Shown here in pieces: positions 1-56,521 of a stretch of 56,521 nt of DNA (the first letter of the stretch is position 1; each line of letters opens with the position of its first letter). The notes under the pieces were generated by a model. The model was given only the letters and a program-made list of their open reading frames with translations. It was not told the DNA's origin and did not search any database. The DNA comes from Pseudomonadota bacterium (GTDB lineage: Bacteria; Desulfobacterota; Desulfovibrionia; Desulfovibrionales; Desulfovibrionaceae), in contig JAHIUW010000003.1 of the NCBI GenBank assembly GCA_018816865.1, forward strand, positions 1 through 56,521, written 5' to 3'. Position numbers and translations under genes: made by a program.

Positions 1-133
1 GAATGGCAGGACTCCGAATCAGGTCTTTCTGGACGGTCTGCCCAAGGATGAAAAGACCAAGGAAAAGGCAGCCAAAAACGCTGCCTAAAAATCACCCCGC
101 CAAGGGCGGCAAGTGTCAGGTAAATACTATCTC
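1..133 (+). mobile_element. Right end of an IS element (IS481/IS3-like)
   Basis: The segment holds the last codons of a transposase, a short GC hairpin (CCGCC-AA-GGGCGG) and a putative terminal inverted repeat at 114-133 (TGTCAGGTAAATACTATCTC). Read inward from the element end, this repeat matches 16 of 20 bases of the repeat at 56392-56411 at the other edge of the window. The exact outer boundary cannot be fixed because the other end of this copy is outside the window. Confidence 0.7.
2..88 (+). CDS. Transposase, C-terminal fragment (cut by window edge)
   Basis: An open frame enters from the left edge and ends at TAA 86-88. The visible residues include GRTPNQVFLDGLPK followed by a lysine/alanine-rich tail. 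A GRTP-x(5-6)-DGLP ending is typical of integrase-core (DDE) transposases of the IS481/IS3 group, where it follows the catalytic domain. Only about 28 residues are visible, so the family is inferred. The stop lies 25 bases before the putative terminal repeat, as expected for such an element. Confidence 0.6.
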   Translation, partial: NGRTPNQVFLDGLPKDEKTKEKAAKNAA

Positions 134-327
134 TGTACACGTGGGGGATTCCGAATTTGCGTGTTTTGTGTAACTGCTCACAGTGTGCTTTGATCAATGT
201 ATGATATTTTGCTCGGTTAAGAGTTTCTAAGCCTCGTTCTCTGTTTTCGACAGTGGACGTTTTTGCTCGTGCGAAGTGCACTTTTCTTTATTTGTGTATT
301 TCTGAGATACCAACCAAGACATACAAC

Positions 328-1776
328 ATGCTCTTCAACTCATATATTTTCATCTTCATTTTTCTGCCCGTTACCCTTGCCCTTTATTTATTGCTCGGGG
401 GCAATCGGCAGGTGCAAATAGCTAAAGCCTGGCTTGTTGTTGCCTCGTTATTTTTTTATGGCTGGTGGAATCCGTCCTATCTTGGTCTGATCCTTGGCTC
501 ACTGTTGTTCAACTTCACTGTTGGATCGCTTCTATCGCGAGGCGAAGACATCGGTGGACTTTCTTGTAAAGCATTCATGCTTACCGCAGTTGCTGCAAAT
601 ATTGGGTTGCTTGGATACTTCAAGTATATGGATTTTTTTATAGAAAACAGCAATCGTCTGCTGGGAACGTCCATTCCGTTGCAGCACATTGTGCTGCCCC
701 TTGCCTTGAGCTTTTTTACATTCCAACAGATTGCCTATATTGTAGATAGCCATCGTGGATTAACCCGGGAATATGACTTTTTGAACTATGCCTTGTTTGT
801 CACTTTTTTTCCGCAGCTCATCGCCGGACCAATCGTTCATCATTCGGAAATGATGCCGCAGTTTTCCAAAGTGCGAAACATGGTGGTGAGCCAAAGGAAT
901 ATAGCTACTGGCTTGTTTTTATTTGCCATTGGCCTGTTCAAGAAGACCGTCCTCGCTGACACGTTTGGCGTGTGGAGCACCCATGGATTCGATGAATTGC
1001 AGGTGCTTACTTTTTTTCGTGCCTGGGGTACATCGATTAGCTACACCATGCAGCTTTATTTTGATTTCAGTGGCTACGTTGATATGGCTACCGGCGCGGC
1101 ACTGTTGTTCAATATCCGTTTGCCAATGAATTTCAACAGCCCCTACCGCGCATTGGACATACAGGACTTTTGGAGGCGGTGGCACATCACTCTTTCACGT
1201 TTTTTGCGTGACTACATCTATATTCCTTTGGGTGGCAGTCGAAAAGGATCGGCGCGCGTGATGGTAAATATTATGGTCACGTTTCTCATTGGCGGGTTGT
1301 GGCACGGTGCGGACTGGACATTCGTTTTATGGGGTGGGCTTCATGGTGCGGCGCTCATCATACATCGATTGTGGAAGAAAACGGGGCAGACGCTACCACG
1401 TTGGGCGGGGTGGTTCATTACCTTCAACTTCGTCAATGTGGCATGGGTTTTCTTCCGGGCAACCTCGTGGGATGATGCCCTTAAGGTGCTTTCCGGCATG
1501 TGCGGATTGAACGGGGTGGCAGTTTATCGTTCTTTGTATCGGGCCGCGAGGTCTTTGCCCTGTGTCATTAATTCTGGAGAATCAATGGTCGTGCCGGGTC
1601 AATTCTGGGTGGCAGCCATCGGGGCCATCATCCTTATTGCCTGGCGCGATAGCCTTGAACTACGTGACAGCTTTCGACCTAACCGGCGCTATGCAGCCCT
1701 GACCTGTGTTTGTGCCGTCTCTGCTCTGCTCACTATGCAGACTGCCGTTAGCGAATTTTTGTACTTCAACTTCTAG
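328..1776 (+). CDS. MBOAT-family membrane O-acyltransferase (AlgI-like)
   Basis: Polytopic inner-membrane protein of 482 residues in the family that moves acyl groups onto secreted polysaccharides or other exported substrates. The start MLFNSYIFIFIFLPV at 328 matches the usual N-terminus of the family; an in-frame upstream GTG at 253 would add 25 residues of non-membrane sequence and is less likely. The conserved block FWRRWHITLSRFLRDYIYIP is near residue 281, and the predicted catalytic His of GGLWHGADW is near residue 325. A partner protein follows 9 bases after the stop, so the two form an operon. No strong Shine-Dalgarno is visible. The acceptor is unknown. The IS end 200 bases upstream may have replaced the original promoter region. 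Confidence 0.9.
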   Translation: MLFNSYIFIFIFLPVTLALYLLLGGNRQVQIAKAWLVVASLFFYGWWNPSYLGLILGSLLFNFTVGSLLSRGEDIGGLSCKAFMLTAVAANIGLLGYFKYMDFFIENSNRLLGTSIPLQHIVLPLALSFFTFQQIAYIVDSHRGLTREYDFLNYALFVTFFPQLIAGPIVHHSEMMPQFSKVRNMVVSQRNIATGLFLFAIGLFKKTVLADTFGVWSTHGFDELQVLTFFRAWGTSISYTMQLYFDFSGYVDMATGAALLFNIRLPMNFNSPYRALDIQDFWRRWHITLSRFLRDYIYIPLGGSRKGSARVMVNIMVTFLIGGLWHGADWTFVLWGGLHGAALIIHRLWKKTGQTLPRWAGWFITFNFVNVAWVFFRATSWDDALKVLSGMCGLNGVAVYRSLYRAARSLPCVINSGESMVVPGQFWVAAIGAIILIAWRDSLELRDSFRPNRRYAALTCVCAVSALLTMQTAVSEFLYFNF

Positions 1777-1785
1777 GGTGTCACT

Positions 1786-3003
1786 ATGTGGAGCCGGTAT
1801 ATCCATAACGTATTTGTCGGCATCGCTGCACTGTTTCTGCTGATGGCTGCCGTGAATGTCGTTGTTGACCCACTGTGGACTTTTGGTACTCCGTTCGTTG
1901 CGGGGGTAAACGCTAATAAACCAATTTTTTCGCGTTTTGTGCGTTTGGGCAAGGCTTATATTGTGAGTCGGTTGAAGCCGCAGGTCGTGACGTTAGGCAG
2001 TTCGCGAGTCGAATTGAGTATTGGCCCGGGACATTTCCCTAATGCAGGGCTGGACTGGTATAATCTGGCTCTCAGCGGGGCTTCTTTGTATGAAATGCGA
2101 CGCTATCTGGACCATGCCATTGCCCAGGGGCGGTTGCAGGAAGCCTTGGTGGGGCTAGATTTTTACATGTTTAATACAAATCTCCAGCCCAAACCTGGGT
2201 TTGACGAGTCCATTCTTGCCCCCAACGCAAGGGCGTGGGACCGGGTCGCCTTGGCCTTTTCGTCTTCATTGTTCAAGATTAGCGTGGAGTCCATTGGGAA
2301 GCAGTGGCGGCGTTCGTTTTATGATCCCGTGAGCGGACATGACTTCGGTAAGGAAGACAGTCTTGTCGGCTCCGGTGGGCAAAATGCGGCTTTTATGCGT
2401 GTCCTTTCTCGCATTATCCAGAGATTGACAAAGGAGTCTGGTAGCGACCCCATTCAAAAAACAGCAACATGGGATCAATATGAGGCTATGCTCGAAGCAG
2501 CTCACGCAAAAGGTGTGCGACTGAAACTGTTTTTGTCTCCTGTTCATGCTTGGTTCATGCAGCCATACACGGAGAGTGGACAATGGGATAAGATTGAGGA
2601 TTGGAAACGAGGATTGGTCAGGTTGAACGAGGCCGTGGCCCAACGTATGGGGTGTGCACCTTTTCCTCTCTGGGATTTTAGCGGTTACAACTCGTTTACG
2701 ACTGAGAGTGTTCCAGGGCCTGGCGATGTGACTTCTCGTATGCATTGGTATTATGAGGCCTCCCATTGCCGCAGCAGTCTTGGTGATTTGATGCAAGACC
2801 GGATGTACGGCGTGAACAACCCGCTGCTTACGGACGATTTTGGCCTTCGCCTGACCTCGGAAAACATCGAAGCGAATTTGACGCGTACCCGCGCGGACCA
2901 AATGGACTGGGAACAGTTGAATCTCCAACCTTTGGGTGAGATACGCCAACTGATAATCGAGCTAAAGACAAAAGAGGCCTTTTCCCAGGAAGCCCCAGAT
3001 TGA
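1786..3003 (+). CDS. MBOAT partner protein, SGNH-like/AlgX-AlgJ-like
   Basis: A 405-residue protein with one N-terminal membrane segment (about residues 8-28), probably anchored in the inner membrane facing the periplasm. VTLGSSRVE near residue 70 resembles the nucleophile block of SGNH/GDSL hydrolase-like folds, and later SPVHAWF may hold the His of such a site. Proteins of this kind often sit next to AlgI-like acyltransferases and act on the acyl group or polymer in the periplasm. Tight spacing to the MBOAT gene supports joint function. The specific name is not recognised; the fold assignment rests on one motif and on context. Confidence 0.7.
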   Translation: MWSRYIHNVFVGIAALFLLMAAVNVVVDPLWTFGTPFVAGVNANKPIFSRFVRLGKAYIVSRLKPQVVTLGSSRVELSIGPGHFPNAGLDWYNLALSGASLYEMRRYLDHAIAQGRLQEALVGLDFYMFNTNLQPKPGFDESILAPNARAWDRVALAFSSSLFKISVESIGKQWRRSFYDPVSGHDFGKEDSLVGSGGQNAAFMRVLSRIIQRLTKESGSDPIQKTATWDQYEAMLEAAHAKGVRLKLFLSPVHAWFMQPYTESGQWDKIEDWKRGLVRLNEAVAQRMGCAPFPLWDFSGYNSFTTESVPGPGDVTSRMHWYYEASHCRSSLGDLMQDRMYGVNNPLLTDDFGLRLTSENIEANLTRTRADQMDWEQLNLQPLGEIRQLIIELKTKEAFSQEAPD

Positions 3004-3257
3004 TTTTGGAGTATTTTTTTGTGGGTTGGACAGCCATGCGCATGATTCGTGAAGCTCCCTCGGGTTTCCTCTGTCCTGACTTCATTAATTAAAGGGCAAG
3101 GGCATTTTTCAATGACCAATCCTGAAAGAGCAATTGCGACCGGCCTGTTGTGAGCTGGCCTGAAGTCGATTAGGCCGCTGGCCCTTGACTTCCTGCGTGA
3201 ATGGGGTAGCCGAAGAGCCGCACGGTTTTTCGGGTACCCTTTTAACAAAACGATACT

Positions 3258-5225
3258 ATGTCCCGCATATCCATTCAGTCAGTTTCCAAGTCCTTTGGTG
3301 GACGCGATTTGTTCGAGTCCTTCTCCCTGGAGATCACCGGCGGCATGCGCTTGGCCGTGGTCGGTCCCAACGGTTGCGGCAAGTCTACTTTGCTGCGCAT
3401 CCTGGCCGGGGAGGAAACTCCGGATTTCGGGCAGGTCCTGATTCCCAAGGACACGCTCCTCGGATTCTCCAAGCAGGAGCTGAACGAGACCGACCTGGCG
3501 ACCCCGGCCTTGCCCTGGGTCATGGCCGCGTTGCCCTCCTGGGGCGATTTCTGGGAGAAGTGGGATCGGGCCACCGAGGCCCATGATCAGGCCGCCCTGG
3601 CGCTGTTGACCCAGGAGCAGGCGCATCTGGAACACCTCTTCGGCTACAACCCGGAGCACAAGGCCAAGGCCGTGCTCACGGGGCTGGGCTTCGAGGAGCA
3701 GCAATTGAACCAGCCCCTGCGAGAGTTGTCCGGCGGCTGGCGCGAGCGCGCCAAGCTGTCGCGCATCCTGGTCGAGGGGGCGGGGGCGCTGATGCTGGAC
3801 GAACCCACCAACCACCTGGACCTGGAAGCCGTGGAATGGCTGGAGGACTACCTCATCAATTTTGAGGGCCCACTGATCTTCGTGGCCCATGACCGGGTGC
3901 TGCTGGACCGAGTGGCGACCCATGTGCTGTTCCTGGGCGGGATCAAGCCCACGGTGCGCAAGGGGACCTTCACCCAGTTCCTGGCCTGGCAGGTCGAGAC
4001 CGAGGACCAGCGCCGCCGCGAGGAACAGCGGGTCCAGGACGACATCGCCAAGAAGGCCGATTATGTGCGCCGCTTCCAGGCCAAATCATCCAAGGCGCGT
4101 CAGGCCAACAGCATGAAGAAGCAGGTGGCCAAGCTGGAGAAGGAGCTGGTGGGCCTGAAGCCCGAGGCCAAGGCCAGGGAACTGGCCTTCAAGTGGCCCG
4201 AGCCTGCCCGCGGCAACAAGACCGTGCTCTCATGCGTGGGCGTGCAGTATGCCTATCCGGACAGTAAGCCCCTGTGGGAGCCGCTGGATTTCAATCTCTA
4301 TGCCGGGCAAAAGGTTGCTTTGGCTGGCCCCAACGGCTGCGGCAAAACCACCCTGCTCAAGGCCCTGATGGGTGAGCTGCACTCCACCGTCGGTGTTGTG
4401 GACCTGGGCAACAAGATCACCGTGGGCTATTTCAGTCAGCATCAGGCCGATCTGCTGGATTTGGACAAGCCAGCGCTGGCCGAGATCCGCCGCCTGTCCG
4501 ATCCACGCACCACCGAGGAGGAACTGCGCAGCGTGCTGGGGCTGTTCATGTTGGGCGAGAGCTATTGGGATCGCAAGGTGCGCGCTCTGTCCGGCGGCGA
4601 GAAGAACCGCCTGGTGCTGGCCTCGCTGTTTCTGAAGCGCGCCAACTTCCTGGTGCTGGACGAGCCCACCAACCACCTGGACCTGGAAAGCCGCGATGCG
4701 TTGATCCGCGCCCTGCGCGATTACACTGGCACCATCCTGATGGTGGCCCATGACCGTTACCTGATGACCAACGTCGCCAAGGAAGTCTGGTGGCTGAAAT
4801 TTGATGGCATCGAGGTCTTCGCCGAGGGTTTCCTGGGCTACGATCGCGCCCGCAGGGCGTTCCTGGACGGGTCCGCCTGTGGCCCCAAGGTGGAGGTCGG
4901 GGGCAGGGTCTCCCGCGTCGAATCCAAGGAAATGAAGCGCCTGCAGGCCGAGACCCGCAATGCACTGTACAAGAAGATCAAGCCGTTGCAGGCCGAGTAC
5001 GAGAAGCTGGAAGCACGGCTGGAGGTCATGCTGGGTGAGCAGTCCGGAGTGGAACAGAGCCTGGCCGACCCCGATGTCTACGCCAATGTGCCCAAGTCAA
5101 CGGAGCTTATGAAGCGATTTTCGGAGCTGAATGTCCAGGTCGAGAAGCAGATGGAACGCATGGCCTCACTGGAAGAGGAGCTTGCCGCCCTGGAGGCCGA
5201 GCGCGACGCCTTGGGGGGCTGTTAG
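3258..5225 (+). CDS. ABC-F family ATPase (Uup/YheS type)
   Basis: Cytoplasmic 655-residue protein with two ABC ATPase cassettes and no membrane segments, so an ABC-F factor acting on ribosomes rather than a transporter. Cassette 1: Walker A GPNGCGKST near residue 36, signature LSGGWRER near 157, Walker B LMLDEPTNHLDL near 178. Cassette 2: GPNGCGKTT near 356, LSGGEKNR near 443, LVLDEPTNHLDL shortly after. A charged linker lies between them, and a C-terminal coiled coil (about 555-655) resembles Uup and YheS. ATG at 3258 precedes the first conserved strand directly, with no clear Shine-Dalgarno. The 3' end overlaps the convergent downstream gene by 4 bases. Confidence 0.93.
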   Translation: MSRISIQSVSKSFGGRDLFESFSLEITGGMRLAVVGPNGCGKSTLLRILAGEETPDFGQVLIPKDTLLGFSKQELNETDLATPALPWVMAALPSWGDFWEKWDRATEAHDQAALALLTQEQAHLEHLFGYNPEHKAKAVLTGLGFEEQQLNQPLRELSGGWRERAKLSRILVEGAGALMLDEPTNHLDLEAVEWLEDYLINFEGPLIFVAHDRVLLDRVATHVLFLGGIKPTVRKGTFTQFLAWQVETEDQRRREEQRVQDDIAKKADYVRRFQAKSSKARQANSMKKQVAKLEKELVGLKPEAKARELAFKWPEPARGNKTVLSCVGVQYAYPDSKPLWEPLDFNLYAGQKVALAGPNGCGKTTLLKALMGELHSTVGVVDLGNKITVGYFSQHQADLLDLDKPALAEIRRLSDPRTTEEELRSVLGLFMLGESYWDRKVRALSGGEKNRLVLASLFLKRANFLVLDEPTNHLDLESRDALIRALRDYTGTILMVAHDRYLMTNVAKEVWWLKFDGIEVFAEGFLGYDRARRAFLDGSACGPKVEVGGRVSRVESKEMKRLQAETRNALYKKIKPLQAEYEKLEARLEVMLGEQSGVEQSLADPDVYANVPKSTELMKRFSELNVQVEKQMERMASLEEELAALEAERDALGGC

Positions 5226-6004
5226 CGGTAACGGTCCAGGATGGTTTTCATGCGACCATCACAGCGCATGCGTTCGATCTCCCGGTCCAGGTCCTGAATG
5301 AAGGTTCCCCAGGTCCGGTGCATGCTGAACGCGTAGCGGTAGGCTGCGGTGTCCAGCGGGGTGAGGGAAAAAGAGACCTGGGAAGGCGATCGGCTCGGGT
5401 CCTCACGGATCAGCCACTGGGCCACGAGTTGGTTGACCACCGCTGTATCCAGCCGCCCGCTGAGGAGCATCTTCAGCTGGGTCCGGGCGTTGTTGGCATC
5501 CATGCGGGTGCATGTCCCGGACAGGAACAGCTTTTCCAGGCGAGGGTAGCGGAATCCGAGGACCGTGCCCACGGTCTTGCCTGCAAGGTCTTTTGGGCTG
5601 TTGAAGGCGAAATCCTCGCCCGCTCGGAATATCAGGACATCGGTGGAGTAGATGATCGGGGCCGACCACAGGAAGAGCGAGGGAGAGGGCACCCATTCCT
5701 TGGCCTTGGCGTAGACGTCGATCTGGCCTTGTTCCAGGTCAAGCATGGCGCGTTTTTCGGGCAGCCAGGTGATATTGACATGGAAGTCCAGGGCCGTTGA
5801 CGCCTCGATGAATATGTCGACCATGATGCCGAGATGCCGAGGGTCGTCCTGGGAGAAGAGATAGGGCGGCCAGCCCTTGTCCAGGCTGCCCATGACAATG
5901 GGGTCCGCTGGATGCGAGGGGCTTTGGGCCTGGGCTTGGCTGCCCAGCAGGAATGTGCAGACCAGAAGCGCCTGCAGGACCTGGGTGATGCGGGCTGGGA
6001 GCAT
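5222..6004 (-). CDS. Periplasmic amino-acid-type solute-binding protein (SBP_bac_3)
   Basis: A 260-residue secreted protein with a Sec signal peptide ending near AQA at residues 25-27. The mature part has the two-lobe layout of the family 3 binding proteins: an N-terminal block PYLFSQDDPRHLGIMVDI, a middle block DLAGKTVGTVLGFRYP, and a final YRYAFSM segment with a charged C-terminal helix. No permease or ATPase genes are adjacent, so this is an orphan binding protein, possibly a sensor input or a component of an unlinked transporter. It is convergent with the ABC-F gene and overlaps it by 4 bases. The ligand cannot be told from sequence. Confidence 0.85.
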   Translation of the reverse strand: MLPARITQVLQALLVCTFLLGSQAQAQSPSHPADPIVMGSLDKGWPPYLFSQDDPRHLGIMVDIFIEASTALDFHVNITWLPEKRAMLDLEQGQIDVYAKAKEWVPSPSLFLWSAPIIYSTDVLIFRAGEDFAFNSPKDLAGKTVGTVLGFRYPRLEKLFLSGTCTRMDANNARTQLKMLLSGRLDTAVVNQLVAQWLIREDPSRSPSQVSFSLTPLDTAAYRYAFSMHRTWGTFIQDLDREIERMRCDGRMKTILDRYR

Positions 6005-6197
6005 GGTTCGTGTTGCCGCCGTTATGGTTGCGAGTGCAGTGGTTTGTTCTGAAACAGACGGGGCAGGGTGTCAACCTTGCCCTTGCGAATTTTGGATTCT
6101 CGGCAGGGACCACGCCGGGCTTGATTTCAAAGGGCTTCGGGAATAATGGTTTTGCTCGTTGTCCGAGACAGGAACCTGAATCGTGTGCGGGGGGCTA

Positions 6198-6626
6198 GTG
6201 CAACTACGGGACCGGGAATCGCCAGAGATTGATGTCGTGGCCGCCATCATCTGGCGGGGCCGGAAGTTTCTGGCGGTCCGCCGTCCCGAAGGCAAGCCCC
6301 AGGCTGGGTTCTGGGAATTCCCCGGAGGCAAGGTGGAGCCCGGCGAGTCCCGGGAAGATGCCCTGGCGCGTGAACTGCACGAAGAACTGGGCCTGACCCC
6401 CACGACCTGGGCCTATTGGCGCGAGAAGCGCCACGTTTATGACCACATCCGGGTGCGGCTGTTTTTTTATCATGTCTATCAGTTCGCAGGTCGCGCCACG
6501 GCCCGCGAAGGGCATGGACTGGCCTGGCTCGACGTCCGACAGGCGGGAGAGTTCCCGTTTTTGGAGGCGGATACAGAAATCGTTGCGGCCCTGGCCCATG
6601 GGCCAAGGCCTGAAGGAGTTGAGTAG
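6198..6626 (+). CDS. NUDIX hydrolase, MutT-like
   Basis: About 142 residues with a complete NUDIX box near residues 43-66, from GGKVEPGESRE through RELHEELGL. This fits G-x5-E-x7-RE-U-x-EE-x-G-U, the metal- and pyrophosphate-binding site. MutT-type enzymes hydrolyse oxidised dNTPs such as 8-oxo-dGTP, and the sequence IIWRGRKFLAVRRPEGK fits that branch. The start is uncertain: GTG at 6198 has a G-rich stretch just upstream, while GTG at 6183 and 6237 are also in frame. The stop overlaps the metF start by one base, so the two are translated together. Confidence 0.88.
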   Translation: MQLRDRESPEIDVVAAIIWRGRKFLAVRRPEGKPQAGFWEFPGGKVEPGESREDALARELHEELGLTPTTWAYWREKRHVYDHIRVRLFFYHVYQFAGRATAREGHGLAWLDVRQAGEFPFLEADTEIVAALAHGPRPEGVE

Positions 6627-7513
6627 TGCGCATCCGTGACCTGATGCAACAGGGCGGGAAGTTCATTTCCCTGGAGTTTTTCCCGCCCAAGGACCCCACG
6701 GACTGGCCGGGGTTCTTCGAGATCGTGGCTACCTTGCAGGCCGTTGATCCGCTGTTTGCCTCCGTGACCTACGGGGCGGGCGGCGGCACCCAGGACAACA
6801 CCCTGGAGATCGTGCGCAGATTGAAGAGCGAGCAGGGGTTGACCCCCATGGCGCATCTGACCTGCGTGGGTGCGTCTGCGCACAAGCTGCATGGCTTTCT
6901 GGGGGCGTTGGAAGAGGCCGGTGTGGACAACGTGTTGGCCCTGCGCGGCGACCCGCCCCAGGGACAGCAGTGCTGGGAACCGGACTCCGAGGAGTTCCGC
7001 CACGCCTCGGATCTGGTGGAATTCATCGGCAGGCATTACCCCGACATGGGGGTGGGCGTGGCCGGATACCCCGAGGGCCATCCCGAGTGCTCGACCTTTC
7101 GCGAGGACTTCGAGTTTCTGAAGTTCAAGCTGGATGCGGGTGCCGATTTCGCCATCACCCAGTTGTTCTTCGACAATCGGTTCTACTGGAATTTTCTGGA
7201 GCGGCTGTCCGGCATGGGGGTGGACAAACCCATCATTCCCGGGGTGCTGCCCATCATGAGCCTGCAGTCGGCCAAGCGCATCCTGTCGTTCTGCGGGGCG
7301 AACATTCCCGGCAAGCTGCTGTTGGATCTGGAGGCAGCCGATGCCGCGGGCGGGGCCAAGGCCGCCTATAAGGTCGGCATGGATTGGGCCAAGAGGCAGG
7401 TGCGCGGGCTGCTGGAAGGGGGTGCGCCCGGGGTGCATCTGTATACCCTGAACAGGGCCGAGGCCTGTCTTGAATTGGTGGAATCGCTGGACCCGGCACT
7501 GCTGGGCCGTTGA
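6626..7513 (+). CDS. metF: Methylenetetrahydrofolate reductase
   Basis: Cytoplasmic flavoprotein of 295 residues, the normal length for bacterial MetF, which reduces 5,10-methylene-THF to 5-methyl-THF for methionine synthesis and C1 metabolism. Recognisable blocks are the N-terminal FISLEFFPPKD, VTYGAGGGTQDNTLE, HLTCVGAS, NVLALRGDPP, FAITQLFFDN and IIPGVLPI, which follow the TIM-barrel order of the family. Translation starts at GTG 6626, overlapping the NUDIX stop. In anaerobes of this type MetF can also serve the methyl branch of the Wood-Ljungdahl pathway, but no other genes of that pathway are here. Confidence 0.95.
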   Translation: MRIRDLMQQGGKFISLEFFPPKDPTDWPGFFEIVATLQAVDPLFASVTYGAGGGTQDNTLEIVRRLKSEQGLTPMAHLTCVGASAHKLHGFLGALEEAGVDNVLALRGDPPQGQQCWEPDSEEFRHASDLVEFIGRHYPDMGVGVAGYPEGHPECSTFREDFEFLKFKLDAGADFAITQLFFDNRFYWNFLERLSGMGVDKPIIPGVLPIMSLQSAKRILSFCGANIPGKLLLDLEAADAAGGAKAAYKVGMDWAKRQVRGLLEGGAPGVHLYTLNRAEACLELVESLDPALLGR

Positions 7514-7618
7514 CGGACAAAGAGATTTTGATCAGCCGCTCGTGCGCATCACGGCGGTGATGGATTTGAACGAGTTTGCCGCACCAGACGTGGTGCTGAA
7601 TCAAAGGAGAGCAAGATC

Positions 7619-8653
7619 ATGGCCAATAAGGAATATGTTGTCGCTGTGTGCGGTGCCACCGGTGCGGTGGGCCGGACGATGTTGGAAGTGCTTGAGCAAC
7701 GCGATTTTCCAGCCAGCAAGGTGATCGCCCTGGCCTCCGAGCGCAGCGCCGGGACTAAGGTGCCCTTCAAGGGTGGTGAACTCACCGTGGAAGTGCTGAA
7801 CGAGTATTCCTTCGAGGGCGTGGACCTGGCCCTGTTCTCCGCGGGCGGCGACATCTCCAAGGCCTTTGCCCCCATCGCCGCCAGGGCTGGCTGCGTGGTG
7901 GTGGACAACTCCAGCGCTTGGCGCATGGATCCCGAGTGCCCCCTGGTGGTTCCCGAGGTCAACGCCCATGACCTGAAGTGGCACAAGGGCATCATCGCCA
8001 ATCCCAACTGTTCCACCATCCAGATGGTTGTGGCCTTGAAGCCCATCCACGATGCGGCCAAGATCAAGCGTGTTGTGGTCTCCACCTACCAAGCCGTGTC
8101 CGGCAGCGGCCAGAAGGCCATCGACGAATTGGCCGGACAGGTGACCTTGATGTTCAATGGTCAGGTGGAAGACATCGAGCCCACTGTCTACCCCTATCGC
8201 ATTGCGTTCAACTGTCTGCCACAGATCGATATCTTCATGGACAACGACTACACCCGTGAAGAGATGAAGATGGTCCACGAGACGACCAAAATCATGGGTG
8301 ATGAATCCATCAAGGTTACGGCCACGGCTGTTCGCGTACCCGTGTTCTACGGTCACAGCGAGTCTGTGAACATTGAGACCGAGTTGAAGCTCAGCGCCAA
8401 GGACTGCCGTGCGTTGTTGGTGCTGGCCCCTGGCGTCAAGGTCCTGGATAATCCGGCGGAGGGGATCTACCCCATGCCCATCGAGGCCCAGGGTCAGGAC
8501 GCCACCTACGTGGGACGTATCCGCGAGGACGAGAGCATCGCCAATGGCCTGAATCTCTGGGTCGTGTCCGACAACATCCGCAAGGGTGCTGCGACCAACA
8601 CCGTGCAGATTGCTGAGAAGTTGATTGAGATGGATTTGGTGCGCGTTCCGTAA
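7619..8653 (+). CDS. asd: Aspartate-semialdehyde dehydrogenase
   Basis: 344-residue enzyme that reduces aspartyl-phosphate to aspartate semialdehyde with NADPH, the branch point to lysine/diaminopimelate, threonine and methionine. The dinucleotide motif CGATGAVGRTMLEVL is at the N-terminus, and the catalytic Cys lies in NPNCSTIQM near residue 131. The substrate-binding block YQAVSGSGQKAI and the VRVPVFYGHSE block are present. ATG 7619 is preceded by AAAGGAGA. It is alone in its transcription unit; the stop codon overlaps the palindromic element that follows. Confidence 0.96.
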   Translation: MANKEYVVAVCGATGAVGRTMLEVLEQRDFPASKVIALASERSAGTKVPFKGGELTVEVLNEYSFEGVDLALFSAGGDISKAFAPIAARAGCVVVDNSSAWRMDPECPLVVPEVNAHDLKWHKGIIANPNCSTIQMVVALKPIHDAAKIKRVVVSTYQAVSGSGQKAIDELAGQVTLMFNGQVEDIEPTVYPYRIAFNCLPQIDIFMDNDYTREEMKMVHETTKIMGDESIKVTATAVRVPVFYGHSESVNIETELKLSAKDCRALLVLAPGVKVLDNPAEGIYPMPIEAQGQDATYVGRIREDESIANGLNLWVVSDNIRKGAATNTVQIAEKLIEMDLVRVP

Positions 8654-8777
8654 AGGCTGTTGAAAAATAGCCATTTGCTTCGTTATTGCGGACAATTCAA
8701 AATCTCGCGTATGCTGAATACGCAGCGATTTTGAATTGTCCTTATGCCTTGCACCTGACCATTTTTGAACAGCCTTT
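8652..8777. repeat. Long imperfect palindromic intergenic element (MITE/REP-like)
   Basis: About 126 bases between asd and the aminotransferase gene fold back on themselves. The outer arms are AAAGGCTGTTGAAAAAT and ATTTTTGAACAGCCTTT; the inner arms are GGACAATTCAAAATC and GATTTTGAATTGTCC, with GCGTAT/ATACGC near the tip. The element begins inside the asd stop codon. It has no coding capacity and could serve as a terminator, but its size and structure suit a mobile intergenic repeat. No second copy is present in this window. Confidence 0.75.
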
Positions 8778-8833
8778 ATAGGACTGTTCTGAAATACTTT
8801 TGCTTCGAATTTGAAACCGGCCAAGGAGAGAGA

Positions 8834-9775
8834 ATGATCCCTATTCTGGAATCCGAGGACTATCTCAGGAAGATGCTTTCCATCCGCCGTCCTGGTCACA
8901 AGGACGTGCTGGCTTTCTACGAGCATCGCCTGGGGGCCATTTGCAAGGACCCCAATCTGATGCTGCTGCCCCTGGACGACCATATCGTGCATCGCGGTGA
9001 CGGCGTGTTCGAGACTATGAAATACCTGGGGCGCAAGATCTACCAGCTGGACGCGCACATCAACCGCATGAAGCGTGGCGCCAAGGCCATCCACCTGGCC
9101 CCACCGTGCACCTGGGAGCGGTTGCGGGAAATCATTGTGGAGGTCGCCAAGGCAGGCGGTGAGGATAATGGCCTGGTGCGCGTCCTGCTTGGGCGCGGTC
9201 CCGGTGGCTTCGGCATCGACCCCGCCGAGTGCCCCATGGCCAGCCTGTATGTGGTGGCTTACCGCTTCACGCCCAAGCCGCAGCAATGGTTCGACAAGGG
9301 AGCCACGGCTTTTCGCAGTTCCATCCCCGCCAAGCAGGACTGGATCGCTCAGATCAAGAGCGTGAACTACCTGCCCAATGTGCTCATGAAACGCGAGGCC
9401 GTGGAAAAGGGCTTCGACTACCCCATCTGCTTCGACGAGCATGACTTCCTGGCCGAGGGGGCCACTGAGAATATGTGTATCGTGGACCGCGAGGGCACCA
9501 TCATCGTGCCCGAGTTCAGCAACGCCCTGCCGGGGACGACCCTGCTGCGTGCCCTGGAACTGTTGGCCCCCGAGCGCAAGAGCTTCTTCCGTAAGATCAC
9601 TGAAGGCCAACTGGTCTCGGCTCGGGAAATCCTTGTCTTCGGCACCACGGGCGACTGCCTGCCTATCGTGCGCTACGACGGCAAACCCATCCACGACGCC
9701 CGGCCCGGCCCGGTCTGCCAGCGGGCCCGGGAACTGATCGTCAAGGACATGGAAGAGAACGGATTGGCGTTCTAA
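8834..9775 (+). CDS. Class IV PLP aminotransferase (branched-chain/D-amino acid/ADC lyase group)
   Basis: 313-residue fold-type IV PLP enzyme. The N-terminal DDHIVHRGDGVFETMKY, the catalytic lysine in QIKSVNYLPN near residue 174, the block FLAEGATENMCIV and the cofactor phosphate region near LPGTTLLRAL are all present. The family includes branched-chain aminotransferases, D-amino acid aminotransferases and aminodeoxychorismate lyase; the sequence alone does not decide among them. ATG 8834 is chosen because CAAGGAGAGAG precedes it and homology begins there; an upstream in-frame start would run into the palindromic element. A strong terminator follows at 9788. Confidence 0.88.
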   Translation: MIPILESEDYLRKMLSIRRPGHKDVLAFYEHRLGAICKDPNLMLLPLDDHIVHRGDGVFETMKYLGRKIYQLDAHINRMKRGAKAIHLAPPCTWERLREIIVEVAKAGGEDNGLVRVLLGRGPGGFGIDPAECPMASLYVVAYRFTPKPQQWFDKGATAFRSSIPAKQDWIAQIKSVNYLPNVLMKREAVEKGFDYPICFDEHDFLAEGATENMCIVDREGTIIVPEFSNALPGTTLLRALELLAPERKSFFRKITEGQLVSAREILVFGTTGDCLPIVRYDGKPIHDARPGPVCQRARELIVKDMEENGLAF

Positions 9776-9787
9776 TCAGCGAATGAT

Positions 9788-9819
9788 GCGGGGCCGGTCT
9801 TGCCGGTCCCGCTTTTTTT
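9788..9819 (+). terminator. Rho-independent terminator after the aminotransferase
   Basis: A GC-rich hairpin (GCGGGGCCGG / CCGGTCCCGC) is followed by seven T residues. It sits 10 bases after the aminotransferase stop and ends 12 bases before the glycosyltransferase start, so it separates the two genes or attenuates read-through. Confidence 0.85.
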
Positions 9820-9830
9820 CAGGAGTGGGC

Positions 9831-10883
9831 ATGAAGATTCTCCAGCTGGACATGGGCCAAGAGTGGCGCGGCGGTCAACGTCAGGTGCTGTATCTGATGC
9901 GCCATCTTCAGGCCGCCGCGGGGTTCGGGACAGTCCTGGCTACCCCCGAAGGCAGTCCGCTGGGGCTGCGTTGCGAACAGGCGGGACTGGCGGTGGTGTT
10001 CCTGCCCGGGCGGTTCGAGGTCGATCCCCGGAACATCCTGAAGCTCAAGAAGCTGATCGTCAGCCAGGGTATCGAGGTCGTGCATACCCATTGCTCCCGC
10101 AGCGCTTCGCTTGGGGCCATGCTCAAAAAGATTTGCGGGGTGCGGCTGGTGCATTCGCGCCGTGTGTCCTACCCGGTCAAGGGCGACCTTTCCAAGCTCA
10201 AGTACCGCATGGCCGACGCCGTGATCGCGGTCAGCGCCGAAATCGCCGAGGTCATGGCTGGCTGTGGCGTGGCGCGGGAGAAGCTGCATGTGGTGCACAG
10301 CGGCATCGACCCGGTCCTGTATGAGCAGGCGGCGGCTGCTCCCAAGCCGGAAGCGACGGTCATCGGTGTTGTCGGTGCGCTTTCGCCGCAGAAGGGGCAT
10401 GCTGTGTTTCTGCAGGCCCTGGGCGAGCTGGCTGCCAAGCGGAACGATTGGCGCGCTGTGATCGTGGGGGATGGCGAGTTGCGGCCCGAGTTGGAGACCG
10501 CCGTCAAGGCCCTTGGCCTGGGACAAAGGGTGGAGTTTGCCGGCTACGTGGAGAGTCGCGAGGCGTTGGGTGGGATTTCGATTCTCGTGGTGCCGTCGGT
10601 GGATGGCGAGGGCTCCAGCGGCACCATCAAGGAAGGCTGGGCCGCCAAGGTTCCCGTGGTCTGTTCGGATCTGGCCTCGAATATGGAACTGGTGCAGCGC
10701 GGTCAGAGCGGATTGACCTTTGCCAACCTCAAGGCTTCGGGACTGGCCTACCAGTTGACGGTGCTGATGGATGACGCCGGATTGAGGGACAGGCTCGTGG
10801 CTGGCGGCAGCGAACGTCTGACGCAATTCACGGACACGGCCATGGCCCAGGCCGTCTGCCAAGTCTACGGCACTATTGGGTGA
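9831..10883 (+). CDS. Glycosyltransferase family 4 (GT-B)
   Basis: 350-residue cytoplasmic or membrane-associated retaining glycosyltransferase. The N-terminal half begins KILQLDMGQEWRGGQRQ, a glycine-rich acceptor-domain loop, and contains VVHTHCSRSASLGAML. The C-terminal half has the nucleotide-sugar domain with VIGVVGALSPQKGHAVF, IVGDGELRPELE and the E-x7-E-type segment VVPSVDGEGSSGTIKEGWA. ATG 9831 follows AGGAGTGGGC. Likely roles are in lipopolysaccharide or cell-surface sugar assembly; donor and acceptor are unknown. It overlaps the convergent Tim44-like gene by 11 bases. Confidence 0.88.
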   Translation: MKILQLDMGQEWRGGQRQVLYLMRHLQAAAGFGTVLATPEGSPLGLRCEQAGLAVVFLPGRFEVDPRNILKLKKLIVSQGIEVVHTHCSRSASLGAMLKKICGVRLVHSRRVSYPVKGDLSKLKYRMADAVIAVSAEIAEVMAGCGVAREKLHVVHSGIDPVLYEQAAAAPKPEATVIGVVGALSPQKGHAVFLQALGELAAKRNDWRAVIVGDGELRPELETAVKALGLGQRVEFAGYVESREALGGISILVVPSVDGEGSSGTIKEGWAAKVPVVCSDLASNMELVQRGQSGLTFANLKASGLAYQLTVLMDDAGLRDRLVAGGSERLTQFTDTAMAQAVCQVYGTIG

Positions 10884-11517
10884 GGGCCCCCGCATCGTCC
10901 ACGGGGCGGATGCCATCCAGCTTCCAACTGGCCGAAGGGTTCTGTGCCGGTCTGACGAATCTCCACATCTCCCGTGATTCCCGGTTGACCCCGCTCCCTG
11001 GTTCCTTTTCCAGAATCTCATAGAGCACCGTGGCCTCTTCCATATTGTCCTCGCGGGCGAGGACCTCCACCAGAGCGGCGTTTACGAGCAGCGTTTCGGC
11101 ACGACCGGGCCGGGTTTCGGACTGGCTGCGGCGTTCGAATTCCTGCATGGCCGTGGAGGTGCAGAATTGCTTCAGATCCTCCAGGTCGCGGGCATCCCAC
11201 GATTCCCTGATGCGCGTGCACATCAGCTTGGCACCTGCCAGAAAATCCACTTCGTCGAATTCGAGATCACCGAGGTGTGCCTGCTGTGGCTGGCCGTCAT
11301 CGCTGGAGCGCAACATGTCCCAGGCCTGCTGGGCGCGCCTGTAAGCCTCCGAGGCTTGGCGGCGGGTCTCGGGATCGTGATCCTGATTGCTGTCCTGAGT
11401 ATCGTGTCCCTGGTCGTCTGGGCCTTGTCGATCGTTCCGTTTGGAACCGAGGACCATCCGGATGAGGAGGTACACCAGAACTCCGATGATCAGGACATCA
11501 AAAGGGGTCAGTCGCAT
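10873..11517 (-). CDS. Tim44-like domain membrane protein
   Basis: 214 residues: an N-terminal membrane anchor (about residues 5-21, FDVLIIGVLVYLLIRMV), a charged low-complexity linker rich in D, Q and H, then a Tim44-like domain starting near FLAGAKLMCTRIRESWDARD and ending MWRFVRPAQNPSASWKLDGIR. The C-terminal WxFVR...WKLDGI pattern is typical of the family. Bacterial members are poorly characterised inner-membrane proteins. The start at 11517 has GAGGAG eight bases upstream; an ORF extension of 36 residues upstream lacks support. Confidence 0.8.
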   Translation of the reverse strand: MRLTPFDVLIIGVLVYLLIRMVLGSKRNDRQGPDDQGHDTQDSNQDHDPETRRQASEAYRRAQQAWDMLRSSDDGQPQQAHLGDLEFDEVDFLAGAKLMCTRIRESWDARDLEDLKQFCTSTAMQEFERRSQSETRPGRAETLLVNAALVEVLAREDNMEEATVLYEILEKEPGSGVNRESREMWRFVRPAQNPSASWKLDGIRPVDDAGALTQ

Positions 11518-11630
11518 CAATTCTCCTCGTGGTTGGCAGGCGGCTGTGGAGGGGCCAGAACTCTGGGCCCGCCGGATGCGTAACGATACCTGTCCAACCT
11601 TGGCGGGGCAAGCCCGCAGGACCATAAGTT

Positions 11631-11664
11631 GATGGGCCTGGCCGAAACAACGGACAGGCCCATC
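11631..11664 (-). terminator. Perfect 10-bp hairpin downstream of the response regulator
   Basis: GATGGGCCTG and CAGGCCCATC form a perfect stem with a 14-base loop, 18 bases past the stop of the minus-strand response regulator. There is no clear T run, so it may be a processed 3' end or a weak terminator. Confidence 0.5.
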
Positions 11665-11682
11665 AGTTCAATTCGGGAAGGG

Positions 11683-12081
11683 CTAGTGGATCAGGCCGAT
11701 GTTTTTCAGCAGTTGCAGGAACAGCTGGCGGTCGATTGGTTTTGGGACATAGGACGTCGCTCCACCCTTGTAGTAGGCTTCCACGACATTCTTGGGGTCG
11801 TCAAGGGCCGTGGTCATGATGATCTTGGATTCCTCTGCGCTTGGAATCCCCTGGGCCTTTTCGAGTTGTCTGATTTTTTTCAGGGCTTCCTGACCATCCA
11901 TCTCCGGCATCATGATGTCCATGCAGATCAGGTCATAGGGATATTCGTTTTCCAGGGAGGCCTTATAGGCATCCACGGCCTCTTGGCCGTTTACAGCGAC
12001 GTCGACATCCCCATAGGGGGACAGGATCCGTTGCAGGAGCTTGCGGCTCGTGAAGTCGTCTTCCACCACCAGAAAACGCAT
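11683..12081 (-). CDS. Single-domain CheY-like response regulator
   Basis: 132-residue stand-alone receiver domain. The acidic pocket is E7-D8-D9, the phospho-acceptor is D55 in LICMDIMMPEMDG, the switch Thr is near 90 (IMTTA) and the conserved Lys is K114 in YVPKPI. No output domain is attached, so it acts by protein contact, as in chemotaxis or phosphorelays. No histidine kinase is adjacent. Single-domain receivers of this type are abundant in Desulfovibrio-like genomes. Confidence 0.92.
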   Translation of the reverse strand: MRFLVVEDDFTSRKLLQRILSPYGDVDVAVNGQEAVDAYKASLENEYPYDLICMDIMMPEMDGQEALKKIRQLEKAQGIPSAEESKIIMTTALDDPKNVVEAYYKGGATSYVPKPIDRQLFLQLLKNIGLIH

Positions 12082-12290
12082 CTTTCCCTCCGATTCTTGT
12101 ATGTGTATCCTGTACTCTGCGGGCAGAGATTGAATTGGCTTTTTTCAGGCCGTACTCTAGCCCATGTATACTAAAATGCAAAGTGCAGTTTTTCTTTTAA
12201 ATACCAGCCGTTCAATGCCTGCCATTGCTGCTGGGGGAGGCCTATGGACAGGGGGATAGGGAGAATCGTGCGCGTGTTGACAGGATTGCG

Positions 12291-12815
12291 ATGCTGACGG
12301 AACGCGAAGCCACCGCCCGGGTGCGCGCCAAGGGTTTTTTGGGGACCTGCCTGTGCGGTGGAGCTGCCGGGTGTGTCTCTGCCTATGCTTCGGGCGGCGG
12401 ATGGTCTCTGCTGCCTGTGGGCTCCATGGTGTTGGTGCTGCTGGGCAACGTCCTGGGGGGATTCCTGGGGCTGTTTTTGCGCACTATGCTCAGTCGGGGG
12501 CAGTCGGGCGCAAGCAAGCACGGGATCAATACAGAGGCTAGCCTGATTCTGTCGGCCTACGGTGCCTTTCTGGGGGTGGTCGTGGCCATGCTCTCCGGGA
12601 TGTCGGCGCAGGCGCATTGGTGGGCTGCAGGCGGGGCGGCGACGGGAGCGGCCATGGCAGGTTTTTTTGGGGAGCTGCTGGTGGTCCTGGTGTTCCTGAT
12701 GGCCTTGGATTCCATGGATGAAGCCGGGCGCGCTGCTGCCAGAGAGAATGCTGCGAAAAAGACGGATCAGGCGTTGATGTGGCCTGGTGACGAAAACGAC
12801 GACCCGAAGCGTTGA
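12291..12815 (+). CDS. Hypothetical membrane protein
   Basis: About 174 residues with two glycine/alanine-rich hydrophobic regions (roughly residues 17-65 and 85-140), each long enough for two membrane passes, followed by a charged C-terminal tail. I do not recognise the family. The ATG at 12291 (MLTEREATARVRAKGF) places a short charged segment before the first membrane helix; the frame remains open upstream to 12225, so the start is uncertain. A bidirectional terminator follows at 12839. Confidence 0.6.
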   Translation: MLTEREATARVRAKGFLGTCLCGGAAGCVSAYASGGGWSLLPVGSMVLVLLGNVLGGFLGLFLRTMLSRGQSGASKHGINTEASLILSAYGAFLGVVVAMLSGMSAQAHWWAAGGAATGAAMAGFFGELLVVLVFLMALDSMDEAGRAAARENAAKKTDQALMWPGDENDDPKR

Positions 12816-12838
12816 ACCGCGGCGGGGTGACGGACATG

Positions 12839-12868
12839 AAAAAGGCAGGCCATTTCGGCCTGCCTTTT
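12839..12868. terminator. Bidirectional rho-independent terminator
   Basis: AAAAAGGCAGGC and GCCTGCCTTTT form a stem with A and T tails on both sides. It lies between the convergent membrane-protein gene and the DUF4198-type gene and can stop transcription from both. Confidence 0.85.
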
Positions 12869-12901
12869 GGGTTTCCAAGGGGTGGTGGGGCCTCCGGGAG
12901 G

Positions 12902-13672
12902 CTATTTCCAGGGGTTCATGTAGGTCCAGAAAACAGCGCCGATTTCCACGGACTTCTGCTTGCCTGCGGGGTCTGGCAGAGTGAAGTCGGCTTCGTTCAG
13001 GGCGGCGAAACCCCACCATCCGGGCTGCGGACAGGTGAAGGTGAAGATGCCGTTGGCGTCGGCTTTCACGACCTGGGTCTCGTGATACTCGCTCGGCAAG
13101 GTGAAACGCCCCTGGTTGTAGAGTTCCACTTCGACCTCGGCACCCGGCACGGGCTTGCCGTCCAAAAGCACCAGACCGGTGAAGGAGTTGCCTGCGTAGT
13201 TGCCGAAGGGGCGTAGCATGGGGATGATTTCGGTCTTCAGGCCCACGGGTTCATCCCAGCCTTCGTCGCCACCAAAGGCGGGAATGGCAACCTTGGTGTA
13301 ATGGATGATGGAGCAGTCTTCGGCGGGCTCCCAGTAGGGCTTGGGTTCCATGAAGAAGGTGTACACGCCGGGGCGCTTGAAGGTGTATTGGACGCTCCAG
13401 GCCTTGTGGTCCATGATCTTCTTCTGCTTCAGTTGGGGCAGCAGATCGCTGGTCGCTCCCTCGAAGATAACTCCGCACTTTTCGGGCTTGACCAGGTCCA
13501 TGCCCACGCCTGCAAAGGGGTGCGAAAAGGAGAAGTCCACCTCGGCCTGCTTTTGCGTCATGCTGGCGGCGGATTGCGACGGGATGGCCATCCCGAAATG
13601 GGCCAGAGCGGGGCTGGACAGCCCCAGGCAGAGGATTGCGACAAAGATGGGTTTTACAATGGCACGGATCAT
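12902..13672 (-). CDS. DUF4198-type periplasmic protein (nickel/cobalt uptake-associated family)
   Basis: 256 residues with a Sec signal peptide (cleavage near PALA-HFG, residues 22-25). The mature protein starts with an exposed His and carries HPFAGVGMDLVKPEKCGV, a middle beta-rich block and a C-terminal carboxypeptidase-regulatory-like module (LVLLDGKPVPGAEVEVELY). This layout matches DUF4198 proteins, which are often found beside Ni/Co transport genes, although no transporter is adjacent here. A strong promoter with overlapping inverted repeats lies upstream, suggesting repressor control, plausibly by metal; that is inference. The start ATG at 13672 has AGGAGGACC upstream. Confidence 0.8.
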   Translation of the reverse strand: MIRAIVKPIFVAILCLGLSSPALAHFGMAIPSQSAASMTQKQAEVDFSFSHPFAGVGMDLVKPEKCGVIFEGATSDLLPQLKQKKIMDHKAWSVQYTFKRPGVYTFFMEPKPYWEPAEDCSIIHYTKVAIPAFGGDEGWDEPVGLKTEIIPMLRPFGNYAGNSFTGLVLLDGKPVPGAEVEVELYNQGRFTLPSEYHETQVVKADANGIFTFTCPQPGWWGFAALNEADFTLPDPAGKQKSVEIGAVFWTYMNPWK

Positions 13673-13700
13673 AGGTCCTCCTCAGCGAGTTGTTTCTATT

Positions 13701-13780
13701 TCGTACGACCTGAAGCGGTACGATACATAAAATCGTGTAATCATATAGTCAAGTCTTAAATATTCGTAACGGATGTTACG
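13701..13780 (-). promoter_or_regulatory. Promoter and two operator-like palindromes of the DUF4198-type gene
   Basis: On the minus strand a -35 TTGACT (13752-13747) and a -10 TATGTA (13729-13724) are separated by 17 bases. An inverted repeat TCGTAC-N11-GTACGA (13701-13723) covers the expected start of transcription, and a second perfect palindrome CGTAACGGATGTTACG lies at 13765-13780, just upstream of the -35. The placement fits a repressor site plus an upstream site. The regulator is unknown. Confidence 0.6.
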
Positions 13781-13809
13781 CTCAAGGGGATGAAGAGAGG
13801 GGGGAATAG

Positions 13810-13840
13810 AAAAGGCGCCAGCCTTGCGGCTGGCGCCTTT
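13810..13840 (-). terminator. Terminator of the SRP RNA gene
   Basis: AAAAGGCGCCAGCC / GGCTGGCGCCTTT is a perfect GC-rich stem. On the minus strand it directly follows the 3' end of the SRP RNA and ends in a T run. Confidence 0.85.
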
Positions 13841-13845
13841 GAGTG

Positions 13846-13955
13846 GAAACCAGGCACCCAGTAACAACCGTTACCGTTGCTCCCTTTCGGGCCTGGCGGG
13901 GTTGGCGGCGTTGCTGCCGCCCGGTTTCCCTGCGGGTGATTCTTGTGCCTGCACA
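13846..13955 (-). ncRNA. ffs: Signal recognition particle RNA, small (4.5S) type
   Basis: Read on the minus strand, CCAGGCCCGAAAGGGAGCAA at the tip is the SRP domain IV signature: an asymmetric AGG/AGCA internal loop closed by CCC-GAAA-GGG. Terminal pairing CAGGCAC (5') with GTGCCTG (3') closes a hairpin of about 110 bases, the size of 4.5S RNA. A terminator follows and a TTGACA box lies about 16 bases before the proposed 5' end. The RNA binds Ffh and targets nascent membrane proteins. The ends are approximate. Confidence 0.85.
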
Positions 13956-14091
13956 TGGTCGTGCTTGTCAAGCCGTATGTGTCACCCCGAAGTGGTTGCG
14001 TGCTTGATCAGCGCGGATCGCTTTGCACTCAATCCGTTGCGTGATATGCTTAGGCACCAAGGGAATCATTGAATTAGGAGAAGGTAGTAGA

Positions 14092-14439
14092 ATGAAATTC
14101 ATCATGGTCGCTGTGTGCTGCATGGTCTTGGGGCTGCTTGCCTCCGGTTGCGCCCGGGGCATTTCCCAGGACAATGGGCGGGCGCAATGCCTGACCTGGA
14201 GCCCCTCGCCTTCAACCGACGATGGCGGGTATTTTTGTCTGGAAAGCAACGAGATCTGCGCAGCCAATTTCCCCGGACAAGTGCTGGAGTCCCTGGATCG
14301 GGCGCAATGTGAGCAACACTGCGCCCAGGTCAAGCGCGACCAACGCAGGCAACACCCCGTCGATGGCTGTGAAGCCCTGATCAACAAGGCCTGGGACTTG
14401 TGCCGGACCTACTGCTCTTCCAAGCCTGCGACTCAGTAG
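14092..14439 (+). CDS. Small cysteine-rich lipoprotein
   Basis: 115 residues starting MKFIMVAVCCMVLGLLASGC. The lipobox LASGC predicts lipidation at Cys20 after signal peptidase II cleavage, so the protein sits in the inner or outer membrane facing the periplasm. The mature part has further cysteines (FCLESNEICAANF, CEQHCAQV, GCEALI, LCRTYC), suggesting disulfides. ATG 14092 has TTAGGAGAAGG upstream; the frame continues upstream without another credible start. The family is not recognised and no neighbour suggests a partner. Confidence 0.8.
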   Translation: MKFIMVAVCCMVLGLLASGCARGISQDNGRAQCLTWSPSPSTDDGGYFCLESNEICAANFPGQVLESLDRAQCEQHCAQVKRDQRRQHPVDGCEALINKAWDLCRTYCSSKPATQ

Positions 14440-14469
14440 CCCTGTTTGCGGCGCAGCTTTACTTTGCCA

Positions 14470-15687
14470 TCACTGGCGATTTGTTTTCGTGAGCAGGTTG
14501 AAGGAGGTTTCCTGCGGATGAGGGGTTTTGGCTTGCTGCTGCTGGCGGTGGATACGGCTGTTGGCTTCATTGGCACTCATCACCGCCGTCAGGGCGGAGA
14601 TGATTCCTCCCATGACGTAGCCTATGGCCGTTGGTACCAGGGGCAAGATATCCAGGATCGTCATGACGATGCAGGCCAAGGCGGGGATGAGGAAAATGAA
14701 CCCGGCGATCGTCGCCCCCGCGTACATGTTGCCAACCCCGGGAAGCAAGAAGGAAAGGGCAAACGCCCCCGCCGGGTTTTTGTTTTTGCGCAACTCTTCC
14801 AATCTTTTTCTGGCTTCATCGGCGATGTAATTTCGGTCTTTCTGGGCCAATTCGTTCTCAGGTTGAAGTATCCGTGTAGCGAGATCCTCGCTGACCCCAA
14901 ACCTGAACATGGCGTCTTCCAATGGTGGGGGCGGGCTGGCTTGTTCCCAGGGCAAGGTGCCGGAGACAATGACTCTGCTCGCGCGTCCAGGATAATTTCT
15001 TCCAGTGCGTTCTTGTGAGGGAATCTCCGTAGTGGGGCCTGGAGGGTGGGGGACGGGCAGCGGCTTGGTGGCAGGGATCTCCTCGGGAGTCTCGTGCTGT
15101 TGGAATGGGACAGGCGTTGTTGCACCTCTCTGGGAGGAATCTTTTTCCTGGGGTGCTGTATCCCGGGGCAAGGCGGATGGCGTTTCGGTGTAGGGCGGCA
15201 GGTCCGGAAAGAGATCGTCCGAAGAGGGTTCCCATTCTTGATCGACGATCAAGGGAATCTCGGGTGATTCTGATTCGGGGGGTGATGCGGAGTATGCGTT
15301 TTCCGTATCGGGAGAGTCTGGGGGCATTTTTGCCCCGGTCAGAAGCGGCTCGGGATCGGGGTGGGACCATTCCGGGAGTTGTGGTTCACGAAGCCCTGTT
15401 CTGGCCAAGGCAGGGGCGTCTTCCCTTTGGGATGTCCGGTCATCGTCGTGGGTTGGGGTGTTGCGGGGTGCTTCCGGACAAGGTGCAGTCGGGGAGACGA
15501 ATGCACCGGGTTGCAAGGACATTCTCGCATGGGGTGCGATGGTCTGCATGGTCCATAGCACAAAATTGACATGCTCATCCTCAGTGATCTCTCCGCGAGC
15601 CCGACGGGCAGCGCTTTGAGCTACTTTGGCGGCAATGGCCTCAAGTAGAGTGGTAAAGGCGTTTTGAATGGGTGGTTCATTGGACAT
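14470..15687 (-). CDS. Proline-rich protein with C-terminal TM2-like membrane domain
   Basis: 405 residues in three parts: an N-terminal helical segment (about 1-60) with EITEDEHVNFVLWTMQTI; a long low-complexity linker rich in P, E, S and T (about 65-265); and a C-terminal module with DEARKRLEELRKNKNP followed by at least two membrane helices (GAFALSFLLPGVGNMYAGAT and onward). The last part resembles TM2-type domains, where a G-x-G-x-x-Y-x-G turn joins helices. No specific function can be given. It is convergent with the lipoprotein gene, 30 bases apart. Confidence 0.7.
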   Translation of the reverse strand: MSNEPPIQNAFTTLLEAIAAKVAQSAARRARGEITEDEHVNFVLWTMQTIAPHARMSLQPGAFVSPTAPCPEAPRNTPTHDDDRTSQREDAPALARTGLREPQLPEWSHPDPEPLLTGAKMPPDSPDTENAYSASPPESESPEIPLIVDQEWEPSSDDLFPDLPPYTETPSALPRDTAPQEKDSSQRGATTPVPFQQHETPEEIPATKPLPVPHPPGPTTEIPSQERTGRNYPGRASRVIVSGTLPWEQASPPPPLEDAMFRFGVSEDLATRILQPENELAQKDRNYIADEARKRLEELRKNKNPAGAFALSFLLPGVGNMYAGATIAGFIFLIPALACIVMTILDILPLVPTAIGYVMGGIISALTAVMSANEANSRIHRQQQQAKTPHPQETSFNLLTKTNRQ

Positions 15688-15758
15688 GGCAAATCCGTTT
15701 GTTCTTCAGGCAGAGAAGGGTGGAGCTTTGGCCTTGGGGGGGCAGTGGGTGGACTGTT

Positions 15759-16172
15759 TTACGTGGCGGTTGCACGCGGGATGTATCTCAGCTCCAGGAT
15801 GTTTCGGTCGTGTGCCCGGTGGTAGCTCATGGAAGCGAAGACCTTCTTGGCCAGAAAGACGCCCAGTCCGCCGATGGGGCGGTCTTCGATTCCAGCCTCA
15901 AGGTCCGGAAGCGACGCCTGGGTGGGATCGTAGGCAATTCCAGTGTCGATGATCGCGATGTGCACCGCTCCTTCCTGGGTGGTCGTGTCAACTTCGATGT
16001 CTTCGGACCCTTGCGGGTAGGCGTAATTGACAACATTGACCAACAATTCCTCCAACGCCATTTCCAGCATCCCGGTGTCGGCGTTGGGTGCCAACCCAAG
16101 GACGTCGTTGCGCACGTGCTCCCGAAAACCGGGGATGCTGGAAAGTGCGGCTGGCAGGCGGAGCGATGCCAT
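15759..16172 (-). CDS. RsbW-like anti-sigma/serine kinase (GHKL ATPase)
   Basis: 137 residues with the GHKL ATP-binding core of RsbW/SpoIIAB: N box EELLVNVVNYAYPQG, G1 box IDTGIAYDP and G2 box GGLGVFLAKKV. Such kinases phosphorylate a STAS-domain antagonist and bind a partner (a sigma factor or other regulator) when the antagonist is phosphorylated. ATG 16172 is chosen because the longer ORF upstream is out-of-frame sequence over the neighbouring gene. It begins four bases after the stop of the antagonist gene, so the two form an operon. The target of the switch is not in the window. Confidence 0.88.
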   Translation of the reverse strand: MASLRLPAALSSIPGFREHVRNDVLGLAPNADTGMLEMALEELLVNVVNYAYPQGSEDIEVDTTTQEGAVHIAIIDTGIAYDPTQASLPDLEAGIEDRPIGGLGVFLAKKVFASMSYHRAHDRNILELRYIPRATAT

Positions 16173-16176
16173 GGCG

Positions 16177-16506
16177 TCAGCTACCCAGGGCCTCGTCCAA
16201 GGACGTGTGGATGGGGAACATCTGGGTGAAGAAGGACATCTCGAAGACTTCCTTGACCATGCCGTCCAGACCGCAGAACGAGATGGTTCCCTGGTCGGCC
16301 TTGATCTTCTTGGCAATGGCCAGGATGCTTCGCAGCCCGGCGCTGGTGATGTATTCCAGTTCGGAGACATCCACCACGAAGGCCCTGTCGCCCTTGGCGA
16401 TCCAGGTTTCCAACTCCTCCTGAAACTTGGGGGCGGAGACGGTGTCCATGCTGCCACCGATCTTGGCGACGACTTTTCCCTGTTGGGCTTCCACGTTGAG
16501 TTTCAT
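16177..16506 (-). CDS. STAS-domain anti-sigma factor antagonist (RsbV-like)
   Basis: 109-residue STAS domain protein. The phosphorylatable serine is predicted at S55 in LEYITSAGLRS, the site used in SpoIIAA/RsbV. When unphosphorylated, such proteins bind the RsbW-type kinase and free its target; a SpoIIE-type phosphatase resets them. All three components are here: the kinase gene directly downstream and a membrane phosphatase divergently transcribed 144 bases away. Confidence 0.92.
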   Translation of the reverse strand: MKLNVEAQQGKVVAKIGGSMDTVSAPKFQEELETWIAKGDRAFVVDVSELEYITSAGLRSILAIAKKIKADQGTISFCGLDGMVKEVFEMSFFTQMFPIHTSLDEALGS

Positions 16507-16650
16507 TGCTTCTCCAGATCGCTGGGGCGGTAATCCGCCTCGGGTTGAATCCTAAATTATATGATAAGTTGAAAGCATACACGCAAACTGTTACCAAAAG
16601 CCAAGTGGTCCAGCAATACTATTTGCGTTCTTTTACCGAAGGGGGGTGGG

Positions 16651-18690
16651 GTGCGCTTCACATTATATAAGAAACTGGCAGTCCTTTTCGGCGGTACCTT
16701 GGTACTCGTTGCAGCTGCTGTGCTGTTTTTCGCCGGGCGTGACGTGGAGCGAACGGTCTTCGAATCCGAAATCAAAGGCGCGGAGAACATCATGCGCCTG
16801 GTGGATCTGAACCTTGAAGGGCGTTTCAAGAGCTACCTGTTATGGAAGGTGGCCATGGTCTCCTCCCGTAAGCAGCAGCTCGATCAGGAGAGCACGATCC
16901 TGCTCTCGGGGCTGGATCGCATCCTGGATGGCAAGAAAACTAAAAAAGCCTTGCAGTCAGGTCTTCTCTGGTTGACTGGCGTCAGCCGCAATCCCGATCG
17001 CCTGATCTTCGTCTACGACAAGAATGGCGCACTCCTTGGTGCGAATATCGCCGCCTTTGCCTCGTCCGATCTGCAACAGGTGCGGGATTTCAAGGGCCGT
17101 GCGGTCATGGGGGCGATGCGCGAGGAAGCCTTGCGCTATGGCAATTCCTTCGCCACCTTCAGATGGGGGCAGGCCAGCAGGGAGCGTTCCGGACGCTATA
17201 TGGGCATGTTCTCCTCCTATCCCAAGCTGGGCTGGGTGATCGGGGTGTGTGAAAGCCTGGACAGCATGGCCAGCGAGGTCTTGCAGCGGCAGGAGGAGAT
17301 CCTGCAGGGACTGCGCGAGACCATTCCCGATGTGCGTGTGGCTCAGACCGGTCCCGTGTTCCTGTTCAGCGCCGATGGTGATCTTTTGGTGGAACCGTTG
17401 CGGCCATTCAGGGAACTCATGGGGATTGATGCCGCCAACGAGAAGGAGATGCTGAAGGGCTTGGCCAAGGATGCCTCGTGGGCGTCCAATGAAGGTCGCG
17501 AGGGCCCTCAGGTCATCGATCTGGGCCAAGAGGCCCCTGCACAGATCTTTGTGTCTCATTTTCGTCCCATGGACTGGTTCGTGGCGGCAGTGGCACCAAA
17601 GTCGGAGCTTCGCGCCCCGGCGACTCTGCTGGTGGAGCGGTTGTCCGTTGTCATGCTCTGCGCTCTGGCCCTGGGCCTGATCCTGGCGTTGACCACGGCC
17701 CGGCGCGTGGTTCGACCAATCAAGGCCTTGACCGCCCACGTCAAGGATGTTCCCGAACGGGACTGGACTGCGGAGAATGTGGGCGAGGTCGAGACCTTGG
17801 GCCGCATGGCTCATGGCCGAAGCGACGAGGTCGGGGCGTTGGCCGAAGCGTTCATCTACATGGAGAGTGAACTGCGCCGCAATATCCGCGAGTTGATCAA
17901 GACCGAGGCGGAGAAGCATCGCATCGAGAGCGAGTTGGGCGTGGCCCGTGACATTCAGATGGGTCTGCTGCCTAAGATCTTTCCCGCCTTCCCGGAGCGT
18001 GACGAGGTTGACCTGCACGCCCTGCTGGAACCTGCCCGCGAGGTGGGCGGAGATCTGTATGATTTCTTTTTCGTCAATGAATCCACCTTATGCGTGGTTG
18101 TGGGCGACGTGTCGGACAAGGGGGTGCCCGCTGCCTTGTTCATGACCATTGCCAAGACGCTGATCAAGAACGAGGCCCTCCTCGGACGGCCGCCGGAGGA
18201 GATCTTGCGCCGGGTCAATGACGACCTTGGCCGGGATAATCCCAGCGCCATGTTTGTGACTACGTTTGTGGGCCTGTTGGATGTCTATAGCGGTCACCTG
18301 GATTTTGCCAGCGGAGGGCACAATCCGCCACTGGTCATTCCGGAGTCCGGAGAGATTACCTTCCTGAGGGAAGTGAGTGGGCCCATGGTGGGCGCCATGG
18401 CTGGCATGTCGTTTGTCGGACTGTCGGCTGAACTGAATGTGGGAGACATGCTGCTGGTCTACACCGATGGTGTCACCGAGGCCATGAACGGTGCCAAGGA
18501 GATGTTTACCGAGGAGGGCCTGTTGGAGGTGATTACTGGGCTACGCCATCAGAATGCCCAGGACATGGTCAAAGGACTTGTGCAGGCCGTTCATCGCCAT
18601 GCCGACGGCGCGCCTCAATCCGACGATATTACCATTCTCGGCGTGCGGCTCAAAGCCCTCGGCGGGAAAGACGCCCTGGAGGGCTCCTGA
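16651..18690 (+). CDS. Membrane sensor with HAMP and SpoIIE-type phosphatase domain
   Basis: 679 residues: membrane helix 1 (about 8-28), a large extracytoplasmic region (30-325) with cache-like features, helix 2 (about 327-348), a HAMP linker (ARRVVRPIKALTAHV) and a C-terminal PP2C/SpoIIE phosphatase (about 435-670). Phosphatase motifs are REVGGDLYDFF, GDVSDKGVPAALFM, GGHNPPLVI, YTDGVTEAMN and SDDITILGVR, including the metal-binding aspartates. The probable substrate is the phosphorylated RsbV-like protein encoded divergently. GTG 16651 follows GAAGGGGGG. Its stop overlaps the next ATG by one base, so output and the transporter-like protein are co-expressed. Confidence 0.9.
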   Translation: MRFTLYKKLAVLFGGTLVLVAAAVLFFAGRDVERTVFESEIKGAENIMRLVDLNLEGRFKSYLLWKVAMVSSRKQQLDQESTILLSGLDRILDGKKTKKALQSGLLWLTGVSRNPDRLIFVYDKNGALLGANIAAFASSDLQQVRDFKGRAVMGAMREEALRYGNSFATFRWGQASRERSGRYMGMFSSYPKLGWVIGVCESLDSMASEVLQRQEEILQGLRETIPDVRVAQTGPVFLFSADGDLLVEPLRPFRELMGIDAANEKEMLKGLAKDASWASNEGREGPQVIDLGQEAPAQIFVSHFRPMDWFVAAVAPKSELRAPATLLVERLSVVMLCALALGLILALTTARRVVRPIKALTAHVKDVPERDWTAENVGEVETLGRMAHGRSDEVGALAEAFIYMESELRRNIRELIKTEAEKHRIESELGVARDIQMGLLPKIFPAFPERDEVDLHALLEPAREVGGDLYDFFFVNESTLCVVVGDVSDKGVPAALFMTIAKTLIKNEALLGRPPEEILRRVNDDLGRDNPSAMFVTTFVGLLDVYSGHLDFASGGHNPPLVIPESGEITFLREVSGPMVGAMAGMSFVGLSAELNVGDMLLVYTDGVTEAMNGAKEMFTEEGLLEVITGLRHQNAQDMVKGLVQAVHRHADGAPQSDDITILGVRLKALGGKDALEGS

Positions 18691-21152
18691 TGCAGCATTC
18701 GAGTGATCAATTTGGGCTGGAGACAGAGCATCGAAGCACTGGTGCCCTGAGGGGACGGCTGGTCCTGGCCGCCTTGGGGGTATTGATTCTGGCCTCGGGT
18801 TTCAACCTGCTGCTGCATTTGTCCTCCTTGGAGAAGATGTGGATTGAAACCTTGTCCGACGGCGGACGTGTGGTCGCCGCCGATCTGCGGGCCAATATCG
18901 GGCGCTCCGTGCGCTATGGCAAACGCCTGGACAAGTTTGTGGGCATGGATTCCCTGCTGGACGAGGCCATGAGCAATCTGGTCCGTCAGGACCCGCGCGG
19001 GAAAAACGTCTCCGCCAATGAGAAGACAAAAGACCAGGCGGTGTGGCGGATCGACGTAATCGATGACGGTTACAAGGTCCTTTATAGCAGCGATCCCCAG
19101 CGGGAGGGGCAGCGCGTCGAAGGACTGGTCGCTGTCTCGAGCGCGAAACCCTTCGAGACAGGAACCGAGCGTGTCGTCCCCGAGCCCATCCTTGACGGCA
19201 ATGGCCAGGCCGTGGGCGCTGTCCTGGCATCCTTCCGCAAGGATGCCGTTTCCGGCGTGCTCAAGGCCATGGCCCGCGACGAGTTGATTGTGGGTGGTTT
19301 TGTCTTTGTGATTGCGGCGGCCCTGTTCTGGCTCTCCCTGTTCCTGATCCTACCGAGGGAGCGGATGCGGTTGGCCGTGGCGTTGCGCTTTGATTTTTTG
19401 AAACCACGTGCAGGGGGATCCGTTTTTCCGCGCAAGTCCCTGATGCGGGCCATGCTGGTGGCCGTTTTGGTTTGCCAAGTTGCCTATGCCGTGTACGCGG
19501 CCAATGTGTACCGCAACACCCTGCACGACATTGTCCGGGGCAAGGTTGTCGCGGTCAGCTCCATCCTGCGCGACGATTTGCAGTACCTGTTGGGCAAGGG
19601 TGTGCAGCTGGAGCGCTTGAAGAGGGTTGAGGAGGCCATGGTCGAGCTGCTGGGCTCGGTGTCCGAAGCCGACGCCATGGTAGTCGCCGACAAGGACGGC
19701 AAGGTCCTGTTTCAGGCAGGGGAGTCTGGGGACGCGGGACGCAGGGGGGGGATGCCCGTGCGCGTCAGCATTCAGGATGAATTCGGCGGAGCTGCGGGTT
19801 CCATTGCAACCTACGTCCCCGCGGAGATCTTCAGTACCCAACTCAGGAATGTAGCCTTGGACTCCCTGACCATTTTGGTCATCGCCTTGCTGTTTGCCAT
19901 GGAAATCGCGGTCATCGTGCTTGGATTCTTTGAGCGAGCCCCCAAAAAGGGCAAGAGCCGCCGCAGCTTTGCTGCTGTCCGACCAGCCGGGTTTCTGTTG
20001 CTTTTTGGCGCGGACAGTTCCTTGTCGTTTATCCCGCTGCATATGAAGGCCCTGCACGGGACGTTCTTTGGTCTTCCGCAGGAGATGCTCATCGCTCTGC
20101 CCATCTCGGTGGAGATGTTCTGCGCCGGCCTGATGATCGCCATGTCCGGGTCGTGGATCGACCGCAAGGGCTGGCGGCAGCCTTTGCTTATCGGGCTGGG
20201 GCTATGCGTGGCTGGGTTCGTGGCCTCCTGGGGCGCACAGGGGGCGGGCTCGTTCATCGCAGCCCGAGGACTGGTGGGCTTCGGGTATGGACTGGCTCTG
20301 ATGGCCATGCAGGGTTTCATCGTTCAGTACACGGACGATGATCAGCGGGCCACGGGATTCTCTCAGCTCTGGGCCGGCGTCTACGCCGGAAGCATCTGCG
20401 GCGTGGCCGCCGGGGCGCTGGTGGCCCAGCAGGTGGGTTACGGTCCTGTGTTCCTGTTTGGGGCAATTATTCTGTTGCTGGCCTTGGGTTATAGCCTGAC
20501 CGCCATGGCGGGGATCAGCTCCGGGGATGATGCCGGGGCGGTGGTCCAGAGGTCCGACAAACCGCAATTGGGGTACGGCAGTTTTCTGCTCAAGCCGAAG
20601 GTGCTGCTGACCCTGCTGTTGGCCAATATCCCCGCGGCCCTGGCGGTGATCGGGCTGCTCAATTATTTCACGCCGATCTATCTGAGTGGTGAGGGGGTTT
20701 CCCAGAGCAACATCGGGCGAATTTTCATGCTGAACAGCATTGCCATCATCATGATCGCCCAATGGACGGGTGGACATATCGACAAGACCAGGGACAAGCG
20801 TGGCTGGGTGGCCTTGGCGGGCCTGGTGGGGGCCGGCTCCTTCCTGTGCTTCAGCGTGCTCCATGGGGTGGTGGCAGTCATGGCCGCCGTGGTGCTGCTC
20901 GGTTTTTCCTCCAGCATCGCACTCTCGGCCATTGGCGCCTACATCTTGGGCCTGGATGAATCCGAACAGCTCGGCAAGGGACGGGCCACGGCCGTGGTGG
21001 CGTCCACCTACCGGGTGGGGCAGGTCCTTGGTCCCGTGGTCTTTGGCTGGTTGGCGGTCTACGACATCAGAATTGCTTTGCCCATCGTAGGGAGTGTGTA
21101 CCTCGGACTCACGCTGCTGTATCCCCTTGTGGTTAAGCGGGTCCGAGCATGA
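18690..21152 (+). CDS. Fusion of two extracytoplasmic sensor-like segments with an MFS transporter
   Basis: 820 residues with an unusual layout: helix 1 (about 25-46), a periplasmic segment (47-195), helix 2 (about 200-223), a short cytoplasmic loop, helix 3 (about 252-272), a second periplasmic segment (275-385), helix 4 (about 390-412), then a 12-helix major facilitator module (about 430-820) with GSWIDRKGWRQPLL and GGHIDKTRDKRGW at the inter-helix loops typical of MFS. Both periplasmic parts resemble single-cache ligand domains. It may be a transporter with built-in sensors or a receptor derived from one. It is translationally coupled to the SpoIIE phosphatase upstream and overlaps the DapF-like gene by 4 bases. 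Confidence 0.82.
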   Translation: MQHSSDQFGLETEHRSTGALRGRLVLAALGVLILASGFNLLLHLSSLEKMWIETLSDGGRVVAADLRANIGRSVRYGKRLDKFVGMDSLLDEAMSNLVRQDPRGKNVSANEKTKDQAVWRIDVIDDGYKVLYSSDPQREGQRVEGLVAVSSAKPFETGTERVVPEPILDGNGQAVGAVLASFRKDAVSGVLKAMARDELIVGGFVFVIAAALFWLSLFLILPRERMRLAVALRFDFLKPRAGGSVFPRKSLMRAMLVAVLVCQVAYAVYAANVYRNTLHDIVRGKVVAVSSILRDDLQYLLGKGVQLERLKRVEEAMVELLGSVSEADAMVVADKDGKVLFQAGESGDAGRRGGMPVRVSIQDEFGGAAGSIATYVPAEIFSTQLRNVALDSLTILVIALLFAMEIAVIVLGFFERAPKKGKSRRSFAAVRPAGFLLLFGADSSLSFIPLHMKALHGTFFGLPQEMLIALPISVEMFCAGLMIAMSGSWIDRKGWRQPLLIGLGLCVAGFVASWGAQGAGSFIAARGLVGFGYGLALMAMQGFIVQYTDDDQRATGFSQLWAGVYAGSICGVAAGALVAQQVGYGPVFLFGAIILLLALGYSLTAMAGISSGDDAGAVVQRSDKPQLGYGSFLLKPKVLLTLLLANIPAALAVIGLLNYFTPIYLSGEGVSQSNIGRIFMLNSIAIIMIAQWTGGHIDKTRDKRGWVALAGLVGAGSFLCFSVLHGVVAVMAAVVLLGFSSSIALSAIGAYILGLDESEQLGKGRATAVVASTYRVGQVLGPVVFGWLAVYDIRIALPIVGSVYLGLTLLYPLVVKRVRA

Positions 21153-22141
21153 GCGAGGATGGAAACCCGGTGGAAAGGTGGTCCGTCTACGGGAATGATC
21201 TTCTGTTCCTGGATGCCTTGACTTCGCCCGCTCCAGCCGAGGAGTTGCTCCCTGGCCTGGCTCAACGGATCCTGGCCGCCACAGGGAGCGATTCGCTGAT
21301 TCTGCTCCAGTCTTGCACTCGGGCGAGTCTGCAGGCGATCAATGATGCTTGGTCCTATTGGACAGCACTGCCCTCGGCCGTTCCCGACGTCATGGTTCGC
21401 ATCTTTGAGCGGGATGGCTCCGAGTCGCTCTCGTGCGGCAATGGGCTGTTGAGTGCGGCCTCATTGATGCTCGATCGGGGAATTCCTCTTCCGGTTTTTG
21501 CCCTGACGGGTCTCCCTTCCACCGACCCGTGGACCGTGGAAGTCGGGACGGATCGTCTCGGACGGGCCTGGCTGAAGAGTGCCCATCCCCGCCGCGTGCC
21601 TGTGGCGCTGGCGGATCCTGTCTTCAGGACTCCGGTCTGCTCAGCTCTGGATCGTTTCCGAGGCATTGCCCCCTCTGGGGAGGACGTGGGCGATGGGCCG
21701 GCATTCCCGCCTGAGCTTTCAGGCTATCTTGTCCTGACCGGAGAACCGCATCTTGTGATATTGGCCCGGGAATGGGATGGCCTGATTCCTGATCAACCCG
21801 TGGATGTGGGGCGATGGCTGGACAGACTGGGGCGGCATCTGAACTACGACAGCCGGGCGGTTTTTCCCAAGGGCGTGAATATCGATCTGGTCCTTGGAGG
21901 GACTCCGGAGGAGGGGCTGCGCTATCGCTGTTTCGAGCGGGGTGTGAACCGTGAAACCGGGGCCTGTGGAACTGGGGCGCTGGCCGTGGCCCACGCCTGG
22001 AGGGAATTGAGCTGTGTGGGGTGTGACGCAATCAGGGTGCAGCCACACGGCGCGGGTAATGGGGGGTACATTGTCCGTTGGGCCGACGGAGGCATGAGGC
22101 TTTGTGGAAAGCCTCTCTTTCTCGGGCGGGTGGTCGCTTAG
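21149..22141 (+). CDS. Diaminopimelate epimerase-family protein
   Basis: 330 residues with both catalytic cysteine blocks of DapF: SLSCGNGLLSAAS near residue 94 and RETGACGTGALAVA near 272, plus N-terminal YGNDLLFLD (compare GNDF) and GEPHLVIL (compare NPH). DapF interconverts LL- and meso-diaminopimelate by two-base chemistry. The usual Arg after CGNG is replaced by Leu and the protein is some 55 residues longer than typical DapF, so substrate change is possible. Translational coupling to the MFS/sensor gene is unexpected for a housekeeping epimerase. It could still be the genome's dapF; I leave the symbol empty. Confidence 0.75.
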   Translation: MSEDGNPVERWSVYGNDLLFLDALTSPAPAEELLPGLAQRILAATGSDSLILLQSCTRASLQAINDAWSYWTALPSAVPDVMVRIFERDGSESLSCGNGLLSAASLMLDRGIPLPVFALTGLPSTDPWTVEVGTDRLGRAWLKSAHPRRVPVALADPVFRTPVCSALDRFRGIAPSGEDVGDGPAFPPELSGYLVLTGEPHLVILAREWDGLIPDQPVDVGRWLDRLGRHLNYDSRAVFPKGVNIDLVLGGTPEEGLRYRCFERGVNRETGACGTGALAVAHAWRELSCVGCDAIRVQPHGAGNGGYIVRWADGGMRLCGKPLFLGRVVA

Positions 22142-22938
22142 CGGTAGTCTGTCAGCAGCTCCCTGTATTCCAGGGTATCGAAGAGCTTCCCCCCACTTTT
22201 CCTGAAAGCCTCCAGCTCATCGTTGTTCGGATACTTGTAGTAGGTCGCCTCGCCCTCTTGCTGGGGTTCTGCCTTGGGTGTCCACCCGCCTTCAATCTTC
22301 GCCACCAGCTCCGCAAACAAATCTGCTCCGGCTTGGTAGAGTTGCACGTAGTGCCAGAAGACCGATTTGCTCCGGTCCGCAGCGATCCATGCAATGTCGA
22401 CCACCGGCCCTGTATCGATGCCGGGGTCGATGGCGTGCAGGGTGCATCCCATTTTCTGTTCCCCGTTCATCAGCGCTCGGAAGGGAGCATACAGGCCACG
22501 ATAGTGCGGCAGCGCTCCGGGGTGCAGGTTGAACAGACCCAGCCTCGGTACACCGATGGCTTCAGCCCGAAAGATCAAATCAAACCTGTTGGAAAGCATG
22601 AGGTCGGGTTGCAGCGCCCGCATTCGCCCGAGGGTCTCGGGAGCGTTGATGTTGGCCACGACCTCCATGTCTATGCCAAACTTTCGAGCTAGCCCGTTAA
22701 AGGTCAGCGCGCGGGGTTCGACGGTTTGGGGGCAGGCATCCAAGGCCGGGAAGAGGTGGTCCACCGGCAGGTCACGCTCGAAGAACAGCTGGTCCGCCGG
22801 TGAGCCGGGGGTGCGCTCCTCGGGCATGACCTTGTCCGAGAGCAGGACGGTCAACTCGTGGCTTTTCAAGTGCCTGGCCAGTCGATTCAACGCCAGGTTG
22901 CCCAGGATGTCCCGCTTGACGCAGAGCACGATCCTCAT
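22138..22938 (-). CDS. Formyltransferase-fold protein (Fmt/PurN/ArnA-like)
   Basis: 266 residues containing the catalytic pattern of formyl-tetrahydrofolate-dependent transferases: GLFNLHPGALPHYRG (Asn and His) and IDPGIDTGPVVD (Asp). The N-terminal 100 residues are divergent from Fmt, and there is no tRNA-binding C-terminal domain, so it is more likely a sugar or small-molecule formyltransferase than Fmt. It is translationally coupled (4-base overlap) to the binding-protein gene transcribed just upstream on the same strand, and converges with the DapF-like gene with a 4-base overlap. Substrate unknown. Confidence 0.82.
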   Translation of the reverse strand: MRIVLCVKRDILGNLALNRLARHLKSHELTVLLSDKVMPEERTPGSPADQLFFERDLPVDHLFPALDACPQTVEPRALTFNGLARKFGIDMEVVANINAPETLGRMRALQPDLMLSNRFDLIFRAEAIGVPRLGLFNLHPGALPHYRGLYAPFRALMNGEQKMGCTLHAIDPGIDTGPVVDIAWIAADRSKSVFWHYVQLYQAGADLFAELVAKIEGGWTPKAEPQQEGEATYYKYPNNDELEAFRKSGGKLFDTLEYRELLTDYR

Positions 22939-24107
22939 TGAACGGGCTCAACGACAGGCTGCTTGATCTCCTGATAGATGGCGTCGGCTGCGGTGAGGAT
23001 GTCGATGGGCGGGTCATACCCGATGGCCTGCGCTTCGGCCAGGTTGATGGCGATGCGCATGGGGTCCTCGAAGACCTGGTCCAGGCTGCGGGGTTTGGCA
23101 CCGTTGAAGATCTTGGCCATGGTCATGGCGTGGAAGCGGCCCACGTGTTTGAACCCGGCCTGGGAGATGGACAGCAGTACGCCGTGCTCGACTTCTTCGG
23201 AACTGCCCTGGGAGAAGGTGGGCACCTTGTATTTGTCCAGCGGCCCCATCACGTTGGGCAGATTGACGATGTCCATGCCGGTGTGGATGGTCAGGTACAC
23301 GGCATCCACACGTGGAGCCATCATCTCCATGCAGCGGGCCAGTCCTTTGTAGGCAATGCTGTTTTCCTGGACATCATTGGGCGAGAAGCAGGGGATGACC
23401 TCGAAGCCACGTTCTGCGGCCACGGCCTCCACATCTTCCACCGCTGCGTAGCTCCGTCCCTCCAGGGTGTTCTCGTAAGAGATTCCCAGTCGCTTGAAGC
23501 TGAACATGTCGTGGAACAGGCGGATCTGGCGCTTGTGGCGTTCCGGGTCCAGTCGGGCATGGACATGGTCGTAGCCCGAGTCTTCCACGCTCTTGACGAT
23601 GCCTGCGCTCAGGGGATCGGTGGATGAGAGGACGATCGTCGCAACCTTGTGTTGGTCGTTGGCCAGCATCTGGCCCGCCTTGGTGCCCATGGCGATCATC
23701 AGGTCCAGGTCCTTGCCCTGGGCAAGACGCTTGATTACGGCGTCACCAACGGATTTGTACTGCCCTTGGTCCCAGTTGCTGGTCCAGTGACCATCCTCGA
23801 CAAACTCGATGTAGTTGCTGTGCACGTTTTTGGACAGCCACTTCCAAAGCTGGATCGTGTCTTCAGGATCGTCGATTGTCGGGAAGTCTTGGGGTTCAAC
23901 CCAGCCCATGGACATCAGCCCGGAGATCGTGGACTTGAGGACCAGGGGGTAGTTGCGGAAGGGACCGCCTTCCAGGTAGCCGACGCGCCATTTTTTACCG
24001 TTGTGCAGCGTGGGGGTGTTGGGAATGGATTCCCACTCCGCGGAGATGGCCGGACAGGCCAGAACCAGGAGCAATAAGGCCAGAATACCGGGAATGATTC
24101 TACGCAT
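22935..24107 (-). CDS. ABC transporter substrate-binding protein (ABC_sub_bind family)
   Basis: 390 residues with a signal peptide (MRRIIPGILALLLLVLACPA, cleavage near ISA-EWE). The mature protein has the type I periplasmic-binding fold of the TrpX/YtnB-like family, with LMIAMGTKAGQMLA, ATIVLSSTDPLSAGIV and LGISYENTLEGRSYA blocks. No permease or ATPase is adjacent. ATG 24107 is chosen for its direct fit to a signal peptide and G-rich upstream stretch; the frame extends 27 residues further upstream. A formyltransferase-fold gene is coupled downstream, which is unusual for a transporter component. Confidence 0.85.
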   Translation of the reverse strand: MRRIIPGILALLLLVLACPAISAEWESIPNTPTLHNGKKWRVGYLEGGPFRNYPLVLKSTISGLMSMGWVEPQDFPTIDDPEDTIQLWKWLSKNVHSNYIEFVEDGHWTSNWDQGQYKSVGDAVIKRLAQGKDLDLMIAMGTKAGQMLANDQHKVATIVLSSTDPLSAGIVKSVEDSGYDHVHARLDPERHKRQIRLFHDMFSFKRLGISYENTLEGRSYAAVEDVEAVAAERGFEVIPCFSPNDVQENSIAYKGLARCMEMMAPRVDAVYLTIHTGMDIVNLPNVMGPLDKYKVPTFSQGSSEEVEHGVLLSISQAGFKHVGRFHAMTMAKIFNGAKPRSLDQVFEDPMRIAINLAEAQAIGYDPPIDILTAADAIYQEIKQPVVEPVQ

Positions 24108-24896
24108 GGACCCCCCCCATAAACCAACGCCCAAAGCAGGCGAGTTTTTGATCGTGTGGAATTTGTTCGCTTTATACATGAAGTGCAAGTTTTTTTCCAG
24201 CAGCGGTTTCCAAGGAATGCAGATTTCTGGGGGCGGGGGTCGAGTGTGTGTAAGCTCTGGTTTTTCAGGCGAATTGTGGTTGAACCATGCGCAATTTTGA
24301 AGAATTTGCTGGCCTGCTGTTTGAGTTAATCAGGCGGTCATGTGGGACGTCTTGATTATTCGACTGGCAGGGGTGGCATTTGTTCGAGAGCACTGAAGGC
24401 GTCCCGGGCTTTGCCGCAAAAAGGCCTAGGTGTCCGGGCATCGTGTTTGAGATCTGGAGGGAGAGGTGCCTGCAGATGCGCTGTGCTGGTTCAGTATTGT
24501 CCTTTGCTTGAAATGGCGGGCGCGGCTGGACAACGTCGGAACCGAGAAACCAAGAGTTGAGAACGGCCCGGGATGCCCCTCCTGCGTGGGGGAGACACCG
24601 GGCTTTTCCGTTGTCCGTTGCAGAGCTGAGCGGATGAGGCCAAATGCCTTGTCATCACTTTCATTCCCATGCGGTGCGCTTTTGGATACCTTGGGGCTGT
24701 CAGGGGTCGGAACCGTCCTCTCGTTTCCCCGGTTGTTTCCGGACACCAGCCCTGGCCGTTTATTTGCTCATTTTTGGTGCCCTTTTTTGGGGGTTACTTC
24801 TCTGCGTGAAGGGATAGTAAGACGATACCAAAATGCTTTTCTCATTCTTTCCATTTGATCTAACGGCGTCGTCTCGTGGCGCAAAGAAGCTCCAAC
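24108..24896. other. Long intergenic region without a convincing gene
   Basis: 789 bases between divergently transcribed genes. Short open frames exist on both strands (for example 24466-24858 plus and 24426-24746 minus), but their translations are rich in C, R and P with no recognisable domain. A GC-rich imperfect hairpin at about 24568-24604 (GCCCGG ... CCGGGC) is followed by CTTTT and may terminate a plus-strand transcript. An unrecognised small RNA or leader is possible; I see no known riboswitch signature. Confidence 0.4.
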
Positions 24897-27035
24897 ATGA
24901 ATGAAAACCATTGTCGTCATATAGCCAAGGACATGTCCCTGGCGGTGTCTCAGGTTTCCGCCGTGGCTCAGCTGGTGGGTGAAGGGGCCACGGTGCCCTT
25001 CGTGGCCCGCTACCGCAAGGAGGCCACAGGCTCCCTGGATGAAGTGGCCGTGGCCGCCATTCGCGACCGCCTGGAAGTACTCGCCGAGCTGGACAAGCGC
25101 CGGGGGGCCATCTTGTCCTCCCTGGAGGAGCGTGGCTTGCTGACTCCGGAGCTGCAAGCGGCCGTGGATTCAGCTTCGGACAAGGCCCGGTTGGAGGATG
25201 TCTATCTGCCGTACCGGCCCAAGCGGCGCACCCGCGCATCCATGGCCCGGGAACGAGGGTTGGAGCCTCTGGCCCAGGCTCTTATGGCCCAGCGGGGCCG
25301 CGACCCCGAGGGCCTGGCCCGGCCCTTCGTCGCTGCGGGCAAGGGAGTGCCGGATGTGGAAGCAGCCCTGGCCGGGGCCCGGGATATCCTGGCCGAAGGC
25401 ATGGCCGAAGATCCGCGCCTGCGTGCTGCCGTGCGCCAGCTGTTTATCCGTCGCGGCAGGTTTGTGTCCAAGATGGTCAAGGGCAAGGAAGAGGCCGGAG
25501 CCACCTATCGCGACTGGTTCGCCTGGGATGAACCCTTGCGGACCATTCCCGGACACCGCGCCCTGGCGATGTTCCGGGGGGAGGCCGAGGGCTTTCTGTC
25601 GCTGTGCCTGCGACCGATAGAGGATGAAATTCTGGAGCTGGCCCGCAGGTCCCTGGTGCGTGGTCAAGGCCCGGACTCCCAGCAGGTGGAGGCCGCCCTG
25701 GCCGACGGCTGCAAGCGTCTGCTGGCCCCTTCCCTGGAGAACGAGATCCGGGCGGAGGTCAAGACACGGGCCGACGCCGAAGCCATCCGGGTCTTTGCCT
25801 CCAACCTGCGCGGGCTGCTGCTGGCCCCGCCTCTGGGACAGAAGGTCGTGCTGGCCCTGGATCCGGGCTTTCGCACCGGTGCCAAGCTGACCGTGCTGGA
25901 TGCCCAGGGCGGCCTGCTGCATCATGCCACTATTTTTCCCACGACCTCGGCCGGCCAGCGCGAGGCCGCGGCCACCGTGGTCAAGGACCTCTGCGCCCGG
26001 TTTAAGGTCCAGGCCGTAGCCGTGGGCAACGGCACCGCCGGACGGGAAACCGAGGCCTTTGTGCGTGAACTCGGACTGGGGCTGCAGGTGGTCTTGGTGA
26101 ACGAGGCTGGGGCTTCGATCTATTCGGCATCGGAGATCGCCCGGCGTGAATTCCCGGATCTGGACCTGACCGTGCGCGGGGCTGTGAGCATCGGCCGTAG
26201 GCTGATGGACCCCCTGGCCGAGTTGGTCAAGCTGGACCCCAAGTCCATCGGCGTGGGCCAGTATCAGCACGATGTGGATCAGGCCGGGTTGCGCCGGTCC
26301 CTGGACGATGTGGTCATGAGTTGCGTGAACGCCGTGGGCGTGGACGTGAATACCGCCAGCCAGGAACTGTTGACCTTTGTCTCCGGGCTGGGACCGGGGC
26401 TGGCCAAGAACGTGGTCGAGCATCGGGATGAGCACGGCCCGTTCCCCTCCCGGGTCGCCCTGCGCAAGGTGAAGCGGCTGGGGCCAAAGGCCTTTGAGCA
26501 GGCCGGTGGATTCTTACGGGTGCGCGGGGAGGAGCCGCTGGACTCGAGCGCTGTGCACCCCGAGCGTTACACCCTGGTCCGGCGCATGGCCCGGGATGCC
26601 AAGTGTACCCCGGCCCAATTGCTGTCCGATCCCGAGGCCCGGGCCCGCGTGCGCCTTGAGGACTACGTTTCCGAGGACGTCGGCCTGCCCACGTTGACGG
26701 ACATCATGGCCGAACTGGAGAAACCAGGCCGGGACCCCCGAGCCGCTTTCAGCGCCTTTGCCTTTGCCGAGGGGGTGAACAAGGTGGAGGATTTGGAATT
26801 GGGCATGGAATTGCCCGGCATCGTTACCAATGTCACCAAATTCGGGGCCTTTGTCGACATCGGAGTGCACCGGGACGGCATGGTGCATGTGAGCCAGTTG
26901 GCGGATCGCTTTGTGGCCGATCCCGCCGCGGTGGTCACCGTGGGCCAGGAGGTCCTGGTCCGGGTCGTGGAGGTTGATCGCCAGCGTAGCCGCATCGCAC
27001 TCAGCATGCGCGGTCTTGTGGGAGGGAAGGGCTAG
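24897..27035 (+). CDS. tex: Tex-family RNA-binding transcription accessory protein
   Basis: 712-residue cytoplasmic protein with the Tex layout: N-terminal helical part with VPFVARYRKEATGSLDE, YqgF-like RNase H-fold domain (about 325-445, LALDPGFRTGAKLTVLD), helix-hairpin-helix segment (FVSGLGPGLAKNVVEHRDEHGPF) and a C-terminal S1 domain (about 635-705, ELPGIVTNVTKFGAFVDIGV). Tex proteins bind RNA and influence transcription. ATG 24897 begins the conserved region; a GTG 21 bases upstream is in frame and possible. It is a single-gene unit. Confidence 0.94.
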   Translation: MNENHCRHIAKDMSLAVSQVSAVAQLVGEGATVPFVARYRKEATGSLDEVAVAAIRDRLEVLAELDKRRGAILSSLEERGLLTPELQAAVDSASDKARLEDVYLPYRPKRRTRASMARERGLEPLAQALMAQRGRDPEGLARPFVAAGKGVPDVEAALAGARDILAEGMAEDPRLRAAVRQLFIRRGRFVSKMVKGKEEAGATYRDWFAWDEPLRTIPGHRALAMFRGEAEGFLSLCLRPIEDEILELARRSLVRGQGPDSQQVEAALADGCKRLLAPSLENEIRAEVKTRADAEAIRVFASNLRGLLLAPPLGQKVVLALDPGFRTGAKLTVLDAQGGLLHHATIFPTTSAGQREAAATVVKDLCARFKVQAVAVGNGTAGRETEAFVRELGLGLQVVLVNEAGASIYSASEIARREFPDLDLTVRGAVSIGRRLMDPLAELVKLDPKSIGVGQYQHDVDQAGLRRSLDDVVMSCVNAVGVDVNTASQELLTFVSGLGPGLAKNVVEHRDEHGPFPSRVALRKVKRLGPKAFEQAGGFLRVRGEEPLDSSAVHPERYTLVRRMARDAKCTPAQLLSDPEARARVRLEDYVSEDVGLPTLTDIMAELEKPGRDPRAAFSAFAFAEGVNKVEDLELGMELPGIVTNVTKFGAFVDIGVHRDGMVHVSQLADRFVADPAAVVTVGQEVLVRVVEVDRQRSRIALSMRGLVGGKG

Positions 27036-27191
27036 GCCAGCAAGTCGCCCGCAAAGAAGGTCCGTCCAGTATCTGTCCTCGACGGGCAGGGGGTGCTTGA
27101 TACATGCTTTGATAGTCGTCCTTGCCTTATGGTTTGAGGCCGCTTTGACGAGCGCATTGACTACAATGCAGAATTGGGGAGTACCCAAAAG

Positions 27192-27220
27192 AAAAAGCCC
27201 TGGAATTTCCAGGGCTTTTT
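27192..27220 (-). terminator. Terminator downstream of tRNA-Ser
   Basis: AAAAAGCCCTGGAA / TTCCAGGGCTTTTT is a perfect stem with A/T tails, 8 bases beyond the CCA end of the minus-strand tRNA. Confidence 0.9.
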
Positions 27221-27227
27221 CGAAAAG

Positions 27228-27319
27228 TGGCGGAGAGGAGAGGATTCGAACCTCCGATCGAGTTTCCCCGATACACGCTTTCCAGGCGTGCTCCTTAAAC
27301 CGTACTCGGACACCTCTCC
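27228..27319 (-). tRNA. tRNA-Ser(GGA)
   Basis: On the minus strand a 92-base tRNA including an encoded CCA. The acceptor stem is GGAGAGG/CCTCTCC; the anticodon loop lies in CACGCCTGGAAAGCGTG with anticodon GGA; a long variable arm (as in class II serine tRNAs) precedes the T arm GGAGG-TTCGAAT-CCTCT. It reads UCC/UCU codons. Confidence 0.96.
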
Positions 27320-27372
27320 GCAAGGGAGTGCTTACTTACCGAATCCGGTGTGGGTTGGCAAGCCTTTAACGC

Positions 27373-27406
27373 AAAAAAATCCGGCGCATGGAGTTGCGCC
27401 GGATTT
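27373..27406 (-). terminator. Terminator after the candidate selenoprotein gene
   Basis: On the minus strand AATCCGGCGCAA / TGCGCCGGATT is followed by a T run. It starts 7 bases past the second TGA (27413-27415) rather than near the first TGA 79 bases earlier, which supports translation to the second stop. Confidence 0.85.
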
Positions 27407-27412
27407 TGCTGG

Positions 27413-27583
27413 TCATTCTTTGGGGTCGTGCTCGATGGTCTTCTTGTCTTTCTTGGCCTTGGGCTGCCAACTGCAGCTCTCGGAGGAAGGGCCTCAGCCT
27501 TTGATGCCGAGCCTGGGCAGGATGACCTGGGTCAGCACGAGGTAGATGCCGACGATGAGCAGTATGTTCAGCAGGCTATCCAT
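27413..27583 (-). CDS. Candidate small membrane selenoprotein (in-frame TGA)
   Basis: With TGA 27496-27494 read as selenocysteine, a 56-residue protein results: a single N-terminal membrane helix (MDSLLNILLIVGIYLVLTQV), then LPRLGIKG-U-GPSSESC and a lysine-rich tail ending HDPKE before a second TGA. U30 and C37 could form a redox pair facing the aqueous side. The start ATG 27583 has a strong AAGGAGGCC. A hairpin starting 16 bases after the TGA fits the bacterial SECIS rule, and the terminator follows the second stop directly. If TGA is a true stop, the product is a 29-residue membrane peptide. I know of no exact family match; the selenoprotein reading is inference. Confidence 0.6.
27463..27496 (-). 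promoter_or_regulatory. Putative bacterial SECIS element
   Basis: Directly after the in-frame TGA, GCTGC-AGTTG-GCAGC forms a perfect 5-bp stem with a 5-base loop. The loop begins 22 bases after the TGA and has G as its second base. This meets the general bacterial SECIS pattern (apical loop 16-37 bases after UGA, with G among its first two bases) recognised by SelB. Confidence 0.5.
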
Positions 27584-27686
27584 GAGGCCTCCTTGCTGAT
27601 GACGGTTTACCGCGCCAGAGGGGGCGGTCTGTGTTGCAAGAAGATAAGCTCCCCCGGGCGAAGGTCAACCCCCACCCCGTGCGCCG

Positions 27687-28793
27687 TCAACCTTGATGAA
27701 ACTCGCGGATTGCCGTGCAGACCTCGTCCACCTGTTCCGTTTCAAGACCCGGGAACAGCGGCAGGCTCAGAATCTGTGCTGCCATCCGTTCGGTCAGGCC
27801 CAACTCGTCGGCGCGGAAGGGGACCTTGCCGTCGGTGAACAGGGCCTGCTTGTGCCCGGGGATGGGATAATGCTGACCCGTGCCGATACCCCGTGCGGCC
27901 AGGAAGGCGGCCAGTTCGTCCCGGCGCTGGGAGCGGATGACATAGAGATGATAGACGTGCTCGCAGCCTTCGGCCACCGTGGGCGTGATCACGGGCAGGC
28001 CTGCGAGGCCCTCGTCGTAGATTTCGGCCAGCATGCGCCGCTCCGCCGTGGTGCGGTCCATGTGCTTCAGGCGTTCGCGCAGGAACGCGGCCTGGAGTTC
28101 GTCCATGCGGCTGTTCACCCCGGGGATGACGCATTCGTAGCGCTTGGACTCGCCATACTGGCGCAGCCGCCGCAGGGCCTGGTCCGCCTCGACGTGCGAG
28201 CCGCAAATGGCCCCGGCATCGCCCAGGGCGCCGAGGTTCTTGGTGGGGTAGAAGCTGTAGGCCGCCAGCTCGCCCACTGTGCCTGCGCCGCGCCCGCCTG
28301 CCACAGCACCGTGGGCCTGGGCGCAATCCTCGATGAAGGCCACTCCACGCTTGCGGCAGAGGTCTTCCAGGGAGTCCAGGTCACAGGGATGGCCGTAGAG
28401 GTGGACGCCGATCACGGCGCGGGTTTGTTCGGTGATCATGCGCGCCGCGCTTTGGGGGGACAGGCAGTAGCTCTGCTCGTCCACTTCGGCAAAGACGGGA
28501 ATGCAGCCCGCCGCCAGCACGGCGTGATAGCAGGGCAGGGCGGTGAACGCGGGCAGCACGACCTCGCCGCCTTCGCAGCCCAGGGCCTTCAGGGCCAGGA
28601 TCAGGGCGTCCGTGCCGCTGTTGAGGGAGACGCAGAAGCGCGTGCCGACCCAGGCCGCGAATTCCTGCTCAAAGGCCTCGGTTTCGGGGCCCATGAGGTA
28701 CCAGCCGCGAGCCAGGACGCGCTCGAAGGCCTCGCGCAGGGCCTGTTCCTGAGAAGCCAATTGGGCTTTGATATCATTGAACGGTATGGGCAT
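27687..28793 (-). CDS. DegT/DnrJ/EryC1-type sugar aminotransferase
   Basis: 368-residue PLP enzyme that transfers an amino group to a keto-sugar nucleotide, usually for surface polysaccharides. Motifs: LNSGTDALILALKALG (cofactor phosphate region), PAFTALPCYHAVLAAG, FIEDCAQAHGA, and SFYPTKNLGALGDAGA with the Schiff-base lysine near residue 184. NSRMDELQAAFL and GQHYPIPGHKQ are also typical. ATG 28793 (MPIPFNDIKAQL) is preferred over a GTG four codons upstream. No other sugar genes are near; the candidate selenoprotein gene lies 103 bases downstream on the same strand. Confidence 0.92.
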   Translation of the reverse strand: MPIPFNDIKAQLASQEQALREAFERVLARGWYLMGPETEAFEQEFAAWVGTRFCVSLNSGTDALILALKALGCEGGEVVLPAFTALPCYHAVLAAGCIPVFAEVDEQSYCLSPQSAARMITEQTRAVIGVHLYGHPCDLDSLEDLCRKRGVAFIEDCAQAHGAVAGGRGAGTVGELAAYSFYPTKNLGALGDAGAICGSHVEADQALRRLRQYGESKRYECVIPGVNSRMDELQAAFLRERLKHMDRTTAERRMLAEIYDEGLAGLPVITPTVAEGCEHVYHLYVIRSQRRDELAAFLAARGIGTGQHYPIPGHKQALFTDGKVPFRADELGLTERMAAQILSLPLFPGLETEQVDEVCTAIREFHQG

Positions 28794-28926
28794 CGGGATG
28801 TTCACTCCGGTTGAATTCGGGACGGATTGAACCCCTCATTTACCCGCGCCCCGAGTGGAATGCAAATGGAGAACCGAGGGCTGTGGCAGGGGGAGGAGCA
28901 GGAGGTGGGGGGGGGAGGGGCGCAGC

Positions 28927-28960
28927 AAAAAGGCCGGCCACCCTCACGGGTGACCGGCCA
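28927..28960 (-). terminator. Terminator of the flavoprotein gene
   Basis: On the minus strand GGCCGGTCACCC-GTGA-GGGTGGCCGGCC, one mismatch in the stem, followed by TTTTT, 21 bases past the stop of the nitronate monooxygenase-like gene. Confidence 0.88.
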
Positions 28961-28981
28961 GGGATGTCGATTCGGGAAGGC

Positions 28982-30130
28982 CTAAGCGCGGGCCTGGATG
29001 TATTCGGCCTTGAGCGAGGCAATGAGATCGTGGACAGAGACGATGTCCTTGACCCGGTGCACATTGGCCCCGGCAAAGGCGAAGCCGTGTTCCAGCTTGC
29101 CCTTGACCGCATTGGTCAGGGCGCTGGCGATGCAGTAGGGGCTCTTTGCGATGTCGCAGGTCTTGACGCAGTGGAACGGGCAGCGGAAGGGCTTGCGCTT
29201 GCCTGCGCGCACGGCGTCGATGAACTTGCTGCGCAGGGCGCGTCCGGGCATGCCCACGGGGCTCTTGATGATCTCCACGTCGGCTTCGGTGGCGTCCACG
29301 AAGGACTGCTTGAAGCGCGGATCGGCATCGCATTCGAGGGTGGCCACGAAACGGGTGCCCATCTGCACACCGGCGGCTCCCAGATCCAGCATCTTCCTGA
29401 TGTCCGCACCGTCGTAGACACCGCCAGCGGCGATGACGGGTACCTTGACCCCGGTCTTCTCTTCAAAGGGGCGCACGGCCGCGATGACTTCCTCCACCAG
29501 CTTTTCCAGGCGGTAGTCGGGGTCGTCGAGCTGTTCGACCTTGAAGCCCAGGTGGCCTCCGGCCTTGGGGCCTTCCACCACGAAGGCGTCGGGCATGTAG
29601 TTGAACTTGTTCAGCCATTTCTGGGTGATGATCTTGGCCGCGCGGCCGGAACTGACGATGGGAGCCAACTTGGTCTTGGCGCCTTCGGTCAGGTAGCCGG
29701 GCAGGTCCAGGGGCAGACCGGCGCCGGAGAAGATGATGTCCGCGCCTTCCTTGACGGAGGTGCGCACCATGTCAGCGAAGTTGGTCAGCGCGACCATGAT
29801 GTTCACGCCCAGGATGCCGTCGGACTTCTCACGGGCAGTGCGCAGTTCACGGGTCAGGGCCTTGACGTGGGCCTCGGAATTCTTGGCCGCTGCGTTGTCC
29901 CTGAAGCCGATCATGGCGGCGGCGATGACACCGATGCCACCCTCGTTGGCCACGGCCGAGGCCAGGCCGGATAGGGAGATTCCCACACCCATGCCGCCCT
30001 GGATGATGGGTACCCTGGCCACCAGATCGCCGATGGTCAGCTCGGGCATCGTCAGCTCGGGCATCTTCATCTCCGGGAATGTGATCTCGGGCATCGTGAG
30101 CTCAGGCAATTTAATTTCAGACAATCTCAT
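28982..30130 (-). CDS. Nitronate monooxygenase-like FMN flavoprotein with N-terminal pentapeptide repeats
   Basis: 382-residue TIM-barrel flavoprotein of the 2-nitropropane dioxygenase/FabK-like family. Motifs: VPIIQGGMGVGISLSGLASAV, DIIFSGAGLPLDLP, VVEGPKAGGHLG, VPVIAAGGVYDG and GAAGVQMGTRFVA (FMN phosphate loop). Before the barrel lie five units of the form xPExx (LPELT, MPEIT, FPEMK, MPELT, MPELT), encoded by near-identical 15-base repeats. ATG 30130 is preceded by GAGGAAACCC; longer upstream starts lack support. Cysteines near the C-terminus (KTCDIAKSPYCIAS) may bind a metal. Physiological substrate unknown. Confidence 0.88.
   Translation of the reverse strand: MRLSEIKLPELTMPEITFPEMKMPELTMPELTIGDLVARVPIIQGGMGVGISLSGLASAVANEGGIGVIAAAMIGFRDNAAAKNSEAHVKALTRELRTAREKSDGILGVNIMVALTNFADMVRTSVKEGADIIFSGAGLPLDLPGYLTEGAKTKLAPIVSSGRAAKIITQKWLNKFNYMPDAFVVEGPKAGGHLGFKVEQLDDPDYRLEKLVEEVIAAVRPFEEKTGVKVPVIAAGGVYDGADIRKMLDLGAAGVQMGTRFVATLECDADPRFKQSFVDATEADVEIIKSPVGMPGRALRSKFIDAVRAGKRKPFRCPFHCVKTCDIAKSPYCIASALTNAVKGKLEHGFAFAGANVHRVKDIVSVHDLIASLKAEYIQARA
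30036..30110. repeat. Five tandem 15-bp coding repeats
   Basis: Units at 30036-30050, 30051-30065, 30066-30080, 30081-30095 and 30096-30110. The first two are identical (GTCAGCTCGGGCATC). They encode the xPExx repeats at the N-terminus of the flavoprotein and could change copy number by slippage without breaking the frame. Confidence 0.85.
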
Positions 30131-30234
30131 GGGTTTCCTCATGTTACGGGATGGTTGCGCATGTTGCGTACGCAATGCTTTCCGCATTTCTATGGACGCC
30201 GGGCAGCACACCCGGTCTGTATTTATGTAGCAGT

Positions 30235-30255
30235 GCCAACGATGCGATCGTTGGC
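30235..30255. other. Perfect hairpin between purC and the flavoprotein gene
   Basis: GCCAACGAT-GCG-ATCGTTGGC forms a 9-bp stem 24 bases downstream of the purC stop (minus strand). No T run follows on either strand; it may be an operator, mRNA end structure or weak terminator. A second GC stem (CCGGG/CCCGG) lies at about 30199-30215. Confidence 0.45.
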
Positions 30256-30278
30256 CTGTCTTAGAATATAACACCCGA

Positions 30279-31178
30279 TTACTTGAAAGGGAATGCCTCG
30301 CCGGTGAGAAATTCGTAGGCCTCGACGTATTTCACGCGGGTGCGTTCGATGACTTCGGGGGTCAGGGTCGGCGGGGGCGGGGTCTTGTCCCACACCTGGG
30401 CGGAAAGCCAGTCGCGCAGGTACTGCTTGTCGAAGCTGGGCTGCGATGCTCCGGGGGCATAGCCCTTGTGGGGCCAGAAACGTGAGGAATCCGGGGTCAG
30501 GACCTCGTCGATGAGGATCACGCCATCAGCGGTCATGCCAAATTCGAATTTGGTGTCGGCGATGATGATGCCCTTAGTCGCCGCGTATTCGCTGCCGGCC
30601 TTGTAGATCTCCAGAGAGGCCTGCTGCACCTGCTGCACCACGTCGCGTCCGGCACGGTCCATGGCCTGATCCATGGTGATGTTCTCGTCGTGCTCGCCCA
30701 GGTCCGCCTTGGTGGAGGGGGTGAACAGCGGCTCGGGGAGCTGTTCCGATTCCCGGAGATTGGCGGGCAGGTCGTAGCCGCAAACGGTGCCGGTCCGCTG
30801 GTAGTCCTTCCAGCCGGAGCCGGTGATGTAGCCGCGCACGATGCACTCGATGGGCAGGGGCTTGGCTTTCTTGACGATCACCGAGCGGCCTTCCAGGTCG
30901 GTCGCATAGGGGGCCAGTTGCGACGGAAACTTGGCCACGTCGCGTTCCACAAGGTGGTTGGGCACGATGTGCGCGAACTTGTCCATCCAGAAGAGGGTGA
31001 TCATGTTCAGGACCACGCCCTTGTAGGGGATGGGTTCGTTCATGACCACGTCGAACGCGCTCATGCGGTCCGTGGTGATGATGAGCAGCTCGTCGGGAGA
31101 AATTTCATAGATATCACGGACTTTTCCGCGGGAAACCAGGGGGTATTCCTTGATGCTGGTCTGGGTGACGATATTCAC
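30279..31178 (-). CDS. purC: Phosphoribosylaminoimidazole-succinocarboxamide synthase
   Basis: 299-residue ATP-dependent ligase joining CAIR and aspartate in purine synthesis. Motifs: SRGKVRDIYEI (ATP-binding N-terminus), TTDRMSAFDVVMNEPIPYKG, ECIVRGYITGSGWKDY, IADTKFEFG and DEVLTPDSSRFWP. The length fits the family. Translation starts at GTG 31178, eight bases after the G of AAGGAG; no ATG is suitable. hisD lies upstream on the same strand, 146 bases away. Confidence 0.96.
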   Translation of the reverse strand: MNIVTQTSIKEYPLVSRGKVRDIYEISPDELLIITTDRMSAFDVVMNEPIPYKGVVLNMITLFWMDKFAHIVPNHLVERDVAKFPSQLAPYATDLEGRSVIVKKAKPLPIECIVRGYITGSGWKDYQRTGTVCGYDLPANLRESEQLPEPLFTPSTKADLGEHDENITMDQAMDRAGRDVVQQVQQASLEIYKAGSEYAATKGIIIADTKFEFGMTADGVILIDEVLTPDSSRFWPHKGYAPGASQPSFDKQYLRDWLSAQVWDKTPPPPTLTPEVIERTRVKYVEAYEFLTGEAFPFK

Positions 31179-31324
31179 GGTGTGCTCCTTGAGGTGGCGA
31201 TGGCCCCTCTCATACGGGAAAAACAGTCGATTTGGAAGCGCCGCGCAGCCCCTCCATTTGCGGGGCGGGGGCCTGTGTTCTTCGCGTGGCCGTGGCCGTG
31301 ACCGCGCGGGAGGGCGGCTGTCAG

Positions 31325-32629
31325 CTATTGTTTGCGTTGTTCCACGCTGCGGGCGTGGGCTTCCAGCCCTTCCAGGCGCGCCAGGCGGGCGATCTTGTCC
31401 GCATGGGCCTGGATGAAGGCCGGTGAGGTCGCCACCACGCTGGATTTCTTGATGAAGGTCTGCACGGACAGGGCCGAGGAAAAACGCGCCGTGCTGAGGG
31501 TGGGCAACACGTGGTTGGGGCCTGCGAAATAGTCGCCCACCGGCTCGGGCGCGGTGTGGCCCATGAAGATGGCCCCCGCATTGCGGATCTTGCCCAGCAG
31601 CGCCCAGGGATCGGCCACGGCCAGTTCCAGGTGCTCCGGGGCCAGGCGGTTGATGCAATCCACGGCGGCGTCCAGGTTGGGGCAGAGCAGGATCGCACCC
31701 CAGTCGTGCAGTGATTTGTTGGCCACCTCGGCGCGGGGCAGCAGGGCGGTCTGAATCTTCAGCTCGGCGCGGACGGCCTTGGCCAGTTCAGGGTCGGTGG
31801 TGGCCAGGATGGACGAGGCCAGGGGGTCGTGTTCGGCCTGGGAGAGCATGTCCGCAGCCAGCCAGGCCGGGTTGGCGCTTTGGTCGGCGATGATGGCGAT
31901 CTCGCTGGGGCCGGCGATCATGTCGATGCCGACCTTGCCCATGAGCAGGCGCTTGGCCGTGGTCACAAAGATATTGCCAGGCCCGGCAATGACGTCCACG
32001 GGCTGGATGGTCTCGGTGCCGTAGGCCAGGGCCGCGATGGCCCAGGCGCTGCCCGCGCGGAAGAGCTGGGTTAGGCCCAACAGATTGGCCGTGGCCAGCA
32101 GGTACGGGTTCAGGCTGCCGTCCGGGCGCGGCGGCGTGGTCACTTGGATATCGCGGACCCCGGCCACCTGCGCCGGAATGGCGTTCATCAGCAGGCTTGA
32201 GATCAGCGGGACCTGACCACCCTGGCCGCCGGGGACATACAGCCCAACGCGGTCCACGGGCGTGACCATCTGGCCCAGGATGGTGCCGTCGTCTTTGGTG
32301 GTCCACCAGGAATTCTCGCGCTGGCGCTGGTGATAGGCGCGGATGTTGGCGGCGGCTTCGGCCAGGATTTCCATGTCCGATGCCGGGACCTCGGCGCGGG
32401 CGGCCTCGTATTCCTGCGGGCTGACCTTGAGCGCGTCGGCGCTGAGGGTCTTGCAGTCGAATCTGCGGCCATAGTCCACCAGCGCCTGGTCGCCGCGTTC
32501 GCGCACGGTGGCCAGGATCTCGGCCACCGCGGCGTCCACATCGGCACCGGGGGCATCCCGCCCGGCAAGGCGGGCTTTTAGGGCGGCCCAATCCTGGGGG
32601 CCGGAGTAGGGCAGTTCGGGGCAGGGCAT
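31325..32629 (-). CDS. hisD: Histidinol dehydrogenase
   Basis: 434-residue zinc enzyme catalysing the last two steps of histidine synthesis, histidinol to histidine with two NAD. Key residues by comparison with E. coli HisD: zinc-binding QAEHDPLASS (Gln and His), the catalytic Glu-His in RLAPEHLEL, the Asp in EPVGDYFAGPNHVLPT and the His near the C-terminus in EGLEAHA. The NAD-binding block IAGPSEIAI is present. No other his genes are adjacent. It is transcribed toward purC. Confidence 0.97.
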   Translation of the reverse strand: MPCPELPYSGPQDWAALKARLAGRDAPGADVDAAVAEILATVRERGDQALVDYGRRFDCKTLSADALKVSPQEYEAARAEVPASDMEILAEAAANIRAYHQRQRENSWWTTKDDGTILGQMVTPVDRVGLYVPGGQGGQVPLISSLLMNAIPAQVAGVRDIQVTTPPRPDGSLNPYLLATANLLGLTQLFRAGSAWAIAALAYGTETIQPVDVIAGPGNIFVTTAKRLLMGKVGIDMIAGPSEIAIIADQSANPAWLAADMLSQAEHDPLASSILATTDPELAKAVRAELKIQTALLPRAEVANKSLHDWGAILLCPNLDAAVDCINRLAPEHLELAVADPWALLGKIRNAGAIFMGHTAPEPVGDYFAGPNHVLPTLSTARFSSALSVQTFIKKSSVVATSPAFIQAHADKIARLARLEGLEAHARSVEQRKQ

Positions 32630-32744
32630 GGGGGCTCTCCTTCTGGGCAGCGGCCCTCGGTGGGGAGGGCGACGGCTCGGTGTTCAGCGGGAAGGCTGGC
32701 AGAATAGAGGAGGACCTGGAAAAAGTCGAGCCAGAGCGGGCATG

Positions 32745-32776
32745 AAAAAAGGCCGGGACCTTTTGGGTCCCGGCCT
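32745..32776 (-). terminator. Terminator of the porin gene
   Basis: On the minus strand GGCCGGGACC-CAAAA-GGTCCCGGCC followed by TTTTTT, about 28 bases past the porin stop. The stem is perfect. Confidence 0.92.
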
Positions 32777-32803
32777 AGGCGTCAGGTAGCTAAGACAACA
32801 AGC

Positions 32804-34165
32804 TTAGAACTTGTAGGTCAGGTTGACGAACAGCTTGGAAGCGGCGTCGAGGTCGGCGCCAGCGGTGGTCCAGGTGTCTTCGTCGCGGTCAACGTCAAGG
32901 TAGGCCATGTTGACGTTCAGAGCCAGGTTCTCGTAGATGGCGTAGGTGCTGTCGAGGTTGACTTCCCAGAAGGAGTCTTCTTCGGTCACCATGATGTTGG
33001 CACGGTTGGCGTTGCTCTCGTCGGAGGTGCCCTTACCGTAGACAAGCACGAACTTGTGCTTGAGGTTCTCCAGGAAGGAGATGTCGTCCAGGATCAGAGC
33101 AACGGCCATGAAGTCGGTGCGGCTGTTGTTCAGGATGTCGCCGGACTCGGTGCCGCCAGCGCCGTTCAGACCGAATTCGGTCAGAGCCAGGCCGGAGTGG
33201 GCACCGCCGCCACAAGCCAGAGTGGGCATGGTCTCGGAACCGTTGGTGATGTCGTCGTCGTCACCGGTGCCGTAGATGAAGGCCAGAGAAGGAGTGACCA
33301 TGTCCAGCTTGTAGGTGCCGATGGCGGCAAAGTACCAACCGGAACGGTCGTTGTCTTCGGCTTCGTCACCATCAACAGAACCGTAGATCAGGTCCATGCC
33401 GAAGGTGAAGGGGTCGAACATGTTGACGCCCAGGGCAGCGCCCACCCAGGTGGCGGTCACGGAATCAGTGTAACCAACAGCGGAGCTGGGGTTGGTCAGG
33501 TCGATAACGGGGAAGGCGAGCGCCGTAGTGTTGGAGCCGGTACCTGCCATGGCGTAGGCGGCGTAGGGGGTCACGTTCCAGCCGTCCATGGTGATGGGCA
33601 GCAGCACGACGGCAGCGTCGATCTCGTCGTCAGCCTGGTCGGTGGTGGTATTGTTGCCGTCCCACAGGCGGGCGTAGGCAGCCACAACGGAGACGTTCTC
33701 GTTGAAGGCATAGGAGGTCACGATGCCAGCCAGGTCAGAGGCGAAGATCGGGTTGCCGGCAACCGAGGAGGGGAAGGCCAGGCCCTGCAGACCAACGCGC
33801 CAGGACAGGGGGCCGGTCTTGAAATCGGTGTAGGCGTGCTTGATCTCAAGCTGACCGCCGTCGGAGCCGATGGCGCCGCCACCGTACTCGTCGTTGCTGT
33901 CCTGAGCACCCCAAGTGGTGTCGAACTCAAAGCCGATGACGGCGCGGAGGTCTTCGGAGGTCACATGCTCGAAGTACAGACGCACGCGCTGCAGGGCGGT
34001 GAAGTCTTCTTCATTGTTATTATCAGCGGAACCTTCCTGGAAGTCCTGGTTGTCGGTCCACTCCAGGGAGTGCTCGAACGAACCGGAGAACTTGGTCTCG
34101 GCGTTGGCCATGGCGGCGCCCAGCACGAAGCAGGCAACCAAAGCCATAACAAGAATGCGTTTCAT
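32804..34165 (-). CDS. Outer-membrane porin, Desulfovibrio homotrimeric type
   Basis: 453 residues with a signal peptide (MKRILVMALVACFVLGAAMA, cleavage near ANA-ETK). The mature protein consists of alternating polar/hydrophobic strands, has acidic, asparagine-rich loops and ends in an aromatic residue (LFVNLTYKF), the outer-membrane sorting signal of beta-barrels. It resembles the abundant porins of Desulfovibrio. ATG 34165 starts the signal peptide; ATG 34177 with AAGGATGG upstream is an alternative. Highly codon-biased, consistent with strong expression. A relic of a second porin gene lies upstream at 34573. Confidence 0.88.
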   Translation of the reverse strand: MKRILVMALVACFVLGAAMANAETKFSGSFEHSLEWTDNQDFQEGSADNNNEEDFTALQRVRLYFEHVTSEDLRAVIGFEFDTTWGAQDSNDEYGGGAIGSDGGQLEIKHAYTDFKTGPLSWRVGLQGLAFPSSVAGNPIFASDLAGIVTSYAFNENVSVVAAYARLWDGNNTTTDQADDEIDAAVVLLPITMDGWNVTPYAAYAMAGTGSNTTALAFPVIDLTNPSSAVGYTDSVTATWVGAALGVNMFDPFTFGMDLIYGSVDGDEAEDNDRSGWYFAAIGTYKLDMVTPSLAFIYGTGDDDDITNGSETMPTLACGGGAHSGLALTEFGLNGAGGTESGDILNNSRTDFMAVALILDDISFLENLKHKFVLVYGKGTSDESNANRANIMVTEEDSFWEVNLDSTYAIYENLALNVNMAYLDVDRDEDTWTTAGADLDAASKLFVNLTYKF

Positions 34166-34518
34166 GATGTCATCCATCCTTCGTTTACGATAAAAAAAAT
34201 TGAAAAACCTCTGCCTGACGCCGGACGTTGACGCGTCCAGGTCGATCTTTACCCCCATTCAAATGGCGAATCAAGCGAAAACCGGCGTTTTTTTGACTGG
34301 GGTAAAAATATTTATACCGTATAAATCCTTGTACTTTGAGTCTGTGAGGGCCTTTTGTTTTTATCAAAGGTGCTAAATATATGACAAAAAAGCACCCTAC
34401 GGATCCTAGGGGTCGTTGATCGTCTTAAATTCGATGAGGTTTAAAAAAGTCTAAACTATTCAAATTATCACTGGTTCAAAATCCTTGACCGCCTTTTGTG
34501 CGAGGCCAAGTCAGGCAC

Positions 34519-34547
34519 AAAAAAGGACCGCTCCTTTGGGAACGGCT
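34519..34547 (-). terminator. Terminator retained from a lost porin gene
   Basis: On the minus strand CCGTTCC-CAAA-GGAGCGG is followed by a T-rich run. It lies about 25 bases after the stop of the porin remnant, mirroring the arrangement after the intact porin gene. Confidence 0.6.
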
Positions 34548-34572
34548 ATCTATTAAGGATATGCCCGTAAGA

Positions 34573-34620
34573 TTAGAATTCGCAGGTCAGAGTGAAGCTC
34601 AGCTTTAAACTAATAATAGT
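34573..34620 (-). pseudogene. 3' remnant of a porin gene
   Basis: On the minus strand the last codons read KLSFTLTCEF-stop, closely matching the end of the intact porin (KLFVNLTYKF-stop) in position, pattern and codons. Upstream the similarity fades quickly. With the terminator after it, this is best explained as the tail of a deleted tandem porin copy. The fragment is short, so the call is tentative. Confidence 0.5.
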
Positions 34621-34691
34621 TGGGATAAGACGCTGGATGGCTTGGCTCATCCGAGCTTGCCTCGGCGGCGGCGCGGTACTACGTATGGCCC

Positions 34692-36518
34692 ATGTTCGAA
34701 TTTCTGAGCGCAGACTACCCCAAGGGCCCTGGCGTGTATCTGATGCACGACGCCAGGGGCCGGATCATCTATGTGGGCAAGGCCAAGAGTCTTAGCAAGC
34801 GGCTGGCCTCGTATTTCCGCGGTTTTGACCGCCAGACCCACAAGACCCAGTCGTTGGTGGAGCGCATCGCGCGCATCGAGACCCTGTCCACGGCCACGGA
34901 AAAGGAGGCCTTGCTGCTGGAGGCGAGCCTCATCAAGAAGCATCGCCCGCGCTACAACATCGTGCTGCGCGACGACAAATCCTATGTCCTGTTTCAACTC
35001 ACCAAAAGCCACGAGTACCCGCGCCTGACCATGACCCGCAACGTGGCCCGCGACGGCAGCGTCTACTACGGCCCGTTCACCTCCAGCCTCGCGGCGCGGC
35101 GCACCTGGAAGGTCCTGGGCAAGGCCTTTCCCCTGCGCAAATGCGGAGACAGGACCTTTGGCAACCGGGTGCGGCCCTGCCTGTATCACCATATCGGCCA
35201 GTGTCTGGCCCCCTGCGTGGGGCTGGCGGACCACGAAGTCTACGCGGCCCTGGTACGGCGGGTGGAGATGTTCCTGGCCGGGCGCGCTGGGGACGTGCTG
35301 GGGCAACTGACCCGGGAGATGCATCAGGCCTCGCGGCAGATGGAATTCGAGCGTGCCGGGGAGTGTCGCGATCAGATCCGGGCCATCGAGGCCACGGTGG
35401 AACGTCAGGCGGTCGTGCTGCCCAAGCCCGTGGACCTGGACGTGCTGGCCGTGGCCGAAGGCCGCGCAGGCTTGGGGTTGGGCTTGCTGTTCGTGCGTCA
35501 GGGGCGGCTGTTGGATGGCCGGACCTATCATTTTCAGGGCCTGGCCCTGGAGGACGCGCCCGAGGCCGTGGCCGGGTTCCTGACCCAATATTATTGGACC
35601 TCGCGCTTCATCCCCGGGCGTCTGCTGTTGCCCTGGGCCATGGACGAAGCCGAGGCCCTGGAAGCCGCGCTGGCCGAACGTCGGGGCGGACCCGTGCGCT
35701 TGGGTGTGGCGCGCGGCGGACCTGAGAAGCAGCTGCTGGAGATGGCGCGCGCCAACGCCGCCCAGGCCCGGCCCGAGACCCCGGGTGGGTTGGACGTCCC
35801 CGAACGCCTGAAGCGGGCCCTGCGTCTGCCCGTGGAGCCGCAGCGTGTGGAGTGCGTGGACGTGTCGCACCTGGGTGGCCAGGGGCTGCGCGCCGGGCTG
35901 GTGGTCTTCGAGGACGGGCTGCCTTTCAAGGACGATTATCGGACCTACACCTTCCCCGAGCTTGAGGGCAGCGGGGACGACTACGCCGCCCTGGCCGCCT
36001 GGGCCCAGCGCCGTGCCGAGGCCGGGCCGCCCTGGCCGGATCTGCTGCTCATCGACGGCGGGCGCGGGCAGGTGGGGGCCGTGGCCGCCGGTCTGGAGCG
36101 GGCCGGGATCCCGGGCGAGTTCCCGCTGGCCGGGATCGCCAAGTCTTTGGGCGATGGCCCGGGGCCGGACCGCCGAGCGGGTGCCCTGGACGATCGTATC
36201 TTTTTGCCGGGGCGCAGCAATCCCTTGCCCCTCAAGTCCGGAAGCCCTGAATTGCTGTTCCTGCAACGGGTGCGCGACGAGGCCCACAGGTTCATCATCG
36301 GACGCCAGCGTAAGAGCCGCAAGAAGTCCATGATCGCCAGCGAACTGGAGAGCCTGCCCGGGATCGGCCCCAAGACAGCGCGGCTGTTGTGGGAAGCGTT
36401 CGGTTCGCTTGCGGCCATGCGCCAGGCCTCATTGCAGGACATCCTCAAGGTGAATGGCCTGGGCCGCAAGCGCGCGGAAAAGGTCCATCAGGCTTTGTTG
36501 GGGCTGGGTGGGAGCTGA
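34692..36518 (+). CDS. uvrC: UvrABC excinuclease subunit C
   Basis: 608-residue nuclease making both incisions in nucleotide excision repair. N-terminal GIY-YIG domain (GPGVYLMHDARGRIIYVGKA, with the catalytic Glu in ATEKEALLLEASLIKKHRPRYN), UVR motif near 205-235 (RQMEFERAGECRDQIRAIE), RNase H-like domain (VECVDVSHLGGQ, LLLIDGGRGQVGA) and C-terminal helix-hairpin-helix pair (SLPGIGPKTARLL, VNGLGRKRAEKV). Length is normal. No clear Shine-Dalgarno before ATG 34692. Confidence 0.97.
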   Translation: MFEFLSADYPKGPGVYLMHDARGRIIYVGKAKSLSKRLASYFRGFDRQTHKTQSLVERIARIETLSTATEKEALLLEASLIKKHRPRYNIVLRDDKSYVLFQLTKSHEYPRLTMTRNVARDGSVYYGPFTSSLAARRTWKVLGKAFPLRKCGDRTFGNRVRPCLYHHIGQCLAPCVGLADHEVYAALVRRVEMFLAGRAGDVLGQLTREMHQASRQMEFERAGECRDQIRAIEATVERQAVVLPKPVDLDVLAVAEGRAGLGLGLLFVRQGRLLDGRTYHFQGLALEDAPEAVAGFLTQYYWTSRFIPGRLLLPWAMDEAEALEAALAERRGGPVRLGVARGGPEKQLLEMARANAAQARPETPGGLDVPERLKRALRLPVEPQRVECVDVSHLGGQGLRAGLVVFEDGLPFKDDYRTYTFPELEGSGDDYAALAAWAQRRAEAGPPWPDLLLIDGGRGQVGAVAAGLERAGIPGEFPLAGIAKSLGDGPGPDRRAGALDDRIFLPGRSNPLPLKSGSPELLFLQRVRDEAHRFIIGRQRKSRKKSMIASELESLPGIGPKTARLLWEAFGSLAAMRQASLQDILKVNGLGRKRAEKVHQALLGLGGS

Positions 36519-36535
36519 TTGTTGTTTTTGTGCAA

Positions 36536-36575
36536 CGAATAACGCCGGGGGCTGACTAGCCCCCGGCGTTATTCG
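36536..36575. terminator. Bidirectional terminator, perfect 40-base palindrome
   Basis: CGAATAACGCCGGGGGCT and AGCCCCCGGCGTTATTCG form a perfect stem between uvrC and the convergent hydrolase gene. Its right arm contains the last codons and stop of the hydrolase gene (stop at 36569-36571). T-rich sequence flanks the right side. Confidence 0.85.
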
Positions 36576-37318
36576 TTTTGTGAGGCCAGGAACCCCTGTG
36601 GCTCAGGGCCTAGGGCTTTGTCTTCTGCAAATCCAGGGGGGGTGCCGATGCTCATGGGCGTGAGCCTTGTGCCCGGCGCGAATTCCGCCAGGGCCTGGGC
36701 AAAGGCCGAGGTGTTCTGTTCCAGCACCGGGAAGGTGCCCCAATGCATGGGCACGACCTTGGCGCAGCCCAGGAGTTTGCAGGCCAGAGCGGCCTGGCGG
36801 GCGTCCATGGTGAACACGCCGCCGATGGGCAGCAGGGCGTAGTCGATCTTGTAGAGCTGCCCCCAGAGTTCCATGCTGCTGAACAGGCCCGTGTCCCCGG
36901 CGTGATAGATGGTCACGCCGCTGGGCAGGGTCAGGATGTAGCCCGTGGGCGCGCCGCTGTCAGAGGAGTGGAAGGCCTGGGTCATGGTGATCTTGATCCC
37001 GGCGATCTCGATGCTGCCGCCGATATTGATGCCGATGCCGTTGGCGATCTGCGAGGCCGGAACCCCAGCCTGCTGGAGTTTGCCCGCCGTACCCACGATG
37101 GACACCAGCCATGCACCCGTGGCCTTGCAGATATCCACGGTGGAGCCCACATGGTCGCCGTGGTCGTGGGTCAGCAGCACCGCGTCGCAGGCGGTGATGG
37201 TGGCACTGGAGACGGGGGCGCGGGGATTGCCTTCGAAGAACGGGTCCACAAGGATGGTCGTACCATCCGCGTCGATGCGGAAGTTGGAGTGTCCGTACCA
37301 GGTCAGAGTGTCGGCCAT
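36569..37318 (-). CDS. Metallo-beta-lactamase-fold hydrolase (UPF0173-like)
   Basis: 249 residues with the metal-binding THDHGDHVG motif near residue 50, a further His in TQAFHSS, Asp in [10 protein letters not shown] and His in VPMHWGTF, matching the two-metal site of the family. The N-terminus [11 protein letters not shown] is typical of UPF0173 proteins. Substrate unknown. ATG 37318 follows AAGGAG and lies two bases past the stop of the peptidase gene, so the two are an operon. Its C-terminal codons lie within the palindromic terminator. Confidence 0.9.
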
Positions 37319-37320
37319 GG

Positions 37321-38487
37321 CTATGCTCCTTGTTTGTCCCCGCTGTCGATCAATGTTTCGGTGTGGTCACGGTGCGGGGGGGGGGAGGGTTGCTGCGCGA
37401 TGAACTCCAGGAGTCCGTGCACGGTCATTTCCATTGTCTTATAATCCAGTTTTTCCGGCGTGTCACAGCCCAAATGCAGACAGGGGTAAGCCAGGGTTCC
37501 CGGCGCGGTGAGCAGCACACCCTGGCAGCCCCTGGCCACGAACGGGGCGTGGTCCGACTTGTCGATCCAGAAGGCGCCGTCCCTGGTGACCACGGCGGCG
37601 GTATCCGTGATTCTGCTCAGGGTTTGGGTCAGGTTGTCGGCCAGGGGCCGTGATTCGGGACGCGCGCCCACGGTGAGGTTGCCCTTGGAAAAATTCATGA
37701 AGGCCCGCCACCCGGCGTCCTTGCCCGTCCAGCCCATGGAGTCCACGGCAATGACGCGCAGGGGGAGTGCGCTCCGCATGGCAAGTTGCTCGGCATAGCG
37801 CACGCTGCCGCTGGCGGGGGTCATGAAGTGGGGCTCCTCCTCATTGGGGAATAAGGCGATTTGCAGCCGTACGGGGGGTGGTGCATCGGCCAGCAGGCGC
37901 GCCAGCTCCAGGAGCACCGCCACGCCCGAGGCGTTGTCGTTGGCCCCGGGTGAGCCGGGTACGGTGTCGTAGTGGGCGCAGAGCAGCAGATGCGGCGCGG
38001 TGTCCGGCGTGGAAGATGCGGGCTGTTCCGATGCGGAAGGCGTGGGCTGTCCTGGCTTTGTGAGGGGTGCGGGGTTGTGCGCCGCGGGTGAGGGCTCAGG
38101 GCCGAAGGTCGCCACGATGACGGGCGGTGACGGGGGGTCCGTGATGAGCCGCAAGCTCTCCAGGGGCACCCCCCATAGGGCAAGCTGGTCCGAGATGAAG
38201 GCCGCGGCGCGCAGGTAGTTCAGGGGGGCGTCCGCATTGCGTTCGCCGATGTCCGTGCTCAGGGTCGCGACGGTCCGCCGGAGATTGGTCTGGATCGTTG
38301 TCGCGTCCCACTGTGTTTCGGCCTGCAGGGGCGCGACCAGGGTGAGCAGCAGCATCCCGGCCAGCAGCACTTCCGTCAGCAGGAGAGCTGGTTTCAAGGG
38401 AGTTGGCCGCAAAACCCTTGTCAGTAGCCGGGAGCTGGCGCTGCTGTTCGGCGGGTGCGGGCGATGCGACTGGGGCATGAGGCGCAT
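37321..38487 (-). CDS. M28-family zinc aminopeptidase, exported
   Basis: 388 residues with an N-terminal hydrophobic segment (about 34-55, ending APLQA) acting as signal or anchor after an unusually long charged leader. Zinc ligands fit the M28 order: CAHYDTVPG (His), GANDNASG (Asp), FPNEEEPHF (Glu pair), AVDSMGW (Asp), and a final His near CLHLG. A proline/serine/threonine-rich insertion lies at about 125-155. Predicted to remove N-terminal residues from peptides outside the cytoplasm. Coupled to the hydrolase gene and 25 bases after the ubiX-like gene. Confidence 0.85.
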
Positions 38488-38512
38488 GATTCCTGGGCTG
38501 GACCGAGGGGGG

Positions 38513-39076
38513 TCAGCCTTCCCAGCGCGTGGACAGGGTGTGGGGCAGTCTCAACTGGTCAATGACGCGGGAGCAGAGGTGGTCCACCATGTCCTGGATG
38601 GACTGCGGGCCGTTGTAGAACCCCGGGCAGGCCGGGACGATGATCGCTCCTGCGCTGTCTGCGCGCAGCATGTTCTCCAGGTGGATGCGCGACAGCGGCG
38701 TCTCGCGGGGGACGAGGATCAGCGGGCGGCGTTCCTTCAGGGTGACGTCGGCGGCGCGGTGGATGAGGTTCGAGCCCAGGCCCGAGGCAATGGCCGCCAG
38801 CGAGGCCATGGAACAGGGGCAGACCACCATGCCGTGGTGCAGCCAGGAACCGCTGGCCGGGGGTGCGCCGATGTTGTCCTGGTCATGGACGCTGTGGGCA
38901 TAGGACTCCATGGGCTCCGCGCCGCCTTCCAGGGCGATGACCTTGCGGGCGGCGTTGGAGATGATCATGTGCAGCTCAATATCGGGCATCTCGCCCAGCG
39001 TCCGGGCCAGGGTGGCGGCATAGGGCATGCCGCTGGCTCCGGTGACGGCGAGCAGGATACGTTTTTTCTCGGGCAT
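38513..39076 (-). CDS. ubiX: UbiX-family flavin prenyltransferase
   Basis: 187-residue flavoprotein that makes prenylated FMN, the cofactor of UbiD-type decarboxylases. Motifs: LLAVTGASGMPYAATLA (FMN-binding loop), VVCPCSMASLAAIASGLG and ERRPLILVPRETPLSRIHLENM, the latter containing the conserved active-site block. ATG 39076 has AAAGGAG upstream. First gene of a minus-strand operon with the M28 peptidase and the MBL-fold hydrolase. No ubiD is in the window. Confidence 0.92.
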   Translation of the reverse strand: MPEKKRILLAVTGASGMPYAATLARTLGEMPDIELHMIISNAARKVIALEGGAEPMESYAHSVHDQDNIGAPPASGSWLHHGMVVCPCSMASLAAIASGLGSNLIHRAADVTLKERRPLILVPRETPLSRIHLENMLRADSAGAIIVPACPGFYNGPQSIQDMVDHLCSRVIDQLRLPHTLSTRWEG

Positions 39077-39323
39077 TGATGCTCCTTTGGGTAGTGCGCA
39101 AGGGTAGCATCGGGCCGAACTCCTTGACAAGAACAAGGGTCGAGGGGGACTATTTATATGGGCTGAGGCCGGGTTGCGCGCTGGCGCTGATTCCTGCTCC
39201 CCGTGGCGCGGGAGGGGCTGGAAGCTGTTGGAGCACGGGGTTGACCTTGTGTGGCGAATCGCGCTGGAAAGGGATATGTCTTGACAAATCTCGCTTGACA
39301 GGAATAGACAATCACTCCTTTGC

Positions 39324-39400
39324 GGGCAATTAGCTCAGTTGGATAGAGCGCTAGCCTCCGGAGCTAGAGGCCGTAGGTTCGAATCCTGCATTGCCCACCA
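39324..39400 (+). tRNA. tRNA-Arg(CCG), integration site of the island
   Basis: 77 bases including encoded CCA. Acceptor GGGCAAT/ATTGCCC, D stem GCTC/GAGC, anticodon stem CTAGC/GCTAG with loop CTCCGGA (anticodon CCG), T arm GTAGG-TTCGAAT-CCTGC. A promoter-like TTGACA (39281) and TAGACA (39305) lie upstream. The integrase gene starts 77 bases after the CCA, so the 3' end is the probable attachment site. Confidence 0.96.
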
Positions 39401-39477
39401 TCTTATTGAAATTACTTGATAAACTCTTTGTTTCAGGCCGTTTGGTACACAGGCTTGGTACAAGGAGTTTTGTTGTT

Positions 39478-40827
39478 TTGGCATCATATCTCGTTCAAAG
39501 AGGTTCCACCCTCCACTTTCGTCTCAAGGTGCCCGGCGATGTGCGTCCTGTACTGGGCTGTTCTGAGATCAAGCTTTCCCTCAAAACGGGGTATCGTCTT
39601 CCCGCCAAGGCCAGAGCGATGTTGCTGGCCGGTGTCTGTCTTGATGCCTTTGATGCGGTCAGGGCTGGTAGTGAGGTCAGTCCTGATTGGCTGCGGGCTG
39701 AGTTGTGTCGTTTGTCCTCAAATCGCGTGAGAGGCGTTCCAGTGGCTGTTGGCAGGGTTGAGGTTACGTCGCAGGAGAGCGGACCGCAGCGTGTCGATGA
39801 TGGCCTTCCAGAGGTGGGTGATGCGGTCGCCAAGTATCTTGCCGAGTCGCGGGCCAAGTGGCGAACAACCACCTATGACTCCTTCAAGCCGATCCTTGAG
39901 GAGTTCATGGAACTTATTGGTGGCCAGGGGGTGTCTGTCGGACAGTTCTCCCTTGATCTGATGCGGGGGTATAAGGCCGCAGTTATCAGACTTCCCAAGA
40001 ACATGAACAAGCTCAGAGCATACCGGAGCAAGAGCCTGAATGAGCTTCTCCAGATGGATATTCCAGAGAAGGACAGGATGAGCTTTTCAACGCTCAATCG
40101 ACGGCTGGTGATCGTGAAAGGTTTTTTTAAGTGGTTGAAGATCAACTACGGCATTCAGGGCGGATTCAACGAGTTGTTAACGATGGACGCACCCAAGAAG
40201 AGTTTTAAGTCCAGCCGTGAAGGCTTCTCCGACGATGACATCCTCGCGCTGTTCGGGACGAAGGAATACCGCCAGCATTCATTCGATCTGCCATTCAAGT
40301 TCTGGGTGCCGCTGATCGGGCTTCATCAAGGCATGCGCTTGAACGAAATCTGTCAGTTGCACTTGGTGGACATCCGCACGGTCGATGGCTTCTGGTGCTT
40401 CGACATCAACGACGGCACCGAGGACAAGCGACTTAAGACGTCCTCCAGTCGGCGGGTGATCCCAATCCATCCGGTACTGATTGAGATGGGGTTGCTGGAG
40501 CATGTCGAGAAGTTGAGGTGTTCAGGGCAGCAAAGGCTTTTCCCGGAGTTGAGGTTCGGGCGACATGGATATGCGGATGCCACTTCGAAATGGTTCGCCC
40601 GGTATAAGTTAAGATGTGGCCTCGTCTCAAGGTCGAAGGTGTTCCACAGCTTTCGGAACACTGTGAGTACGCAGCTCAAGGCTGTTGGTGTTTCGCTCGG
40701 TGTTGCGGCCCAGATACTAGGGCATGCGTTAGAGAAGCAGTCGATGACATTCGACTACTATGCGGATGGGTATCCAATAGAGGTGTTGGCAAAGGCGCTG
40801 GAGCAGATGCGGTGGTTGCTTGAGTAA
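39478..40827 (+). CDS. Tyrosine recombinase (phage/island integrase)
   Basis: About 449 residues. The N-terminus LASYLVQRGSTLHFRLKVP is the arm-binding type found in many island integrases; a SAM-like core-binding segment follows (residues about 120-230). Catalytic residues: Arg in LHQGMRLNEICQLH near 286, HSFRNT (His, Arg) near 390, His in ILGHALEKQ and Tyr in DYYADGY near 426. TTG 39478 is chosen because AAGGAG lies 10 bases upstream and homology starts there; the open frame extends back into the tRNA. Adjacent to tRNA-Arg it marks the left border of the island. Confidence 0.92.
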   Translation: MASYLVQRGSTLHFRLKVPGDVRPVLGCSEIKLSLKTGYRLPAKARAMLLAGVCLDAFDAVRAGSEVSPDWLRAELCRLSSNRVRGVPVAVGRVEVTSQESGPQRVDDGLPEVGDAVAKYLAESRAKWRTTTYDSFKPILEEFMELIGGQGVSVGQFSLDLMRGYKAAVIRLPKNMNKLRAYRSKSLNELLQMDIPEKDRMSFSTLNRRLVIVKGFFKWLKINYGIQGGFNELLTMDAPKKSFKSSREGFSDDDILALFGTKEYRQHSFDLPFKFWVPLIGLHQGMRLNEICQLHLVDIRTVDGFWCFDINDGTEDKRLKTSSSRRVIPIHPVLIEMGLLEHVEKLRCSGQQRLFPELRFGRHGYADATSKWFARYKLRCGLVSRSKVFHSFRNTVSTQLKAVGVSLGVAAQILGHALEKQSMTFDYYADGYPIEVLAKALEQMRWLLE

Positions 40828-40840
40828 CAAAATAGCCCCC

Positions 40841-40859
40841 CCCCTGGAATTTTGTCCAC
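40841..40859 (+). repeat. Left copy of a repeat flanking the Zorya operon
   Basis: CCCCTGGAATTTTGTCCAC. Twelve bases (AATTTTGTCCAC) plus the preceding CCCCT recur in the same orientation at 48883-48903. The form resembles ends of IS3-group elements, so both may be IS relics. Confidence 0.5.
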
Positions 40860-41242
40860 CTCTAGAGGTGTTGGGAGCGGTAGTGCGTTTTTGACTGGGG
40901 GGAGTGGTCCGTGAGGTTCTGGTCGGGGATACTACTTATCTCAAGTGGTCGAGACCTGTGGGTCTGGCCGTGGTCATTGTTGGTGACTCTGGCATAGGAG
41001 GGAATCTGGACTATTCAGACGTCGCAGTGAATAGTTGTTTTTATCCCTCTAAATTTCTAGGTATATATCTTGCGCTTTTGCTCGAGAATGGCCATGGATA
41101 GGGGTGCCGATTTTCGGCATTTTTAGTAGTGTATTTCCTGGAAATTCCATGCAGTTATGTTTCTTAGCACCGTTGGTGCTTAGGTAGAGAAGTGTTGCGC
41201 TTGCTGAAAAGAGCTGTAGTGCGCGGACTGCGCGTAAGATAG

Positions 41243-41264
41243 ATCTAGATAATATTATTTAGAT
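41243..41264. promoter_or_regulatory. Operator-like palindrome upstream of zorA
   Basis: Half-sites ATCTAGATAAT and ATTATTTAGAT form a 22-base inverted repeat with one mismatch, 23 bases before the zorA ATG. The centre (TAATATTAT) could also be the -10 region. The placement fits binding of a repressor or activator; no regulator gene is adjacent. Confidence 0.5.
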
Positions 41265-41287
41265 TTGGTTGATAGGGGGAAAAGAGA

Positions 41288-43069
41288 ATGACTGAATTCG
41301 ATCTGGGTTCTTTGTGGCCGAGTTTTGCAACCTTGGTGCATGGCGAGACGCTCACTCCCGCAGGGCTATCTGCCCTATTTGTTATGATTACGATTGTGTG
41401 CTTTTTGGTTTTCTTGTTCCTTACTGGTTACCAGTTATTCCAAGCTCGTCGTCAGTACAGTTTTTACCGTAAACTGGTAAATGGGAAGCAAGCGTCGGAG
41501 CTGGTTGCATCGCGACGAGATATTCTGAGTGAGGCGAGCGCTACAGAGAGGAAGAATAAATGGCATGAGCTTTGGAACGAGTTCGATGAGACTCTCGTCG
41601 AAGTGGGTGACCAGCTTAAGAATACTTCGGAAGCCAGCATCTTTTTCAACGCATCGACTTTGGCTGGAGGCTTGGTCGGCAACAGGTTGCTTGCTGCAGG
41701 AACCGGCATAATCACTGGTCTCGGTGTCCTTGGCACGTTCGTTGGCTTACAACTCGGTCTCAAGAGCCTTGTCTTTGATAGTGGCACAGACACCCTCATG
41801 CAGGGCATTCAGCAATTGGTCGGCGGTGCTTCCATCGCATTCATTACCTCAGTTTGGGGTGTGCTACTAAGCTTGATTTACAATCTAATTGAGAAATGGT
41901 TTGAACACCATGTCAGAAACCGTATCTCGCGGCTTCAAGCACAGATCGACGAGCTCTTCCAGCGCTTCTCCCCTTCGGAAATATTACGCGACATCAGGGA
42001 CGACGGACACGAGTCGCGGATCGTCCTGCAGGGGCTTGCTGAGCGTATTGGTAATTCCATGCAGGAAGCCGTGAGAACGATGTCGGGGTCCATTCAGCAT
42101 GGCCTCGAGGAAAGCATGCGCAATGTGCTCACCCCGGCTGTGGACAAACTTGTGGCCTCCTCGGAGGCGATGAGCTCTCGGCAGGCCCAGGGATCCGAGG
42201 AGGCACTTCGCACTCTCATTGAGGAATTTGTCGAGAAGGTCGGGAAGGAAGGCAATGAGCAGCGGGTGGCCTTGAATGGGGCATCAAGCGATGTTCGGAC
42301 AGCTCTGCAAGATATGAGTGTGGGATTAACCGGATTCCTCGATACCCTTGAGCGCCAGCAGGCAGGGCTCTGCGACGAACAGGATAAGCGGAACCAAACC
42401 TTGCAGGGTAACTTCTCCGCCGCTATTGAGCAGCAGAAGAAGATGGTCGAGCATGTGCAGAGTCTTTTCGAGGACCAGACGAAGGCTACGGGGTCTCTTA
42501 TTGAGCAGGGGCAGTCCCTCGGGGTCAATGTGCAGCAGGCAAATCAGTCTATGGACAAGATCAGCGAGCACATGGTGAGGGTCACGCAGAATTTGGAGAT
42601 CGCTTCAGGACATCTTGAGAACACATCCGATACACTGGGGGTTGCTATCGTGGATGCTTCTGAGCGGGTGCGTCAGAGTTCCACCGTTGCTGATCGGTTT
42701 ATTGGGGAAAATGCGCGGATGGAATCAAACATTAATAGGGTGATGGAGTCCCTCGAGATGATCAAACAGGGAGTGGAGCGCTCCACGGAACAAATGGACA
42801 ATGCCGCGGGGAAGGCGAAAGAGGGTTATGCCCTCGTGTCTAGGAGCTATGAAGAACTGCAGGCTGGGATCGAGGGGCATGTTCAGCAGCTGGAAGAGCA
42901 ATTGGCGAAATTGTTGAGGGAGTATGGTGAAATGGTCAACAGTCAGACCCGCGAGCGTATGGGGCAGTGGGATAAGCACACACAGAACTATACGGAGACC
43001 ATGACTCAAGCTATATCGACCATCGCCGATGTGGTGGAAGAGATCGAACTCAAGGTGCAGCGTAGATAG
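41288..43069 (+). CDS. zorA: Zorya ZorA, MotA/ExbB-like proton channel subunit with long cytoplasmic tail
   Basis: 593 residues: membrane helices near 25-48, 130-155 and 175-200, as in MotA/TolQ/ExbB proteins (GIITGLGVLGTFVGLQLGL and GGASIAFITSVWGVLLSLIYN), then a long coiled-coil tail (about 210-593) rich in Q, E, M and S. In Zorya, ZorA forms a pentameric proton-driven motor with ZorB, and the tail senses or signals infection. AGGGGGAAAAGAGA precedes ATG 41288. First gene of a four-gene operon (zorABCD). Confidence 0.93.
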   Translation: MTEFDLGSLWPSFATLVHGETLTPAGLSALFVMITIVCFLVFLFLTGYQLFQARRQYSFYRKLVNGKQASELVASRRDILSEASATERKNKWHELWNEFDETLVEVGDQLKNTSEASIFFNASTLAGGLVGNRLLAAGTGIITGLGVLGTFVGLQLGLKSLVFDSGTDTLMQGIQQLVGGASIAFITSVWGVLLSLIYNLIEKWFEHHVRNRISRLQAQIDELFQRFSPSEILRDIRDDGHESRIVLQGLAERIGNSMQEAVRTMSGSIQHGLEESMRNVLTPAVDKLVASSEAMSSRQAQGSEEALRTLIEEFVEKVGKEGNEQRVALNGASSDVRTALQDMSVGLTGFLDTLERQQAGLCDEQDKRNQTLQGNFSAAIEQQKKMVEHVQSLFEDQTKATGSLIEQGQSLGVNVQQANQSMDKISEHMVRVTQNLEIASGHLENTSDTLGVAIVDASERVRQSSTVADRFIGENARMESNINRVMESLEMIKQGVERSTEQMDNAAGKAKEGYALVSRSYEELQAGIEGHVQQLEEQLAKLLREYGEMVNSQTRERMGQWDKHTQNYTETMTQAISTIADVVEEIELKVQRR

Positions 43070-43077
43070 GGGTCGTT

Positions 43078-43824
43078 ATGACGCTCTTTGCTCAAAGAAG
43101 ACAAAAGGCCACTTCGGCGTCTGAGGATAATCCCTATTGGATGTCCTTTTCGGACATCATGGCCGGGCTGCTCGTTATATTTATTTTGGCTTGTGCTGTT
43201 CTTCTTGTTCAGATGCTTGAATTGAAGGACCGCGTGCAGGACAACCTTGAGGAGCTGCATAAGGCTAACGAGGTGCGGCGGGATATTCTCCAGGATATTC
43301 AGCGTCAGTTGAAGGAGAAGGGGATTCATGTCGAAATTAGTGATAACCTTTCCGTACTTCGTATTCCTGACGACCAGCTTTATTTCGACACCAACAGTTA
43401 TGATATTCAGAAGATTCATGAAAATACAGTAAGGGATATTGGTCGTATCCTGTATGACAGTATCAAAGATCCGGAACGCCTGAAATATCTTGATACCCTC
43501 TTTGTTGAGGGACACACGGACAAGCGTCGATCCACGCGGCTCATTAAGGGGAACTGGGGGCTTTCGGCTTTTCGGGCTATTTCAGTTTGGAATTTCTGGA
43601 CTGGGCAACCGGACTATGGCGAGGCGTTACAATCTTTGCGGAACAAAGAGGGAAAGCCTCTCTTCTCCGTGAGCGGATACGCCGCCTCCCGGATGGTGGA
43701 CCCTGGCGACAGCGAAGAGAGCCAGCGCTGCAATCGGCGGATAGACATTCGCTTTACCACGCGCCAACCATCCATCGAGACATACAGGGGGGTTTTGGAC
43801 ATTCTGAGGAAGGGGGCGCGATGA
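43078..43824 (+). CDS. zorB: Zorya ZorB, MotB-like peptidoglycan-binding stator
   Basis: 248 residues: a cytoplasmic N-terminus, one membrane helix (about 24-46) with the predicted proton-carrying Asp26 in WMSFSDIMAG, a linker helix, and an OmpA/MotB domain (about 95-235) with LYFDTNSYDI, FVEGHTDKRR and CNRRIDIRF, the peptidoglycan-binding motifs. It anchors the ZorA motor to the cell wall. It starts 8 bases after zorA and overlaps zorC by 4 bases (ATGA). Confidence 0.94.
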   Translation: MTLFAQRRQKATSASEDNPYWMSFSDIMAGLLVIFILACAVLLVQMLELKDRVQDNLEELHKANEVRRDILQDIQRQLKEKGIHVEISDNLSVLRIPDDQLYFDTNSYDIQKIHENTVRDIGRILYDSIKDPERLKYLDTLFVEGHTDKRRSTRLIKGNWGLSAFRAISVWNFWTGQPDYGEALQSLRNKEGKPLFSVSGYAASRMVDPGDSEESQRCNRRIDIRFTTRQPSIETYRGVLDILRKGAR

Positions 43825-45323
43825 GGTCCAGGTTCTCTGGGTTGTCGGTTCCTCTGTTTTTGGACTTGCCAGACATCACCTCCCCGGAGATGCAGGAAAG
43901 GTTTGTCCGGTTGGCCCAACAAATGGAAAGGATCGCCCGAGACGTGCCTCAGGCCGGTTCACGGTTCCTGCGCCGGTGTGACGAGTTACTGCAATTGGCT
44001 AGAATAGGCGAGCCTGTCCCGAATCATTTGGAGCGTCTCATCGACATCCGGGCGGTGGTGCACCTGTGGGCCACGAGTGATGTTTTTCGTACGCGTCAGC
44101 CTACGTCCGCTGCTTTTTTCAAGGTGTTCGAAGGCATAGCGCCTCAGGCTAGCAGGATATCGTTGCTGGCCATGGTGTCTCTGTTCTTCGAGAAATACGA
44201 TCTGCTTGGAGACGGGCTTGCGGATTTCAGGGCATACTTGTTCAGGCAAATAGTCCAGTCAAAAAGTCGCCAGATTCCGGCCCAAATCAAGGCCTTTGTG
44301 TCTGCGGCCAAAACTCTTCTCGGCTCGACAGCTCCCCAAGTTTTGTGCGGATACGCCTTGCAGAACGGCCTCCCTCTGGATGTGGTGCTGGATCGAAGCG
44401 GAGTCCCCAAGGGAAAGGAAAATCGGTTCAGCAGCGTCTGTCAGAATTACTATTACATCGATACGTTGAAACGACTCGGAGTGGGTGAGGATTCTCCTGT
44501 CTTTTTTGAGGTTGTGAAGCCATCTAATGCGACGATGCCTTATGAAGACGGGCTGCTGCTCGGGCACAAGGTGATCGTGATTCTTCTCGATAAGTGTATG
44601 GCAACTAACACAGCGCTTCCCGAGATATGGCGGGATGTGATCCTAGAGATCGCAGGCGATCCGCGGGTACCCGTCGGTAGTAGGAACTATCGGCTGTGGT
44701 GGAACGAAGTGGGGGTGAAACGGACCCAGTGGACGATCCAATGGCTGTCGCAGCTGGACTTGGGGATTTTTTTCGAGGTGCTGAAGGAGTACGCCGAAAC
44801 CTCCGGCAGGGACGACCTGAAGCGCATGTTTCCTGCGCGGGAGCGGTTCCTCCTAGGGCTGTATGAGCTCGGCTTGATTCAGGGGTCTCGTTTGTTCCTT
44901 GGAGGCCAGGCGATATCGTTCCTGAAGAGTAGGATAGAGAAGAAAGCCCTGCCATGTTATGCCACCCTTAGCGATTCGAATAAGGCTGTTATCTACCTTA
45001 ACCTTGGCAATGTTCATATGATCGAAGGAACGCATAGCTTCCCTCTGTTGTTGCTCGATAGACTTCCTTCGGACACGCCGATCCTGTCATACGACAAGTC
45101 GTATTTCCATATTGATGACTTGAATCGTAAGCTTTTGGGACGACATGAATTGATGGTTGCACGTGGTGAAGCCAAGATCGGGCACACAAGGCTTGTTCAC
45201 TATCCAGCATCATGGCAAGGCAACGCGCTTTCGGCGTTAAAAAAATATGGCTTGGATATTCATCCAAGCCGAGTTTTGGACAGGGACAGCTACTATTCTT
45301 TCCGCGAGCATACAACGCGCTAG
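43821..45323 (+). CDS. zorC: Zorya ZorC, EH_Signature-domain protein
   Basis: 500 residues, soluble, mainly helical. The segment from about 270 onward, with VGSRNYRLWWNEVG, FFEVLKEYAETSGRDDLKRMFPARERFL and the C-terminal IGHTRLVHYPASWQGNALSALKKYG, fits the EH_Signature family that defines ZorC of type I Zorya. ZorC is thought to bind DNA with ZorD as effector. ATG 43821 overlaps the zorB stop; the frame is open further upstream inside zorB, but that part is antisense-like sequence. Identified from context and the family layout. Confidence 0.87.
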   Translation: MRSRFSGLSVPLFLDLPDITSPEMQERFVRLAQQMERIARDVPQAGSRFLRRCDELLQLARIGEPVPNHLERLIDIRAVVHLWATSDVFRTRQPTSAAFFKVFEGIAPQASRISLLAMVSLFFEKYDLLGDGLADFRAYLFRQIVQSKSRQIPAQIKAFVSAAKTLLGSTAPQVLCGYALQNGLPLDVVLDRSGVPKGKENRFSSVCQNYYYIDTLKRLGVGEDSPVFFEVVKPSNATMPYEDGLLLGHKVIVILLDKCMATNTALPEIWRDVILEIAGDPRVPVGSRNYRLWWNEVGVKRTQWTIQWLSQLDLGIFFEVLKEYAETSGRDDLKRMFPARERFLLGLYELGLIQGSRLFLGGQAISFLKSRIEKKALPCYATLSDSNKAVIYLNLGNVHMIEGTHSFPLLLLDRLPSDTPILSYDKSYFHIDDLNRKLLGRHELMVARGEAKIGHTRLVHYPASWQGNALSALKKYGLDIHPSRVLDRDSYYSFREHTTR

Positions 45324-45329
45324 GACGCC

Positions 45330-48300
45330 ATGATGTTAGAGAAAATACGAAAGCTTTTGGATTCCAAATCGGTTGAGATGTCCTATTTCAAGCCGAGAGC
45401 ACACGCGTATGGCGTGGAATTCGTGAGCGAGAACATGGATGCTCTGCGCGTTGGGCAGGGGAGCTCCCTCGAACAGCATCAGCTCGTGACCCTACGCATG
45501 CTGGCCGAGCAGGGTGCCGTGGTTGAAAGGCCGGATGGATTCGACATGCCTTCCGAGGATGTCGTGCTCCTTGGCGACGCAGAACGACTGCTTTTGGGGT
45601 TGCCGCAACCGTGGCACGGGGAGTTCAACGTCAACTTCAACGGAGTCACAACGCATCCCTCGTTCACCATGAATCTCGAGTTGATTCTTCCCTCGGGTGA
45701 GCGTGTCCGGCATTTCAAGCTTAATGGGCCTTTCCTGGGCCTGTCTGAGAAGGAGATTTTTCTGCCTGACAAGGCGCAGTGGGATCTGCTTGAGGCAGTC
45801 AAGGGGCATGGCGAATTGAAGGCGGAGGGGCGCACGGAACGAGCCAACCTTGAGGCCGTCTATGATTTACAAAGGGCGAAGTCGAACGGCGCAGTGGTTG
45901 ACTTGTCGCAGTTCGACCACTTGCGCGTCGAGAGGCCGAAACGTGTCGGCGTGTCCATATCCCAACTGGATGATGGCTCACTGGGGCTATTTCCTCAGGT
46001 GGGGGAAGGAGCTACGCCGGAGGATATTCAGAGTCGTACGCATCAGCTGGACGACGGCGGAGAAGTGCTGCGGGTGCGGGAATCACTGGTAGTATTGGAT
46101 GACGCGTGCTTGGATGCTGTGCACGAGATCCTTTCCAACAGTAGGATTCCTGTGCATCAGGTCCGCCAGTTTTTGGAGACCCCAGGGGCCTTTTTAGACG
46201 CGACGAAGGTTGACCTGGACATGGGGTTCTCCATCCGGGTCAAGGGCGCGACGGAGTACGAGTCTGCGTATTTTGGGGAGAAGGATGCTTCCCCGACAGA
46301 CTGGACGGGCGCGGCAGGCCTGTCCAATCCGCCAGCGTTGCCCCTTGCCGATGCTGGTCACTGCTTGCACTCCTCGGAGGATGTAAGTGCGTTACAGCAA
46401 AAGGTTCAGGCCGCTAGGGCCAACGGGCAGTCAGAAGTGGAGTATGGCGGGCGCATGTACTTGCTCGATTCTGATTCCACTTCTGATGACACCTTGATTG
46501 AAACCATCCGCAAGGCTGTCGCGGATAAGGCCAAGAAGAGTGACGTCACCGTTGGTGGCGCAGGCGCTACAGGGGAGGAAGGGCTGGACAAGGTGACGGC
46601 CACTGTGGATATCGACTTGCAGGATGAGCGCAATGTGTTGGAAACGAATATGGATCCAGACCGGACGTATGCATATGATAAACCTTTGGTGCTGCCGTGT
46701 TGCACGCGGACGCCGTTTAGCTATCAGGAGGTGGGCATACGTTGGATTCTGGGCCTCGCAACCAACAACGGGGGCATGGACTGGGGTACGCCTTCTGTCG
46801 GGGGAGTGTTGGCGGATGACATGGGGCTTGGTAAGACGTTCATGTCGTTGGTTGCCGCGGTCGAATATGCCTACATAATGAAGAAGAGTGGGGAGGTGGC
46901 GAAACCATGCCTAGTGGTTGCCCCCCTGACCCTCCTGCAGAATTGGCGGGAAGAGGTTGAGAAGGCATTCGAGCCATCTCCCTTTAAAGATATTGTAATG
47001 CTGCAAGGGCAAGTGGACCTGCCCAAGTTCACGGCGAGATTCGGTAGAGAGACTAAGCAGAGGGAAGAGGACATACATTCGGGCCTCAGTGCCATCCGCT
47101 ATGCCTTGAAAGTTGGGCCTTCGTGGGGGATGGACCGACTCGATATGCCGGAGCGGTTGGTTCTCGCTACTTACCAGACCCTTCGGGACTATCAGTTCTC
47201 GTTGTGTCTAGTCGACTGGGGGTTTGTCATTTTCGACGAAGCACAGAACATTAAGAATCCAGATACACTGCAGTCGAGGGCCGCCAGAGGAATTAAGGCT
47301 GATTTTGTCTTGCCAGCTACAGGGACGCCCGTTGAGAATAGTTTGGCAGATCTCTGGTGCTTGTTCGATACCGCAGTGCCCGGGTTGCTCAAGAACTACC
47401 AAGCGTTCAGGAAGGAATATATTTCGCCGATCAAGGCCGCAGTTGGCCCTGGGGAGCAAGAAGTGCGCGCCGAGGTCGGCAGAAAGCTTCGCAAGGCGGT
47501 CGGGAACTTGATGCTGCGCCGCATTAAGGAGGATGAGCTCGACGGTCTTCCCAGGAAGTTTGTGCATAATGGAGCTGATGAACCATCGCTTCGGATAGAG
47601 ATGCGTGGTGAGCAGCGCAAGTGGTACGAGAGCATTCTTGCCTCAGCCTCGGTGGCAGTGAGCACGGGAGACGCTTCCGGCAATTCCGGGATGCTAAAGG
47701 CGCTACATAGCCTCCGGGATGTGTGTTTGCACCCTGCGCTGCTTAATGGTGGTTTGCCCGCCGTTTCTTCAATCGCCGAGGACGTCCGCAGACAGTTTGA
47801 GGTCTCTGGAAAGTTGACGCTTCTACTCACCATCCTCGATCAGATCCGAGCGCGAGGAGAGAAGGTTATTGTCTTCGTTATCAGGAAGCGTCTGCAAACC
47901 TATTTGGCAATGTCTCTCGGTATTATTTGCGACTTGAATATTGATATCATCAATGGCGACACCAAGGCTTTTTCCAAGCGAGACGCCAGTGAGACACGGA
48001 TGGGTATCATTAAGCGCTTCGAGGAGCGTGAGGGTTTCAATGTCATTATTATGTCACCTGTCGCTGCAGGTGTCGGGCTGACCGTTGTTGGGGCCAACAA
48101 CGTCGTGCATTTGGAGCGCCATTGGAACCCTGCTAAGGAAGCGCAGGCCACGGATCGCGTATATCGCATCGGAGCCACCAAGGACGTGCATGTATACATC
48201 CCGATTCTAGCGCACCCGGAGATTGATAGCTTTGATGTGCATCTGAACAGGCTGTTGAATCGCAAACTGGACCTTAAAGATGCGGTGGTGACCCCTGTAG

Positions 48301-48812
48301 AGGTGTCGAGCATGGATCTTGTTGGCGCGGGAGTGCTCGGGGGAGTGGGATTCAAGGGGGACGCTGTGGTCCTCGCCGATGGCATGGCAGATATGTCGTG
48401 GCAGAATTTCGAGGCCCTAACGGCGTTGGCTTTTGAATATGAGCTCAGAGGCGAATCCATGCTCACTAAGCAGCCCACCGACTGGGGTGCGGATGTAGTG
48501 ATCAAGTCGTCCCTCGGCAATGTGCTTGTCCAATGCAAGCACCTTTTTAATGATGGCGAAATGAAGGGGGATGGCGCTGTGCGTGAAGTGTACGGCGCAA
48601 AACCTCAATACGAGGCTCTGTTGGGAGGGGACATCAAGCGGTTGATCGTTGCCACCAATGCTAAAAGAATATCCTCAGAGACGCGACAGATGGCAAAAAA
48701 GTGCGATGTCGAGCTGTGGGGGTTTAAGGATCTGGCTTCGATTCTGGAGAAAGCCCAGATCACATACGCCAAGGTCATCAGCAAGGAGAGGTCTGAACGT
48801 TTTCCTCAGTGA
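45330..48812 (+). CDS. zorD: Zorya ZorD, SNF2-type ATPase with C-terminal Mrr-like nuclease
   Basis: 1160 residues. N-terminal part (1-450) of unknown fold; SNF2 ATPase from about 470: GVLADDMGLGKTFMSLVAAV (Walker A), VIFDEAQNIKNP (motif II as DEAQ), ATGTPVENSLADLW (motif III); helicase C part with VAAGVGLTVVGANNVVHLERHWNPAKEAQATDR split motifs V-VI and YRIG. The last 137 residues are Mrr-like (WQNFEALTALAFEYEL, then D and QxK in GADVVIK...VLVQCKH). ZorD degrades or remodels invading DNA. It starts 6 bases after zorC. Confidence 0.94.
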   Translation: MMLEKIRKLLDSKSVEMSYFKPRAHAYGVEFVSENMDALRVGQGSSLEQHQLVTLRMLAEQGAVVERPDGFDMPSEDVVLLGDAERLLLGLPQPWHGEFNVNFNGVTTHPSFTMNLELILPSGERVRHFKLNGPFLGLSEKEIFLPDKAQWDLLEAVKGHGELKAEGRTERANLEAVYDLQRAKSNGAVVDLSQFDHLRVERPKRVGVSISQLDDGSLGLFPQVGEGATPEDIQSRTHQLDDGGEVLRVRESLVVLDDACLDAVHEILSNSRIPVHQVRQFLETPGAFLDATKVDLDMGFSIRVKGATEYESAYFGEKDASPTDWTGAAGLSNPPALPLADAGHCLHSSEDVSALQQKVQAARANGQSEVEYGGRMYLLDSDSTSDDTLIETIRKAVADKAKKSDVTVGGAGATGEEGLDKVTATVDIDLQDERNVLETNMDPDRTYAYDKPLVLPCCTRTPFSYQEVGIRWILGLATNNGGMDWGTPSVGGVLADDMGLGKTFMSLVAAVEYAYIMKKSGEVAKPCLVVAPLTLLQNWREEVEKAFEPSPFKDIVMLQGQVDLPKFTARFGRETKQREEDIHSGLSAIRYALKVGPSWGMDRLDMPERLVLATYQTLRDYQFSLCLVDWGFVIFDEAQNIKNPDTLQSRAARGIKADFVLPATGTPVENSLADLWCLFDTAVPGLLKNYQAFRKEYISPIKAAVGPGEQEVRAEVGRKLRKAVGNLMLRRIKEDELDGLPRKFVHNGADEPSLRIEMRGEQRKWYESILASASVAVSTGDASGNSGMLKALHSLRDVCLHPALLNGGLPAVSSIAEDVRRQFEVSGKLTLLLTILDQIRARGEKVIVFVIRKRLQTYLAMSLGIICDLNIDIINGDTKAFSKRDASETRMGIIKRFEEREGFNVIIMSPVAAGVGLTVVGANNVVHLERHWNPAKEAQATDRVYRIGATKDVHVYIPILAHPEIDSFDVHLNRLLNRKLDLKDAVVTPVEVSSMDLVGAGVLGGVGFKGDAVVLADGMADMSWQNFEALTALAFEYELRGESMLTKQPTDWGADVVIKSSLGNVLVQCKHLFNDGEMKGDGAVREVYGAKPQYEALLGGDIKRLIVATNAKRISSETRQMAKKCDVELWGFKDLASILEKAQITYAKVISKERSERFPQ

Positions 48813-48882
48813 CGGAACTGGTCGTGCGAGGCTCCGAGAGGAGCTGACCGGCTGGTGCCGCTTTTACGGCATGCTGAGTGGT

Positions 48883-48903
48883 CCCCTCTAAAATTTTGTC
48901 CAC
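48883..48903 (+). repeat. Right copy of a repeat flanking the Zorya operon
   Basis: CCCCTCTAAAATTTTGTCCAC, 70 bases after the zorD stop, sharing CCCCT and AATTTTGTCCAC with 40841-40859 in direct orientation. The adjoining 48910-48958 is free of genes and has a nine-G run. Confidence 0.5.
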
Positions 48904-48958
48904 TGCCCTTGCACTTCACCTAGGTTCATCGTTTTTTCAGGGGGGGGGCGTGGATATT

Positions 48959-49570
48959 TTATTCGGTGAGCTTCCGCGTCTTGATGAAGTTCGTTAGGGT
49001 CGGGGACGCAACGTTCAGATGTCGGGCCAGAGCCCGCTTGGTGATCCCTTTGGATAACAGGTCTACGATCTCCTCTTCCTTGCCGTCCAGCTTGGACGTT
49101 CCGATAGCCCCTTTGGGGCGTCCCAGTATCTTGCCCTTCGCGCGAGCCGCGTCGAGACCCATTTTGGTTCTTTCGCTGATCAAGTCACGCTCGATTTCGG
49201 CCAGAAGGCCGAACATTGCGATTTGGACCTTGGCGGCGATGTCCTTGGCACCGTTGAGCTTCATGGTCTGCTTGATGGCAATGAACGTCACACCCTTCTG
49301 AAGCAGTTCATCGATGGTCAGGACGATCTGGGTCAGGCTGCGGCCCAATCGGGAGAGTTCCGACACAATAAGCGTGTCGCCATTTTGGAGCGTCTCAAGC
49401 AACTCATCGATGCGACGCTCCTTGGTGCTCTTGCGTGAGCTTGCCTCCAGCCTGAACCACTGGTTAATCTTTAGGTCGTACTCATCAGCATAGCGGCGAA
49501 TGGCGAGTTCTTGGTTCTCGACATCCTGTTTTGTGGTGCTGACTCGGACGTAGGCTATAGTCTGGTCCAT
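48959..49570 (-). CDS. Serine recombinase (resolvase/invertase)
   Basis: 203 residues: N-terminal catalytic domain with the nucleophile Ser in YVRVSTTKQD (residue 11), the conserved block LIVSELSRLGRSLTQIV with active-site Arg residues, and the long helix AAKVQIAMFGLLAEIERDLISERTKMGLDAARAKG; C-terminal helix-turn-helix (KEEEIVDLLSKGITKRALARHLNVASPTL). Closest in type to Tn3-like resolvases and DNA invertases. ATG 49570 has GGGAGAGG upstream. Inverted-repeat motifs upstream may be its binding site. No invertible segment is evident. Confidence 0.94.
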   Translation of the reverse strand: MDQTIAYVRVSTTKQDVENQELAIRRYADEYDLKINQWFRLEASSRKSTKERRIDELLETLQNGDTLIVSELSRLGRSLTQIVLTIDELLQKGVTFIAIKQTMKLNGAKDIAAKVQIAMFGLLAEIERDLISERTKMGLDAARAKGKILGRPKGAIGTSKLDGKEEEIVDLLSKGITKRALARHLNVASPTLTNFIKTRKLTE

Positions 49571-49585
49571 GACCTCTCCCTGGTT

Positions 49586-49669
49586 TGGAATATAAAAACG
49601 TTTAGTCTGACTTAATTATTCCGCTACTGGAATAAAAAAGTCAATCATTTATGTATTCCATGGTGGAAG
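49586..49669. promoter_or_regulatory. res-like site upstream of the serine recombinase
   Basis: The interval between the recombinase and mcrC contains repeated GGAATA-type half-sites: TTGGAATATAAAA at about 49585, a perfect inverted repeat TTATTCCGCTACTGGAATAA at 49616-49635, and ATTCCATGGTGGAAG at 49655-49669. Multiple spaced dyads beside a resolvase gene are typical of res sites that also carry its promoter. Confidence 0.5.
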
Positions 49670-49692
49670 AAGATAAAGTTCGTTTTTATGTG

Positions 49693-50958
49693 TCAGTTGA
49701 GTTGGAGGTGGCCAGCCTCGATGTCAAACGGTAGGACTCGTAAGATGAATCCATTCTCAAACGCAAACGGATCCAGTGGTCTCATGAACTCACCGGTCAT
49801 GGGGTAGATCAGGATGACTTCTTTGGTGTCCTGGGAGGAGAGGTATTTGTGACCATATGCGTAGACTTGATAGAGGTCGGACTGTGAAATGCCATAGCCA
49901 GACTTGATTGTTGAGATGAGCTTCCACTTTGTATCTGCCACAACTTGTCGCCCTTCTTCGCGGATCAGAATGTCAGGCTTGAGTTTGAAAAGCTTACGAC
50001 GCTTGTGGTTTTGGATGAGATGCTCAGTACTTGTCTGTGTTGATATTTGCCAGTTTGGTTGTTGTCGTTTCAGCTTGGCAGCAACGTAGTCCTCGAACAA
50101 TTTCTCCATGGGGAACAGTAGCGAGATGCATTGTCTTTTGCCGAACTGCGGTAGGGGGGAATTGCCTCCTAAGAGCATCCTGCACCACATCATGACTTCA
50201 TCATAGTGGGCCATGTTGCGATCACTTCGATAGCAATGGAAATCGCAGGCGTGGTTGGTCGAAGGCGGAATGTCGTTGAAGGTGAATAAGTGCTCTCGGC
50301 ATAGTTTCTGATTGGCAGTGGTTCGCGTCAGACTGGCCACCAATAACAGGGATGATTTGATCAGTCGATTTTCTGGGCGGTTGGGTAGGAACTCGTCGAA
50401 GCGGACGTGGAAATGCTCCTTGTGAGCGACATTTTTGCGAATGTGCGCCGTGAGGTTTAGTTTGCCTTTGAGGTAGGTCAGGTTGTCTTCTACCACCACA
50501 TAGTCGGAGCGAATGCCGTATTTGATCAGCCGGGTCATTTGTCCCAGAAAATGGCCGATGAAAAACTCCATGAGCGGGATCTTGCCCTGTGCCAGTAGCG
50601 CTGTATCTGACTGCTTGAAGGGCAATGCACGGAAGTGTCTGAGCATGGTCAAGAGAATTCGTCGGGCGTGGGCTTCTTCGTCGTCTTCCTTGGAGGCGGC
50701 GTAAACCTTGGGCAGGATTTCGATGATTGTGCCTCGCGGAGTTTGGATGATGCCTGCGAAGTTTTGAACTTGCAGGGCCTCATGCCCGTGCTTTGTGCAG
50801 AGCTTGAGTAACTCCCCCATGTCGTCAGACTCTTCAGAGGTGATGGCGGTCTTTAGATAGGCGAAATCTTCGGCACAGACATTGATCAAATCCTTTCCGA
50901 TCTGCTTGGGTGTGCCGCTGACGATGCAGCCATACTCTCTGACCACAAGACGATGCAT
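49693..50958 (-). CDS. mcrC: McrC-like nuclease subunit of a McrBC restriction system
   Basis: 421 residues. The N-terminal part (VREYGCIVSGTP) and ENRLIKSSLLLVASLTRT block are characteristic of McrC; the C-terminal PD-(D/E)xK nuclease site is visible as LKPDILIREEGRQVVADTKWK. McrC cuts DNA when bound to McrB. Its ATG overlaps the mcrB stop by one base (TAATG), so expression is coupled. No strong divergence or truncation is seen. Confidence 0.92.
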   Translation of the reverse strand: MHRLVVREYGCIVSGTPKQIGKDLINVCAEDFAYLKTAITSEESDDMGELLKLCTKHGHEALQVQNFAGIIQTPRGTIIEILPKVYAASKEDDEEAHARRILLTMLRHFRALPFKQSDTALLAQGKIPLMEFFIGHFLGQMTRLIKYGIRSDYVVVEDNLTYLKGKLNLTAHIRKNVAHKEHFHVRFDEFLPNRPENRLIKSSLLLVASLTRTTANQKLCREHLFTFNDIPPSTNHACDFHCYRSDRNMAHYDEVMMWCRMLLGGNSPLPQFGKRQCISLLFPMEKLFEDYVAAKLKRQQPNWQISTQTSTEHLIQNHKRRKLFKLKPDILIREEGRQVVADTKWKLISTIKSGYGISQSDLYQVYAYGHKYLSSQDTKEVILIYPMTGEFMRPLDPFAFENGFILRVLPFDIEAGHLQLN

Positions 50959-53000
50959 TAGTCTTGACCCTCTTCCTCGCTTTCGCCGATCACGTTGGAA
51001 TCATAAATGCCAATGTAGGCCCGGATATCATCCAATGCGCGTTGGTTGGGCTCGTACTTGGTCAGTTCCATACCGTTCAACCCGCCGTTGCCGAAGAGGT
51101 CGGACTCTTGCACCTCCTCCTTGCGGATGAAGGCAAGGCCCGGGTCCGTCATCTCTTTCTGGTTGTCGCCTAGAACGAGCCGGATTTTTTCCCAATCCTC
51201 AAAGAAGTATTCCTGAAGCAGGGGGATGATTTTACGGGAGAACGTCGTGCGCAGGCCGTCCAGATTTGGTGTCTCCCAATCCTGCCCCATGAAGAAGGCG
51301 TGGCCGATGGTGTGCTCGCGGTCGTATAGCAGTTCTATGCGTTGGTTCATGGTTTCAAGCAGTTTGGTAATGTTCACGGTTAGGTCGTTGTCTGAGACCA
51401 TCACACCCTCCAATAGGGAGGGCTTTGGCATGACTTCCACGAAGGAGAAGCGACGGCGCAGGGCTGTGTCCATAAGGGCTAGTGAACGATCCGCCGTGTT
51501 CATGGTGCCGATGATGTGTAGATTAGACGGTACGGAGAACAATTCCCGCGAGTAGGGGAGACGCACCGTGATCGGCTCCTTACCGCCCTTGCGTTTGGAT
51601 TCCTCGATGAGCGTGATGAGTTCACCGAAGATTTTGGAGATGTTGCCCCGGTTGATCTCGTCGATGAACAGGGCGTAATGGGCATCCGGGTCATTTTCAG
51701 CGCGGAGGGAAAGCTTCTTGAAAACACCGTCCACAAGCTCGTATCTGAGCTCGCCTTGTGCGTCGTCGTCAGTGAGCAATGGCCTGATGCCTTCGATGAA
51801 TTCCTCGTAGCTGTACGATTGGTGAAACGTGATGAATTCATACCGTTTGGCGGCTGTGCCCGAAGGCGGGCCTTGTCCATATCGGTTCAGTGCTTCAAGG
51901 ATTTCTGGGCATTGTTCGTCCCAACCGTCCAGGAGTCTCCATGTCGAGTCGCTGTCCTTGTCGAAGATGAACGGTGGTCTTCGGCTGCCGTGGTCGTAAT
52001 TGACTTGAGTGGACTCCAGGGGGGTGTGACTGGGCAGGTTTTCCCAGAGCGTACTCATAAGGTGTTTGTTTTGGCTCGTCCTGAATTTGGCTTGGACGAA
52101 GCGGTGCTCTTTCAACTGGGGCATCTTGGCATGGCCGCCCAAGTCCTGGAGTGCCGCAGCGGCCACCTTCCACCAAGACAATCCGCCGAAGAGTTCTTCT
52201 TCCCATTGCTCATTGCTGGCTTGATTTTCGATCGAGGTGAATAGTGTGTCTTTGATTAGGCCCATCTGGAAAGTTTTACCCGTTCCTGGAGGGCCGTAGA
52301 AGATTGTATTCAGCGGTGGAAGGGGTGGCATTGGGGCGTTAGAAGCAAGCACGCCAGAGGTTATGCGTTTTGTTATCGGCTTCACATCTTTGTAGATTAT
52401 TCCCTTGGTCCTGAGATGGTCGTCGACGAGCCACCAGAGGAAGGTGTTGAGCGTGATGGGATCGGCGTCTTCAAGGCCTTCCGCACGGACTCTTTTCAGG
52501 ATGGTGATGTTTTGTTGAGCCCAGTTCCCGGTCCGGGGAATGTAGAGCCCGTGGGCGTCTCGCAGGTATCTGAATACGTCGTATATCCAGTTGCTGACGC
52601 AGGAGGTGAACTGCTTTGGATCGGCGGCGGCCAGGATTCTAGTTGTAGCAGCCCAGGGAATCCAGTCGATTTCGTTCGTCTTTTTCCACTTCGACCACTG
52701 TGCGATTACTTTGTCGAAGCTTTCAGGGGTGGGCGAAATGATGAGTTGTCGGGCTAATTCAACAAGTACTTCGGAGTGCTTGTCAAAAAAATCCACGGGG
52801 AGCTGAGCCCGTGATATCGTCGTCACCCCCGTATCGTGAGAGGTCCAGAGATACTTGGCGATATCCAGTGTGAGTTCCTGTTGGCCTGTCTTGATCGCTG
52901 CAACTCTTGCGCAGGCCTCTTTGTACTTCTGGATCCATTCCTCGTCCGGATTCTTCTCGGTATATACTTCAAACAGGTCTTTGAGTGTCGATTGTGGCAT
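50958..53000 (-). CDS. mcrB: McrB-like AAA+ GTPase subunit
   Basis: 680 residues. The N-terminal 225 residues are a variable, probably DNA-recognition part with no motif I can name. The AAA+ motor follows: Walker A FYGPPGTGKTFQMG near residue 235, Walker B ALFIDEINRGNISKIFGELI, sensor block IIGTMNTADRSLALMDTALRRRFSF. The MNTADRS motif is typical of McrB, which uses GTP to translocate and activate McrC at modified cytosine. ATG 53000 has GGAGAGG upstream; the longer frame to 53087 lacks support. Confidence 0.92.
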   Translation of the reverse strand: MPQSTLKDLFEVYTEKNPDEEWIQKYKEACARVAAIKTGQQELTLDIAKYLWTSHDTGVTTISRAQLPVDFFDKHSEVLVELARQLIISPTPESFDKVIAQWSKWKKTNEIDWIPWAATTRILAAADPKQFTSCVSNWIYDVFRYLRDAHGLYIPRTGNWAQQNITILKRVRAEGLEDADPITLNTFLWWLVDDHLRTKGIIYKDVKPITKRITSGVLASNAPMPPLPPLNTIFYGPPGTGKTFQMGLIKDTLFTSIENQASNEQWEEELFGGLSWWKVAAAALQDLGGHAKMPQLKEHRFVQAKFRTSQNKHLMSTLWENLPSHTPLESTQVNYDHGSRRPPFIFDKDSDSTWRLLDGWDEQCPEILEALNRYGQGPPSGTAAKRYEFITFHQSYSYEEFIEGIRPLLTDDDAQGELRYELVDGVFKKLSLRAENDPDAHYALFIDEINRGNISKIFGELITLIEESKRKGGKEPITVRLPYSRELFSVPSNLHIIGTMNTADRSLALMDTALRRRFSFVEVMPKPSLLEGVMVSDNDLTVNITKLLETMNQRIELLYDREHTIGHAFFMGQDWETPNLDGLRTTFSRKIIPLLQEYFFEDWEKIRLVLGDNQKEMTDPGLAFIRKEEVQESDLFGNGGLNGMELTKYEPNQRALDDIRAYIGIYDSNVIGESEEEGQD

Positions 53001-53129
53001 GGTCCTCTCCCAAACTGCGCTAGTCCGCAGGTATGTAAATCCTACCAGTTGAGCATGAAAGATGCTTGGTGATATAGGTCTCCACATCTGTATCGGTAAC
53101 TTGAATGCGTTTCAAGGAGGGGGGAGGCG
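53001..53129 (-). other. Upstream region of mcrBC
   Basis: 129 bases between mcrB and the start of a divergent gene remnant. It must hold the mcrBC promoter if the genes are not read from the operon further right; I cannot pick a clear -10/-35. AAGGAGG at about 53114-53120 on the plus strand is the Shine-Dalgarno of the remnant. Confidence 0.4.
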
Positions 53130-53380
53130 TTGCCAATAGAAAACGATGCGCAGCTTCTTGAGGTCGTTGGGCAGGTAAATAGTGGTATTCAGGATATTCA
53201 AAATTATTGGGGGCTGATAATCGACGTGAGGCGAGGGTCAGATTACCTACAGGGTATTTGCGGACCTGTGATGAGCATCGAGATTGTTACCCCTTTATCC
53301 AGAGTTACGACCTGCGAAGCAATATCTCATATGCGCTGATGGCCTCCGATGTCATACGATGGATGCTGAATAGGGTATGG
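53130..53380 (+). pseudogene. Frameshifted and truncated gene remnant
   Basis: A TTG at 53130 follows a strong AAGGAGG and opens a frame beginning PIENDAQLLEVVGQVNSGIQ. At a GGGGG run (53209-53213) the sensible frame shifts by one base, continuing ADNRREARVRLPTGYLRTCD, then YPFIQSYDLRSNISYAL and ASDVIRWMLNR, after which it stops making sense near 53380, where the next gene ends. The joined product resembles a conserved hypothetical protein I have seen near defence genes, but I cannot name a family. One frameshift and a missing 3' part mean it is inactive, unless the frameshift is a sequencing error. Confidence 0.55.
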
Positions 53381-53394
53381 TCTCCGTCGTGTCT

Positions 53395-54063
53395 TTATTT
53401 ATCCAAATCTGCATCCGGCTCGTTGTTAATATATTTCAACAACTGCCTCCCGAAGGACGTGAGTTGGATAAAGTCGGGTTCAAAGCTGCTGTCTGAAATG
53501 AGTCCCAAGGTGATGAGGTTTTTCAGATATACTTTGCTCATTGTTGCAGCTTCAGCTTCAGAAGGTTCCAAAGGCCTTCCTGTGATGGTTTGATCAGGGA
53601 TGTGGAATAGTATCTCGTGTTGCTTCTTGAACTCATTATCCTCATTCAACTTGCGAGCGCCTGATTGTAGAAGGATGATTTCAGCATCGTTTGTTCGTTC
53701 AAAGGCTTCTAAAATACGGCGCTTTGTCATGTGGTTGAGTTCTTCATCGGTCATACCGCTTTTGAGAATTCGTGCGATGTTTTCTCGGCGGTCATCTGAT
53801 AAGGCTCTAGCCGCTTGCAACATGGCTTCCTCGAAGAGATCGATGAATTCAGGGTTGTCCATGTTTGCTTTGAACATGCCCAGTCCCTCATCGTCCAGAT
53901 TGTCTCTAAATCGTTTTAAAGTGTCTTCAAGGCGGTCGAGGCGTTGGTTAGGAATGATTCTCCCAACAATTTCAGCTGCAAGCGGCCCGATGACTGGAAT
54001 TGCCCCCAATCCACCTTTCGCCACTATAGCTATGATGTCAGAAGCCTTGTGCTTTTTATCCAT
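53395..54063 (-). CDS. Hypothetical protein coupled to hsdS
   Basis: 222 residues, family not recognised. The N-terminus has a glycine-rich amphipathic stretch (IVAKGGLGAIPVIGPLAAEI, residues 10-29) that could insert in a membrane or dock on a partner, followed by acidic helices and a C-terminal part (YLKNLITLGLISDSSF...QLTSFGRQLLKYI) resembling a winged-helix end. ATG 54063 lies inside the hsdS 3' end (8-base overlap), so it is translated with hsdS. It may be an accessory or guard protein of the type I system. No domain can be assigned firmly. Confidence 0.75.
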   Translation of the reverse strand: MDKKHKASDIIAIVAKGGLGAIPVIGPLAAEIVGRIIPNQRLDRLEDTLKRFRDNLDDEGLGMFKANMDNPEFIDLFEEAMLQAARALSDDRRENIARILKSGMTDEELNHMTKRRILEAFERTNDAEIILLQSGARKLNEDNEFKKQHEILFHIPDQTITGRPLEPSEAEAATMSKVYLKNLITLGLISDSSFEPDFIQLTSFGRQLLKYINNEPDADLDK

Positions 54064-55579
54064 GCTTCTTCCGTCCTTTTCTTTTACCCTTTGGCGTTTC
54101 ACGCTCAGTCTTGATTCTCTCTAGTAACACTGATGCGGGTTCGTCATTCGGGTCTTGAGGGACGAGTTTGCCTCGGAAGGCTTTGGCGAGGATGGACCGA
54201 TCGAGGTCGGTTACTCTTGAAAGTTGTGCATTAATCAAGCTCGATAGGTTCTGGCTTTGCTTCTCAAGACCGTTAACCATAGTGACGGCTACTTGAAGTT
54301 CTTCAATTGAGGGAACTGGAATCAAGGCGTTGCGCACTGTTTTCCCATTGATCTTTGGCATGTTACCGGCAATGCCGTTTGCATTATCTCTCACGTAACA
54401 TTTTCCCATTGGGGAGTGGAACCAATGTCGAATCCAATGTGAAAGTTCAGGTAGACATGTACGAACTCGCATCATCAGGTCGGGATATATGAAGGTGTTA
54501 TTTTCTCCGCCGTAAACAGCTGTTGTTCCGAGGTAGTCAAGTGAATTTGCGCGTTGAATGAGAACATCGCCATTCTGAAGCCAATAATTTGAGTCGGGTG
54601 AGATCGTCTCGTAAAGCCTCTTGGTGGTATTCTCATTTGCGAGAAAGTTGCCGGTTGTCGTTGCTGACAGCTTGAGGCTCAATGAGCCCTTAGCGTCATC
54701 ACTGCTTTTGGGTGAATAGCCGTTGGTAGGGCCATCGTAGACACATTGCTCGAGGCGAATCCAACTCCACCCCTTTGGCAGTTTCGACAACTCCTTTGTA
54801 TCAACAGGCTCAGGTTCCTTGTACTTAGCTTTCCACTTGTTGTTCTTGGGTTCTTGCCCCTTGGCTCGCATTTTGAGGAGTTCGGCTTCTTCCCATCGGG
54901 CGCGGCGTTCGGCGCGGATGCGTTCAAGGAGTTTGGAGGCAGGTTCCACCTCAGGACTCTGTTTGCGCCACTCTGCGGTCAGGTCGCCACGGAAGGCAGC
55001 GGCAAGCACAGATTGTCGGAGCTTATCAAGTAGCGGCTTGACGGTCTCCAGCGCCTCACGGGCGCGGCGGCTCCTGGCTTGCAGTTCGTTGATTTTGTCT
55101 GCAATGCGACGTTGTTCGTTGAGTGGAGGGAGGGGAATCTGCGTAGCTTCAAGTTTATTCTTGGTGATGTGCCGGAGGCCAACTCCACCATGTGCGCCAG
55201 CAATTAATTCGATTAGCTTGTGGTTGAAGGCCCGAGCAAAGTATTCCTTCCTAATCAGATTGTCGTTGTTCAATACTCTAAAAATATGTTGGTTTAGAAC
55301 TCCTTCAGGGCCATTCCAGATGTGAGCGCCAAATGATGTGCCGGGGGTTCCTGACCAAGCAAAGAGCAAATCCCCTTTGTTGACGAAGATTTGCTCTTTG
55401 TACTCGCCGTTATAGTAGTTGAATTTTGCTTTATAGTTATTCAGGTTCTGAATGCGTATGATTGGAAGACCTGACGAGCTTCTTTCAGTCTTCTTGAATC
55501 CTCGTCCGTTGATCAATTCGCAAAGGTCGCCGATGGCGCAACTCTCCCAACCCTCAGGCAAAGCGGACGTAGTCGGCAT
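54056..55579 (-). CDS. hsdS: Type I restriction-modification specificity subunit
   Basis: 507 residues with the two-TRD layout: TRD1 (about 5-155, LPEGWESCAIGDLCELINGRG and GDLLFAWSGTPG), a helical conserved region (LPPLNEQRRIADKINELQARS), a linker, TRD2 (about 265-430, LPKGWSWIRLEQCVYDG, GDVLIQRANSLDYLG) and a second helical region (VPSIEELQVAVTMVNGLEKQS). It determines the recognition sequence of HsdM/HsdR. It starts directly after the hsdM stop (TAG-ATG). Intact, but its methylase partner is broken. Confidence 0.95.
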   Translation of the reverse strand: MPTTSALPEGWESCAIGDLCELINGRGFKKTERSSSGLPIIRIQNLNNYKAKFNYYNGEYKEQIFVNKGDLLFAWSGTPGTSFGAHIWNGPEGVLNQHIFRVLNNDNLIRKEYFARAFNHKLIELIAGAHGGVGLRHITKNKLEATQIPLPPLNEQRRIADKINELQARSRRAREALETVKPLLDKLRQSVLAAAFRGDLTAEWRKQSPEVEPASKLLERIRAERRARWEEAELLKMRAKGQEPKNNKWKAKYKEPEPVDTKELSKLPKGWSWIRLEQCVYDGPTNGYSPKSSDDAKGSLSLKLSATTTGNFLANENTTKRLYETISPDSNYWLQNGDVLIQRANSLDYLGTTAVYGGENNTFIYPDLMMRVRTCLPELSHWIRHWFHSPMGKCYVRDNANGIAGNMPKINGKTVRNALIPVPSIEELQVAVTMVNGLEKQSQNLSSLINAQLSRVTDLDRSILAKAFRGKLVPQDPNDEPASVLLERIKTERETPKGKRKGRKKHG

Positions 55580-56392
55580 CTACTCTGCCTCCCCACCTTC
55601 AAGCATCGTCGACAACTCTTCCATTTCCTGCATGGCAATTCCCAAATTCTCCATGATCTGAGCTGCCAGCACTTCCGGTTCCGGGAGATCCTCCGCGTGG
55701 TCAGCGTTTTCGTCGCGGAGCCATGTGATGTCGAGGTTGTCGTTACGCTGGACCAAATCCTCGCGAGAGAAGCAACGGAAGCGGCCTTCCTCGCCTTGAT
55801 CAGTTCGCTTAGAGTTGCCATTTGGCCTATCGCCGTAAGCCTTCTCAAATTCTATAAAATGGTCGCGGGTGAAGGGAGTGCGTTTCCCAAAGTTCGGCAT
55901 GTTGGTCCGAAGGTCATAGAACCAGGTCTCTTTGGTGTTGTCCTTGTCGGTCTCGCCGCGTTGGAAGAATAGGACGTTGGTTTTGACTCCCTGCGCATAG
56001 AAGATGCCCGTGGGCAGGCGCAGCACCGTGTGCAGGTTGCATTTGTGCATGAGGTCCGTACGGATTTTGCGGCCTGTGTTGTCTTCGAAGAGCACGTTGT
56101 CGGGAAGCACGACCGCCGCGCGTCCACCTGGCTTCAATCCCCTATAGATGTGCTGGAGAAAAGCGAGTTGTCGGTTGTTGGTCGGGTAGGTGAAGTCGTC
56201 TCGTCGAGTATGGCCACCACGAGCGGTGCCGAAGGGCGGGTTTGTGAGGATGACATCCGCCTTGGGTAGGGATGCGCCTTGGGGCCCAAGGCTGTCACCG
56301 AGGGCGATAGGGCTTTCAATGCCATGCAGCATGAGGTTCATGAGGCACAGGCGGTGGACATCCGGCACCAACTCTATGCCCTGGATGTAGTG
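55580..56392 (-). pseudogene. hsdM: Type I DNA methyltransferase, N-terminus removed by IS insertion
   Basis: Some 270 codons of the C-terminal part of HsdM remain: YIQGIELVPDVHRLCLMNLM, then the catalytic motif IV ILTNPPFGTA, target and tail regions up to MEELSTMLEGGEAE. In frame, the sequence meets TAA (56401-56399) inside the IS terminal repeat. Typical HsdM is about 500 residues, so the helical N-terminal domain and the S-adenosylmethionine motif I are missing. ATG or GTG starts inside the fragment could give a shortened protein, but it would lack motif I. The type I system should be unable to methylate unless another hsdM exists. Confidence 0.9.
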
Positions 56393-56521
56393 AGATGGTT
56401 ATCACCTGACAGTTGGCCACAAAAGTGAAAGTGGTCATGCCGTCCTTGGCTGGGGTACGGTTGGAGTTGCAAAACTTCACCGGAACCTCAACACAGGAGA
56501 ACGTCATGACCACGAGGAAGA
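56392..56521 (+). mobile_element. Left end of an IS element inserted in hsdM
   Basis: Starts with GAGATGGTTATCACCTGACA (56392-56411), which matches 16 of 20 bases of the inward-read repeat at the left window edge. After about 95 non-coding bases a transposase gene begins. The element is cut by the window edge, so the target duplication cannot be seen; the outer boundary may differ by one or two bases. Confidence 0.8.
56506..56521 (+). CDS. Transposase, N-terminal start (cut by window edge)
   Basis: ATG 56506 is preceded by AGGAGA six bases upstream and opens MTTRK before the window ends. Position and signal fit the transposase gene of the inserted IS. Too short to assign a family from sequence. 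Confidence 0.55.

Follow-up and report, generated by a model that had tools for sequence, protein, structure and literature searches.

Among described selenoproteins, the eukaryotic SELENOS and SELENOK offer the closest architectural parallel to the protein considered here. According to the accessible part of PMC10650576, they combine one N-terminal transmembrane helix with an unstructured, charged cytosolic region bearing selenocysteine (Sec, U), as is predicted for the present protein; a Sec-Cys bond forms in SELENOS, which may rely on the thioredoxin system. In prokaryotes, an inventory of 2026 tabulates 119 selenoprotein families (PMC13188914, Table 1), drawing on its references 59-66 among others and citing many NCBIfam models; as far as its accessible part goes, these families share with the one reported here a bacterial mode of Sec insertion with a bSECIS element, and redox roles are usually assumed for them. 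According to the accessible part of PMC12013277, Cys homologues now seem to exist for every known selenoprotein, and its own method may filter out selenoproteins lacking them. Selenium is also used in sulfide and sulfane-sulfur chemistry by the selenoprotein subtype of the type III sulfide:quinone reductases (SQR; NF049943) and by rhodanese-type selenoproteins; these are larger proteins, whereas the members of the new family have about 50 residues and are encoded beside such an enzyme in a few loci. Proteins with the YgaP-like transmembrane domain (PF11127) are small membrane proteins too and adjoin two of the Cys forms described below (L314 and L342; L and G numbers denote loci and genomes), but they constitute a separate family encoded alongside and are not among the Pfam matches of the new family.

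The locus analyzed here lies on the minus strand of the window, i.e. the whole stretch of 56,521 nucleotides that was analyzed; the earlier note on this DNA gave no strand. It almost certainly encodes a genuine selenoprotein, in which the UGA at codon 30 is read as Sec, an identity that sequence alone could hardly make more secure. The case is built on the reading frame, the conservation of the TGA, the SECIS hairpin, the Sec machinery, the Cys forms, the distribution of the family and its gene neighbors. Its likeness to SELENOS and SELENOK is one of architecture, with no Pfam model matching the new family above noise; moreover, its SECIS element is of the bacterial type and lies within the coding region, and while the Sec of SELENOS and SELENOK is the second or third residue from the C terminus, here it is placed a few residues past the helix.

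Searches with hmmscan against NCBIfam 20.0 and Pfam, using 1, 30 and 69 members of the family, recovered nothing above noise or the curated cut-offs (best E-values 0.002 in NCBIfam, to ATP synthase subunit b, and 0.012 in Pfam), and a profile search of the PDB gave a single non-significant match (E=0.8). In the accessible part of Table 1 of PMC13188914 no entry is recognizable by name or motif. Membership in a known selenoprotein family was rejected on the basis of these NCBIfam, Pfam and Table 1 results, and as far as could be searched, with partial coverage of the literature, the family is undescribed. Nor does it resemble the thioredoxin-fold selenoproteins: it is modelled as one helix only, and a UxxC motif occurs in none of the 110 distinct members considered below, the first Cys being at +2 in one and otherwise at +5 or later, or absent.

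Architecture of the locus

The features of the locus and its surroundings are as follows, with the basis of each in brackets.

27228..27319, minus strand: tRNA-Ser(GGA), downstream (near the selenoprotein gene in several other genomes too)
27376..27407, minus strand: intrinsic terminator, 13-pair stem plus T run (sequence)
27413..27415, minus strand: final stop TGA (sequence)
27416..27583, minus strand: selenoprotein coding sequence, 56 residues (translation, TGA read as U)
27463..27477, minus strand: bacterial SECIS hairpin GCTGC-AGTTG-GCAGC (sequence, control tests, covariation)
27473..27475, minus strand: Cys37, codon TGC (second conserved residue)
27494..27496, minus strand: Sec codon 30, in-frame TGA (conserved among distinct homologues)
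27512..27580, minus strand: predicted single membrane-spanning helix, codons 2-24 (AlphaFold2)
27588..27594, minus strand: Shine-Dalgarno AAGGAGG, 4 nt 5' of the ATG (sequence)
27641..27668, minus strand: weak promoter-like TTGACC-16-TATCTT, 9 of 12 consensus letters (sequence)
27687..28805, minus strand: DegT/DnrJ/EryC1 aminotransferase, upstream (Pfam PF01041, tblastn; kept in part of the near relatives)
28982..30274, minus strand: nitronate monooxygenase family, upstream (Pfam PF03060, tblastn)
30279..31658, minus strand: purC (SAICAR synthetase), listed ORF longer than the domain (Pfam PF01259, tblastn)
31325..32629, minus strand: hisD, upstream (Pfam PF00815, tblastn)

From the ATG at 27583, codons 1-29 read MDSLLNILLIVGIYLVLTQVILPRLGIKG and are followed by the in-frame TGA and by 26 further codons, GPSSESCSWQPKAKKDKKTIEHDPKE, up to a second TGA. 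This agrees with the earlier description of 29 codons that end in TGA after a very strong Shine-Dalgarno, of a frame that runs 26 codons beyond it, and of a U30-x6-C37 spacing, all of which can be read off the sequence and its translation. The hairpin that had been reported 16 bases past the first TGA, with a 5-bp stem and a 5-base loop, is likewise present and fits the bSECIS model, and the TGC codon of Cys37 sits within its stem. A terminator had also been claimed after the second stop; it is there, but the gap is 5 nt rather than 7.

In the AlphaFold2 model residues 2-24 form a helix (mean pLDDT 90 over residues 1-20), while the tail is of low confidence and lacks secondary structure. By the positive-inside rule the helix would be oriented N-out/C-in, which would place the selenol at the cytoplasmic membrane surface. 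The family as a whole is typified by one predicted transmembrane helix, a PxxG motif, U30, usually a Cys 5-7 residues later, and a charged tail.

No evident redox-partner or sulfur gene is found among the neighbors in the window, which is also the case in much of the class. Upstream of the gene in the 40 loci of the class that were searched, purC is found in 21 and hisD in 20, in some cases with intervening genes. The hisD-purC-aminotransferase neighborhood was rejected as a functional clue, since its order looks inherited within the class and it differs elsewhere. An Rfam search of the window recovered two tRNAs and the SRP RNA, and nothing else, the latter being a bacterial small SRP RNA at 13839-13932 on the minus strand.

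Conservation and decoding of the in-frame TGA

A protein search recovered matches in 44 of 99 relatives (the window's own genome counted), 43 of them with an in-frame TGA inside and one without. Thirty of the 44 were read individually and used as a profile; Cys37 is invariant across the 30 rows of the first alignment (A1) of relatives. This profile has matches in 158 of 348 genomes of the window's class and in 178 of 395 genomes (121 of 246 genera) of its phylum. Family matches are also present in 72 of 297 sampled genomes of the phylum to which G732 belongs (taken as Acidobacteriota, since G732 is a Terriglobia metagenome-assembled genome, MAG), and in 26 of 294 sampled genomes of Planctomycetota, the phylum of the Planctomycetaceae MAG G733. 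Some profile matches end at position 28-29, just short of the Sec codon, with no stop inside; those of them that were read (L093, L111-L113, L181, L182, L186-L188, L315-L318) all have TGA. L319 and L320 look like false matches, and those in G856 and G924 were left unread.

A DNA pattern, W-x-(L/F)-P-(K/R)-x-G-x-x-x-U-x4-C, searched across phyla with one genome per species, matched at least 119 stretches. Among the 80 matches listed, 64 passed an automatic test for a hydrophobic stretch with an ATG at the right distance, and on reading all 80 look like members except L257, for which no start was found, and L268, a chance pattern match without a helix. Three of 39 further matches are doubtful: L274, L286 and L303 have no clear start or helix and are degraded copies or chance occurrences. 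The groups named in the titles of the matches listed include Acidobacteria, Planctomycetes, Verrucomicrobia, Armatimonadetes, Chloroflexi, Spirochaetes, Zixibacteria and Cyanobacteria (Obscuribacter and PR.3.49). These cross-phylum records are MAGs, in which misbinning may occur, and for several of the phyla there are no more than one or two of them. By these matches the family reaches several phyla, something that the earlier note could not know.

Genes of about 50 codons that are broken by a TGA are short for gene finders. That a widespread family has neither a Pfam or NCBIfam model nor a recognized entry in the accessible part of the 2026 inventory (PMC13188914) suggests that bacterial selenoproteomes are systematically undercounted, because of such short TGA-interrupted genes together with methods that need Cys homologues, as the accessible part of PMC12013277 describes for its own; in the new family Cys forms are rare.

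The 110 distinct proteins extracted from the fetched loci are 44-64 residues long. Their Sec codon is TGA in 109 and TGC in one, whereas the final stops are of all three kinds (TAA 42, TAG 36, TGA 32). Before the Sec position 104 carry PxxG (the exceptions being L090, L097, L102, L116, L117 and L118), 14-34 residues follow the Sec/Cys position in all 110, and 95 have a Shine-Dalgarno-like tetramer no more than 18 nt from the start. In 98 of the 110 the first Cys comes 5, 6 or 7 residues past U, and some Cys follows in frame in 107, with the spacing shifting by whole codons; no such Cys is present in L091, L103 and L145, or in L321-L323. Thus, the sequence after the TGA, in which the earlier note had seen a protein-like composition, is indeed related among the homologous loci read, with its Cys and charged tail, and conservation past the TGA is found in many genomes. 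In L093, L111, L112 and L113 the sole Cys after U is found at the very end of the protein (GGCG). The selenoprotein gene is duplicated in tandem in L091 (G029:C1:158957-159247), G245 and G253, with a TGA inside each match.

The hairpin after the TGA was compared against controls by means of a score requiring a stem of at least 4 pairs, a loop of 3-8 nt with G in its first two positions, and a loop start 14-37 nt after the TGA. The bSECIS model, in the accessible part of PMC13188914, calls for G at one of the first two positions of the loop, with G or U frequently coming next, and for a distance of 16-37 nt; at the present locus the 5-nt loop has G at position 2 and then U, and lies 21 nt from the TGA. 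Of 109 family members 103 attain a score of at least 10, as against 34% of 295 stretches that follow ordinary TGA stops and 35% of 2352 stretches within genes; in 200 synonymous shuffles the mean is 37.9 of 109 (maximum 51). Three of the 109 have no such hairpin. Covariation was studied in 31 of the 36 sequences with Cys at +7. In this set 82.8% of cells pair, a fraction that, like the paired fractions below, is partly so by construction because the hairpin position came from the same sequences, and sliding the hairpin along them gives at most 56.5%. Nine cells are changed on both sides, a count reached by none of 500 shuffles, and the covariation score is also reached by none of 500; two coarser measures are marginal, as 36 of 500 shuffles reach the observed number of pairs with a double change and 45 of 500 that of pair types. 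For all 36 sequences the values are 82% paired against at most 57% when slid, and for 148 sequences with Cys at +5 they are 62% against 33-42%. The hairpin after the TGA is far above controls and shows covariation.

The rare homologues with Cys at the Sec position, of the kind that the earlier note had named as potential support, amount to five (loci L031, L314, L342, L347 and L348, in genomes G036, G948, G1222, G1236 and G1293). The form in G036 has a TGC codon in a genome that still has SelB, and G133, of the same genus, retains TGA; the form in the acidobacterial G948 has TGT, with no SelB match in the genome; and the remaining three are from Planctomycetota. The second Cys is kept in all five. 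Four of them have a SECIS score of 0; that of G1236 scores 11, which is weak as about one third of control stretches score at least 10. Motifs of the tail that are encoded where the hairpin lies (VEDR, for instance) are lost in the Cys forms, implying that part of this conservation may reflect the RNA rather than the protein.

The Sec machinery that the earlier reading presupposes is in place: in the window's genome (3.64 Mb, 99.97% complete) selA, selB, selD and tRNA-Sec are all present over their cut-offs (bit scores 606 for SelA, 392 for SelB, 345 for SelD and 76 for tRNA-Sec). Of the two findings that the earlier note had named as refuting its reading, a genome without these genes and homologous loci with unrelated sequence past the first TGA, neither was obtained. 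The SelD of this genome (L048, G000:C21:41386-42303) has an in-frame TGA of its own and is thus probably a selenoprotein itself. Among the relatives SelB is over its cut-off in 42 of 44 genomes with the family as against 45 of 55 without it (one-sided Fisher p=0.036, kinship ignored); of the two exceptions one is a 67% complete genome and the other has a truncated SelB match. The corresponding figures in Acidobacteriota are 64 of 72 and 130 of 225 (p=3e-7, kinship ignored). The eight acidobacterial matches lacking SelB comprise the Cys form in G948, weak matches in G818, G856, G899 and G924, and good matches with TGA in G879, G888 and G1003. In 38 genomes searched as contigs SelB is over the cut-off in 32, the six without being that of L268 and the MAGs of L193, L199, L209, L241 and L261.

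These observations bear on the simplest alternative, namely that the TGA is a true stop, so that the gene encodes a membrane peptide of 29 residues and the conserved stretch downstream is an untranslated RNA hairpin. Such a peptide with a good Shine-Dalgarno is plausible in itself, and the few good TGA matches in genomes with no SelB match are in its favor. Against it stand the final stops of all three kinds beside an internal codon that is TGA in all but one case, the in-frame Cys that persists despite whole-codon shifts in spacing, the five Cys forms that read straight through, and the co-occurrence of the Sec machinery with the family. On these grounds we rejected a true stop at codon 30 as extremely improbable. 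The same TGA conservation, SECIS hairpin, Sec machinery and Cys forms instead uphold the earlier proposal of a new small membrane selenoprotein, whose UGA codon 30 would be decoded by SelB and tRNA-Sec at the coding-sequence SECIS hairpin just downstream.

Gene neighborhoods and potential functions

Outside the class, 146 same-strand genes within 400 bp of the selenoprotein gene were scanned with Pfam, with 145 genes from the same loci, on either strand and more than 400 bp to 6 kb away, as controls. Thioredoxin is the commonest adjacent gene (13 of 146, at most 2 of 145 controls), and 12 of 119 loci matched by the DNA pattern have a WCxPC thioredoxin motif on the same strand no more than 750 bp away, with one other match to it across their 871 kb. 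In a Pirellulales MAG (L193:1145-1660, plus strand), in which SelB was not found, the selenoprotein frame passes the U and enters a thioredoxin domain with no intervening stop, although an internal ATG could start the thioredoxin alone. Rhodanese shows a weak excess (6 of 146 as against 2 of 145).

Several loci further display a sulfide-oxidation context. In L251 (about 2710-4194, plus strand) the frame past the Sec codon enters an SQR-like flavoprotein without a stop, and TauE- and rhodanese-like genes, named by eye, lie 5' of it. The two similar loci L347 and L348 have the order TauE, MBL/rhodanese, Cys form and SQR-like gene. The SQR-like neighbors of L251 and L347 score 239 and 259 bits against NF049943, below its cut-off of 525. 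Rhodanese-, MBL/rhodanese-, TauE- or SQR-like genes adjoin the Sec forms L197, L237, L251 and L258, and rhodanese- and/or MBL/rhodanese-like genes those of L197, L237, L258 and L299 (both partly named by eye); near L237 a YgaP-like domain (PF11127) is fused to rhodanese. The Cys form L314 is adjoined by a CoA-disulfide-reductase-like/rhodanese protein and a YgaP-like gene. The names of some of these sulfur-locus genes were given by eye or taken from similar members of their cluster, and the nine loci looked at closely were chosen as promising, so the frequency of such neighborhoods cannot be read from them; many family matches have other neighbors.

The earlier note had suggested a thiol/selenol redox protein. 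Nothing in the window bears on such a role, but the thioredoxin adjacency, the in-frame fusion and the sulfide-oxidation neighborhoods of some loci make it more likely. Taken as a whole, the explanation that we consider probable is a new family of single-pass membrane selenoproteins, of about 45-65 residues, with a redox mechanism. The parts of it that we infer are the topology, the selenenylsulfide, thioredoxin as the reductant, and the substrate. The selenol, displayed at the cytoplasmic surface of the membrane a few residues past the conserved PxxG, would be the reactive group: as a selenolate it might attack an oxidized or sulfur-carrying substrate at the membrane and then form a Sec-Cys selenenylsulfide with the second Cys, which cytosolic thioredoxin would re-reduce. 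To this sequence of selenolate attack, selenenylsulfide formation and re-reduction by thioredoxin we would assign an even chance. More tentatively, the substrate in at least some lineages might be sulfane sulfur or persulfide, which would derive from sulfide:quinone reductase and be handled by rhodanese and persulfide dioxygenase. A bolder version, which we hold to be rather unlikely, is that of an ancient membrane-tethered micro-selenoprotein module, a bacterial analogue of SELENOS, that passes membrane-derived sulfane sulfur via Sec-Cys to thioredoxin or rhodanese and was overlooked because the gene is tiny and Cys forms are rare. If true, such a module would occur in close to half of the genomes sampled from the window's phylum, in a quarter of the sampled Acidobacteriota and in several further phyla. 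With this family one could also ask, in a simple bacterial setting, why Sec is used in short membrane proteins with a single pass, and its neighbors point to thioredoxin and persulfide chemistry that is directly testable.

Instead of handling sulfur, the selenoprotein might act as a reductase of peroxide or quinone close to the membrane. Rubrerythrin-like genes near six loci and desulfoferrodoxin-like genes near four (both named by eye) are consistent with this, as is thioredoxin in the capacity of reductant. We nevertheless think it unlikely, as the model, with one helix and a low-confidence tail, suggests no peroxidase fold, and sulfur genes form the clearer context in the loci viewed closely. 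Another reading is that the protein mainly reads or buffers selenium status, with read-through of a short, possibly abundant Sec peptide reporting the selenium supply. The early position of the Sec codon in a tiny gene, truncation at which leaves a tail-less membrane peptide, would suit such a device; yet a selenium sensor would need no Cys forms, and one of these belongs to a genome where SelB had no match; no selenium-metabolism family is present among the 25 commonest neighbor families. This makes it, in our estimate, a very remote prospect.

Finally, the selenol/thiol pair of the selenoprotein might be a soft metal or metalloid site (for example Hg, As or Cu) serving a membrane transporter or sensor, in place of a redox shuttle. 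ArsR-family regulators (Pfam HTH_5) account for 5 of the 146 adjacent genes as against at most 2 of the 145 controls, and adjoin nine loci that form one cluster (named by eye), but some ArsR proteins are persulfide sensors. Among the 25 commonest neighbor families thioredoxin and rhodanese precede both ArsR and MerR (three genes), and we know of no metal motif of the form U-x4-6-C. We therefore regard a metal site as improbable, and as distinctly less so than a device for selenium status. It would also be compatible with the FmdB-like zinc-ribbon genes. Of 80 loci, 14 have such a gene on the same strand no more than 500 bp away; four of the 14 are from one genus, and two of the genes were confirmed as Pfam Zn_ribbon_8. 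FmdB-like genes were also found in 4 of the 119 cross-phylum loci. In one genus (L093, L111, L113 and L115) the FmdB-like zinc-ribbon gene is situated directly 3' of the selenoprotein gene.
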